DNA of 64,000 bases from Xanthostigma xanthostigma. Taxonomy: Eukaryota > Arthropoda > Insecta > Raphidioptera > Raphidiidae. The notes under the pieces are model-generated. The model worked only from the letters and a program-made list of their open reading frames with translations. It was not told the origin of the DNA and searched no databases. Below, piece by piece: positions 1 to 64,000 of the stretch. Numbering within the stretch: position 1 is the stretch's first letter; each line of letters begins with the position of its first letter. The stretch is taken from the NCBI GenBank assembly GCA_963575645.1, contig OY754470.1:13400501-13464500 (forward strand). Direction: 5' to 3'. A program made the position numbers and the translations under genes.

Positions 1-809
1 ATACATTTGATAACGATTTATTATTCTATTTATTTTTTCAAGAAAGTTTCGTTAAATTTTTTTTTGTACATTTTATAGTTTCGGAGATATTTTGAAAATA
101 AAAAAAATCAGCTGTCTTTTGTTTTGTAGATCTGTCAGAAATAAACAAGTTAAGCATCATGCTTTGATTAATTTTTTACATAACGTGGAACATAATATTA
201 TGTAGGTAACCATGGCAACGAATAGAAATATATTGAATACTAGTTCTTACCCGCGTGACCTCACGCGATACCAAAAATTTTATTTTATTTATTATACTAC
301 ATCAAATGTCAACAATTTGAAGTTTGAATGGCCCCGTCGCCCAATTGGCTGGAATTTTTACCTATAGATACAGGCTTGAGAATAGTAGAATGTTGCGAAG
401 TGTTTCGATGGCTTAAACGGTAATATAATCTTTCCATGTATCCCTATTGTAAATAATTTACTTCAAAGTTTAATAAATTGAAAATATCAACTGGTTCTAG
501 ACCCAAATAACCCTAGCTGTTGGTAATCTTTAAGGTAAAAACTGTCATAACCGCGATCGAATCATCAAAAACAATTGACGTTCACGCACGAACGATTTTG
601 CGGCCAAAAGGCAGTCGGTCATATTATAATTAAAGTAAACAAACCCTTAAATGCCGGATTTTAAGCGAGTCGACAGGCCGGCGACAGCCGATGCTCTTTG
701 ACCTGTCGAGGCTACGTGCTCTCGGCCTCGCGTCGACCTCATGACTATTAAGATTCCGAAAGAACTTTGTTCGGGGGAATCTTCACAACACTGAGTATAC
801 AATGCGGTA
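1..809. other. Gene-free sequence with a fragment of a dispersed repeat
   Basis: No coding frame supported. Around 235-370 the motif CTAGTTCTTACCCGCGTGAC and the following sequence resemble a repeat tail widespread in insect genomes; I cannot assign the family. The rest is AT-rich unique-looking DNA. Confidence 0.4.
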
Positions 810-1620
810 CAGTAGAAACCCTATAACTCGAATTTCGGGAGAAATGCTAAAAGTTTCAATTTACGAAAGATTCGAGTTAAGACAATAAAGTTTGTCTTAC
901 AGAGAACGGTACAGCTTACTTCGAGATATAAAATTCGTGAAACTGGAATTTAGAGTTACAGAGTGCAATATGTATTTACTGCAGTACCGCGTTAGGGAAA
1001 TTATATTTTGTTCACGTTACAAAGTTCAAATAATTCGATTTGTATAGTCCTTAGGGAATGAGTAATGTAACAAAATTGCTCTTTGTTGTGGTGGCAAATA
1101 TTTATTAACAGCAATAAAATGTTAACAAAACAAATAATGTAAAATATACTTCTTTATTATAATTAAAAATGGAATAAATATAATTACGAAACAAACGACA
1201 AACTTGTAAGCTAATAATAATAATACACAAAACACTATATATTATACAGAAAAATATCTACAACACAGGCACACTCCGAATTTATTAAATATTGCAACAT
1301 GTGTTTATGTTCGATCTAGATTTATATATGAACTCAATGCTTTATGTCATTGAACAGTGTCTCTGCTGTGAGATCGGTTCACACACTATCCAACTGTGTT
1401 CTGACCTGTGATCTGCAGGCGCAATCTATATATAATATATTAAATACCCTATGTCACAGTTTATCGAATGTTCGGGATTTTTTTCTACCTGCTTCCACAA
1501 AAACTCTTCTACCTGCTTCCACCAATGCGCGCAGTGTCAGTGGCGTGCGTAACAGTAATTTTTGATGTGAAACGTCTATTGGCACGGTACTGCGATTCGC
1601 ATGCCGTGACGTTCTCTCAT

Positions 1621-2212
1621 AATTGTGTGGGGCCATTCACCAGAGTGCATCAGAATCTTTAAAACACAAAAAAGACTAATCCGAATTATTTTCCGACTAA
1701 AATTTAGACAGTCATGCAGGCAATATTTTAAAGAACACAAAATACTAACTGTTTACGCAATTTATGCCTATGAACTGGTAGTATACAATATACATCAAGC
1801 AAAATCTTCACAAAGTTAACTTCAACAATGATATTCACAATTATAATACACGGAACAACAATTACATTCACATTAATAAATATAACAGTACAAGATCTAG
1901 CAACAGTCCATTATGTAAAGGTGGACAATATTTCAATATGTTACCAGATAATTTAAAAAAAATACAAAATTTAAATACATTCAAAAAACAGGTCAGGGAT
2001 TATTTTTCTCAGCTATGTCTCTATAATAAGTTTGAGTGTAGTACCAGTTCATAGGCATACATTGCGGATTGGTTAATATAAATTTTAAAATTTTTATTGT
2101 AACTTTTAATTTATTTTTTTTTTGTTTGTTCTTCATGTATATATGACGTATTTATAGCATTTTTTATATGCTCCACAAATAAAATATTTATCTATCTATC
2201 TATCTATCTATG
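1621..2212 (+). mobile_element. 5'-truncated LINE, 3' end of reverse-transcriptase ORF, TATC tail
   Basis: The frame at 1625-1819 encodes a typical C-terminal LINE ORF2 peptide (IRIFKTQKRLIRIIF, then YFKEHKILTV). The continuation (HNYNTRNNNYIHINKYNSTR, then LPDNLKKIQNLNTFKKQV) is in a second frame, so there is one frameshift near 1800-1820. It ends in AATAAAATATT followed by five TATC units. Jockey/CR1-type in general character; exact clade not determined. Confidence 0.75.
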
Positions 2213-2525
2213 GCGTCACATATTCGTATGCCGACCCGCTCTCTCATGCCGTCATGCCCCCTCTACGTCATCTCACTCGACTCCCTTATGTGTGCGCGCG
2301 CTATACACTCGTATAATTAGTTGCTTCTCTGTGTATTCGTGTATCTTTCTTTAACGTGGGTGAATAATAATTACTGTGAGTTGTTATAATATATTGGTAT
2401 TGTTAGATTACATGGTGAAATTTATTTACAGGGCCGAATTTCAGTTACAGGGCGAAATTTAGTTACTAGAATTTCGCTTAAATTTAAGTTTCACATCTGC
2501 CAGGCTCCCCACGACGGCTAATTTT
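2205..2525 (+). repeat. Unclassified dispersed repeat, copy 1
   Basis: Sequence from GGCGTCACATATTCGTATGC through GGGCGAAATTTAGTTAC to CACATCTGCCAGG and ACGACGGCTA reappears in reverse orientation at about 47495-47690. No coding potential; family unknown. Confidence 0.5.
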
Positions 2526-2662
2526 GTTTTTAGATTTATAGAGAGGATTTCAATAAATAAAATTATCGATAATTTTATTTATTGAAGAATTCTAATCAGA
2601 CGTTAATCAAGGATTTTAATAGAGAGGATGTCAACGAAGATCGAGTTACAGAGTTTCCACTG

Positions 2663-5600
2663 TACTATATTTGTCTGTTTACACGTTGAGTTTACAATAC
2701 AGTGAATAAACGTTTGTCTGCATGTTAGTAGATTTTGGCATTCGGCTTCGCTCACGTAAAAGCCGATATATTGGCCCATAGATTCGGTTCTACTAAGTAC
2801 TTCACGTTTAGATACTATTTGATAGCGTATCAAATTTCAACAAGTGCGATCTCATTGGGGAGCACTCACAAAATACGTGAGGCGTTTAGGAACGGAAGGG
2901 GTCTCACGTAGGGAAGAGGGGGGGGGGCTCGGCAAATATCACGTAATTTATTTTTCCGCAAAAAATACTAGTCTTAATAAATAAATACCTAAAAAATAAG
3001 CAAATTATGTTTTTTTAAATAAATTGCACGCAATCAAGCACAGATTTACGTGAGATATGAGGGGAGAGGGTCGAGCAAAATCTCACTGTATCTCGCCAAG
3101 GAGTAGCGGGGGTCGAAAAATCGCCAAATTTGCTTCACGTAATTTGTGAACGCCGCCTTGTTGTACTTACATAAAACGTTATAGTAATTAAATTGTCGCT
3201 GACCTCAAAAATGTTGTTATTTTGCGCTTTTTAATGATTTTTTAAGGAGGTTACATTTTTTAAACAAAACAAACTGACATTTCTCGGATGGGATTATCTC
3301 GAATACTCAGCCACCAAAACCATTTTTTGACATGTATTTTAGGGGTTGAGGGAAGCATCGGGTAACAAAATGTTACAGGCAAATGTTGCATATTTTTTCT
3401 TGAAAAATTATAATTTATGATAAAAAATAGGTGTTCCTATTAAAAATGTCATAGTCACACTCAGTCCTGCGCAGGGTTTGGGGGTTGAGAGTGGCATTTG
3501 TCCCCAAACGATGTCCCCTTTCAAACTAAACAACTTTTGTCTGAAATTTTTTTCCGAAAATGTGCTCTGACTCAATAATTTTCCATATAGATTAAAATGG
3601 ATCACCCGGCATAACCACATATGCAATGATTTTTTGCACAAAGCTTTCCACCTTTGTCAAGAATATGCTCAATAAAACTTAAACTACCTAATTTAATTTC
3701 GACCTTAAAATAAATTCATTTGCATTACAACACTCTTCCATACAATAAACAAATTCCAGTTATTCTTTGCTTCCGCATCTGATTTATTTGAAATGAAAAC
3801 ACTCGTGTCATCGGTATATATATTACTATTGTAGCAGATTACTTAAGGGGTTGCATCACCTTCAAATTTACAAAAAATCTTTATTTTTTGGGCTAAATAA
3901 ATTGTCAATACTTTTAAGAATATTTTAAACTTTGAAATTTCAATTATATACGAATTTATAGACATCAGAAGGAAGCGCGTCAGAGTGTAAACCTGAAACT
4001 CAGGTAACGGTCGAACCTTTACGAAAACATAAAGCGTTGACAAAATCACCTAAGCATAAAAATCCAATTCCTGTAAATGTCCAAAAAGTTATTAAACCGG
4101 TATACGAAAGAATAACTAAGAAGTAAATCATTTTAAAAATAATGAGAAGCAATGGTCAAATGATAGAACCCTGTGGTACACCGACATTAGATGACATTTT
4201 AGTTGACTGGTAGTGAGCATGCAGTGTTCTCAGTTCTAAGAACATTGACTTGTGTCCTGATGTTAAAAACGTCCTTAATAATAAAATTTAATGTCTCACC
4301 TCTGCCATCATATAAACTTTTAAATTTCATAAATAACCTAGTTGATAAAACCGAAAGCTCTTGATATGGCGAGTAATATTGCAGTTATCAATTGTTTATT
4401 TTTAAATAATCATAATATATGAACTTATATGCCTCTAATTCAGTGGATCTATTACTCCGAAAAATGTGATGTATAACGGTTGCTGAGAGCATTGTTACAT
4501 TGTTAGATTCCTCCATAAGAAACGCATTGTAGAATTTTAAATCAATCCTGTTCGAAAAGTAGTCGATCAATTAAAACGTTTTTTTTTAAACAGATCTTAT
4601 ATCTGTATATAGCAAAGTTTACTGTACAGTTTCTATTTCAAAACAACATTTTTCTAAGCATTTTAGCTTGAAAAGCATTTGTTTTTGTATGAGACAATCT
4701 AATGTTCTACTTGGCAGAGAGTTTTACAACGGTATTAGAGTACTTCTGCATGTAAAAAACAGTAATTATATGATCACAATCTAAGGTCCTCGTCAAATCA
4801 GTTTTTTAACAATACTTTCTGTAACCCAGTATAAGTGTGTTAGTCACAACTTAAAATAAGCTAATCGTACTTATATAGCATCTAAGATACAAAACTATCT
4901 TAGATACAAAAGAACTTCCAGCTCTGTTCCCCAACCATGGTTTTACATTTTGATATTACTATTGTGTTATTTCCAATTTAAATGTTGATACGCAGTCTTT
5001 ATTATCAATTTAATAATATCAAAATCAATTTCATGCTGTAATGGTGTCGGCACCGAATGAGTACCTACTGAAATGATTCTGTTATAATCAAGAATGCGGA
5101 AGTTGCAATATTGTGTAACAATTCTTTTGTTTTTGTTCAAATAAACGACAATCTTTAAAAAAAGTGATTGATTAGACTAAACATATTTGCAGCCTTGAAG
5201 AAATAAGATTATCACGTGGAAATAAAATTTGAAAAATTAATATCTTCTGACATATATGCACTTTAATCAATTGGAACTAATTACCACCGAAAAACAAGGT
5301 TAAAAATGTCAACAATATATCACATTGCAATGTGGTAGCCTACTATTTGTAATCACGTGAACTGCAACCAATGGCAGGTCGAGATTTCTAGCGACCATCC
5401 ATTAAGACAAAAGGAATTTTGGACTGTTCTCGCCGGTCTGATTATAGTTTATCATAAAAAAATATATTATTGGACCCGGAACTGTTGTCTTTTAGATTTT
5501 TCTGCAATTATTGCATTTAGTTTCATCATTAACATCGCGTTTATAAAATACATTGGCGGAAAAAAAACCGGCTCGAGTTATCAATAGGCCTTTGAAAGCT

Positions 5601-6417
5601 AATAATGAAGAGTAACAAAAAAGGATCAGCTCTTTGAAAATAGATTTTTTTTTACAATAACGTCACCTAGCTGGCAGCGGGTTGAAACTTCGTCAAACTA
5701 TATTTTACAGTGTATCTTCAACAAATAATATGTGTTGGTAGCGAAAAAATTGGCAACCTACGAGACCCTTTTAGGGCCCTCGGATCCAAAATCTAATTTT
5801 GCCATTCGATAGACAGGGAAAACTTATTTAAAAAATCATTTAAGCATTTTTAGCCCGGCTTACCCGATAAGAAATATTAATCCGTTCCGGGACTTTCGAA
5901 ACCTCTGTATGAAATACCATTCACTCTCTGCAGGCTAACTAACTATATTCCATAACACAGGGTACTGTTGATAGACGTTAGAAATTCCACAATATTATTT
6001 ACGTTCCACTTCAACGAAACAACACGTGGTTTCAACTCGCTATAGCTAGTCGGCTATTGAGCGAGTGGAAAGTTTTGTGTGTCATCATCACTATCGCACA
6101 CGCCGATTCGCTCGCTTGAAAAGTCGCTGGCTAGTAGATTGTAAACTCGCTCAATGTAATCGAGCCTTTAAATAGTAAATATATAATAATTGTATACTAC
6201 TGTTGTATAAAAAACCGTTTCATCTTAACCGCATGCGGAGCCGCGGGTAGCCGCTAGTTATGTATAGAGCGTTTTACAGTGCGAATAATTTGAGAACTTA
6301 CCTACATTTTTAAATCGAGACTGGATTATCGTAATTCTTCAACAGACCTTCCATGAGTCATCCACTTGTGCCGCTGAGAAATGGAAATGATTTTTGACGA
6401 CACAAGTCGACTTGTGT
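2663..6417. other. Gene-free region with repeat fragments
   Basis: No convincing exon seen. About 2857-3160 has ends TCACAAAATACGTGAGGCG and TTCACGTAATTTGTGAACGCC that are loosely inverted and look like a MITE. A GCCGCGGGTAGCCGCTAGTT repeat tail lies near 6241-6260. The remaining short frames have no protein-like composition. Confidence 0.4.
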
Positions 6418-6425
6418 GTGGAAAG

Positions 6426-6909
6426 TAGGGATGTTACGGAGCTTCGACTCCGACTCCGATATGTCGGAACTTCCGATTGATCTTACACCTCCGGTTCCGG
6501 CTTCGGTTCCGATCCGATTGATCTTACACCTCCGGTTCCGGCTTCGGTTCCGATCCGATTGATCTTACACCTCCGGTTCCGGCTTCGGTTCCGATCCGAT
6601 TGATCTTACACCTCCGGTTCCGAAATCGGTTCCGATACTTTTAAATCGGAGGTTTTTAATCAGAGGTCGAAGCATGCGGCTGCGGTCAACGTGTATGAAC
6701 CGGTTTATGCATGTGCATGTGCTGTTCCCACATGCACATTACACGCTTTTTGTCATCGATTAATAATAATAATAATCTTCTGCCAGCATCTCCGATTCCG
6801 ACTCCGGTTCCGATTCCGGTCCCGACTCCGGTTCCGACTCCGAAAAACCAAATGTAAAAACTCCGACTCCGACTTCGGTTCCGATAAAACCACCTCCGTA
6901 ACATTCCTA
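6426..6909. mobile_element. hAT MITE with 8-bp target duplication and 41-bp tandem repeats
   Basis: Ends TAGGGATGTTACGGAG and CTCCGTAACATTCCTA are inverted repeats with one mismatch. The perfect direct 8-mer GTGGAAAG flanks the element (6418-6425 and 6910-6917), which is the hAT signature. Inside, about four copies of a 41-bp unit starting GATCCGATTGATCTTACACC occupy about 6470-6625, and degenerate TCCGACTCCGG runs fill 6785-6895. No transposase. Confidence 0.85.
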
Positions 6910-7460
6910 GTGGAAAGCACCTATTTACAAACAAGCCTTCTCCGTTAAAAATCACGGAAACTCGCGAATTTGCGCGTCTCTAAAATTAGATGCATGTATT
7001 TCGTGATTCCACACTTTTGATCGCATTTTTTTGTTTTACTTGAAACTAAAGTAGTTTCAAACAAATAAATTGATTAAACAAGCGAAACATTACGAAAGGA
7101 AGTAATAAGTATAGCTTTATGAATTTGTAACACGACATTCTTTAACAGTTTTTTGTAGTCTAATGTTTTTCTTTTTCTACTCGAGAAAGAGTTTCAGTTA
7201 TTGAAAAGTTAGTCGTTAACGTCACAGATACATGACAAAAACCCCACGGGAATAATTCATGTTACCCGAATACTTTTATGTTACTCGGTTTATATATTGA
7301 TTGTGCCATGCAGTGACGTTACATTATGTTCCTTTCTTAAGACAGGGTTGCCAGTTTCTGGTAACGTGTTATGAAAAAAATATTATTCAAGTGTGTAACT
7401 TCTTATGCCAGTTCGGGTCGCTTGACGTTTGCGTTAAATGTTTAACGGTAACGTTGTAAC

Positions 7461-7927
7461 TAGTGATGTGCCGGATCGTTAAAAATGTATATCCGCGGAT
7501 ATGGATCTGAATACGGATATTTGGTTTCAAGATCCGCGGATACGGATACGGATCTTAACTTTCTTAGAGTACGCGGTGGTAAATATTACACATCGACCTT
7601 TGGAAAGAGACTATCTGTTATGGGAAATTATCGACCTCTTTAAGAGTTAACTCTCATAACAGATTGTCTCTTTCCAAAGATCGATGTGCAATATCTCATT
7701 ACAAAGATAGTTGATTTAGTACCATTGAGTTATGTACTATTAGTATGGTACTCACTACGATAAATATTTGCAATATAAAGGTGCCAAATACGATTTTAAA
7801 AAATAATCTGAATGGAATTTAACAGTTTTTCAATATTACCTAATCACCTATATAGGTATATAAAATTTCATCTATGAATTGAAAATTAATACGGTATACG
7901 CGGAAACGGATATCCGGCACATCACTA
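7461..7927 (-). mobile_element. hAT MITE, family A copy 1
   Basis: TIRs TAGTGATGTGCCGGAT and ATCCGGCACATCACTA-type end, flanked by perfect 8-bp duplications GTTGTAAC (7453-7460, 7928-7935). Reverse orientation relative to the other four copies in this window. Subterminal GATCCGCGGATACGG motifs and an internal inverted repeat built around GGAAAGAGAC. Confidence 0.88.
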
Positions 7928-7935
7928 GTTGTAAC

Positions 7936-8659
7936 CCTACCAACGAAAAACAAATCACAGAATATCATTGTAACATTATTATCTAGATGTAGATTTTGTG
8001 TCTCACTTCTCCAGTGTGTAGTATAAAGTATAAACACTCTATTACTGTTTACCGGATGACAGATAGATAATTCCATCCTATTTACGAATATAATATATGC
8101 TTTGGTGGGATTGTCTTCAAAGATAATCTAAATGGGGGTGGGCCGTGGGGGAGTCATGGTGGAAAATCTGTTAATTCTTTTCTCATTTTTAAACTTTAAT
8201 TCAACATTGTTAATAACCCATACTTTTAACATTTTTCGACTCATAGATATTATAACTCTATAAGACAACTGATTTACATGCATTATGTATGAATGTAGGC
8301 ATGTAAATTGACCCATTACACATTTGTGCTGTAATGAAAAACAAAACTGGTTGCGCTATACCTTCATTCTTAATTAATTTCATTCTACTTATATCAATAT
8401 TTGCCTGTTTGTTGTATTTTAACCTAGCCTACTATTAGAAATAAACTTTGCTCAAAAGTGAACTGTCAAATATTGCACATACCGCTGCACTAACAGTATG
8501 TGCTCTATTAATTATCTAGGTTAGTTTCGTACGAAATCCATTTAAATTGTAGCTTTTTGAAAAGGGGAGATTCTGTTCTCTAAAACGGAGCCATTTTTAG
8601 ATTGATCCGAGTTTATAATTACTTCTAAAATTGTAATTGAAAATCTCGTACAGCAGTTG
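7936..8659. other. Gene-free sequence
   Basis: AT-rich spacer between two transposons; I see no exon, RNA gene or recognised repeat in it. Confidence 0.4.
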
Positions 8660-8667
8660 CCGGTTGG

Positions 8668-9576
8668 CATGGCCCCCACAATGGTGGGGCTGGTGCAACT
8701 CTGGTAACAGGGCCCGGGCTCAGAGGGGGCCCTGGTTTTTTGACGTGATAACGTCTTATAAATTGATGAATCACCAATCTTATAAATTGATGAAACACCG
8801 GCTGCATGCACGAAAAAGTGTAACGTTCCTAACGTTCCGCCTGACTCTGTGCGTGCTTTTCTCGAAAACGGCCCTAACGATTTGGATGAAATTTACTGAA
8901 AAGGGATTTTGGGGGGCAAAAAGTCGTTTTAGCTAGGTCTCATTTCTTGAAAAAATCGTTTTCATACAAATTTTATCATTATAAAAATCAATTTTTTGAC
9001 GTATGAAAATACTTAAATATTGTAAGTAGGTTTTAGAATTTTATATAAACAGTGAAACAATTGTTTTCAAAATATTATGACAATTAATCTTTGAGACTTA
9101 AAATAAATACGAAAGAAAGAAAGTTAAAAAAAACAATTATTATTATAGGTGGTGAGTATTTTAATACATAAAATTAACCTAAATTTGAAGCGAAAGATGC
9201 AATATCATAGATTCGAATTATTATAATTATTATATGTAGAATTTAGGTTCTGTATTACGGAATACGTTATCACGTAAAACTATCGTCCGTAAACCCACTT
9301 TACAGACAACCAATTTTTTATTCAAGAAGTATTTGCAGTGGATCATAGCTTTGTTATCAAAATAAATGAAAATATTTAAATATAAAAACAGTTTATAGTA
9401 AAATAGATATTAATTTGTATACAACAGCACGCACGGGCCCCACCTACTCCCTCTACTCTTCCCCACTCTAACACTGCGAAGATTCTTGTCCGAAGACAAA
9501 GAAAAATAGGCATATGTTGGGGGGGGCCCGACCCAGATCCTGGTTACAGGGCCCACAATCGAATGTGGGGGCCATG
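8668..9576. mobile_element. hAT-like element with perfect 13-bp TIRs, hosting another element
   Basis: Ends CATGGCCCCCACA and TGTGGGGGCCATG are perfect inverted repeats, flanked by the direct 8-mer CCGGTTGG (8660-8667, 9577-9584). Subterminal CTGGTTACAGGGCCC-like motifs occur near both ends. The interior 8735-9320 is a copy of a separate repeat family (ACGTGATAACGT element), so this is a nested insertion. Confidence 0.8.
8735..9320 (+). mobile_element. ACGTGATAACGT element, copy A (nested in hAT-like element)
   Basis: Starts TTTTTTGACGTGATAACGTC, then two TCTTATAAATTGATGAAACA units, and ends CGACTTTACAGACAACCA-like sequence with ACGTTATCACGTAAAACTAT. Shares both ends with copies at 28884 and 63424. 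Non-coding; superfamily not determined. Confidence 0.65.
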
Positions 9577-9584
9577 CCGGTTGG

Positions 9585-10231
9585 TCTGTACATACGTCCG
9601 AGCTCTACAGATCGCAGTTTTGTTCGGTTCGCCTTGGCTTATATTTTATTCACTTTGTTTACTGTCGGACAAGAACCCTATTTAAATTAACTTAAATCCA
9701 CGTTTGCAACTTCCCTAATTTAGAGCATACAATACAAAATAGTGTTCAATTCGAAACGTACCCTTGAATTTTTATTTGTACTATTTAAACACAACCACAT
9801 AATGATTTTGGCGATGAGTTTCTTTAGATCTAGAGTATACACTAGACCCGCATGTTTACTGAATCGTATAATAATAATATTATCAAACAATAATTATAAT
9901 ATTATCAAATATTTGGGACAAACGTATTCATGCAGTCGTGCGTTCAGATAATGCGGTCCATCAAGATGGGTTTGTAGGCCAGAAATTACTGACTATTATC
10001 CATATTATTAGTGGGTAGGTATTGTGCGTTGGAACGCTTCAGTCGGCGGGAACATCGTCTCCTTTCTGTCCGTGACTGGCGGTGCACAGTGCGTGCCGGC
10101 GGAACAATGTAAGGTTGCGACGAAAAATGGAAAATTGTTCCGTATATTCGTTGGCGGTGCACCCGTCCGTCTGTCACTGGGTTTAACTGTTGTCCCGTCC
10201 CCGCGAACACCGGCGACACGGAATTCTTATA
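9585..10231. other. Gene-free sequence
   Basis: No supported exon. 10020-10215 is locally GC-richer, with short frames on both strands that lack protein-like features; it abuts the foldback element. Confidence 0.35.
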
Positions 10232-10916
10232 TACAGAGTGAGGCACATAAAGTGTTACAGAGCAGTAGCACTCAAGCTTATTGATCATATCCAAAAATGT
10301 TTCAGACAAAAGTTTTAGTGTTCGAGAAGGCCGTCATACTGGACCACCCTATTCTTTTATCGGTGGAGGCGCTGAAGCTACGTCAAGGTCAACTTCACTT
10401 TTTTTACGAAACCATGTATTTTTTTTCGATGACATTATTAGTGATTTTAAGACGAATTCAGCAACCTACAACACAAGGTCATTCTAATCACGCAAAATCG
10501 TAGTCGAAAAATCTAAACATATCGGAATATTCACTTTTAAAGGATCCACTAACCTTTGCTTGGGTCTACCTACGTGACTATTTTGAATATTCTGAATATT
10601 GAACAGAATATTCAAAAATAAAAATTTTGAATTTTTTTTAAATAAATAAAAATAAAATAATTTGAATGACCTTGTGTTGTAGGTTGCTGAATTCGTCTTA
10701 AAATCGCTAATAATGTCATCGAAAAAAAATACATGGTTTCGTTCAAAAAAGTGAAGTTGACCTCGACGTAGCTTCAGCGCCTCCACCGATAAAAAAATAG
10801 GGTGGTCCAGTAAGACGACCTTCTCGAACACTAAAACTTTTGTCTGAAACATTTTTGGATATGATCAATAGTTTGAGCGCTATTGCTCTGTAACACTTTA
10901 TATGCCTCACCCTGTA
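10232..10916. mobile_element. Foldback element with about 255-bp inverted arms
   Basis: Left arm about 10232-10487 and right arm about 10663-10916 are near-identical inverted copies, beginning TACAGAGTGAGGCACATAAA and ending CCTCACCCTGTA. Each arm contains a related open frame (MFQTKVLVFEK..., HPI.LSVEALKLR.GQLHF), so the frame appears on both strands. The target duplication could not be fixed. No transposase. Confidence 0.7.
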
Positions 10917-11167
10917 CATACAAACATGTAAAACTTTAACAATCCCCTGCACAATGACACCATTCTACTGACTATGAGACACAGACGCTGACAAAAAACA
11001 TCGCACACTAGTTGACAGAGAGATAGAGATAGTACATTATAGACGCTCGACAATTGAGCTCATCAACGTCTATCACTCTAGCTGAAGAAAGATTATGCGA
11101 AGAATTCAATAAATAATCAAAAAGCAACCGACCGTTTTTATTATTCTTCGATATAACACTACAAGCT

Positions 11168-11312
11168 ATAAACCGTTCCAAGTTCTCTGAGACAGAACCG
11201 TCATAGTCTTGCGCAGTAGCTCAAAAACCGATACAAACAGTTTTGTCTTAACTACTGCGCAAGACGGTGACGGTTATGTTGCCGTTCTCAGAGAGCTTGG
11301 AACAGAGCTATA
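11168..11312. mobile_element. Small hairpin MITE, family B copy 1
   Basis: About 145 bp, with CGTTCCAAGTTCTCTGAGA at one end and TCTCAGAGAGCTTGGAACA at the other, plus inner CTTGCGCAGTAG / CTACTGCGCAAG arms. A sister copy lies at 37822-37997. Flanked by CTATAA-like sequence. Confidence 0.6.
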
Positions 11313-11335
11313 ATATATAACCTAGATATATTAAA

Positions 11336-12050
11336 TTATAATAATGATAATAATAATAATATTCTTTATTTGGGTACAGAACTGCAGCCGAAGCTGATTT
11401 CAATCTGCCCCATCGATAATAAATGTACATATAAACTTACAAAGAAAAGATTAGTAAAAAGTAGCGTAATAAATACAAAATAGTGTAATTGGTACAAAGT
11501 AGCGTAATATAGGTAGGTATATATGCATATAAAATATAAGAAAAGTAAAATATTGTTAGTAGTTTTCGAGTATTAAGTCTTTAGTGGTCTTAACAAATGA
11601 TTTGACACTTTTTAAACCTCTTATATTAGGGTCGACACTGTTCCACAATCTTGGCCCAATAACTGAAAAACTTGTTGCACCGATTAGCGTTTTACTCTTA
11701 GGAATATAAAGTTCAGTACTGTTTTTGGTGTCATATGAGTGGAAACTAGACAACGGTATTAATAATTCACTTAAGTAATTACGGTTTCTGTTATAAAAAA
11801 TCGTATGAATCAAACTCAGTAAATGTACATATCTAGAATCCTTAAGATCTAGCTGTTTCAGTTCTTTTAAGTACGGATGAATGCGTTCAGAACGTTTCGA
11901 ATTACATATAAACCTAATGCAACAGTTCTGTATACGTTGAAGTTTTCCACTGAGTGTTTGATTTAAACCATAGTAGACACAATCACAGTAGTTTATCATG
12001 GACATAATTAGAGAATTTACAAGTTTTAATTTTACCGATTGACACAATGA
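11336..12050 (-). mobile_element. 5'-truncated LINE, C-terminal reverse-transcriptase fragment
   Basis: An open frame of 163 codons (12047-11556) reads as the end of a non-LTR ORF2: VKLKLVNSLIMSMINYCDCV, LQRIQNCCIRFICN, LWNSVDPNIRGLKSVKSFV. The 3' end carries an ATT/AAT microsatellite-like tail (11336-11364). This fragment differs in sequence and tail from the TATC-tailed LINEs in this window, so it is a second LINE family. The open frame suggests a fairly recent insertion. Confidence 0.75.
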
Positions 12051-12305
12051 ATATTTAAATATTTATAGACGTTTGACAGATGAGGTCTCCATTTTGAAGG
12101 AAGATAGCGGAATCACCTACTAAGAACACTTCTCGGGGGTAGCTGAAAATTTCAGTACTTATGTTGTGTTCAGATTCTACGTTGCACAGAGTAGGAGTTA
12201 TGAGGGTACAAGAAAGAAAGTATGAAAGATCCATGACATGTATACGACAGTTTTGAAGTCGCATAAAAGTGAAAAAACTGGAGTTCTTAGTGAAACAAAC
12301 ATTAA

Positions 12306-12725
12306 AATAGTACCTATATTACACAACAAGGGCCGAAAGTGTGATATCTTGCCCTGTGTGTCATGATGCCTGAAGCGAAGCCGAGGACATCATGGCGCGA
12401 AGGGCAAGGTATCACACTTTCGGCCAGTGTGGTGTATACTATTTCCTTCATGTCTCGGTCGTAAGCACGCTTATTAAATACATTAATTGTTTAATTACTT
12501 ATTAATTACATAAAAACACAGATAAATTCCAAGCAATAAACTTTCAGCTTACACGTAAAAACGCAAATGACAGCTGTTTGCGACTATTAGCTAAAATGTA
12601 ATAGGGTTGCTATGGAAACGACATCTAAACAACAGTTGATTGCAAGGAAGGTTGATTGGTTGTTTTTGCTTTATTACCGCCCGAACGTACGAACTTCCCG
12701 CAATGAGTAAATGTTAAACTTTCTG
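12306..12725 (+). repeat. GGCCGAAAGTGTGATAT repeat, copy 1
   Basis: Begins with a hairpin whose arms are GGGCCGAAAGTGTGATATC and its near complement, then AATGACAGCTGTTTGCGACT, TAATAGGGTTGCTATGGAAA and CCGCCCGAACGTACGAACT. The same order of blocks recurs at 25777-26168. Probably a MITE; class unknown. Confidence 0.6.
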
Positions 12726-14738
12726 CCTTAATTGTTCAATTTTGCATACGTTTTTGTGAACAAAAGAATAATAAAAAAAGTATACATGAGACCCTCGCAC
12801 GTTAGCAGTGAAACATCTTAGGTTCAATCATTAATTGTTGAAACGATTCTCTCACTCTTCCTCTCAACTGCCGGTTAAAGCTGGAGAAGGGGAAGCTTTT
12901 CACTTTTCGTCTGATCCAGGCCAATTTACGTCCTAGCGCGCCTAAAAAAGTTTCATTTTATAAAATTGTGTATATAAAAAATCCATCAAATCAATGTAGA
13001 AGTTGTTATAAACGAAAGTTTTCGCAGAGCAGCAGACACACAGACGTACAGCAGCTATGAGACCTTGTTCGAAAGCTCCGGCATATTATTCGTTTTGCCG
13101 AAAGGTATAATATGAATGTTTTGAAAGATTATTTTAATTAAGGTTTTTGACTTTTATATTTTTAAAGAAAATAATAACAAAGATTGGGTCGGGTGCAATG
13201 TTAGCATTGATTTATGAGAAGGATGTTTGTAAATTGGAAATAGATTTGACCTTGTAATTATATAATTTCAGTTATTTTCGTCAACTTGATACGTATTTTG
13301 CGTTATCAGTGATCGCACTGATCGGTGATCAGTCGCTGAGGTTGTTGGCCGATAAAAAGATCATAATATTATTGAGAAAATAACATTTATCATCAGTCAA
13401 CCGATATTTTGTAACGTCATTGCGTCACGCAAGTCAAACAATAATACGTAGGTTTTGTCATCGTATGATTGTAGTGCACAGTACATACAAGATGTTCTTT
13501 AATCTGAAATAAGGCTAGACTTCAGGGATATCAGGCAGAGCCGACTCTGTGTTAGATTTGTAATTGTTACTGAGTCCTTGTGCAAGGCTCGTAGGCGAGG
13601 GGTAAGAAGCCATTGAATTTTAAAATTGAAGGAAATTACTTGATTTCTAGTACGACTTTGGAAGAAAGTAGGTGTAAGATAAAAGCATTTTTGGTACTGA
13701 ATGTTACAATGATGGTGATTCAATGCTAATGGTATTTTGAAAGAAGATTTAGCGTCGGAAGTCGTACCAAAAACCAAGCATAATGTGATACTTTTAGTGT
13801 ATTGCTGAAGATGAGAGCATAGCTCTCGAAATGTACATCCACTAATAAACTTGTTGTGGTAAGAAGTAACTATTCTCTATTTTTTTATGTGATACTTTTC
13901 ATTGCACTTCCTGGGACCATGTGCGATAATATTGCTTCCACATGCTTGCGGCCGGCATAGGTCTTAATCCATACGTTTCCTCATATCAAGAAATGAAAAT
14001 ACAATAGTCTATCGACTTTCGGAGAAAAAAACTTATCGGAAGGCCCTCCTCTACATTACTTCTTAATCCACTGACCGCGGTCTCATCACGTAGTACAGAA
14101 ATATCGATTCGTAATGGTTAAAATTAAAAACAACAAGACGCAGGAGTAAGGGCAAGAAGCGTTGACTTAAAAGACCGCGCACGCTTATCAAGCATGGACC
14201 AGCACAGCACAAACCTACAACCTACATACTAGACGAACACAGACCAGTATCGTTTAGTGCAGGTTTCGTGTGCGGTTGACATTTTGCAGTTTTCAAGTAG
14301 TTTTGTCAATGCAAATTAATTAAGCACACAAGATCGATCTTACATATGACTAGACAAAAATTGCAGACGACCGACTGTTGCTGGTTGCAGGTGCTGGTCT
14401 AATCTGTGCTACTCCGTTAAATAATATGGGTACCTTCACGAACAGGCTTTTCTGCTTCATGCTATACTGGTCGTGCTTCAACGGCTAAATATATATACCA
14501 TAAAATTCTAATGACACTTTGCCCATCTGTGTGTGATATCCTTTTCTTGATATTTGGTATGAGATCTAAGCTTCCAGTACTTTTGTCTGCCTGTTTGTAA
14601 TAATAATCAATCGAAAATGGCGGTACCGATTTTGATAAATTTTGGTAAATTATAAATTAGTACCTTGCTGGATGCTTTTTATCCGGTTTCACTGGAGTTA
14701 AAGTATGATGGTTAAAACAGACATTAACATATTTATGT
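12726..14738. other. Gene-free sequence with a retroelement-like tail
   Basis: No exon recognised. Around 13806-13850 the CTGAAGATGAGAGCATAGC... CGAAATGT motif resembles 3' tails of Penelope-like or other non-LTR elements, but no coding part is visible. Confidence 0.35.
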
Positions 14739-14746
14739 GAAAAAAC

Positions 14747-16052
14747 TAAGTGATGTGCCGGATATCCGTATCCGTATCCGCGGATATCCGAGGGAGAAGA
14801 AAGATCCGTATCCGTATCCGTTAGTTTTTGGCGGATCTTTTACTTTATTAATTTCCAATTCATATAGATGAAATTTTATATATATAGGTGATTAGGTAAT
14901 AATGAAAAACTGTTAAATTCCATTCAGATTATTTTTTATTTTTTAAAATCGTATTTGGCACCTTTATATTGCAAAAATTTATCGTAAGAGTACCATACCA
15001 ATAGTACATAACTTAAAGGTACTAAAAAACTATTTTTATAATGAGATATTGCACATCGATCTTTGGAAAGAGACAATCTGTTATGCGAGAGTTAACTCTT
15101 ATAGGCCCCACTCACGATCACACTTCATGCAACAGTTCAGTGTTCAAACTTATAGTTCAGTGAAGCATGATAGTGTGTGGGACAAATAAACACTGAAACC
15201 AACACTGAAGTCAAGCATGAACTCATCAAATGCATCTTGATTTTTGAACGACTTCAGTGTTCAGTGTTCAAGTAAACTGTTGTGTGTGTGGGTGTTTTTC
15301 AGTTCAGTTTTTGGAGTTCTGTGTTTTGTACAACCAGAAGCCAAAAATCTCAATGTTGCTGCCTTTCTTGTGCAGAAATAGATTTTCACATATTTGTGTC
15401 CTGGTTCTTAATAAATAGGGTAAATAATTGTAAGTTAATTCATTCATTCGTAAATAATTATTGCAATCAAGCGGCTCAAGATGTAATTCATTAATCAAAT
15501 AAACATGACTTCTTGAATCACGCATTTCTAACCAATTTTTCACCCATATTCTTCTTTTTTTTTCTTATTTCTCTGTTTTAAATACAATCCCATAGCTCTG
15601 AACAGCCAATCCTCACCATTTAAATTACTCATTTAGTTCTTATTAATGAACTATACTCTATAGTATAATATTATAGTGTGTATATAATATAATATATCTT
15701 ATGTATCTATACTCGACGAGTGTATGCCAACAACTGAACCAAATTGAACACAAAAAATTTAAAAAACTGAGCAGTTTGCATGAACTGTGTGTGGTGCCAG
15801 TCAGTCTTTCGATTAATCTGTCCAACTTCACTGAACACTGAACTGTGGCATGAAGTTTGATCGTGAGTGGGGCCTATTAAAGAGGTCAATAACTTTTTCC
15901 CATAACAGATAGTCTCTTTCCAAAAGTCGATGTGCCATATTTACTCAACGAAAGTTAAGATCCGTATCCGTATCCGCGGATCTTGAAACCAAATATCCGT
16001 ATTCAGATCCGTATCCGCGGATATACATTTTTAACGATCCGGCACATCACTA
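14747..16052 (+). mobile_element. hAT MITE, family A copy 2, interrupted by a Harbinger-like MITE
   Basis: TIR-bounded, with perfect 8-bp duplications GAAAAAAC (14739-14746, 16053-16060). Same subterminal GATCCGTATCCGCGGAT motifs as copies at 7461, 21408, 35012 and 49703. Its length, 1.3 kb against about 0.5 kb for sisters, is explained by the insertion at 15102-15876. It ends 47 bases before the first rootletin exon I recognise. Confidence 0.88.
15102..15876. mobile_element. PIF/Harbinger-like MITE inserted in the hAT MITE
   Basis: Inverted ends TAGGCCCCACTCACGATCA and TGATCGTGAGTGGGGCCTA-type sequence, flanked by TTA duplications (15099-15101, 15877-15879). Sister hAT copies have the uninterrupted ACTCTTAAAGAGG at this point, which proves the empty site. 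Interior repeats of CAGTGTTCA/ TGAAC occur near both ends. No transposase. Confidence 0.85.
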
Positions 16053-16099
16053 GAAAAAACATTTAAAAATTATTGTTTCTTCTTATGCACTTGTTACAG

Positions 16100-19000
16100 A
16101 TACCTTCTAAAGATTTGCCATATGCCAGCTCAGGGAGCATGGAACGTCGAAGACCACCTTTTCTTCGACCTTCTACAGCCAGATCCAGATCAGAGGTTGT
16201 TAATTAAATTTTCAATATGAAATTTTAATTTTTCTTGTAAGGGACAGATATTTCTGAAACGAGTCTGGTACTTGAATCCACGAAAATTTTCAAAATAAAA
16301 TCCTCTTGAATCCGTCGAAAAAATATGAGGTGCTACTTAACGTAACCGAGTTGTCTGCACCATGAACGGGAGAGGGGGGATTCAAAACGATTCAACACCT
16401 ATGTCAAGTTGTATCTCCCTAATATCGTAATTTTCTAGCGGAATACAAAATACAGAAGATTCCATAACACTAGTCATATTTGTATTTCCGAACATTCACT
16501 AAAGTTTCATAGAATCAAATTATGGCCCACAAATCATGTCTCAGTCGAAGCACCATTAAATATTTTATAAAAAGTCATATCTTCCTTGACCGCAATCCTT
16601 CAAAAACGAAAATGGTAAATGTATTTACAGTATTTTTTTCTGTATACAATTTGTTTGATTGCTTAATATTTGCAGAAAGAAAGTCCTCATCGGCCAGCAA
16701 GTAGAATGGAGAGTGTGAGAGGACGGGCTGAAGGTGCGGGTTTTGGCAGCAGCTCGGGGGATGAGGGGCCAGGCAGTTCGGAGGCACTGTTGCGCCAAAA
16801 TCAAGAACTACGACGTCGCCTAGAAGACGAGGCCTCTAATTATAAAAGGCGTCTGGACACATACAGGCAGGCCCAACAACATCAGGCGGCACTGGTCAGC
16901 AGATTACAGGCTAAGGTTCACTACTTATACTTATCTATTTACCACCAAGGCAATAAATTGTTGAAATCATAAAATTGCCGTTTTTCAAATCAAACATACA
17001 TAACTGGTAGAACTTCCCTTTTTTCTCCTCCTTCATCCTCTTCAAATATTCTAATGTAAAGATTAATTAGTACCTAACTATAAAACAGCAAATTCAATTA
17101 CATTTTATAGTTTTTGATTATTTGTTAATATCAGGTTCTTCAATATAAACAACGTTGTTCAGAATTGGAAAATCAGATGGTGGAAACGCTTCCAGCCGTA
17201 AGCGAACCGTCCGGACCTAGCCGTCCGTCCAGCTTAGCTTTAGGCGCACCGGCTGCTCCTGGTTCTGCTTTGGACCAAGCACAACAACATCTCAGAGAAA
17301 TACGAGAAGAACGAATCCATAATCTCGACACTGCCCTCAGACATTTAGATGAAGAAAAGCGAAAGTATGAACACATTCTTTATTTTTATTTTCAGAATAT
17401 TATTCCTGATCGCGTTTAAAAATGAGTTTTTAATAATTTTTAGATGTGAAAATTTAATGCAACTAAATAAAACTCTAAGGGAACAGCTTGAAGAATCACA
17501 TCAAACAAATGAAGCTTTGACATCTGATTTGCAGAAGTTAACAAATGACTGGGAACAACTGAGGGAAGAAATGATTGTTAAAGAAGACGAGTGGAAAGAT
17601 GAAGAACAAGTAAGTTTATTAAAAATTATGTTTCTATTTTATATAAAATAAGTTTGTTTTGATCTGCCAATTAACAGGTCTACCTATTTTGTAATTTGGC
17701 GTAGCTTCCTTAACTGTGTATTTCCAGGAACTATGTTCTCTGTTGGAAACGTTTCCAATCCTTTCCTAGAACGTATTTTAACGTGGTCATATAGTTCCGA
17801 AATCTAACAATATCGTCAACGATCACTGTATTCGATTAATTCTGAACCGCCAAAGGAAAAGAGAAGAAAGCGCGTTTAATAAAGATTGCAAGCTTTTCCT
17901 TCCTTCAACCCAAATGTGAATGAAACAGTGGAACTAGATAGTTTCGCGAACATGTTTCCGCGAACTAGTTCCCCGCAATATAGGAATCGTCCCGTGTTCA
18001 TTCCATCTTTAGAACTTTTCTGCGCAAGCTAAAATGCTATATTATTATATCGTATGCTTTTTTTCAATAAATCATCAAGGCGTTTAACGATTATTATACA
18101 ACGGAACACAATCGACTATTAGGATTGTGGCGGGACGTCGTGTCTGTCAAGAGATTGTTTAACGATGTTCAAACGAGCACCGAACGAGATTTGAACAAAC
18201 TGCGTTCGGAATTAGTAAACACCGGCCGCGAAATGTCGACAGCTTGCAATACGGTTGCCGCTAACGTGTTCATGCAAACAGCAAGTCCAGGAGTAAGTAA
18301 ACAAATAAAATATTACTAATAAACTTTTAGTCAATATTAACGAACCATTCGGTATTTTGTTATGTTTTTAGTGTTAGGGGAATAATTGAACTGGAAGCAT
18401 GTTTTGTTTTCCGGTAAAACCAGCGTAAGTTTGAAACCATCAGATGGCCTTGAACGATTAATGAGTATATCGTAAAGGCTTGGAAAATGATTTGATGCTT
18501 GTAATATCTTTGCAACTCTGTGCGGACGTTGAAGTAAATGTATTCCCAGAGCACCAAATATTTCAATATCTCTGCAAGGGAACTGTTTGATGTTTTGGAA
18601 AGGTATTTACTACAATTCCCGCACCGAGTTGTAGATGCATTGCAAGCAGCAAATCTATCTTCAGTCCTTCGTCATACTCGTTCACGACCAGCTGATTGTT
18701 TGGGCTAGGGCTACAAACATACCAGTCATTGGCAAATATTTGATTCGAATGTTTGTCTACCTCTACTCAGACCCAGCTAGAACCAATGTTCCTTGGTGAA
18801 TATTTGCTTCCTGAACAATTACCAAGGGTACTCCCGCTTAAATATTTGATGGTTTCAAACTTACTCTAGTTTCATCAGAAAACGCAACATGTTTCAAATC
18901 CAGTTATTCCTACTAAAACACTAAAAATATGTCGGAAAAATTTTATTTCGCGGATTTTTTACGTAAAAATATGTAAATATGATTTGAAGTACTTTCTGAT

Positions 19001-22000
19001 ATTATTAATTTCACTTCGTACAGCAAACGGATCGAATTCATTAGATTATTAAAATAATAGTGTTTTAGTTTAATCGACTGTAACGATTATAAATTCATCT
19101 TTTAAAGAATGTCTTTTTTTTAATATTCAGGATAAAACGCAATATCAGTGGGAAGCGGAAATGAACGAGTATCGAGCACAGATTCAGGCTCTGCACAGTC
19201 AACATGAAACGTCACAAAATGAAATAAGACAAAGAGATGAGCGAATACAACAACTTTTGCGTGAAGTTCACAATTTAGTAAGTTACAAAATTTTAGAGAT
19301 CGAAATTGAGATGTGAATTTTGAAATAATTTAATACTCATAAGAAAAGAGACTGTGTATTTTTTACTACACACTACATAAGTAAAACTGGTTACACATGC
19401 ACACAGAATTTTTTTATAAAACAGTCTTGAAAGAATAAATGGAATAATAAATAGTTACGCCAAGTATGTCATTAAAAAAGAAAAAAAAAAACAACGTTGT
19501 AGTACGTTTCTCTTCTACGTATGGGTCGATTTTCCCCAAAAATAGTAGTTTACATGTCAAGCAATTTATCAAAATCTCGTGAATCGAATTTTCCCTGCCG
19601 TGCGAAAAGATGTTTTATTTCAAAAAGCTCACAAATGATATATGTCGCAGCCGAATTGTTTTAGCGAGTATACAAAATGACTAGCCGTTTTATGAAATGA
19701 ACGACGTTGTTTTATGAAAAAAAGCTAATTAGCGCTCAGCCGCTTTACAAAGAGGCTGAATCAACAGCCACCGAATTGAATAACATTTCGCGTTCTCAGC
19801 TGAGCCGAAGATTAGCCACCCTACAAATATTAGTGATGTTTGGATAAAGAAATTCTTCGTAGCATAGGATCAGAAAAAAGCAATACTATGGTAGAAATTG
19901 CATTTATTATGCCGACGTTTTGACAATTATTTTTGTCATCTTCGGAGCTCAAATGCGGGTTAGGATAGTATTTTTGTTAATAATTATTTTAAAAAGAAAA
20001 TAATACATAATTATAAAAATAGATGTAAATGTTACAATGTCACTAATTTTTTTTTTCCTAATATTAACTATTGAACGTCGCACTTTTATGAATGACTAGC
20101 GGTCCCGCCCGGTTTCACCCGGGTACAAAAGAACGAATGAGGGGGAGGGACATGAGTACGCACGTTCATCTTAGTTTACTGATATGAATATTGTGTCCAT
20201 ATTTCATGATGATTGAAGTTACCGTTCAAAAGTTTTTGTGGAACCGACAAATTTTGAGCTATATTTTGCAACATTTTTCATTGATGCTCCACTCCTATTG
20301 GTCGTAGCATGATATTATATAGCATATCATCATCCTCGATAAATGGACTATCCAACAAAAAAAAAAACTTTTGTTCAGTTCGAACCAGTAGTTCCTGAAA
20401 TTAGCGCGTTTAACCAAACAAAACTCTTCAGCTTTATATATGATAGATAGATAGATTTATTGGTTTAAGTTATACATAGTAGGTAATGTTAAAAACACGT
20501 CAAAAGAGAAAAAACAAAGATATATACAATGTTAGGGTGCATTTTCCATCTCCAAAAATTCTTCGTACTTATAGAAGCACTCCTTAATCAAATATTTATC
20601 AACAGTTTTTTTAAACATGTTAAGAGCCATGCTTCTAGTGGCCAAACACAGTTTGTTAAAAAATTGTAAACCTAAGTAATTAGGACCAAAAGTTGAATTT
20701 TTTGTTAGAAACAAAGGAATGACAAGATCTTCTTTTTTTCTTGTATTGTTCTGGTGCAGGGACGTATGATTATCAAATTTCTCTAAATGTTTTTTAACAA
20801 AAATCAAACAGTTATAAATATACTGGGCTGGTAAGGTTAAAATATTTAAATGAATAAACAATGGCTTACAACTGTCACGTGTCTTTGCGTTGCAAATAAT
20901 TCTTATTGCCTTTTTTTGTAGAGTAAATAACTTGTATGTAGACGCGGCATTGCCCCAAATTTCAAATATATTGGTATAGATTAGTCATAAAACAACATTG
21001 TTTTATGAAACGGCTAGCCGCTCTTTACAATTCGATATGACCGACTTATAAAATCAAAACAATATAGGAAGAACGCTGTAGCGAGGCGGAACACAGTGTC
21101 AGTCAGGTGGAACGCCTTCAAGACGAGATTGACTTGTTGCACGGCGCTCTACGAGATATTGCCCATGCCGTACTGCAAGATGCCGAGGGTCGTGACACGG
21201 ACCCCCAACACATGCATCTGACACCGCAGACGCCCGTGCCGCAGAGGTCGCCGAAACGAGCTGCGCGCACCCCAACTTCGCCCGCTTTCGCTGAAAGCAC
21301 CATATCTGCTGTGCGAGCTGCTTTGCATAAATATCAGTTGCATATTCACGAACTGCAGGTAAATCATTCATTGTTTTTGTGGTCTCAGAGTTGCAACGAG
21401 TCAGAATTAGTGATGTGCTGGATATCCGTATCCGCGGATATCCGAGGGAGAAGAAAGATCCGTATCCGTTAGTTTTTGGCGGATCTTTTACCTTATTAAT
21501 TTTCAATTCATAGATGAAATTTTATATATATAGGTGATTAGGTAATAATGAAAACCTGTTAAATTCCATTCAGATTATTTTTTATTTTTTAAAATCGTAT
21601 TTGGCACCTTTATATTGCAAACATTTATCATAGTGAGTACCATACCAAAGGTACTAAAAAACTATCTTTATAATGAGATATTGCACATCGATCTTTGGAA
21701 AGAGACAATATGTTATGAGAGTTAAATCTTAAAGAGATCAATAACTTTTTCCCATAACAGATAGTCTCTTTCCAAAGGTCGATGTGCAATATTTACCGCC
21801 GCGTACTCTAAGAGAGTTAAGATCCGTATCCGTATCCGCGGATCTTGAAACCAAATATCCGTATTCAGATCCGTATCCGCGGATATACATTTTTTAACGA
21901 TCCGGCACATCACTAGTCAGAATACACGACACTAAATCTACAGTCATTAAATCAGGACGTAACTACAATAACAGGGTCGTCCCACATGCCAAATTTTATT

Positions 22001-25000
22001 GTGATGGCGTAGCACCCAAGGCGGTTTTCTGCTGAGCACCCCCAAAATAAAACAACAAATACTAAACGTGCTTACGGGACTTTCTTTTGCTAAAATATTC
22101 TATCACATTATCAAAACTAACTTTCCTGTCCTTTTCAATAGATAAAATGAAAATATTGGTTAGTCGCGCTTGACTCATTGTGTATCTTAAGTAAGATTTT
22201 ATCAATAAATAGAATTTTCGACTAATATTGAAGAATATAATCAGACGTTATTCAAAGATTTTATGATTTTATCAATTTTAATTTTGAAAAGCTTCTTTCA
22301 TATGAGGCCGCCGAAACACAAATAGTTAAAAAAAATCTAGAGTCGGAAGAGACTCAGAATAGCCCCATTTTACGATGAATCTGAGAAGCTCCAATGTAAT
22401 CCATTAAACCGCTTCTTGGGGAGAAATTCTGGCGCTCGACCAAGCGCAACCTGAACTCATTCTTTTAGGAAATTATGTTCGAAAGTAAATGAAAATACAG
22501 TTGGGATATATATATTAGGATATAATATTAGAATGCAGATAGATACTAGTGTAGGCAGCTATTTATTTATTGGTATGTCTTTGCAAAGTTCTTCCCCTTG
22601 GTGCTTGGCTCCCGGAGCGGACCGCCCCTTTTACGCCGCCGCTGCACATTATTTCTTAAACAAATTTTTCGTAAACAAATAATGTAAGCCATCTTGTACA
22701 TTCTTAATATCCTTTCTCGTAAGGACAAACAAGAATAAAAAAATATAAACATTTCAAACACCATTGCACCACCATGATGACGCAGAGAATGATATCCCCG
22801 CTTGCGCGTTATAAGTTTTTAACAATTTAATTAAGTGTTTGAAGACTAAAGCGGAATTTTTCTGTGTATTCCATTTTTTTATCTTGTTTTTTCAACTATA
22901 GGTAAAACTTCAGTCTAATAAAGAACAATTATTATTGGTGAGAAAGCAATGTGAAAATGCAGATGAAAATGGGGTAACATTAGAGAGTCGAATTGGTGAA
23001 TTAACAGCACAGCTAGATTCTTGCCGAGCCCAGTGTTCTAAAGTAACGCAAGAAAGAGATTCCTTGCGCAAAACTTTGGACGGTGTGCGCGCGGAAAAAG
23101 CAGCTCTAGAAAGAAATCGTGCGGATATTAACTCAATGATAGAGACTTTAAATTCAGATTATGAAAAACTTCAAAAGGCGAACGGCAAACTTCAAAAATT
23201 ATTGGAGAGTTTAGAAGATGAAAAAATATATTTGCAAAATGAAAATGACAGATTGCATAAGGAAGGTGAAATACGAGAAATGGCTCTTCGAAGTGAAGAA
23301 GATCGTTGTAGCCGGTTTCGGGAAGAACTGCTCACTGTTCGAGATGAACTTGAAAAACTATATCTTACACGTGATATGCTGGAGCAACAAAAACTGGAAG
23401 CAGATACTCTAATAAGCCATCTAGAGAAAAGCAAAGGTAACAAAAATTTCAAGGTTTTATGAAAGTAACAAATTTAAAAAATGTAGAAAATGACGGAAAA
23501 GGGTGATAAATGTTAGTTGAAAAAATAATTAGGGGAATGAAAAATTACTGATAGAATTCGCATTAAGATCATTTTTGGAATGTTTGTCTTTTTGTGTGTT
23601 TCTTTGTGCACGCATCACGTAAAAACTACTGACCTCATATGGATGGAGTTTTTAGAAAAACGCAGGGCTCAATTTGAATTAGCAACAGTTCGTTTTTACA
23701 GTTTTTTTTTTTAAATTCAATCCTTAAGATCAAAACAGGACGTAGGGTTTTTTTTGACACAACCAACGCCCAGGCCAAACCACTGAAACTTGAAATTTGT
23801 ACAATAGGCTCTTTTGCACCCATTGAGAAGGGATTTTTCGAAATTCAACTCGTGAAGTGGAAAAAGTGTAAAATTTGTATAATTTTCAAGTATCACGTCA
23901 TAAAATGGGTACATAATGAATGATTTCTCATTTAAATTTTATTAGGGGATGTTGAACTGGAATTGGAACATATGGTCTTAGAACGTTCAGATTTGCAAGA
24001 CGCTTTAGCCAAAGCAGAAAATCAAGGTTCTTCTTCAGAAGACGAGAAGAAACGTTTGCAAGAAGAAATAAGGAAAGTATGTTGAAATATTATACATTTT
24101 AAAATTATTTATACACTTATTTAAGATAACAAATTAATATTTTAAATAATAAGTCTTATTTTTAGCCGTATTTTATTAATTTTTACTAATATTTTCAGTT
24201 AGAAAATGATAAAACTACACTGCAAAGTCAGTGTACAGACCAACAAAATGACATAGGTTCTTTACGTAAAGAACTATTACAAGCAGAACAAACTCGTTTA
24301 GATTTAGAATCGGATAAAGTGACTTTGAATGAAAGAATAAAGTTTCTGGAAATTGAAAAAGAAAAATTAGAAATGGAATTGAGTCAAGTTTCACGAGAAC
24401 GCGGTGATCTCAGTAATCAATTGTCAGTGCTCGGTCGTAAAAAAGAAGCTTTGAACGAAGAACTAATGCGCACTCGTCAAAGACTCGAACAAGCCAATGA
24501 AATGAATTCAAGAATCAATCGAAACCTTGAAGATCTTGTAAAAGAAAATGAGGAAAAGCAATGTTTGTTGGAAAATAATGATAAAGAATATCAACGATTA
24601 CAAGAACAATTGGCGTCGGTTCGTAGCGAAAAAGAAGCTCTTGAAGGAGTTTTGTTTGATACGCAAACAAATCTTGAAGCAACTGACATAAAACGATTAC
24701 AGCTTGAGAAAGATCAACAAGATTTATTAATTAAACAAGAATCTCTTAAAGAACAAATAAATCGCTTAACGCGCGATTTGGAATTGTCTGAGAAACGTTC
24801 AAGAGATATAAAGAACTCTTTAACTCAACAAGCTGGAAATCAAGAAGCAGAATTCCAGCAGATGATTGCAAATTTGAAAAGACAGAGTGATGAGAATGTT
24901 AAAAAACTCAGCGAAGAAAAGGAACATATAAGAATGAGTCTGGAGAAGAAATTACAACAATCAATTCAACAACTCGGTGGTGAAAAAGACGATGAAATAC

Positions 25001-28000
25001 AAAGATTGCAAGAACGTATTGAAGCATTACAACAGCATATAGAAAATATATGCCAACAACATGAAGAAGTATTGCTTCGTGCTGAAAATGACAAACAACA
25101 AGCTTTATTAATAGGTACAGTAGAATTAGATGATCATCGTGTTTAAATATTCTGTTCTTATTGTTTATGTTTTCTGCTATATATAGCTCATCATGATCAG
25201 CAAGCTTTGCAAGAAAGGTTAGAAGGGGTGAGGCGCGAGCTTGACGCAGAACGCGAAGCTCTAGAACGTTTGCGTCGTGACGCTGCAGTAAGAGCAGAGC
25301 AGGATCGAGCTACTACAAATCAGCTTCGCGAAGAATTGACTCGCATCAAGGGAAAACTAGAAGAAAACAGGTACCTAATCGATTTTAGTCAAGTTTTTTT
25401 TTCTATTATAATTTCCCATAAATGAAGTTCAGTAGTTTTATAAAAATACCAATAAAATTAAAACTGAGTGCACAAAAAGATGTAGGAAAATTGCAGATTT
25501 TAACTAAATTGTTATTTTAAAAACTGTTAGAATCAGAATGGAAGAAGAACGCATGCGGTTGGAAGTGAAAATAGAGGACACGCGCAAAGAACGAGACCAG
25601 GCACAACGAGATGCTGAAGAACTGAAAGTCCAGGTGCATCTTACAGAAGACAGAGCTGATAATATAAATAATCAACTTCAAGATACACTGAGAAAACTTC
25701 AAGATGGTAATCATTTTTATTTCGTAGTTTTAAATAAATAAATCAAATATATCATAACATATATCATAACAAGAAAATAGTATATTATGCCACAAGGGCC
25801 GAAAGTGTGATATTCTTGCCCTGCGCGCCACGATGCCTGAGGCGAAGCCTGGCATCGTGACGCGCAGTGCAAGGTATCAAACTTTCGGCCAGTGTAGTGT
25901 ATACTATTTTCTTCATACTCCAAGCAAGCTTTGAGTTTATATGAAGAACACAAATGACAGCTGTTCGCGATTATTAGCTAAAAAATTTAATAGGGTTGCT
26001 ATGGAAACGACACCTAAGCAGCAGTTGATTGGTTGTTTTTACTTTACGACCGCCCGAACGTACTAACTGTCCGCATTTGGGCGTATAATCCCACCAAGGA
26101 CTAAATGTTTTACAATTGCCATACAGTTGATCCCGAAAGTAAGCACTTTCGGTCGAGGTATGAAGAAAATCCTATTTTATTAATGCTATCATTCATTTGT
26201 TTAGCCGAACACAATACTGAAAATCTTCGCAAAGAGCTGACTGATGTCAAACGACAGCTGACCGATAGTAATTTTGAAAAGGAAAAATATCACACATCCA
26301 ACAAAGAATTCAGAGAACACATCAAACGAATTGAAAGTGATAAACGAGAAACAAGTCGAAACCTCGAGGAAGCTTTCCAGAAAATAGCAAGTGAGTATTT
26401 TCAAATCGTTACTATATTAACTTAAAACTGTTATGAGAGGTTCTGTGTCTGTCTGTCTGTTTCGGCATAACTCTCAAACCACGAATTAGATTTCAATCTA
26501 ATTTTGTTTGTCCTCTTTTTTGCACTAAATAGTTTTCTATGTCCAGCATTGCTTTCGTACAATTTGTATAAATTCCATGATGGTCGACTCTCGATATACA
26601 CGCTCTCTCAAACTCATTTATATTAAAGCTAATTTTTTTCTGTTTACGATGGAATACGTCTGCCTATGTAAAAGTGGCCGCAAATAAGGGTTGCCAGCTG
26701 TTAAAGATAGGTTTTGACATTGATATTTTCTGAAATGCAATTTCAGAAAATACCTATCTTTAACAGCAGGCAAGACTTATTCCATCGTAAACAGAAAAAA
26801 ATAGCTTTAATTTGATATATTAATATTATAATAGTTATTGACGTAACTAGTAGTCTAAGTCATTCATCGCGCTGACAGGTCATGACTTAGCCTACAAGTT
26901 ACGCCCATAATTTTATTCAACAATTGCGCGTTATTCATGTTTTATTTATTGTTATTAATGAGATGTTGTAAATATCTATTTATTTCTTTATAAAAAAAAC
27001 TGTCAATACTAACAGCACCAAACAGCACGATTAAATGTTTTGGTTTGAGGTTAGCCGGTTATGAATAAACTCCATGTCGAAAACATTCGGCCTCTCAATT
27101 TTAGCCTCAATGGGTAACAACGGAGTTGTTGTTACCTACTATTTCGTTACGACTCAGAAAATAGTTACGTTTATTTTCATTACTCCACAATGGCCGAGCT
27201 AGTAGGAATCTTCATTGAGTTATGACAAGTAATTGTCACCAGTCGGTAAATGGCTATTTAGGGTTCGGTTTTTAGGCATGATAAAACATGAATAGCGCGC
27301 ATGAGTTGAATAAATAAACATCATGAGTGAATTTTTTTCCGAAAAATCAATAATATTATTTTAATTAAAAATATTAGCAGCCACATTTTGATAGACACCC
27401 CGGAAAAAGTATGTTCCCCCATTCCTAAATATATACCTATGTAAAAAATAGATTTTTATTAAAAACTAAATCAATGTAGTAATCTTGCAGCCTGATCTCG
27501 GGCTATTAGGCAAGTCTCTGCCGACTGATTTTTATGATTGTTCGGATCAGTTTATTAAATTCGTTACTATTTGCGCACCTTACAGGCTTCCTGTCAAAAT
27601 CGAAATTTATGCGAACGGATATGTGGGAGCAATTTACGTTTACGGGAGCGAAGCCGCAGGCAAAAACTATATTATAGATAGATAAATATTTTAAATTAGA
27701 AACGCTCGAAAACAGATATCAAAGTTTCCTGTTAAAATAGTAAAAAACTCGACTTAGGAGCCAGTCCTATAATTCTCATCTAGTAAACCATCGCTCGTAA
27801 CTGAAAATTTTTCCAACATAATAATTATCTTTTCATATTCTCAGTCTTGACTAGTATAAGCCTAAATATCGAAATAAGCGATGGAAATAAGTATTCCAAC
27901 TGTATTATATTTTGCATAAAACATGTATATTTAAGAAATTATGTTATACATTGTGTATTTTTATAAATTATGCGTAGGTATATTTTGAAATTTATTACAT

Positions 28001-31000
28001 ACTAATAACTAATCAGTTTTCAGTATTACAATTTAAAGATTTAATTTTGTTTAAAGTATCATCAATCGCATTCTGTAATGTTTGAACTTCAGGACTGATA
28101 TTATTCATATCCTTTCCCCTGCTAGCTTTGGCTTCATCTACTCTTTTTTTAAGAAGTTCCAAAGATTCTTCGTAATTCTCTTCTTTGTCACTTTGGGTAC
28201 AGTCACCAAATGAACTTTTCAGCTCAGCAAGACGTTCACGACGTTCAGCGACAAATGAAACTTCTTCCATTCGCTGTCGTGCTTCACTTAAGATTTTTTT
28301 ATTTTTGTCAATTCTAGCCCGCAATTCTTTCAACTGAGCTTCAACTTTTTCTCTATTTTTAACACTTTCTTCATCCTGTTCTTCAGATAAAAACAACTGA
28401 GAACTATCAATATCCTTTTCAGTATCTTCGTTGCATTTATCACCATTTAAGAGTGTGTTGTCCACTACTGACATTTTTTTAGTTCGGAGACTTATATCTG
28501 ATTTTGTATTATTAATTAGATTGGATTTTTTTGAAGGTTTTATTTTTGTTGTTGACTTTGAATTTACACCGAACTTTAATTTTTCACTGTCACCGCTCTG
28601 ATTGCGTTCCATTATTGTTAAAGTTAAATAAATAAAAAGAGTTTTACAGCAAACTAGTATTTGATCAATAAAAACAAACAGTAAATAATCGGTTACCATT
28701 GGTTACATACCTAGTACCTACTTAATTTTGTTGCACGTCGCCTTTTTCAGCAACAGTGAGCACGTGATAACGTTTCACAACTTTCAACACATTTCAAATC
28801 ATTAGAACCATAATAATTATAAGGACGCTTTTCTTTGGCCGACGCAATACATAAAATAAGGAGTCAATAAAATCATTTTTCGCTTTTTGACGTGATAACG
28901 TCTTATAAATTGATGAAACACCAATCTTATAAATTGATGAAACACCGGCTGCATGTACGAAAAAGTGTCACGTTCCGCCTGACCCTGTGCGTGCAAGCGA
29001 GAGCGCAGTATAAGCGATAGAGAAGCACGATCGGCCCAAGTTTGACAGCTACAAAAATTTATTTATCTAAGATCACAAGACACAAACCTCCAATAGACTG
29101 CCACAGTTCGCTCGTATATATATTTACAGGGAGTGAAAAATCCACACCACCCGACCGTCCGTTTATTAAAACTGCGTGCATTTTGAAAACGGTTCATTAT
29201 ATTTAAAAATCGTTTCTACAGTTGGTTAGAACACTAATTTTACTATTTAAATGTTTAAAAATAAATGTTTGGAAACGTATACGTATAATCTGAAAAATTA
29301 AAAAAAATATTTTTCAACACTTTACGAGTATGGTTCAATGTTTCTTTATGACGTTATCACGTAAAACTATCATCCGTAAACCGACTTTACAGACAACCAA
29401 TTTTTTACTCAAAATCGCAATTGCGAACACGCACTAAAGTAGGAAATTAGCAATAGTATAATTCCAATTTTCTGATTCTAAAAGGTTTGGAAGATACAAG
29501 ATCACAATTGGAAGCTGAAAAGGCACGTTTACAAACCGAACTCCGAGAAGCAGATCGAGATAGAATGCAAACCGAACAAAGACTACGCGAAAGTCAGGAT
29601 GAACTCAAAAGTGCCGGATCCAATACGGCTCAACTTCAAGCTGAAGAGAGAGAACTGCAAGCACGACTTGCATCTGAAAGCGAAGAACGAGAACGCGCCC
29701 AACAAGAACTACATCAACTGAAGAAACAAATGGCCGAATTGGATACCAATTTGGAAACAACGCGTCAAGAATTGGGTCGTTTACGTCAACGTAGTGCGGA
29801 AAGAGAAGAAAGGGGACATGGTCGTGAGCAAGAATTGCTTGCCCGACTCGAGGACGCAAGGTGTAGAGAAAAACGACTAGAAGATCAAAAACATAATCTT
29901 GAAGTCTGTCTTGCGGATGCAACACAACAAATACAAGAACTGAAGGTAAGTTTTTATTGAAATCTTTTCTTCGGGAATCGAAGAGGAGTTTTGCCAAGTT
30001 TCACTTTGTTAAGCAATAACTAAAAACTAACTTTATTTGAGTCACTTTTTAAAGCAGCTCTACAGTAATTTAATGGTCAATGTCAAACCAGGTCGCTCTT
30101 TTCACTCGGGTTGGACCTGGTCGGCATTAGTCGTTTTCTTCAATCAAACCTCCAATATCATGCAACTTCGAATATTGAAGCGGCCACATAATTGTTATTG
30201 AACATTTTTGGGCTAGGCCTGTCATGCTAAAATCAGTTTCAAGTCTGCGCTCTGTACCGTTCACAAAATTTAACGCTTAAAATTCACATTTACTTATGGT
30301 GGGAATAATCGGTCCTGAGAGTACTAAACTAGACGTGATATTACTGGAACAAATTTCAAACAGTTCTTGAATTTGACCAACAAACACACAGTTCTAAGTT
30401 CTAACAATCCGAGAAAGTTGATATGTTCATACATTTTTTTAACTTCCCGCTATAAAAAAAAAAAAAAATTTTTTTCAAAAATCGGGAAGTTATTGGTTTC
30501 ACCCTGATTTTCGAAAATCGAGTTTTCGCCAGATCTCGACGTTTTGAGGTCCTAGGAAGCTATTGAAACTATTTTGGCGATGATGTCCGTAGGGCTGTAT
30601 GTATGTGTGTGTGTGTGTGTGTATGCATGTATGTAAACCTTTTATATCTTTTAAACGGAGTGTTCGACTGAAACGCGGTTTGCGGCATCTCACGTGATCT
30701 TGGTGAACTTAGACTTCCTGAAAATTTGAAATGATTCGGCCCAAAAAATTTTGAGAAATCTTAAAAAAACAAGTTTCAAAAACTTTTAAAAATTTGTTTT
30801 TGTAAAATATTTTCTAAACTACTCAACCGATTAATTCCAAAATCTAATCAGCTCTTCTCCTTAACAAACTGCGTCGATTTCCGCAAACCGCATCAAAATC
30901 GGTTCATTTGTTCACGAGATACCGTGAACGAAAAAATCGTAAAAAAGTGTTTTTTAAAATGACTTAAAATTGTTGTCAGATCAATTTTTTTGTAATAATA

Positions 31001-34000
31001 TACTTTCTTAGGCTAAAAAAACTGCGTCGATCGCCGCAAACAAAATCAAAATTGGTTAATTTGTTCATGAGATAACGTGAACGAAAAATTAGGAAAAAAG
31101 TAATTTTTTAAAATTACTCGTAAAATTCTTATAAAATCGATTTTTTTGTAATAATTTACTTTCTTAGGTTAAAAAAACTGTGTCCATCGCCGCAAACCGC
31201 ATCAAAATCGGCTCATTTGTTCACGAGATATCGTGAACGAAAAATTTGTAAAAAACTTTTTTTTTTAAATTACTCGTAAAATTCCTATGAGATCGATTTT
31301 TCTGTAATAAATTATTTTTTAAGGTTAAAAATTGCGCCGACTGCCGCAAATCGTATCAAAATCGGTTCATTTGTTCATGAGATACCGTGAACGAAAATTT
31401 CGTAACAAAGTGTTTTTTTTTTTTTGAGCTCGAAGAGCTAAAAAATAAACTTCTTGCTATATTTTATATATTTTAGAGCGTTTTGAACTCGAAAATAGCG
31501 GGAAGTTACAGGGATGGCCTGCAGGGTCAACTTCTTTTCAAATTTTTTTTTATAAATAGGCACGTCTTGGAGGAGCTGAGGGTAGATTACGGGCCCTTGA
31601 TGCTCAACTGACGCAATCAGAAGCCGCCAAAAGAGACACGGAGCAACGTTTATCCAGTGTGGGTTCAACTCTACGACGCATTGCTGGAATACAACTTGAT
31701 GGAACTGTGACAATGCCATATAGACTATTGAGTCCCTCCCGTCGCTGGAGTCCGGCTAGAGGTGCAGTTCTAATAATTATTAGACAACGAGGTTTTGTGT
31801 TTGTTAATTGTGACAAAAAAAAACCCTCGTTATTCTATTAGTACTCCAGGTCAAACTCCAGAGTTAATAACACGATATTGTAAATGAAATAACCTCTTTT
31901 CCACTATATAAATTCACATTCGCGGTTGTGAATAATAGAATTTCTAGACAACTGAATAGGGTTATTGACAGTGATTAAAATTAAATATAAAACTGTGTTA
32001 TAATGAAAGTTTATGGTCTAAAATATCGTTTAGAATTATTATTTTTATTAAATAAGTGCGTTAAATATATTAAAATAAATAAATAAATAAAATCACGATT
32101 TTTAACCTGTGTGTCACGTGATTTCAAACACCAATCACAGCGCGTGACATCATTAATCAGTCAATATGGCCGGTAGCTGTGTGCCACTGACTGTCATGTG
32201 TATTCGTTATCTCTGTTCAGTGTATGTTCTCTGGTGTATTCATTGTACTCTGTCAATCATATTAAATGCAACACTTTGTTGGTTATAATGCTATATGTCA
32301 CGTTGTATCCGCTTGCTGTGTTTACTGATTGCCTACTGTGACGTAGGCAATCAGTAAACATGGCTGTCAAGGTCAATTGACGTTTTGGCGCAGAATTTAA
32401 AGTCAAAATAAAAAACAACTAATAATGAGTCAAATCTGTTATATTTATGAGAAAAAATATTTTTTACGGGTACATATACCTTTATTCTTTAATTTTAAAT
32501 ACTTTTTGAAATTTTGTCAATAACCCTATTGCTGCCATAAGATAAGATAAGATAAAATTTATTACTTATAAAATATGTACAATAAATTAACAAAAAATTT
32601 TTGGACAGCGTTCCGACAAAAACATTAAATATTACAAAATATTATTATGGGAAAATATACAAATAAAAAAAAACTCAAACAATCACACAACATTGTTGCT
32701 GCCATAAACGTTACAAGGCTATATAGGAAAAAATTAAAATACCACTGCCGGAATAAGAGCCCGAAATTTTCAGAAAATTTTAAGAAGTTTTTTACCTACA
32801 GTGCGTATTTTTTCAGAACCTTCCGATGGCCGTGGCGATACTTTGATTGATGTTGATCCTGAAGTAGTTAGGAAAGGTGTTCGTAATCTTATGCAGCAAG
32901 TTGCACAAATTGAAAGAGAAAGGGTAAATTACTTTACATTTTTGAATTTATAAATCGGTATACAAGTTATTTATAAGAACGGTATAATATCATATTTGTA
33001 TTACACAGGATGATTTTAAAACCCAAACGTTTAATTTTAAAAAACAACTGTCTGAAGCTCATGAAACTCAAAATAAAGGTGAAGGTAAACTTAATTCCGT
33101 TTTACAAAATTTACGCGCGATTCAAGACGAGAAAAACGCTTTGGAAGCAAAACTTGGACAAAAGCAAGCTACCTTACAAGCACAGGTATGTTTCTGTTTA
33201 GCATTATCCATATTTTCGCTCGTGTACGCTCACATTATTATCAACTTTAATTTTTTCAATCATTGTTATCAGATGATCTCCGCTATTTATTATAGCTTAT
33301 GGATAAGCGAGGGTTCACTGTATAATATAACTATTTTTATAGAATGAAGCATTGAAACAGAAGACAGAAGAATCCCAACAATTGAGGGATAAAGTAACTT
33401 CAATGGAATTGCAGCTACACAGTGGTAATGAAGAAAAGGGACAGTATGAGGTAGAATGTATTATTGTATTTAAGTTAATTCTCTTCGATCTTTGATTTTT
33501 ATTTTTTTCCATAATATGTTTTCTAGAGTAAACTTGAGAAGATGCGAAACAGCTTAGCAAGAGTAGAAAGTGAAAAACGAAGTTTACAGGAAGAACTTTC
33601 AAGGTCGGAAGGTCGAGCTAGTAAACTTGAATTGCAGCGCGTTTCACTTGAAGGAGATCTTCAACGTCTACAAATGATGTTACACGAAAAGGATGCCCAT
33701 ATACAAGTAAAAAAAAATATTTATGTAAAATGTAGTGTTTACTATTACTTTTTTTCTTATTGAAGTAGGTAGAAAGAAAAAGGGTGTAAGTAGAGCAAGC
33801 TTTAAAAACTACATAGAATTTCCTTTAAACTGTTAAAAATTTATATTTGAATGTAAAATTTTATCTCAGCTTATAAATATACAAAACTGGGTATTTTATA
33901 AGATAGACCGGAGACACGTTTCGATTTGAATGTATGATAGTATGGCTGTGGCAACATCACTCGAGAATGCGGCTGAACTAATTTTGATAAAATTTTGTAC

Positions 34001-37000
34001 ACTATCAGTTTGTAGGTAACCAATCTTAAATAGAGAGTAGATACGCTTGAATTCTCGGCAATATACCGATATTAATAAAAAATATAGTAATTTGAAATGA
34101 TTGACTTCAGAAAATACAAGAAAAATGTGAAGTTCAAGGGCGTAATGTCGCAAGTCTTGAAGAACGCTGTGCATCCTTGAAATCAACAATCGACCAGTTA
34201 AATTTGGCTTTAGAGCATGCTTCAACTGGGGAATCGGAATTACGTTCTGAAATACAAAGTCTACAGAAATCACTGCTTGATACAAGCACATCATCTCAAT
34301 CAAGCACAGAAAAACTTAAACAGGTAAATATATATTAGATATCGTGTCCATCGAGATAATAATTAATAAAAAATCGCAGGATTGTGGATTTATTAATAAA
34401 TCTAATTTTTGTCCACAATCCTGCGATTTTTTATTAATTAAACAGGTAAATATAAATAAAAAAATCGCAGGATTGTGGACAAATATTAGAGTTATTAATT
34501 GTACGAAACGTCGTACAATTAATAAATCTAATATTTGTCCACAATCCTGCGATTTTTTTATTTATAATTATCTCGATGGACACGATATCTAATATATAAA
34601 CAGGTAAAATTAATGCCCAGCTTTAACTGAATTTTCAATGCTAACATCTTTCAAATTCAGTTGCAGAAATCGCTGATGAATTCAGAAAATGAACGCAAAG
34701 TGTTGGCCGAACGTCTGAATTCAACACAGCAAAGTCTCGTGGAAACGCGCCGTTCAAAAGAACAACTACAAGACATGGTTCAACAGCTGCGTCAAGATTT
34801 AGCAAGCTGTGACGTTCAAAAATCTGGACTTGAGTCACAATTGCGATTGGCCATGCACTGGCCTCCAGACAGCCCATCGACCACCACAACTCTTCAGGCG
34901 GGCAGAGATGAAGAAACGTCCCGTCAACTCTTGGCAATGCAAAGAGAACGCAGTGAACTTAAAAGCAAAGTGGATTTACTTAATGATAAGGTTACATTTT
35001 TATAATATAGCATATGATATCCGAGGGAGAAGAAATATCCGTATCCATTAGTTTTTGGCGGATCTTTTACGGATCTTTTATTTTATTAATTTTCAATCCA
35101 TAGATGAAATTTTATATGTATATAGGTAATTAGGTAATAATGAAAACCTGTTAAATTCCGCATTCAGATTATTTTTTTATTTTTTTAAATTGTATTTGGC
35201 AGTTGGCACCTTTATTGCAAACATTTATCGTAGTAAGTACCATACTAATAGTACATAACTCAAAGGTACTAAATCAACTATCTTTATAATGAGATATTGC
35301 ACATCGATCTTTGGAAAGAGACAATCTGTTATGAGAGTTAACTCTTAAAGAGGTCAATAACCGCGTACTCTAAGAAATTTAAGATCCGTATCCGCGGATC
35401 TTGAAACCAAAAATCCGTATTCAGATCCGTATCCGCGGATCTTGAAACCAAAAATCCGTATTCAGATCCGTATCCGCGGATCTTGAAACCAAAAATCCGT
35501 ATTCAGATCCGTATCCGCGGATATACATTTTTAACGATCCAGCACATCACTATTTAAAATAGACATACAGCTAGTGATAAGTTGTTTTTTTTCTGGTTAA
35601 ATCAAGGATACTTTGAAACCAACTGAGAGTCGTGAACGATTTTTTGTCTGCAATATATCCCTCTAGTTCGGTAGCGTTTTAAGTAAATGTGTTCCCAGAA
35701 CGTCAAATGGTTCTCTTGCTGAGATATTTTATGTTCTGGAAAGGCGTTTGCTTAACAAGTCCGCATAGAGTTGTAGAAATATTGCTTAAGCAGAAAATGT
35801 TTCTCCCACGAGCATCTGACGATTCCAGTCAAATTATTCCTTTAACGTAAATAACATAGCAGAGAAACCAAACGGTGCGTTAATTCTGACTAGAGTTTAT
35901 TACTAAATATATCATTATTATATTTCAGTAAATATATAATATGTTTGTAATTCAAATTTTTCAATTTTAACAGATCAGACAACTGGAAACCGAAAAACGG
36001 AATTTAGAGCGTGCTGTGTCAAAATCAGCTCGTAGTAAAAGCTATGAGCGACCTGAGAAAAGTATACTCTATGGAGATATTGAATCAGTCACTAGTATTG
36101 ACACCCACCTCGAACAGGAGAATAAAGAATTGCGCATGAAATTAAGACGAGCTGAAGCTCAACTCGCTGAAAAAGAGGCTGAAATTATCAGGCTACGCTC
36201 ACAAAGACCATACGAATATAAAATTGATCGAAGTGAAATTGAACGTTTGCGTGCAGCGCAGTTACAAGCAGAACGTTTACTTGAAGCACGAGAACAGAGT
36301 CATCGTCAGCAAGTGCTTCGTCTAGAAAACCAAGTCAGTATATATGTCCAAATTTTGTAATTTTAGCTGCTATTAATTAAAGTTTAAGAATACTTATCTT
36401 TTTAATTATTCGTGAGAAGGCACTCGAGAGGGGTCGGGTATCCAAATAATTGGTTACCAAGAGTTAGAATCTGAGGTGCTTGAGTAGCATCTCGTTCGGG
36501 GTCCTGAGTCTTCATAGAAAGCAGTCCGTCATTTCAAAGTCACGTCTCCCAGATATCTTCCCAGACCATGATAGATAGATAGATTATAGACACTCGGCAG
36601 CTGAGAACATTAGCGTCTGTTCCCAGAATATGGGTATCAATAGTTTTGTGTCTGAAGACCACCAAAGTCTAGTACACTTGTGATGGAACGATATTCTCAT
36701 AATTTTTCAGAGATTCCAATGGATGTTACCTCGTAGGTTCTCACCAATATATTTTTCAAATTCCAGGTACAAACACTTCGGGACCAACTAAATCAAGAGG
36801 TAAAACGCCGTCAATTGTATGTTTTGAGAAGTTCACGTGCGGGCCGCGAAATGCAACATTTGCGTCAAGCCTTAGGCGACTCGTTGAGAACAGTATCTCA
36901 AGATCCGTCACTCGATGCCCTTTTACTCGAACATGAAACACGGAAATTGGATAATACATTAACAAACACTGCCAGTTTGCCACCCGCATTAGCACTGCCA

Positions 37001-37054
37001 TCTACATCATCCTATGATACCAGGTCCAGAGCAACGACTCCACAACCGAAATAA
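16100..37054 (+). CDS. CROCC: Rootletin (ciliary rootlet coiled-coil protein), 23 exons
   Basis: Rootletin is the long coiled-coil protein that forms the striated rootlet under the basal body and links centrioles. Exons I assembled: 16100-16195, 16676-16915, 17135-17364, 17444-17609, 18080-18292, 19131-19277, 21068-21358, 22902-23436, 23946-24076, 24199-25114, 25187-25370, 25531-25706, 26205-26390, 29485-29945, 31560-31761, 32817-32923, 33009-33185, 33343-33450, 33527-33706, 34111-34323, 34661-34990, 35974-36333, 36767-37054. All have GT/AG borders and matching phases, giving about 1,978 residues, close to the roughly 2,000 known for animal rootletins. Family-specific blocks include LRRRLEDEASNYKRRLDTYR (exon 2), FNDYYTTEHNRLLGLWRDVV (exon 5) and LRRIAGIQL before an Ser/Pro-rich linker (exon 15). 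Heptad coiled coil fills most of the rest; the tail is Ser/Thr/Pro-rich. Exon 1 opens after an acceptor, with an in-frame Met at 16139; an upstream exon is possible. Its donor (GAG/GTTGTT) is weak. Confidence 0.95.
19855..20447 (+). repeat. Retroelement-like repeat tails in rootletin intron 6
   Basis: 19895-19950 holds a reverse-oriented GACGTTTTGACAATTATTTT... ATCTTCGGAGCTC motif like a Penelope/non-LTR tail. 20093-20447 runs from CTAGCGGTCCCGCCCGGTTT to CAAACAAAACTCTTCAGCTT, a common insect repeat that is also present in reverse at 55538-56130. Confidence 0.5.
20448..20990 (-). mobile_element. 5'-truncated LINE with TATC tail in rootletin intron 6
   Basis: The frame 20861-20532 encodes a LINE ORF2 C-terminus (LNILTLPAQYIYNCLIFVKK, then NTRKKEDLVIPLF and NFK-like tail). 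The 3' tail is GATAGATAGATAGA on the + strand. It lies directly at the end of the preceding repeat. Closely related to the fragment at 41611. Confidence 0.75.
21408..21915 (+). mobile_element. hAT MITE, family A copy 3, in rootletin intron 7
   Basis: Perfect 8-bp duplications GTCAGAAT (21400-21407, 21916-21923) flank TAGTGATGTGCTGGATATCC and GATCCGGCACATCACTA. It sits 49 bases downstream of the donor of exon 7. Confidence 0.9.
23580..23900 (+). repeat. Dispersed repeat fragment in rootletin intron 8
   Basis: Contains ACCAACGCCCAGGCCAAACC, GAAATTTGTACAATAGGCTC and AGAAGGGATTTTTCGAAATT blocks that also occur inside the repeat at 55740-55870. Non-coding. Confidence 0.45.
25777..26168 (+). repeat. 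GGCCGAAAGTGTGATAT repeat, copy 2, in rootletin intron 12
   Basis: Same block order as the copy at 12306 (hairpin GGGCCGAAAGTGTGATATTC, AATGACAGCTGTTCGCGAT, AATAGGGTTGCTATGGAAAC, CCGCCCGAACGTAC). This copy is more complete at its right end, finishing CACTTTCGGTCGAGGTATG 36 bases before exon 13. Confidence 0.6.
26623..26810. mobile_element. Small foldback MITE in rootletin intron 13
   Basis: Ends TTAAAGCTAATTTTTTTCTG and its near complement, with a second inner inverted pair around GTTAAAGATAGGT. About 188 bp, no coding capacity. Confidence 0.6.
27475..27690 (+). repeat. Repeat tail fragment in rootletin intron 13
   Basis: Ends GGGAGCGAAGCCGCAGGCAA... followed by TATAGATAGATA, a tail type common in insect non-LTR or Helitron-like repeats. 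A 66-codon frame crosses it but is not protein-like. Confidence 0.4.
27991..27996 (-). promoter_or_regulatory. Poly(A) signal of the nested antisense gene
   Basis: AATAAA on the - strand, about 17 bases beyond the stop codon at 28013. The spacing is short but normal for compact insect 3' UTRs. Confidence 0.5.
28013..28612 (-). CDS. Nested antisense gene: unrecognised small coiled-coil protein
   Basis: A continuous frame of 199 residues on the strand opposite rootletin, wholly inside its intron 13. I do not recognise the family. The N-terminal half is polar and Lys/Ser/Asn-rich. Roughly residues 80-190 are strongly helical with heptads (for example KVEAQLKELRARIDKNKKIL, then RERLAELKSSFG and EESLELLKKRVDEAKASRG). 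I start at the Met at 28612 (MERNQSGDSE). The frame stays open upstream to a second Met at 28699, which would add 29 hydrophobic residues; both Mets have an acceptable Kozak context, so a membrane-anchored longer form cannot be excluded. A poly(A) signal lies about 20 bases past the stop. No introns are visible, so it could be a retrocopy or an intronless gene, but there is no A-tract or target duplication that I can see. The clean 200-codon frame in AT-rich DNA argues that it is real. Confidence 0.65.
   Translation of the reverse strand: MERNQSGDSEKLKFGVNSKSTTKIKPSKKSNLINNTKSDISLRTKKMSVVDNTLLNGDKCNEDTEKDIDSSQLFLSEEQDEESVKNREKVEAQLKELRARIDKNKKILSEARQRMEEVSFVAERRERLAELKSSFGDCTQSDKEENYEESLELLKKRVDEAKASRGKDMNNISPEVQTLQNAIDDTLNKIKSLNCNTEN
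28884..29410 (+). mobile_element. ACGTGATAACGT element, copy B, in rootletin intron 13
   Basis: Same left end (TTTTTGACGTGATAACGTC, TTATAAATTGATGAAACACC twice) and same right end (ACGTTATCACGTAAAACTAT, CTTTACAGACAACCAATTTT) as copies A and C, with a different interior. It lies between the nested gene and exon 14. Confidence 0.65.
30441..31507. mobile_element. AACTTCCCGCTAT element with 155-bp internal tandem repeats, rootletin intron 14
   Basis: Inverted ends AACTTCCCGCTAT and ATAGCGGGAAGTT. Near the left end is a GT microsatellite (about 30604-30624). From about 30860 to 31440 a unit of 153-157 bp is repeated four times; the CTGCGTCGA-type word recurs at 30869, 31022, 31179 and 31332. It ends 52 bases before exon 15. 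Target duplication not clear; superfamily not assigned. Confidence 0.65.
31957..32528. mobile_element. TIR element in rootletin intron 15
   Basis: TAGGGTTATTGACA and TGTCAATAACCCTA are inverted ends; no matching target duplication was found. Interior includes a strong hairpin at 32314-32362 (GTTTACTGATTGCCTAC and complement). hAT-like by its TAGGG end only. Confidence 0.45.
32541..32695 (-). mobile_element. Severely truncated LINE with 12-bp target duplication
   Basis: GATAAGATAAGATAA (tail on the - strand) begins a 155-bp insert flanked by direct repeats TTGCTGCCATAA at 32529-32540 and 32696-32707. Duplication length and simple-repeat tail fit target-primed reverse transcription. Confidence 0.7.
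34324..34603. repeat. Nested palindromes that copy the intron 20 splice donor
   Basis: Outer arms contain TAGATATCGTGTCCATCGAG (about 34333-34352) and its complement near 34572-34591. Two inner palindromes are built on ATCGCAGGATTGTGGA. The donor AAACAG/GTAAA of exon 20 appears three times: boundaries after 34323, 34445 and 34603. The first two share the 17-mer TTAAACAGGTAAATATA. The pattern fits a foldback insertion with a long (11-12 bp) target duplication, then a second event. Confidence 0.7.
35012..35552 (+). mobile_element. hAT MITE, family A copy 4 (left end lost), rootletin intron 21
   Basis: Starts abruptly at GATATCCGAGGGAGAAGAAA, without the TAGTGATGTGCCGG end, and finishes AACGATCCAGCACATCACTA. 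Near the right end a 41-bp unit beginning TTGAAACCAAAAATCCGTAT is repeated three times (35401, 35442, 35483). Lies about 20 bases beyond the exon 21 donor. Confidence 0.8.
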
Positions 37055-37821
37055 GCGTCAGCCATGTTTTAAAGTCGTTATTTTAAACTTTTACAGTTTG
37101 TGTATGCTCGTTAAATTTAAATTACTATCAGCCCTTTGACTGCTACTGAATTTAGAGGATCTCTGAAAAAAGTCCACCACTATTTGGCGCTCGCGGACTA
37201 TAAATAGATAGAATCTACCAGGCCGACATCAGTAGTTAAAATTTAGAAATTAAAAAAAAAAAAAAAAAAAAAAACGGGCTCACATCCGAATACTGCAAAT
37301 GTCAGTGGTTGATTACAACTAAGGTAAAAGTCTCAATTGGAATTCAAATTTATTTTAATTGGTACTGAGTCCAAATAACCCTTTTGAAAATATATCTCTG
37401 AAAATATATATTTTAGAGAAAAATTTTCATCAGGGATTTCATGGGTAAGTACCACTTGCATTTTTTTCGTATGATGTTGAAAACATGGTTTTTTAAACAA
37501 AAAAGAAAAGAAAAACAGTTTTGTATTATTGACGAGCAAACAAAAGACTGTGAAAAATTAATTTCATTGAGAAATGCTCCACTTTTTTGCTAATGTGTTC
37601 AACTGCCGATAACGTAAAGTTATTTACTGAGAGAAAATTCACGCATTGCAAACTTTTTTGTAGAATTTTTCTAGAATCTAAAAATGGTGTAAATGGAGTG
37701 CTCATGCAGAGATTATTTTATTTTAGTTGAGCTATGTATTTTGTTCTACTTGAGTTAACAGCTCACACTATTTTTAATAATTTATATAAGTACCTACACA
37801 AATAACTTGAAAATAGCCGAA
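37055..37821. other. Rootletin 3' UTR and spacer
   Basis: The only poly(A)-like signal I see is ATTAAA at 37249, immediately followed by a run of about 23 A. No other exon, RNA gene or named repeat was recognised. Confidence 0.4.
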
Positions 37822-37997
37822 CATAAGGTTTGTTCCAAGCAGCCGCGAACGGTAACAGAACCATACACAGTATTGTCACTGCGCAAGACTGTCCTGCGCA
37901 CTAGCTCAAAAATCGATACTGCGCAAGATAGTCTTGCGCAGTGACAAGACTGTGTACGGTTCTGTTACCGTTTGCGGCTGTTTGGAACAAACCTATA
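37822..37997. mobile_element. Small hairpin MITE, family B copy 2
   Basis: TAAGGTTTGTTCCAAGCAGC and GCTGTTTGGAACAAACCTATA arms enclose CTGCGCAAGA hairpins; about 176 bp. Related to 11168-11312. Confidence 0.65.
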
Positions 37998-39081
37998 ATA
38001 TTATAGCGGTGCCTATAATATGGCATTTTTTTGTTTACAAGTCCCTAGTTCCTTATAGATTCTAATCCTGAGAACTGGTAAAAGTATAAATTGTATTTTC
38101 AATTTATTACAAAATAAAAAAATAATAAATTGAAAATATAATTAATTGTTCCTAGACTTAAAGTAACAACCGTGAGTGTTGTAATAATATTATTAACTAT
38201 GACATAGAAAACGAACTGCGTAACAAATCAGAAGTAGAAGAAGATATACCGTCGTGGCTGCTTCTTCACATTAAGAATAGTAGCGTTCACTGCGACGATA
38301 GCCTACCTTATTTTATTTCACTCACGGTGGCCATTTTCAACACATCGTTACGCAGTCTATTTCCCATGTCAATAGTTATCGTAAATTATTTATTTTATCA
38401 ACAGATTCGCTATTCACTCAACTCTCTAAAAAACTAAATTCGGCAGTCTTTAATCTTAGAGATACACTTTTATGTTTGTCCTGTTTTTAATTTTAATAAA
38501 ACTAAATAATCTAAACAAAAAAAAAAGACAAACAAACTGAACAATCCGTAGACGCACAAGAATTTTAATCTGTAATACAAATAATAATTAAAATTTGTGA
38601 TGAATAGGACTGCATGCCATTACTTTTTATCCCCAGTAAGTTTTTAATATAATTTTTAACATAACTAAGAATGTGTAAAGTGGCCTACCACATTATTTCA
38701 TAACTTCTGAGTATTATTTTTGATGTTAAAAACTGTATATCAACAATATGGATCTGATTCTCATTTGCTGTCGAGGTAGAACAAATGAAAATCACTAACA
38801 AAAATAAGATCCCGAAGTTTTGACAAAAGACACCTTGAATAACTGAATTAATATATTAAGTAGCGTTTTTTGGCACCGTAAATAATAAGACTAAGGTCAA
38901 AAAGTAAAATTTTTTTTTAAATCACAGGTAGCGAATTTTCTTCAAAAGCGATAGCCAAAATTTAAAATAATGGAACTTCATATTATAGGAATTCTTGATT
39001 AATGAATTTTATTCCTTATTGATTTTGGGTATAAAGCAATAATAAAATAGATAATGTATTCTATGATCAAGGTTTAACGTA
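37998..39081. other. Gene-free sequence
   Basis: AT-rich spacer downstream of rootletin. No exon or repeat end was recognised. Confidence 0.4.
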
Positions 39082-39608
39082 CACAGTGCAGCCTTGATAA
39101 GTTGAAGCTCGATAAGTCTAAAAATTCTATAATTTTTTTTCCCTTCAAGCCCCAAAACTCGAATTATAAACTTTCTTTATCGAACTATTTATGGCTTTCC
39201 TAGGCGGCTTTGCCAGTAGAATTTTATCTCTATAACGCAAAGTTACTGGTTATGACCTCCATATTTGGAAACGGTTTATCCCAATATGACGGACTCTGTA
39301 AGGTTGAAGTTATATCACCGTAACCTCTGTAACAAAAAGTTGTAAAATTCTTTACTTCTTTTAGCATTGATCAGGGAGACATTTTAATTCACTTTATATC
39401 ACTTGCGTTTCACAACAAAAGAACTTTATAAGCTTTAGTATAAACTACTCTGTGACTACAAGAACATTTGTTGCACTTTTGGGAAGTTTTATTTATCAGC
39501 AAAATCTCTGTACGTCGAATGTTTGTCAGCAATAACTCTCTAACCCGATACCCTCGACAAGTCTGAATTTTTAGCATTAGAAGCTCAACTTATCCAAGTT
39601 ATACTGTG
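39082..39608. mobile_element. Tigger-like MITE in the rootletin-GPD spacer
   Basis: CACAGTGCAGCCTTGATAAG and CTTATCCAAGTTATACTGTG are inverted ends of pogo type, with internal degenerate repeats such as CTCGATAAGTCT. Left flank is TA, right flank TT. No transposase. Confidence 0.5.
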
Positions 39609-41162
39609 TTTTAATTTGTTCTCCAGTACTGCAGTCTGTATTGTCAGTATAAATCAGAAATGAAATTATAAAAAAATGCTTCTAATGCTTTCGATGTTTT
39701 ATTTTAAAATAGTACTATTTAAGTGCATTCTATAATAATGACCTTACTTTTTGATACAGAATTAAGAATGACGTTTTGAATTTTTGTACTTAAATATTCT
39801 GTAAGTATTATCCAGTATTAGAAATACCAATAGTATTACATAAAAAAAAAAAAAACTAAAACCCATTTTTAGCAAACATCCTAAACAAGACTGTGAGTAG
39901 CGATTTTTTATTTGTCGGTTCTTTTATATACAGTGACCTCTTTTACATTGCACCAGATATGTAATTTCGGAGCACAAGGACCCCTTGTTTGAATCTTTGT
40001 AGTTTTGTGTTGCTAACCGATCCAAATTGTTGAAAACGTTCCTTAGATTCAGTGTTTGCAATAAATGGAGAATGTTACATTTATACTAAAAAAAATTATC
40101 TCTCACAACAAACTTTTGACAGTAGACATTTTCTTAGAACATTCTGTATCCTTGTTAATCCGACGAGGACGTAGCCAATGTAAGGTTAATGGGGCATTTT
40201 ATTCTCCCCTAGCTAAGATCTTTATGACCTAGAACAGATTAAACGGCCTGCATATGGTTAACGCGCCCAGGAAATAGGCGCTCTGAAAATGAACACAACT
40301 TTAAAACAATATTACAGAAAGATGCGCGGAAGACCCAAGACGCTTGTTTTTGCCCCTTGTAACTCACTTATGGTGCCCCGAAATCACACATACGGTGTAA
40401 TACAAAAGACACAACTGTATTGCATTTGTGTTTAAAAACTTATTTTCAATTTTGTCTCTAAAAATATGGTCATCACTTGCTGATCTTTCATTTTTTAGGT
40501 GACGATAGCTTTAAGTTTTTTGTAAATTGCGTAATACAACTCAGATGGCTGCAGGTGAACTCTGCTGTAGACCAGACTCGTTTCTGCAGCGATCCTTAAG
40601 AATGGTTTTGAAAGTCGGGACAAAATGCATGTTTATTTAGTAATTGTTTTTTAATATAACTATAATATACGTATACGCGTACAGTGTAGGCAGATTCCGA
40701 TTATTATCAGCGCCAATCTACTCCGACTCTCGACGCAAAGTCGTACAAGCGTCGAAACTGTACAACTTCAAATCATAGATAAAGATAGATGTCGCGGACA
40801 GTTACAGATAGTAAATTATAGACTCTCGGCAGATACTGATAATAATTAATTATCTTTATTAATACCAGATTAAAGCACTAAAAGGAGAGGCTCAGCCACT
40901 GGCTGTTTTTTAACCTAATGAGGTCATCAGCATCAATAGTTGAGTAGAGAAAAAACAATGTGTTTACTAAATTGTTACAGAAAATGTTGTTTCCCTATGT
41001 TAAATTTCCCCTGTTTAAGATTAAAATACTCCTGCAACGTCTTGTCCTAAGTCTAGGATTTCAGAAACACTTTAGATACCAGGATTTCTGTCGATGCTTC
41101 TACTAAAAATATAAGCAAAAAAACCCTTTAAAAGACAATCTTTTATTGAAATATACAAAAAA
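39609..41162. other. Gene-free sequence
   Basis: No supported exon. A TTATAGACTCTCGGCAG motif near 40835 recurs at about 36575 and, more loosely, at 11037; its nature is unknown. Confidence 0.35.
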
Positions 41163-41300
41163 GGAAAAAAAAACATTTTAATAATTTAAGTTCATAATTA
41201 TAAAAGCGTGGGTTGTAATTTCTGTGATAATTAATTTATTAGTGACACCTCACGCTTTTATAATTATGAACCTAAATTATTAAAAATATTTTTTTCTTTC
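41163..41300. mobile_element. Short hairpin MITE
   Basis: Arms carry TTCATAATTATAAAAGCGTG and its complement around a 50-base loop; total about 138 bp. Confidence 0.5.
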
Positions 41301-41459
41301 CAGTACCTACATTTCGAGAAAAGCTTATCTTTAAAAAGTTTTTTTATTCTTTTTAGTCTTTCAAAAGTTTTACAATTAAAACATTATTATATTAAAATTT
41401 ATTGATTATTTAATCCTAAAAACGATTGAATCGTATATTGTCATCGAGAATACACGTAT

Positions 41460-42070
41460 GTACAATATTTCAAATCAATCAGCTATGTGGCGTTCGCCAT
41501 ATTGGGTTTACATTAACCCGCCATCTTGGGGCATCCACCATATTGGATTTGCAATGACGTCACATAACTGATCGTATTCCACTTATCAAACTCTTTCATT
41601 TATATATTTATAGATAGATAGATAGAATTAATGGTTTTACTTAATCAAAAAAATGTTAAAAACACGTCAAAAGAGAAAAAAATATGTATAGGTATATACA
41701 ATGTTAGGTGCATTGTCCATCTCTAAAAATTCTTGGTACTTATAGAAGCACTCCTTAATAAAATATTTATAAATAGTTTTTTTAAACATTTTAAGAGTCA
41801 GGTTTCTAGTGGTCAAAGACAGTTTGTTAAAAAATTGTAAACCTAAATAATTAGAACCAAAAGTTGAATTTTTTGTTAGAAAAAAAGACGGTTGTGAAGA
41901 GAAATATAATCCGCCATCTTGGGACGTCCGCCATATTGAATTTATGTATTGTCGCCGGACTTATACATATGTGAAATAATTTCAAAGCTTCATTAGAATC
42001 AATCTAAATTTTGATTGCAAGTTTTGACGCAAACTGACACACTGACTGACGAACAGGGCAAGTTAATTAA
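41460..42070. repeat. GCCATCTTGG-type dispersed repeat split by a LINE
   Basis: Repeated blocks CGCCATATTGGGTTT, CCGCCATCTTGGGGCAT and, after the LINE, CCGCCATCTTGGGACGTCC and CAAACTGACACACTGACTGA mark a repeat frequent in insect genomes. The LINE at 41611-41892 interrupts it. Confidence 0.5.
41611..41892 (-). mobile_element. 5'-truncated LINE with TATC tail
   Basis: Begins with TATAGATAGATAGATAG and matches the 3' part of the fragment at 20448 (CACGTCAAAAGAGAAAAAA, ACTTATAGAAGCACTCCTTA, AAAAAATTGTAAACCTAA). Same family, further truncated. Confidence 0.7.
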
Positions 42071-44665
42071 AAAAAAAACTTGTAAAAACAAAGGAAATTC
42101 CTCGCGCCAATCGGCGTCGGTAATCGAAACTTGACTACTCGCACTGTACGTGTATCCGAAAGTATTTGGTACGCTTTCTGGATTGTGTCAGTTCTTCTAG
42201 AATGAGAATATTGACATGCAGTCCGCGGTATAGTGGATTTGAATTTAGCTGTCGTGTAAGTTGCAAAAAAGTTTATGAAAGATCAGCAGTGTATGTAGTA
42301 GGAAATATAAAGAAAATTGCATAGGAAATGCAGGAACGTAAAGAATTGTTTCAGAAAACAATGGAAATCGTAAGTACCGGCTTTTTTATTTACAACCAAA
42401 CTGGTTTTCTCCCGCGAGGTTTCTCGCGTAACGTCAATTTTTACCGTAGATACATTCGCTTGCGTCGATTTTTTTGTGTATTGATATAGTCGATGATCCT
42501 CGTGACGAAGAATAGAACTTTTGATATGAAGGCAGTGAATACTACAAAAATAACAGAATTTGAGATCAAAAAGAAAACAATTTTTGGCCTCAAATCCTGT
42601 ATTTTGAATTCATTGAAGACACCGAGGTGACACTATAATCAAAATATAAAAGTAAGCACAAAAAAACTAACATTTTTAATAATTTACTAATAATGCTAAC
42701 GTGGTTTATAATAACTTACGTCGCGAAAAAATGTCAGTATTATATGGTCACTTTTTTAGTGTTCATTGATATTCCAACAAAATTAGTTCATCCATTTTCG
42801 AGTGGTGTCAGTACAAGCAGGAAAAAATTATGGTGAAAAGTTCTCTCGCGAGCGAATCTTTGGACAAAATGGACGTTTGCGTGAGCGAAACTGCAGGGAA
42901 AAAACTACTCAACTATACTCAAATCATTTTTAGTGTTTCGTTTAATGAAAAATTAAATTCATAAAAAATCGAATTAGAACTTAATATGATTAACAAATAA
43001 AAAATATTATATCTATGATTATATGCTTTTCTGAAAATGTCGTATAATGTCGGTGGTTGTGGAGTTATTTAACGTCTGTAAAGTCGGTGCCTATGGTTGA
43101 AAGTCTCTTTTGCAACTTATTGATTATAGTAACTATTTACAAGAATTTACAGATTTGTTTACTTAAATTATACGTAATATTATATAAGGTGTGCTTGGTA
43201 TAATATTCGTGAAGTCAGTGAAATTTACACAGAAAAGTGTACGTTAGGTTTACCGAAAGTGTAATTTGCTCTAGCAATAGTCTAATTCGGACATCTGTCG
43301 CGTGATCTACACTACACTACGTACCCCTGCTCAAGAGTCGGGACTGTTTACACTTTTAGCCCAACACTGCAATACCCTAAATATTCGTGTATCAGTATCT
43401 TACAGTTTTGTATAACACACGCAATAGTGTCAAAAGTGTCAACACTTTTATACTGTTGCACGATACCAAATACACCTATTATATAACTAAATTGAATACT
43501 AATAAAAATAAATTAAATAAGGGGTCTTTCAAGTATTACGTAAGCACATTTTCGTTGTTTTTTAACCCCTTCCCTCCTTCTGTAAGATAAAATTAAAAAA
43601 TCGCAAACCACCCTTCAAAGGATAAGAGACTTTAGAAATCGCTCAAGTATTTTCGTTGATTTTGAAAATTGCAGACCTCCCTTCATTATTATTATTTTTT
43701 TTTTATTTTACGTAAGATTTTTCGATCCCCCCTCTCACTTGTTATCAAAAATAAAGACAATCAGAATTCTCCTCCTAAACTTGTTTATGTAATATTTGAA
43801 CAGCCACTAAGCTTTAAACACCAAAATTAATGTCGACTCATAAACTAGTATTTGACGTAGTTAAGATTGATTTTTTTTATTTGTAAATTCTCGCAAATAT
43901 TTAATTTCAATTAAAATTAAGAATATTTTTATTACAAACATAGTTACGTATAACAGAATCTAATTTCAGTATTTGTATTAATTAAGGCACTAAGTGTACA
44001 CCGTTAATAGTAAAATAAAAGAAATAATACACATTTTTTTGGAAATTTTTATTATACTGATATAAATATTTTTTTATTGAAGTAAAACTACTTTTGGCAC
44101 GGTAGGGTAAAATTTTATTAGTTTTTTTTTTTTTGTTTTATTTTGTTTTACAATTTATTATGCCAGATTTACTTCTGTAGTGTATACTGTAAATAAGCAA
44201 CTCTTTTTAAAAACACAGTCGATTATAATTTATTACTTGTAACACTGCACAATATACTATTAAACGGGCTATCTCTGCTATTATCTATATGTCGATTAAT
44301 TAACAGATTCATGTGAATTCAAAAAGTTTTGCAATCACAGTATCAGATTTAATGACGCCGCTTCCCGGCTTTAATTACTAGACCCATTCTATTTTCAATT
44401 CAGACAAATACGTTGGTTTTATTTTTGCTTGAATTAGTTATCCAGTTCCAGATCATTATAACTTTGCTAGTCTAGTTTTGGATTAATTATTTCCATAGAT
44501 TCAAGTAGATTACGAAAATTAGACCACGAAAATAAATATGTAGCTGGCATTGATCTAGACTGAAAATGTTAAACCAAATGAATATATAAAATTGAAAGAA
44601 AATGAAGTAGTAAAGAAAATCTTCAGTTTCAAAATTTCTATGAGGCCTTTAAACCTTTCATAAAA
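42071..44665. other. Spacer upstream of the GPD-like gene
   Basis: It should contain the promoter and any non-coding first exon; neither could be placed. About 43521-43810 has TCTTTCAAGTATTACGTAAG and TTATGTAATATTTGAACAGCC as loosely inverted ends of a probable MITE. No other exon recognised. Confidence 0.35.
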
Positions 44666-47600
44666 ATGTCCAGGAATAGAAAGAGAATATGCATAATCGG
44701 ATCTGGAAATTGGTAACTAATTTTCAATTACCATCCGTAGAAAAGAAAGTTATTTTTCTCATACGTTGTTTTAGGGCAGCTGTATTTGCAAAAATTATAG
44801 GCAATAATGTTACACGATACTCTGAATTTGAAGATCGAGTGACAATGTATGTATATGAAGAAGTTGTGGGGAATAGAAATTTGACAGACATAATAAATGA
44901 AGATCACGTGAACACAAAATATTTATCAAAATGTAAAATACCGCCAAATGTTGTAAGTCCGTTTTTATCAACTAGGTATTAGGGCCGAGCCTTATCGAGC
45001 TACCACTGCAGCGCAACTGGTTTAGTTGTCATGGGTTTTCTCTAGGCTGCCAACAAGGGAACCAACGACACCTCACAGGATGCAGTTTCAAAAAATCAAT
45101 GATTTTATTGATGGCTCAATTGTTGAGATAATTTCTTATTTAAAGTTAATTATGTACAAGTTATAGTTATAGCGTTGATGACAGAAATGGTCAAGGAGTA
45201 TTTGGTGGCAGAAACGCTCTCTTTCGTGTAGTCTGAGTCCCCTTCTACAAATCCGCTTAGTAGAGTAGGGGTCTAGCGCGTTGCGGTACGACGCTGGGGC
45301 ACTTTAAAAAAAAAAAAACGGCAAAACTCAAAATTCCTCTACAAAATGGCAGAAAATGACTGAACGGCATCTGAGGAACGTTCTAGTTGCAGAAAAAATA
45401 TTTCCAGCCAATTTATACCCTGCAGAGACTTTCAAAAAACCGAAAAAAAGTCAAAAAAATTGAATTTGAAGTTGAAACTTGACATAATGGCTGATTCGGT
45501 GGCCCGGAATACGAGAAAGAATTTACGTGACGCCAAGTGACCTCACTCCTTTCGACGATTCTTCAAAATCTGCACAGGCAAAAATTCGAAAAGTCCTCGC
45601 GCGGTGGCAGAAATTCTTACCAGACTTTCTATTAGTACCCAAAAAGTTTGTAAAAAAGATTATCTGCCAATTTAATTTACTTGTCATTAATGCTTTACTT
45701 GAATACCATGTCAAACTTTCCGCGAACATGACGCGTTTTTGCAAGGTCGATTTTGGCAGAAAACTGTACCCCAGGATTCTCTACAAGAAGACGAACCGTT
45801 TGAGCTAGGTTTCACTCACCGAGCTTTTTTTAAATGTATTTATTTTGTATTTATTTATTATACTAACAGTCTCTGCTGGGAGTAAATTGGCAGAAAATAT
45901 TTTTTCTGCATTTAGGAGGTCCACCCAGATGCCTTGTAGTCATTTTCAGTCATTTTGTAGAGGAATTTTGAATTTTCTCTTTTTTTAAGTGCCCCAGCGT
46001 CGTACCGCAACGCGCTAGATCCCTACTCCACTAAGCGGATTTGTAGAGGGGTACTCAGACTACACGAAAGAGAGTGTTTCTGCCACCAAGTGCTCCTTGA
46101 CCATTTCTGTCACCACCCTACCTAACTACAGTGTAAACTCTTTATAACGAAACTCAAGGGACCGAGCATTTTTTATCGTTATAGAGAGTTACCGTTATAT
46201 GGAGTGAAGAAAGAAAAACAACCAAATTAACAATAATCTTCAATGTACTGTATAATCTCTTTATAACGAATTTTAAGGGACCGAACATTTTTTTCGTTAT
46301 AAAGAATTTTCGTTATATGGAGGGAAGAAAGAAAAATAACCAATTTTCACAAAATTAATTTATTCCAAACACATATACAAACACATATGCCTATAGTTTG
46401 GCGTCATCAAGTGCTTGTTGAATAGATGGTGATGGTTCAGAATGGTTCTCTTTATGTCTGTAAACATTTGCTGACGCCTAAATATGAACATATTTCTTCG
46501 TAATAGAGAATGGCTGTTGCGTTATAAAGAGGGTATTTAATGTATAGGTTTTAAGGTAAACCAACCAAATCGTAAAAATTTCGACGTTATAGGGAGTTTT
46601 TCGTTATAACGAAGGACGTTATAAAGAGTTTACACTGTATGTGTGAGTCTATCAGTGATACGAATATACTTAGGTATCTTCAGACTTCAGAGATAAGGTA
46701 TCTTATTTGTTTTATTGCAGTATGCCATGTCAGATGTGACACTGGCCGCTAAAGATGCTGATATTATAGTGTTTGCGGTGCCGCAACGCTTTGTTCGTTC
46801 TTTAATTTCAGCACTACTGGGTAAAATAAAAAGAAAAGTTTTTGGAATTTCATTTGTTAAGGTATAATTTCTTTTTTATTGACAGCACTTACAGTCGGGG
46901 TTATTTAGGCCAAGTACCAATTCATATTTTCAAAATATTGTTTTTTTTTTTAATAAGAAATTGAAAATTCATGTTTACTAATTTTCGAATTAGAACCGGG
47001 ATTTTGGGGTCTTATAGTATTGAAGAACATTAAAGGATTAAAACGAAGAAATCAGAGTAATGAAAACGTACACTTTTCAGGGATTTGATGTAACAAAGCA
47101 TGGTGAATTGGCATTAATGTCGGCAAAATTATCACGACGTCTGCATATGCCTTGTGCATGTCTAATGGGACATACTTTAACTCGAGAAATTGTTGAAGAA
47201 AAATATAGCGAAGCGACTCTCGGATGTTTCGATCCGCAGTTAGGACGCATGTTTCAAAAAATTTTACAGACCAGTTATTTTCGGGTATATATCGTCGAAG
47301 ATCAGGACGCAGTAGAAATAATGGCTGGATTAAAGGTCTAATATTGCTTACAGAGTAAAGTTATAGTATGCGGGTGTCAGATGTGTTCTTGACTTAGTAA
47401 GCCAGTTAGCATAAGAAAATTAAAATCTTACTTTAATTTCAATTAAAATTTTTATTATTATTAAGTCTTTATTTTTTCTGTTATTCATTACAAAAACAAT
47501 TAGCCGTCGTGAGAACGCCTGGCAGATGTGAAACATAAATTTAAGCGAAATTGTAGTAGCTAAATTTCGCCCTGTAAGTAAATTTCACTCTAACTAAATT

Positions 47601-50600
47601 TCGCCCTGTCATATTAAAAATACTCGCGCGCACACACAGAGGAGTCGAAAGCGGTGGCGTAGAGGGGGCTTGACGGCATAAGAGAGCAAGGGCGTAAATA
47701 TTTTTTTTAAGAATACCTATACTCACGAACGAAGGTGTCAAGCAAACTATTAATTCTCAAACCAATTTTACAAATTTTTTTCAAGAAGTAGGTATTTCTA
47801 AATTCTATTTTTTAGCCAGGTATTCGTGTTATTTTCAGTTTTATTTTTTTATTATTATGATCCTGGGGGGCAATTACCTCCTTTATGCCCCCCCCCCTAT
47901 TTACGCCCTTGTAAGAGATCGTCATGTCGTTTGGCATGGTTTTACTGCCAAGGCGCACCAACAGACGTTCCACATCAATAAGTTAAATATAAAATTATTA
48001 TTCTCAAGGAAAACAGAGACGTGGTATACAGGTGTCCCATTAAGAATGGGACATAGAACAACCGCAGATTCTCCAATTCAAAATAAAACGATTAAGCGAA
48101 ATATGCTTAGATAAAATGTTACTCGTTTCCGAAATACGGGGTGTTGAAGTTGAAAACTGAAAAATTTTTAATGTCCATATTTTTTTTAATACACCGTATA
48201 ATTTTACTCAAATCGGCACACTTGTTAAATATCAGAAAATGCACCTAACAATAAAAAAATTAGTTCAGTAAGCTCTACCAGTGGCGTACGGCAGGAGTAA
48301 GTAATGCTTGTACCCCTTCTAAATGTTACGTCGCTGTCTAAATTTTAATTTTGACTATAATTTTAATTTTTTTGATATTTTCTAAGTCAATAATGTACAC
48401 TTGTTAGTTTACAACAAACTAACAAGTGTACATTATTGACTTAGAAAATATCAAAAAAATTAAAATTATAGTCAAAATTAAAATTTAGACAGCGGCGTAA
48501 CATTTAGAAGGGGTACAAGCATTACTTACTCCTGCCGTACGCCACTGGTAGAGCGAGTAACATTTTATCTAAGCATATTTCGCTTAATCGTTTTATTTTG
48601 AATTGGAGAATCTGCGGTTGTTCTATATCCCATTCTTAATGGGACACCTGTATTTTAAATTAAATTTTCAGAACATTGTCGCATGCGCAGCTGGCTTTAT
48701 GGATGGTTTAGATATGGGCTATAATACGAAAGGCGCCATTTTACGTTTGGGATTGATGGAAATGGTCAAATTCATAGAATTATTCTATTCACACTGTAAA
48801 TTGAGCACTTTTTTTGAAAACTGCGGAATAAACACATTGATGCTGTCGTGTATTACGGGTAGAGAGCGTCGCATGGGCGAAGCGTTTGTTAAAACTAAAA
48901 AGTCATTCCATGAGCTCGAACAACTAATGATCAATGGTCGACCATTTCCAGCTAAAAGCGTAGCCGCACACGTTAATAAAATGCTTAAAACAAAAAATAT
49001 GGTGAAGGGGTAATATTTTTAGTTAAAATTATTTTTAACCAGAGTTCAAAAATTACAAAATTAATGCGGAAAGATTTTTTACAATATCTTTAAAAATAAC
49101 AAAGTTATACTACTTCAAAGTTTAAATATGATATTTCTCTGCGCTATGCCGTTCTCTCCTCAGATGACGTCAAGCGGCACAAATTTCATATTTAGGTATA
49201 GTAATTTGTGTTCAAAAAACTGTCTGTGTTATCGAAATATTATTATGATAGTTTTCTAGAAGAACTATTTTTTTTTGTTAATTTGTACTATTAAATACAA
49301 ATAAATAACAACAGAGAACGGAGAATTAACAGCTGAATAATTAATGTAAAAATAATCTAATGTCAATTAGGAAGTTTGATATACAAAATATACCCTTGAA
49401 ATTTATACATAATTATAGATCAAGATCCCAGAGCCGCCATACCTACTTAATTTTAGTACTGTTAAGATTTTACCAATACATGTACAATATTTAGTTAAAG
49501 GCGTATGCCAATTTGCTAGCTTGAAAGCGGGGCCCTTTTATAATAACGCGTACTAAAGGTACTTAAAAATCGAGCTTACCTACATTAAAGTAATGGTTTT
49601 CATATTTATGTTTTACACAAAAGCCAAATAGTTCGATTGCGATTTTATTCCTACGCTCAGTATAGAATAAAAGTATATGGAATCAAGTGTATAAATTACA
49701 GTTAGTGATGTGCCGGATATCCGTATCCGCGGATATCCGAGGGAGAAGAAAGATCCGTATCCGTATCCGTTAGTTTTATGGCGGATCTTTTACCTTATTA
49801 ATTTTCAATTCATAGATGAAATTTTATATATATAGGTGATTAGGTAATAATGAAAAACTGTTAAATTCCATTCAGATTTTTTTTTATTTCTTAAAATCGT
49901 ATTTGGCACCTTTATATTGCAAAAATTTATCGTAGAGAGTACCATACCAATAGTATACATAACTCAAAGGTACTAATAAAAAACTATCTTTATAATGAGA
50001 TATTGCACATCGATCTTTGGAAAGAGACAATCTGTTATGAGAGTTAACTCAATAACTTTTTCCCATAGCAGATAGTCTCTTTCCAAAGGTCGATGTGCAC
50101 TATTTACCGCCGCGTACTCTGAGAAAGTTAAGATCCGTATCCGTATCCGCGGATCTTGAAACCAAATATCCGTATTCAGATCCGTATCCGCGGATATGAA
50201 TTTTTAACGATCCGGCACATCACTAATTACAGTGCACTTTCAGGTTCAAAAGCGCTAACTAATTTTTTTCCTGTTTTGTAGTTTTCCATTATTTACGGCA
50301 GTACATAAAGTGTGCACTAATCAAATAAAAGTTACTGACTTTATTGATCAAATTCGAAGTAGCCCTGAGCATATGTAAGTACAAATTATAATACCGTATA
50401 AACAATGAATTTAAACAATTGGTAGATATGTAGAATTGGTCACTTTATCGTTTAACCGTTAATCGTTAATTATAATGATGTAACAATTTGCTTAACGATT
50501 TAACGATAACGTAAATGTAGAAAATGATGTAGCAGGTATAGACTGTAGGCCATGTAATAGATGGCTGAATTTGACAATTGCTAGAACAAATTAATACTTT

Positions 50601-51449
50601 TGGTAAACCTAACATACACATCAAGATGATCAGTGTCAATTTCACTGGTATCTACATTCTACACTACACACCAATATTATTTTATAGTAGGTATGTTACT
50701 TATTACGAATTCTACGTCAAAAGTTATTAAAAAAAGTTGTGGAGAATTTTATTACCTACATTTTTGAACTGAAAACTTCTTTAGCGGCGTTGTACACTTT
50801 TTTTGTAATGGGTAAAAAATTTTAAACGCGTCAGATTGAAAATTCGTAAGACCAAATTCGTAAGACCTGATCGAAAATTCGTAAGACAAAATTCGTAAGA
50901 CGAAAACTTTTGTACACTTTTTTTGTAATGGGTAAAAAATGTTAAACTCGCGTCAGATTGAAAATTCGTAAGACCAAATTCGTAAGACCTGATCGAAAAT
51001 TCGTAAGACAAAATTCGTAAGACGAAAACTTTTGTACACTTTTTTTGTAATGGGTCAAAAATGTTAAACTCGCGTCAGGACACGTGACCTGATCGAAAAT
51101 TCGTAAGACGTTAATATTCAAGTTTTCACTTCTGCCGACACTCCCGGAGTGCAACCCGTCTTTTTTTTGTAAAACTCACAATTACGGAAACAACAAACAA
51201 CTATTACACCCTTCTTTTGAAGATGGAGGCCAAATGTCAGTAACCCGATCTCGAATACCCACTTTAGTTCACCACCGACCCCCCCCCCTCCAACGAATAA
51301 AAAAATCTATTCAAATCAATGCACTATTTAACCTACCACCTATAGAACATTCTCGATAATGCCTACGCATATCTAATTAATGTATTTTCTAAAACAATGG
51401 AATATTATTTTACAGATTTGCTCCCAAGAATTTGTCACTAAATGAATAA
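44666..51449 (+). CDS. GPD1: Glycerol-3-phosphate dehydrogenase homologue with altered active site
   Basis: Homologue of the cytosolic NAD-dependent enzyme that interconverts dihydroxyacetone phosphate and glycerol 3-phosphate. Exons: 44666-44712, 44775-44952, 46721-46861, 47081-47335, 48672-49009, 50282-50374, 51416-51449; phases match and give 361 residues (family about 350-360). Start chosen at ATG 44666 ([16 protein letters not shown]). Recognisable blocks: the [12 protein letters not shown] stretch, [37 protein letters not shown] and [11 protein letters not shown]. Lysines equivalent to human K120 and K204, the following Asn (N205) and R269 are kept (K122, K207, N208, R271). Other hallmarks differ: the nucleotide motif is GSGNWA rather than GSGNWG; VPHQF is VPQRF; MGANIA is MGHTLT; and residues equivalent to human D260, T264 and N270 are Thr262, Ser266 and Glu272. 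The frame and splice sites are intact, so this looks like a functional but diverged paralogue, or a pseudoenzyme, rather than a dead gene. Human numbering is from memory. Confidence 0.9.
45179..46112. mobile_element. Long-TIR element in GPD intron 2
   Basis: Arms of about 185 bp (45179-45362 and about 45936-46112) start TGACAGAAATGGTCAAGGAG and share CGTTGCGGTACGACGCTGGG. The 570-bp middle holds one frame of 93 codons (45527-45808) with basic, somewhat protein-like composition but no family I recognise. Target duplication not found. Confidence 0.65.
46139..46637. mobile_element. Tigger-like MITE in GPD intron 2
   Basis: CAGTGTAAACTCTTTATAAC and GTTATAAAGAGTTTACACTG are perfect inverted ends, flanked by TA (46137-46138, 46638-46639). 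A second partial copy of the left terminal region begins near 46248 (TACTGTATAATCTCTTTATA). Confidence 0.8.
47495..47690 (-). repeat. Unclassified dispersed repeat, copy 2, in GPD intron 4
   Basis: Reverse copy of the repeat at 2205-2525: TAGCCGTCGTGAGAACGCC, TGGCAGATGTGAAACATAAA, CTAAATTTCGCCCTGTAAG, GCGCGCACACACAGAGGAG. Confidence 0.5.
48027..48652. mobile_element. 99-bp TIR element in GPD intron 4, hosting a foldback
   Basis: Near-identical arms (48027-48125 and 48554-48652) begin TACAGGTGTCCCATTAAGAA. The element ends 19 bases before exon 5. A separate foldback at 48272-48554 lies against the inner edge of the right arm. Confidence 0.75.
48272..48554. mobile_element. Near-perfect foldback with 139-bp arms
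   Basis: Arms 48272-48410 and 48416-48554 match with about one difference around a 5-base loop (ACAAC). The terminal word CAGTGGCGTACGGCAGGAG is hAT-like. High arm identity suggests a young insertion, or gene conversion between arms. Confidence 0.75.
49703..50225 (+). mobile_element. hAT MITE, family A copy 5, in GPD intron 5
   Basis: Perfect duplications ATTACAGT (49695-49702, 50226-50233) flank TAGTGATGTGCCGGATATCC and GATCCGGCACATCACTA. It ends 56 bases before exon 6. Confidence 0.9.
50771..51115. repeat. 120-122-bp tandem repeat in GPD intron 6
   Basis: TGTACACTTTTTTTGTAATG recurs at 50791, 50911 and 51033. Each unit has several AATTCGTAAGAC words. About 2.8 copies, the last one rearranged. 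Confidence 0.8.
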
Positions 51450-53427
51450 CAATATTATGTCTTTTAAAATGTAATTATTATGAATAAAAATGAAATTATC
51501 AATTTTGAATTCGAATTTGATATAAGATAGCTAACAATATTTTTGTAACAATAAATTTTATGAAAAATTTTGCATTGAGTACCTAAATAATTTAAGAAAT
51601 ACAAACCGCAACAGTTCACTAAAATCCGACCTACTATAGAGACATTTTAAAAGTATTCTTAAAAGCATTTATTCAACACGCGTGAGTAATATATAATTTC
51701 GGGGCCCTGCTAAATTCTGGAGAAATAATAAATTACTTCATGTTGACGCGTAGAGTGCTAATAATGAGTCGAAACTGTACGATAATATATTACTGCATAG
51801 TTTCTGAACCAATAGGAACACGGTAGCGATTTGTATATATGAAAACAGCATCGCAATTCAGCGAAAGTCAGGGCCATCTTGTGTGCATCGAGGGCGGTGG
51901 GTACATCAATCAATGAAGTGATTTATTATTTTTCCCTCTTTTATCAGGGCCCCGATTACATATTACTCCTGCTAGTTGAATAAAATATTATGTGCGACCA
52001 TTGATCATGAGCGTGAAATTTGCCGCACGAGCGTAGCGGGTGCGGTAACATGCGAGTGGAATATAATGGTAAAAAATGTCAAAAATGACTTTTGCATCTG
52101 TCAAAGTATTATGTTCTGATAATAGGTCATATGCATGAGACTCCAAATTGGTTTAAATTTTTATTTTGAAATATATTTTAGTTCCTGATCATATCGTAAT
52201 GGTTATTTTATTAATCTAATCACTGAAAAAAATACAAATAATAAAATAGAAACGTAGAAAATACGCGCTATTTTCGAATTTTCAAAACGCAGCGTGACGT
52301 CAGTGTATATATCAATAACAGTTTCCATGGCGACTGGGTCGTCTCACAGTAAGATTAAGTCAGTATTTAGAGAAAACAACAAATAAACTTCATTTAGAAC
52401 ATTGACAATTTGACATCAAAGTTGACATGCATCATATATCGTGACGTCACATAAGCCCGCCAACATGGCCGATTGTTTAAACTGTCTATTTTTGAATGTG
52501 AAATTTCATATTTTTTTTCTTGTGATAATATTACATTTTTAAATGATTATCAATTTTTTTCCGTATTATGGTTGACTAAATAATCTATTAAAAATATAAA
52601 AAAAATACATGCATATGACCTATTATTAGTTATTCAAATTGTTAACTAGGAAGGCGTTGCATTTCACAAATATTTGTTTTGGCATCCGTTTTTGTTAAAC
52701 AAATGCAATCTTTTTATTTTATTATTTTAATAAATAAAATTATCGATCAATTTTAAGCTACCCGTAGACGAATCGAACAAAAAAGAGTTTTTTAAAATCG
52801 GTTAAGGCGTTTGGGTTGTACGCTGGATACAAAAAGCGAGACTCGCAGATCCACAAAGCGAGTACATATAGGCGCTTCCAGCTAAAGCTTGGGTCGCGCC
52901 TAAAAAGCTTTGTAAGACGGTGTATTGTGTCAGTTTTACTTTGAATCACTAAAAACAACTAAAATTCAAAATGTAAAATTGTGAAAGAAGTATTAAAGGT
53001 GTCAACACTTTGTGTTTTTTTTTTAATTATTTTATCTGCTGTGTAATTACAATAATCGTAATCAATTATCAGATGATGACTGATAGGCAAAAGCACTAAT
53101 CATTAATCAATGATAAAGAATTTAATAAATAATTTTGGAATGGTTTTTCTTAAAGAATTTCACAATTACAATTTGTTATATCAGATGTAATTTTTATACA
53201 TTTTGTGTTATATTTAAAATTATTATTAAATTTCTTTACAACAGCGATTTTTTTGCGCCAACATTACTCTCAATGTATATCTATGGATTTATTCACTTTA
53301 TTCGCCCGAAAACCACCAGTACCGTGTCACTGTTCATTATACACGAAGACTACCCTCCATAGTTATACTGTCGCTGGTTGTACTGTACTGTACGTCAAAT
53401 TCGTGACAGTATGGTTATGTTTTCAAA
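51450..53427. other. Spacer between the GPD-like gene and SUPT7L
   Basis: 52119-52626 is bounded by inverted ATAATAGGTCATATGCATG, a likely TIR element of unknown class. The SUPT7L promoter must lie in the last few hundred bases, but I see no defined TATA or initiator. Confidence 0.45.
51483..51488 (+). promoter_or_regulatory. Poly(A) signal of the GPD-like gene
   Basis: AATAAA 34 bases after the stop at 51449, in an A/T-rich 3' region. A second candidate lies near 51550. Confidence 0.6.
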
Positions 53428-56400
53428 ATGTCAAAATTGTGGGGTGAATTTGAAAAAATAGAAAAGAAAGAACGGACAGATGTGTCAGATTTGATAGTTA
53501 AAGCATTACATCCCAACTGTTTAAATGAATATAAAGACTATTTGTCAACATTATTCGTATCGAAAAAACAAACCGAAGAAATAACGTAAGTAATGTGTAA
53601 TATTAGCCAATACTATTTTAGATTATCGAAAACACTAAAAAGAAATTCATTATCTTCAAAAAATTAAAATATATAAAACACGAAAAATTTGATTTTATCA
53701 CACGTTTAAAAGTCGGAATTTCGTAAAAACTTGTTAGTCCGTATTTTTAATTTATAATAACCCACAATGCTTTAGGAATAATAGCTCCATTTGTCAGAAC
53801 AAAATTGGTAATTTTAATACATCATAAAATATAAAGTCAGTGTAGTTCGGAGCAAGAACACAAAATAAGTTGCGCACTTAGGGTTGGGTAACTCAGATCT
53901 GAACCGGTTCAAAGAGCCGACTCCGACAGAAGATCCGTGAGAACCGGCTCACTTTTTTATGAGCCGACGGATCAACGGATCCGCATAACTCAGTGAAACA
54001 CTTACACACAGAAGCACAGAAGTATCTGTCAGCTCAAATGACTGATGCATATATTTGGCTATGCATTCTACAACTATACAGTGTACTCACTATGCACTAG
54101 GTGACTAGGCGGTACAATTATTACAGTGTTTTACTTAAGTCACAACTATTTAAGGTATTGTATTGCATATTGTAATATGCTTTCTGTAACATAGCAAGTA
54201 GCAACCTGTAAAACCCCGCCTTATAATATGTGAGTCAGTCACTGGCATAATATTACGTGATATGATTGACTTGACTCAACTAACTCAGTGGCTCAGTTGA
54301 CTCGAATAACATATTCAGAACTCGGCTCTTTTTGAACCGGTTCAGGGAGCCGACTCACATACGGGATCCAGATGCAAAGATGCAGATCACTAAAAACACC
54401 CGTTTGTCTAATCTCTATTGCGCACTCAACGCGAATCCACTATTAAAAAGCAATAGCATTGATTAAGGTAATCAATGGCAATAGCTGATTCAGAAATACA
54501 ACTTAATCATTTTGATTTTACAGATTACCAATAGTAGAGACAAGAATACTTCATACAATAGAACTGCATCAATATGAAAATCAAATTTTGGACATGATAA
54601 ATTTAACCAAAAATACAGTACGTATTATCCAAGAGTGTAGGCTTTCACGGCCTGCGTTCTAAATCTTCTTGGATTCCGGGCTTGTATGCCGTGGTTCATT
54701 GGTATTTCTATCTGACGTTTCCTAATAATGTTTACCGCAGTTGTAGACGAAACGTCGGATAGAAATACCAATGGACCACGACCTACAAGCCCGGAAACCA
54801 AAAAGATATTATATAGAGCGTATTATATTTAAAGCTAAACTTCTTTTCGCACGATATGTAGGGCAAATTCAATTCATGAGATTGAAAGTGTAACGAAAAG
54901 CTGCAAAGATAAAGGTCTGTGAATCAAACCATGAAAAACCCCGCTAATGCACGTATACCGTATACTATAAAAATCGGCTGTACAGCATTAGGCTATGGTG
55001 GGTGAGAGATATAGTGACCGGTTCCCTTTTTAATACTCATTAACTTCTGAAAAATATGTTTAAACTTCATAAAATTATGCAACCAAATTTGCAGATAAGC
55101 TCCAATTTAGGGTAAAATTCTGGAGATGTGAATAATTTAGGTTGTTTAGGAGTGACAAAATTTCGCAGGGCCTACAAAACGATAGTTGGATACCCTATAC
55201 CAGGGGCGGGCAAATCTTTTGATCGGCGGGCCACATAGCTGATGAAAATTCGACCGCGGGCCAAATATTTGCAGAGTAAAAAAAAAAAGATTCTCACATT
55301 CTATTTCCGCATTTGGAGAGCAAAAAAAGGTCCTCAAAAAAAAAGATTTTCGTCTGTTCTGGCGCCCTTGCTATTTCTTTACTATTTTTCTAAAATTTAT
55401 AAAATTGTGCTGCGGGCCGGATCCGGCCCGCGGGCCGCCATTTGCCCAGGCCTGCCCTATACCATATCGAGTAGTATAATTTTTAATTCAATCCTAAGAA
55501 ACAATAGAAATTTTATGAGACATTAATATTTTATAGTAATATATAAAGCTGAAGAGTTTGTTTGTTTGTTTTGTTGAACGCGCTAATCTCAGTAACTATT
55601 AGTTTTAATTGAAAAATTATATTTGTGTCGGATAGTCCATTTACCGAGGAAGGCTATAGGCTATATATTACACTACGACCAATAGGAGCGGAGCATCAAT
55701 GAAAAATGTTGCAAATTATATATAAAAGCGTTTGTCCTGACTGATTCATCAACGCCCTGGTCAAACCGCTTAAGCTATAAACTTGGACAGTAGGTTCCTT
55801 TTATGACGTAAGCACCCACTAAGAAGGGATTTTTGAAATTCGCATCCTAACGGGGTGTAAAGGTTTCTGGTAAAATGGCCATATTTCAAAAATCGTTAAA
55901 ATGAGTGACATTGAATTCAACATACGCACTCTTCATGAAAATTAAACAAACCCCTATTTCAACGTTTTTTTAAATTCAACTCCTAAAGGAGTCAAAATAT
56001 TATATTACCCAACAACATTTTGAGGAGGGGAAATCGGAATCTTGCATTAGCGCCGGGTCGCTTACGAAATACATTTTGCTGAATTATATCTATCGCACCT
56101 AGGTAAAACCGGGACGGGCCGCTAGTATTATATAAAATAATAAACCATTTTTTTTTCTTAGATTGAATCAGGTAAACCATTTGTATTGGAGCCGTTGCCG
56201 CCGTTTCCGGAAAGTCCAGATATTAAACCAAAACATTTTTTGTTAAATCCCTTCAAATTTGTGCCGAAACAGTCAAGGTAATTATTATTTTAGTTTTTAT
56301 ATGGTTTCTGTATCGCGATTTGATGCCATTTTTGCGATATCGAGCTTCGAAACCAGATCTAACTAAGATCTACTTATAGGAATGTAAATATATTCTAAAC

Positions 56401-59400
56401 TGACATCAACAAAATTCGATGGAGTGAAGAAAGTATCATAGAAATAAAAGAATTAATAGTCGTCATTGTGTATATTATTATGAATAAACAATTTTGATTT
56501 TTCCTTTTAAGATAGTTCAGTTATTATTAACTTTTTTTAGGAATTCGATGAACTTTGAACATTATATAAAAATTAGTAGCGTATATCAGCTGTTAAAATT
56601 TCAGTGGTTATACGTGTAAAATTTGAGTTATTTGCAATTAAAATCAATGTTTTTTTACACATATTTCCTATGTCGAGCATCAAGAAGTACCATATTTTTA
56701 ACTATTAGTTCATAACGACTTTTAAGAATTTTTTAAAAAACGTATTAATTTTCAAGGAAGTTGCGATGAATATTAAAAAAAAAAATAGTCTTTTCACGTT
56801 TGGTTTAAAAGTTATAGTTTTGCAAGTATAACATTTTTTGTAACGCTGTAAATAATTATATAGTTAACACACCAATGTATTTGATACCATGGCCTGGGTT
56901 AGTGCTAGGGATCGATCGATATGATTTTTTTCGCTGATACCGATATACCTGCAGTTATCGGTATCGGCCGATTTTTGGTATCCGTCAATTATCGGTCATA
57001 GAAATTAATTTAACCTTTTTGCACGTAAAATTTCTTAAAAAGAAGCTTTAATTATTAAAATACGCGTTCTTGATTTGTTGCTCAAAATATAAAAAGTATT
57101 TTCAGTTGACTTTTGAGTTCTACGAGAACGCGAAATAAAAATCTGTTAACCCATCGAAAAGTTATGGTTCTTAATATTATTATGAGCCCGATAGTAGTAT
57201 CAGTCGATACCAATAATAGACCTAAAGATCGATAACAGATATCGGTATCGGTCGATTCATAGTTAGTGCAAAGTCACAAATATGACTATCATGTTTGTCA
57301 ATCTAGTATACATCTATGAATAAAAAAACATGTAAATCAGTTGAGTAGGGACTACTGGCGGACTGTTGAAAGAAAACGGCTTGTATTTTAAATGTATCGA
57401 TAATGCTTAAACAATTTTCTAGTGATTTTACTGATGGAGCTGGAATTGATACACCAGAATTAAGTGAAGAAATTAGGAAACATGTATTAATGCAAACAAC
57501 TGCTACTTTATTGGCTCATACTGGATTCGAAAGTAAGTTATTTAATATATGATTCCTGAGGCTGAATATATTAACGTTTGAATTTATTCTTTTAGCTACA
57601 ACGCAATCAGTCTTAGACGTTGTAGTTGATGTTTTAGATGAATTTATGAAAAGGTTGTGTGGACTTCTACGAAATTCAATTGATACAGTTGCGCTGGGAT
57701 ATTCGGACGGATTCCCGGTAAGTGGTAGGCTAATATCAGGGCCGGATTTAAAGGTGTGGAGGCCCTGGGGCAACGAAGGAGTGGAGGCCCCTAATTATTT
57801 TCCAAACAAGTTAAACCATTTTTTTCTTTTAAGTATTCCAATAATTTATTGCGAAACAAATCAAATACTTGAAATTTTGTAGACGAACACTTCTTGTACC
57901 TATTCCCAAAATTAAACAACATTGACCATTTCGATTTTACGTACTGACATTGAGAAGTTAAGTGTCTTAAACATCTTTTAAACATCACATAGAAGTTTCA
58001 CTTGTACCGCGTGGCTTTTCACGCGCCCACTTGTTTTATATAATTTTGCATATTATTCGTTATTTGTTAGAAAATTTTATCTAGAAATTTCTATTGTGGA
58101 GGCCCCGGGGCTTCAGCCCCGGTTGCCCTCCCCTAAATCCGGCCCTGACTAATATAATAATTTGAAATTATAACCTGTAACTTGCCAAATAATTCTAACA
58201 TATAGGACCTCCAATGTTGGATGATTCTCAATCCTTGAACTGGTTATGATATTTGTTTCTTAGTATCGAAAATCACAAACTAGTTCCTTATATCAAGAAA
58301 AGATATATTTAGAAAAAATGTGTTTTAAAATCGCAATATATGTACATATTGATCTACATATAAAACGTTGAAAGAAATTATGAGTAAGATTAGTGATAAT
58401 AAATAGGAATACTTCGAATATTAATTTTAAAAACTAGTAAAACTTATATTCTATTGTTAGATCTAGCTAAAGTTTGCTATTGATATTGTTTGGATACACC
58501 CATTGTTACAATGCTATACCTATAAAATTATAACATGACGAAATTTCACCGTGCTGTTGATTGTACGGCTGACCTGAACCTACGCGTATAAGAATCTGGG
58601 TTATCCAAGCAATACGATTGTTTTAAAATCCGTATTATGCGAGTTTTTACATTATTCGAGGTAGCGTTTGTCAGATGAGTTGGTATAATTCTACTGTCTT
58701 TTAAAATTTCTAGAAAAACTATCCTAACCATTTCAATGTTTCCTCAGAAATTAATGTTGATTTAAATTTGGCACAATCAATACACTAACACTAATTTGTC
58801 AATAGTTACAAGGACCTCTAAAACAGTAATACAGTAAACCCTCGTTAACACGAACACGGTTAACACGAATTTCGGTTTAACGCGAACAAAAATTTGCTCT
58901 CGACAATGGTCACATAAGCTTTAATGTAATTATGTTCGGTTAACACGAACCCTCGTTAATACGAACTTCGAACAACTTTTTCGTCCCTTCACGGTTAATT
59001 ATCGGATAATACGAACTACAAAAATTCTCAAATCATATATTTTAATCATTTTGGTCAATGAATATACAATACAACTAAAAGAAAAGATTCGCTTAAGGGA
59101 TTACAAAAGTAATTAACTCACATTCTAAAAATAGACAAAGGATTGAGAGATTAAAAATTCACTCGAAATCCTATAAATAGAAACATATATACCTCAAAAT
59201 TTTTCCCCTCTTATTTATTGAAAAGGTTGTAAACTAATTAACAAAGGCAAAGGCTTCTTAACAATTTATAATAAATAATTATTCAATGTTTACTTAAAAT
59301 AAATCATGATTTGACACTTAAAAGATGACTGTATTTTATGCCATACTCGGTTTACACGAACTCCCACATAACACGAACTTTTTGCCTGATTTTTACGAGT

Positions 59401-60521
59401 TCGTGTTAACGAGGTTTTACTGTATATCAAACTCGAAATTTCTGCCATTTAATGTCAGTAACGTTCTTAATTAAATTTTTATGATTACAGGATGAATTGG
59501 AAAGAGTTTTCACTGAAACTGGTATTGGAGGTATCCGCTCGATAAGAGATTACTATGTGAATCGGGTGATTAATTATGAGAACGTTGTTCAAAACAGATG
59601 TCAGGAGCTCACAAATGAATATTCAACTTTACGTCCTAGGTAAGCATTATATAAAAATGTAAATGTGAAAAAATGAGTTCAGTTCTTTTCTACCAGCTTG
59701 TTCAGCCAGCAAAAAAATGGAAATCTAAAACAGTACCTAATTCCGTTCCAATCCCAAACATTGACATTTTATTAAATTTATTTATCTATATATACCTATA
59801 ATTACCATTTTATATTATAGGCATAATCAAAGTTCACGCAAGCGAAAAAAACTAGTTGTTTAAGAAATATTGTCATTATAGTAGATAATCAAAATATGTA
59901 CATATAAACCAGTACAGACCAACTAACAACTGCTGTTCGCGATTTTCAATTTTTTTTTTATTTCTTGGAACTTATTTTTAGCTCGAATAGAGCTATAGAA
60001 CAGTATCTCACCTTTTTGAAAAGCTACAACTTGAATCAGTCCTTGCGAAATTAATCTGGATTTAACTATTTATATGGAGAAACTCAGCTCTGATTCGCAA
60101 ATTGATAACAGAGCGTATACAGCTGGCAGTGCGCAATAATGAACTGTTTGTTTCCAGTATTATAAATATACCCAGTACAAAGTATGAATTTGAAGAATAT
60201 GATGATGAACAAGTACCTGAAATTCACTTGGGCGCCACAGACGGAGATCATAGTGAACTACAAACATCATTACAATCCGGTTTTCAAATGTTGCACAGTC
60301 TTGAACAAGAAGCTCAGTAAGTTTTAAACAAATGAAAACATCCTGAAGTTTGTAAAATCACAACCTGATAATTATTTGTTTTTAATAGTTTGCAGAGTTT
60401 GGAAGGCTGTGACGACGAAACAAACATAACAAGTGGGGATTTTGCTGTTGGATCCGTTGTATCAGATTTCGATTCAAATCATTCTCAGTCACCATATAAT
60501 AAAAGAAAAAGACTAGAATAA
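53428..60521 (+). CDS. SUPT7L: SAGA subunit STAF65-gamma / SUPT7-like, 8 exons
   Basis: Structural subunit of the SAGA/STAGA histone acetyltransferase co-activator. Exons: 53428-53585, 54524-54617, 56162-56277, 57423-57532, 57596-57717, 59491-59639, 60158-60316, 60389-60521; phases match and give 346 residues (human about 414). The identifying part is the histone-fold (bromodomain-associated) region at about residues 129-200, with TATLLAHTGFETTTQSVLDV and VLDEFMKRLCGLLRNSID, followed by GFPDELERVFTETGIGGIRS. The C-terminus is acidic (YEFEEYDDEQVPEIHL) and ends in a basic NKRKRLE, like the KKRMRKI-type end of the human protein as I recall it. ATG 53428 is the first Met in this frame; an ATG 17 bases upstream is out of frame and stops quickly. 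Exon 7 was placed at 60158 because its acceptor has a pyrimidine tract and the phase needed by exon 6. Confidence 0.9.
53879..54417. mobile_element. hAT MITE in SUPT7L intron 1
   Basis: Direct 8-mers TTGCGCAC (53871-53878, 54418-54425) flank an element starting TTAGGGTTGGGTAACTC and ending CTAATCTCTA. Subterminal GAACCGGTTCA and GAGCCGACTC words repeat on both sides. TIRs are imperfect. Confidence 0.65.
55201..55454. mobile_element. hAT MITE in SUPT7L intron 2
   Basis: CAGGGGCGGGCAAATCTTTT and AATGGCGG-type complement ending TTTGCCCAGGCCTG, flanked by perfect CCCTATAC duplications (55193-55200, 55455-55462). Charlie-like ends; 254 bp. Confidence 0.88.
55538..56130 (-). repeat. Dispersed insect repeat in SUPT7L intron 2
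   Basis: Runs from AAGCTGAAGAGTTTGTTTG to GGTAAAACCGGGACGGGCCGC, the reverse of the repeat at 20093-20447, with a longer middle that includes the block shared with 23580-23900. Probably a non-LTR 3' end or a derived non-autonomous element. Confidence 0.5.
56906..57261. mobile_element. hAT MITE in SUPT7L intron 3
   Basis: TAGGGATCGATCGATATG and ATCGGTCGATTCATA ends, flanked by perfect GTTAGTGC duplications (56898-56905, 57262-57269). Subterminal TATCGGTATCGG words on both sides. Confidence 0.85.
57737..58147. mobile_element. hAT MITE in SUPT7L intron 5
   Basis: CAGGGCCGGATTTA and TAAATCCGGCCCTG are perfect inverted ends; flanking 8-mers GCTAATAT and ACTAATAT differ by one base. It begins 19 bases after the exon 5 donor. 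Confidence 0.85.
58832..59422. mobile_element. Tigger-like MITE in SUPT7L intron 5
   Basis: CAGTAAACCCTCGTTAACAC and GTGTTAACGAGGTTTTACTG inverted ends, each flanked by TA (58830-58831, 59423-59424). Internal ACACGAAC words repeat near both ends. No transposase. Confidence 0.85.
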
Positions 60522-60554
60522 CTGTATATATTATTTGTAAATGCTTTTTTTTGT

Positions 60555-60560
60555 AATAAA
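60555..60560 (+). promoter_or_regulatory. Poly(A) signal of SUPT7L
   Basis: AATAAA 34 bases after the stop at 60521. Confidence 0.65.
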
Positions 60561-61644
60561 ATGTAAAAATTACTTTTATCTATTTAATTTTAATGTTTAG
60601 AGGAAGGTTATAACTTTAATTGAACTGGTTCTTCACTTGGCACTTAGAAGAATATGAGTAAAATGATATAATAGCACAAACATTTGGTTAACGTCATATA
60701 TTTAATATTAAAAGTATATGGTTAACGTACATTTCAGAATACTATTATATCGCCAGGAGCATAAACTTAACATATAAAGTAAAAAAGAGAACTAAGTATA
60801 GTCACAATGCCAAACCCTCTCAACGAAATAGCGTATTTGCTCATACATGCAAATTGTGTTTTTTTTTCACTGAACTTAATCAATGAAAATTATTAAGTTT
60901 GTTTTTGTACAAAATAAAAAATATAAGGAATATAATTACCTATTACGTCCTTTAAATTAATTAGAGACCATCGCCAAATAAGCATACGACCACAGGTCAA
61001 TGTGCAGGCGTTGGAAGGTGACACTGGAAACAGCAATATCAAACACTTGTTATGATTTTATCCCGTTTTCACAAAAAAATATACGGCGTGAACCCGAACT
61101 GCGCATTTCACTATTTTTTTATGGTTTTCATAAGCACTTACACTAGATACATATTATATTATTTGATATGAACAAGCACTTTTTGAAGAAAATTTTATTA
61201 TCATTTTTAAATAAGTGCCTTATGCAAATACACTAACAATCTAACCAAAACCGTTATAAAATACTGACTACGATTTTGAACATGTTATTTACAGATGTCA
61301 TAACTGTGCCCTTTTGTTGCAGTGTTCCTACTGCACATGCGTTACTTCTATTGTTTTGTAGATTCAGCAAGTTGTAAGCAACTGCATTACTGCGTGATTG
61401 TAAACTATTCACCTTGATTAGAAGTAAAAAAATACTATCGCCTTTGTATTTTATTGCATAAGAATTTAACAAACAATTTTTTAAGAGAAAACCTTGCCAC
61501 GTGGTGACAACTACTGTCTAGAATTGAAAAGAACGAACTTGTGTTATGACTGTTATGAGTATGACGATCACACGCTTTACTCCTGGATTGCATGTACCCC
61601 CTTGTCTATGATGTACCCTCCATAATTGCATGTTTATATTTGTC
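60561..61644. other. Spacer after SUPT7L
   Basis: No exon, RNA gene or repeat end recognised. Composition is AT-rich and ordinary. Confidence 0.4.
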
Positions 61645-62592
61645 ACGGACATAGGAATATAGGGACGAGTATGATGCTGCGGGGGGGAAGCCACTCAGGG
61701 ACGGGGACGAGGTAAAGTTGGTACCAGTTTTCTATTGGCTGATGGTTCAGCGCGTGCGTAATAAGTTTGCGCATGCTCAGTACACCAAATTCCATGTCAT
61801 AAACATGTCCATGGCCATAAACCAGTGATTCCCAAAGTGGTCTATATCGATTCCCAGAGGTCGACGACAACTTGCAAGGGCTCCATGTCAGCGGGAAAAA
61901 AATTGGGGGTCCATGAAATGAAAATGGGGGTCAACGATAGTGAATCTCCTAACAAAAAAAGAAACAAACTGGACATCGTTAACCAAGGAGACTTGAGATT
62001 AAACCTAACTAAATTGTTGCCAAATGTTAAAAAGTTTGGCGACCTCTGCCATAAACAAACTTCTCAAAAGGTTAGGTCCATTATCACATTGTGACAAATT
62101 TTAGTAACCTTTTTCAAACTTGATGAAACATAAACCATAATTTTTCAAAAACATTTTTTAACAACTAAGTTTAGCGCAAACCGTACTCATTGTGTTTCAT
62201 TCAGCACAAAAAAGATTACTGCATTCTTTCACAAGGATAATTATAATATAATTATTATTTATCAAAAATCAAATTCCCCATTTGGCTCCATGCATTCGAT
62301 GCTAAAAATCATATTTTCTAATATTAATTAATAAAAAAATTTAATGTTACAGTACTATAACTACATTCATCAGTGCTTTACTTTAATAAAAAATGTATTT
62401 TAATGAATGTTTACAACAAATTAAAAAAAAAAACTTCTTTTTCTATTTAATGTTTACCCGCGCTGAGCGTACGCAGTGCGTCGGCCAATCAAAAGCTGGC
62501 ACCCGTTACCTCGTCGCGTCCCGCAAATCGGCTTCACCCCCCTCGTCTAAAACCTCAGTTCATGCTCCGTCCCTATATATTCCTATGTCCAT
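61645..62592. mobile_element. TIR element of about 950 bp upstream of MITD1
   Basis: GGACATAGGAATATAGGGACG and CGTCCCTATATATTCCTATG are inverted ends; similarity decays over about 125 bp (both arms carry GACGAGGTAA/TTACCTCGTC). A hAT transposase remnant lies inside. Target duplication not identified. Confidence 0.6.
61815..62094 (+). pseudogene. Remnant of a hAT transposase C-terminus
   Basis: Begins with a hAT-like end, CAGTGATTCCCAAAGTGG, and then a frame whose last part (NKKRNKLDIVNQGDLRLNLT, followed by LLPNVKKFGDLC) fits the C-terminal KTRNRL...DLRL.L...P.I..L pattern of hAT/ZBED-type transposases. Only about 50 residues are recognisable, so it is a small, non-functional fragment. Confidence 0.5.
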
Positions 62593-62838
62593 AATATTTG
62601 TCAATTTGACAGTTGAAAGTTAAGGTTATAGTAAAACTATTTTTATTAATAAAGTGCAGAAGCCAGAAATTGATCAAAAGTTTATTTCTGGAATTGAATA
62701 ACATTCTGGTAAGACACTATAATATATTGGTTTATAAAAAATTTTATTGGAACAATGTGATTTTTACGCAATGTACCATATTACACTAAATTGATTTTGT
62801 AATTCAGTTTCCAGTTGTATTAATACAATTTTGGAAAT

Positions 62839-62965
62839 ATGAGTATTGACAATGCTGCTGCCACTATTCTGCAACGAGGTGTTTCGTTAGATAATGCACA
62901 ACGGTATACAGAGTCATTAGTGTGCTATCAAGAAGGATTACAGCTATTGGTCGAAGTTATGAAAA
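62839..62965 (+). CDS. MITD1: MITD1, first coding exon only (gene runs off the window)
   Basis: MIT-domain protein 1 binds ESCRT-III tails through its N-terminal MIT domain and acts in abscission at the end of cytokinesis. The exon encodes 42 residues from ATG 62839 and ends at a GTTAGT donor in phase 1. The peptide has the MIT first two helices: ATILQRGVSLDNAQRYTESL followed by VCYQEGLQLLVEVMK, matching the family pattern of a repeated hydrophobic helix with the RY..AL..YQEG core. No following exon with the required phase and family sequence was found up to 64000; most of the intervening DNA is repeat, so the second exon should lie downstream. Confidence is limited because only one short exon is visible. 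Confidence 0.75.
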
Positions 62966-63423
62966 GTTAGTGATAGTAATTTGTTTCAGATATAATTACA
63001 TAAAATAAAAGAAAACCGTATTATACTGCTCAGTAACTGAAATAACTATAAACAGACGTTATACTACCAAATAGTTAAATTTATTACAATGGAAACATAG
63101 CCCAGTCAACGAACGGGGACTGGGTATGTATGGAAACATTTTTTTTTGGCTTCAGGACTGTGTTTGAAGTAGTGAGGAGGTAAACATACTAAAAGTCCCC
63201 GAACCTATGACTAATCTATATATGAAAAGATTGAATAGGAACTGTCTTGTAGGAAACTATCGGCTTTAATTATTATCATAACCACTTTTAGGCTACCGTT
63301 TTCGAGATATAAGCACTAAATAAAAAAAAACGATAACTTCTTTTTGTCCTCCTGCACTTCTCCTACCTCGTAGATTCGGGAAGTCGGTATATTTGCCTCC
63401 CAACTATTCCAAACACTGTCTTG

Positions 63424-63660
63424 GAGTAAAAAATTGGTTGTCTGTAAAGTCGGTTTACGGACGATAGTTTTACGTGATAACGTATTCCGCTCGAATATCA
63501 CATATTTAATAATACATAACCTAAATTTTAGTAGCTGTCAAACTATATTTTTACCGACTCTCTCTCGCTTGCACGCACAGGGTCAGGCGGAACGTTACAC
63601 TTTTTCGTGCGTGCAGCTGGTGCTTCATCAATTTATAAGACGTTATCACGTCAAAAAAAA
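63424..63660 (-). mobile_element. ACGTGATAACGT element, copy C, in MITD1 intron 1
   Basis: GGTTGTCTGTAAAGTCGGTT and TACGTGATAACGT at one end, ATAAGACGTTATCACGTCA at the other. At 237 bp it is the shortest copy and keeps both ends, so it is probably an internal-deletion form. Confidence 0.65.
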
Positions 63661-64000
63661 ATGTTCTAACCATTTCTGCCCATACTCCCTTTCTGAACGA
63701 TTATTCACTGGGCTATGACATACAATGTATGTTTGTAAATTTACAGACGTAAGAGATTATTGTTATAGTTGAAAATTTATTGTAATAGCAAAGTAGACTA
63801 AAAATGGTAAAAACGCTGTATGAATAATATATAATTAATGTTCAACCAAAAGTTCGTTTTCGGCCTAAAATATTGTTCTATTGACCATATATAGTGCGCT
63901 CGGCTAAAGAAGACCGGTGGGGAAAGAGCGAGAAGTCGCTGATTACTATTGTGTCCCTTATTGCATAGAAGGATCATTGCCTTTTACTAATATAAAATAC
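63661..64000. other. Remaining MITD1 intron sequence
   Basis: No exon of the needed phase was recognised before the window ends. Confidence 0.35.

Follow-up and report, generated by a model that had tools for sequence, protein, structure and literature searches.

In the genome of Xanthostigma xanthostigma, we found a second glycerol-3-phosphate dehydrogenase (GPD) gene that is probably an old, constrained and catalytically disabled paralogue of GPD1 with a structural or regulatory role, perhaps in the male germ line. The gene lies within a window of 64,000 nucleotides, the whole stretch of DNA analyzed here, which corresponds to positions 13400501-13464500 of contig C7 in the 623-Mb assembly of 28 contigs. 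Its gene structure, its paralogy with a canonical GPD1, the constraint on its coding sequence and its substitutions are documented below.

The seven exons of the window copy (Table 1) join in phase into 1083 nt, or 361 codons without a stop, directly followed by a TAA at 51447-51449. All six introns have GT-AG borders, and the open frame contains no frameshift. The gene model of the sequence-only reading, with seven exons in phase encoding 361 residues, is thus borne out. Both the N- and C-terminal domains of the protein score above the curated Pfam cut-offs (PF01210, 105.1 bits; PF07479, 106.4 bits). The protein also aligns to human GPD1 (1x0v) over residues 5-351 (E 1.2e-99) and scores 370.8 bits against the NCBIfam equivalog for GPD (TIGR03376; cut-off 285.5 bits). 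Because exons 2-5 match the canonical copy in length and phase and the altered codons lie inside exons, other exon borders that would restore the canonical motifs are unlikely.

Table 1. Exons of the window copy and repeat elements in its introns. Positions are those of the window; residue numbers following "human" and in substitutions refer to human GPD1.
Feature	Position	Strand	Remarks
Exon 1	44666..44712	+	Start codon and GSGNW of the dinucleotide fold; 47 nt vs 44 nt in the canonical copy
Exon 2	44775..44952	+	178 nt; G15A (A17) adjoins the 5' border; length and phase as in canonical exon 2
Inverted-repeat element, intron 2	45176..46115	.	Arms 45176-45318 and 45973-46115, 92%
Exon 3	46721..46861	+	141 nt; VPQRF; K122 (human K120) retained
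Exon 4	47081..47335	+	255 nt; GHTLT replaces GANIA; K207 (human K204) retained
Nearly perfect foldback, intron 4	48026..48653	.	Arm pairs 99% complementary; inner arms 5 nt apart
Exon 5	48672..49009	+	338 nt; N208 (human N205) and R271 (human R269) retained; family profile match
Exon 5 changes	within 48672..49009	+	D260T, T264S, N270E; loop Q295R, K296P, Q298P
Codon ACA (Thr) at the human D260 position	48834..48836	+	Asp in 14/14 other rows
Exon 6	50282..50374	+	93 nt if spliced; if unspliced, ends in PEHM with TAA at 50376-50378
Possible exon 7	51416..51449	+	51416-51446 coding, then stop; basis is splice signals and a short open frame only

A search for a second, canonical GPD1 had been proposed as a check on the claim that this gene is a paralogue, and such a gene was found on the same contig, 30 Mb away (C7:43.540-43.547 Mb), in agreement with that claim. 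The canonical protein has 350 residues and carries GSGNWG, VPHQF, GANLA, D260, T264, R269, N270, and LNGQKL. It shares 66.5% identity with human GPD1 and 80.6% with a provisional sequence of the Drosophila protein, which serves in all fly comparisons here. For the window protein, identity is 52% with the canonical copy, 50.3% with the fly protein, and 44.5% with human GPD1. In both copies, exons 2-5 measure 178, 141, 255, and 338 nt with equal phases, and the duplicate therefore derives from genomic DNA rather than from a processed transcript. When the C-terminal family, the window protein, and the canonical protein were used as queries against the whole assembly, exons of these two GPD loci were returned, and no third locus was found with these queries or with the N-terminal family. 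The N-terminal family search picked up three exons, all from the canonical gene and none from the window copy; because exon-by-exon searches are limited in this way, a very diverged third GPD could be missed.

In human numbering, the window copy carries G15A (its A17), H95Q and Q96R (VPHQF to VPQRF), A150H, N151T and A153T (GANIA to GHTLT), D260T, T264S, and N270E, and it retains K120, K204, N205, and R269. All of the signature changes listed in the sequence-only reading (GxGxxA, GHTLT, VPQRF, and Thr, Ser and Glu at positions 260, 264 and 270) are present in the protein, and the four retained residues that it named were confirmed in our alignment. Beyond these, Q295R, K296P, L297F, Q298P, and G299A were found in the region of the closing loop, where 292-LNGQKL-297 of animal GPD1 reads INGRPF; this loop is variable among the 11 bacterial GPDs compared, which were hand-picked among 30 listed of 113 matching records and had their frames set by tblastn. 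Across 14 rows (human, fly, canonical, and the 11 bacterial proteins), 17 sites are identical. The window copy keeps 12 of them, namely K120, K204, N205, R269, and eight others, and alters five (A153T, D260T, T264S, N270E, and G299A). In a leave-one-out control, each of the 14 rows altered 0 to 3 invariant sites (of 17-20), with the most in the bacterial row L027, although the distances to the bacterial rows are much larger. The altered positions had been described as close to invariant in eukaryotic GPD1. In our comparison they differ in weight: A153, D260, T264, and N270 are each identical in 14/14 other rows, whereas 95, 96, and 151 vary among the 11 bacterial GPDs, one of these (L027) has Ala at position 15, and all 11 have Pro at position 150. 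Where human, fly, and canonical GPD1 agree, the window copy differs at 87/213 sites; where human, fly, and the window copy agree, the canonical copy differs at 7/133. Set against the former proportion, the active-site residues named for human GPD1 (4/8 altered; PMC12874384) are not preferentially affected. A functioning enzyme should retain every one of the eight.

Eight conserved side chains are described for the active site of human GPD1, namely Q295, R269, N270, N205, T264, K204, D260, and K120 (PMC12874384). Of these, D260 is ion-paired with K120, Q295 holds R269, and N270 is a ligand of the substrate phosphate; once the 292-297 loop closes, K296 touches the cofactor. Single mutants raise the barrier by 6.5 (D260G), 5.6 (N270A), and 2.5 kcal/mol (Q295A), and N270A is better at reducing phosphate-free glycolaldehyde and has lost phosphite activation (PMC12874384). 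In the window copy, D260 and T264, which position the lysines, are both replaced (Thr and Ser), and the phosphate-binding pair retains R269 and has Glu for N270, so that the phosphate site contains an acidic residue. The effects published for human GPD1 are non-additive and concern other substitutions, so no rate is computable for the window protein. Because four of the eight active-site residues are altered together and the phosphate site has gained an acidic residue, ordinary DHAP reduction is predicted to be unlikely. The earlier proposal of lost or changed activity gains from this comparison, as residues whose single replacement cripples human GPD1 are gone, and a loss of activity is predicted from the sequence.

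Between the two copies, differences at codon positions 1, 2, and 3 number 131, 81, and 219 among 350 codons. Synonymous change is saturated (NG86 dN 0.39, dS undefined), so omega is rough. The free optimum of the pairwise codon model also ran to saturation (omega 0.004 at t 62), and for this reason only fixed-omega comparisons were used. With window and canonical copies compared in this way, omega = 1 was rejected (2dlnL 208.4), and omega = 0.2 lay 18 lnL units under the best fit. In a two-branch model, which assumed equal mutational time on both branches and used a coarse grid, a neutral window branch (-2501.8) was about 56 lnL units worse than one with omega 0.1 (-2445.5). When neutral decay was simulated from the window frame (2000 runs), 34% of frames were stop-free at 0.02 substitutions/site, 7.8% at 0.05, and 1% at 0.1; from the canonical copy, 24/1000 frames were stop-free at 0.1 substitutions/site. 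Given the rejection of omega = 1, the worse fit of the neutral branch, and the few simulated frames left open at 0.1 substitutions/site, selection has acted on the protein encoded by the window gene through almost the whole of its history, up to a conceivable very recent loss. Coding constraint had been postulated in the sequence-only reading, and the rejection of neutrality by the codon models agrees with it and makes it long-term. A processed or long-dead pseudogene is unlikely, given the introns kept, the open frame, and the rejection of omega = 1. The window branch is the faster of the two, with 93 unique changes vs 18 in the canonical copy when human GPD1 is the outgroup and 123 vs 16 with the fly protein; with E. 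coli GPD as the outgroup, the contrast is weak (29 vs 15; chi2 4.5).

The window protein lies at about the same distance from the canonical copy as from the fly protein, and the informative sites do not place it with the canonical copy (human outgroup: canonical plus window 2, fly plus window 4, fly plus canonical 9). These patterns suggest that the duplication predates the divergence of this insect from flies, although long-branch effects could mimic them. If the duplication is that old, orthologues would be expected in other insect orders. No confirmed insect relatives were found in viral contigs (4 and 8 pattern matches, with each protein as the query) or in genome contigs (113 pattern matches, with the canonical-plus-human alignment as the query).

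The tail of the window protein, exon 7 included, is uncertain. Exon 6 ends in CATAT|GTAAG, and the unspliced protein ends in SSPEHM followed by a stop. The ATG-TAA-G that closes exon 6 in both GPD copies doubles as the splice donor, and the canonical protein likewise ends at the unspliced exon 6 stop. Splicing to exon 7 would add 10 residues to the window protein, with an AATAAA downstream at 51483. Among 34 candidate acceptors downstream of the canonical gene, scanned without a chance control, none stood out as an exon 7 counterpart. Drosophila is reported to have GPDH forms with their own C-termini, and a moth two GPDH forms (PMC9604208), which makes both the spliced and unspliced tails plausible.

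Several repeats occur in and around the gene. An 82-nt piece of one arm of the intron 2 element recurs on contigs C1-C10 of the assembly at 94-100% identity. The matches number at least 40, this being how many of the 1123 candidates were scored, and two of the 40 are the element's own arms. The near-perfect arm complementarity of the foldback in intron 4 suggests a recent insertion. Inspection by eye found words similar to ATCCGTATCCG in large numbers at both ends of a stretch in intron 5 (49709-50222), and in intron 6 (50826-51110) words such as AATTCGTAAGAC recur. The stretches at 55541-55737 and 49035-49126 are inverted matches to the canonical GPD1 locus or to the flank downstream of it (80-81% identity) and are probably dispersed repeats. 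Upstream, a coiled-coil gene on the + strand is seen at 16667-17648, with coiled-coil frames continuing to about 37051; three of its early frames match Pfam Rootletin, two above and one below the cut-off, and no Rootletin match was found in six later frames.

Compared with cytosolic NAD-dependent GPD1 (EC 1.1.1.8), the window copy shares both Pfam domains, the full-length human alignment, and the canonical exon structure, but it replaces G15, A153, D260, T264, N270, Q295, K296, and Q298. A parallel is found in Drosophila Gpdh2 and Gpdh3, listed as testis-biased duplicates of Gpdh1 with long branches, within one of the 18 energy-metabolism families of that study (PMC7560327). On this description they are, like the window copy, fast-evolving duplicates that accompany a conserved gene. 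The fly also has Gpo-2 and Gpo-3 (PMC7560327), whereas one mitochondrial glycerophosphate oxidase C-terminus was found here: the DAO_C search gave two matches on neighbouring pieces of this genome, probably exons of one gene, and no duplicated mitochondrial partner was found among these matches. Neither Gpdh2 and Gpdh3 nor any paralogue is mentioned in PMC9339270, and PMC11187211, a docking study, was given no weight. The Drosophila S-Laps are likewise enzyme paralogues with changed catalytic residues; two testis-specific members were tested and found enzymatically inactive, and S-Laps are structural in sperm (PMC6388916). The S-Laps are an unrelated protein family, and a sperm role is shown for them but guessed for the window copy.

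An altered enzyme, still a dehydrogenase but acting on a small phosphate-free carbonyl with the help of the retained lysines, is possible but unlikely. The retention of K120, K204, N205, and R269 speaks for it, and it stays in consideration because N270A alone improves glycolaldehyde reduction by the human enzyme and removes its phosphite activation (PMC12874384). However, D260, the holder of K120, is Thr, two new prolines lie in the cofactor-contacting loop, A153 (found in 14/14 other rows) is Thr, and R269 is kept, with the phosphate as its main partner. We rate as distinctly unlikely an ordinary GPD of low activity whose tissue-specific expression would be the reason for its retention, as might be so for fly Gpdh2 and Gpdh3. 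The testis bias and long branches of the fly paralogues (PMC7560327) and the window protein's score above the GPD equivalog cut-off are compatible with it, but the published costs of single changes (PMC12874384) make useful activity unlikely when D260T and N270E are combined.

A pseudogene recently silenced after long use is very improbable. The absence of any stop or frameshift, the intact splice dinucleotides, and the simulated open frames (7.8% at 0.05 and 1% at 0.1 neutral substitutions/site) all speak against it, although a very recent loss would leave no mark (34% open at 0.02 substitutions/site), the window branch is fast (93 vs 18 unique changes, human outgroup), and two introns hold repeat elements. 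A switch to an NADP-dependent GPD hardly merits credence. The third glycine of GxGxxG is Ala in the window copy, a substitution found among NADP enzymes outside the GPD family. However, Gly is kept in 10/11 bacterial rows, with six of the 11 annotated as NAD(P) or NAD(P)H-dependent, and the sole row with Ala15, L027, carries just the annotation glycerol-3-phosphate dehydrogenase. The window and canonical copies do not differ at residues 41-43, which follow beta-strand 2, and the cofactor-contacting A153, K296, and Q298 are replaced along with catalytic and phosphate-binding residues. The suggestion of another cofactor made in the sequence-only reading is poorly supported on these grounds.

For the disabled paralogue that we favor, the following history may be proposed. 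An ancestral insect GPD1 gene would have duplicated with its introns, and purifying selection would have preserved the full-length duplicate protein while its active site decayed. The product would retain the GPD fold, and its reduction of DHAP with NADH would be very poor or absent, since it lacks the Asp that holds K120 in position, has an acidic side chain in place of N270, and has a rewritten closing loop. It would probably serve as a structural or regulatory protein without normal catalysis, such as a partner of the canonical enzyme or a packing component of a specialized cell. A non-catalytic role in the male germ line appears likeliest by analogy with fly Gpdh2/Gpdh3 and the S-Laps, and precedent is what points to this role and site of action. 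On the other side, the retention of K120, K204, N205, and R269 and of 12/17 invariant sites is odd if the active site is useless, and the protein scores above the TIGR03376 cut-off.

If the window protein is a pseudoenzyme, it may be the first in the GPD family for which this is proposed: an open-access literature search found no report of another, and the one paper that dealt with both pseudoenzymes and this dehydrogenase was a survey of PLP proteins in Bacillus. More speculatively, and with low confidence, the window copy could belong to an ancient insect family of pseudo-GPDs that predates the split from flies and has abandoned catalysis on phosphate substrates. Its members would either act on a carbonyl lacking phosphate or assist the canonical enzyme as non-catalytic partners. 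If such a family is real, automated annotation would label its members simply as GPD; the window gene, being above the curated equivalog cut-off, would probably be named an ordinary glycerol-3-phosphate dehydrogenase. The window copy is a natural combination of changes at positions that have been dissected singly in human GPD1, which makes it directly testable.
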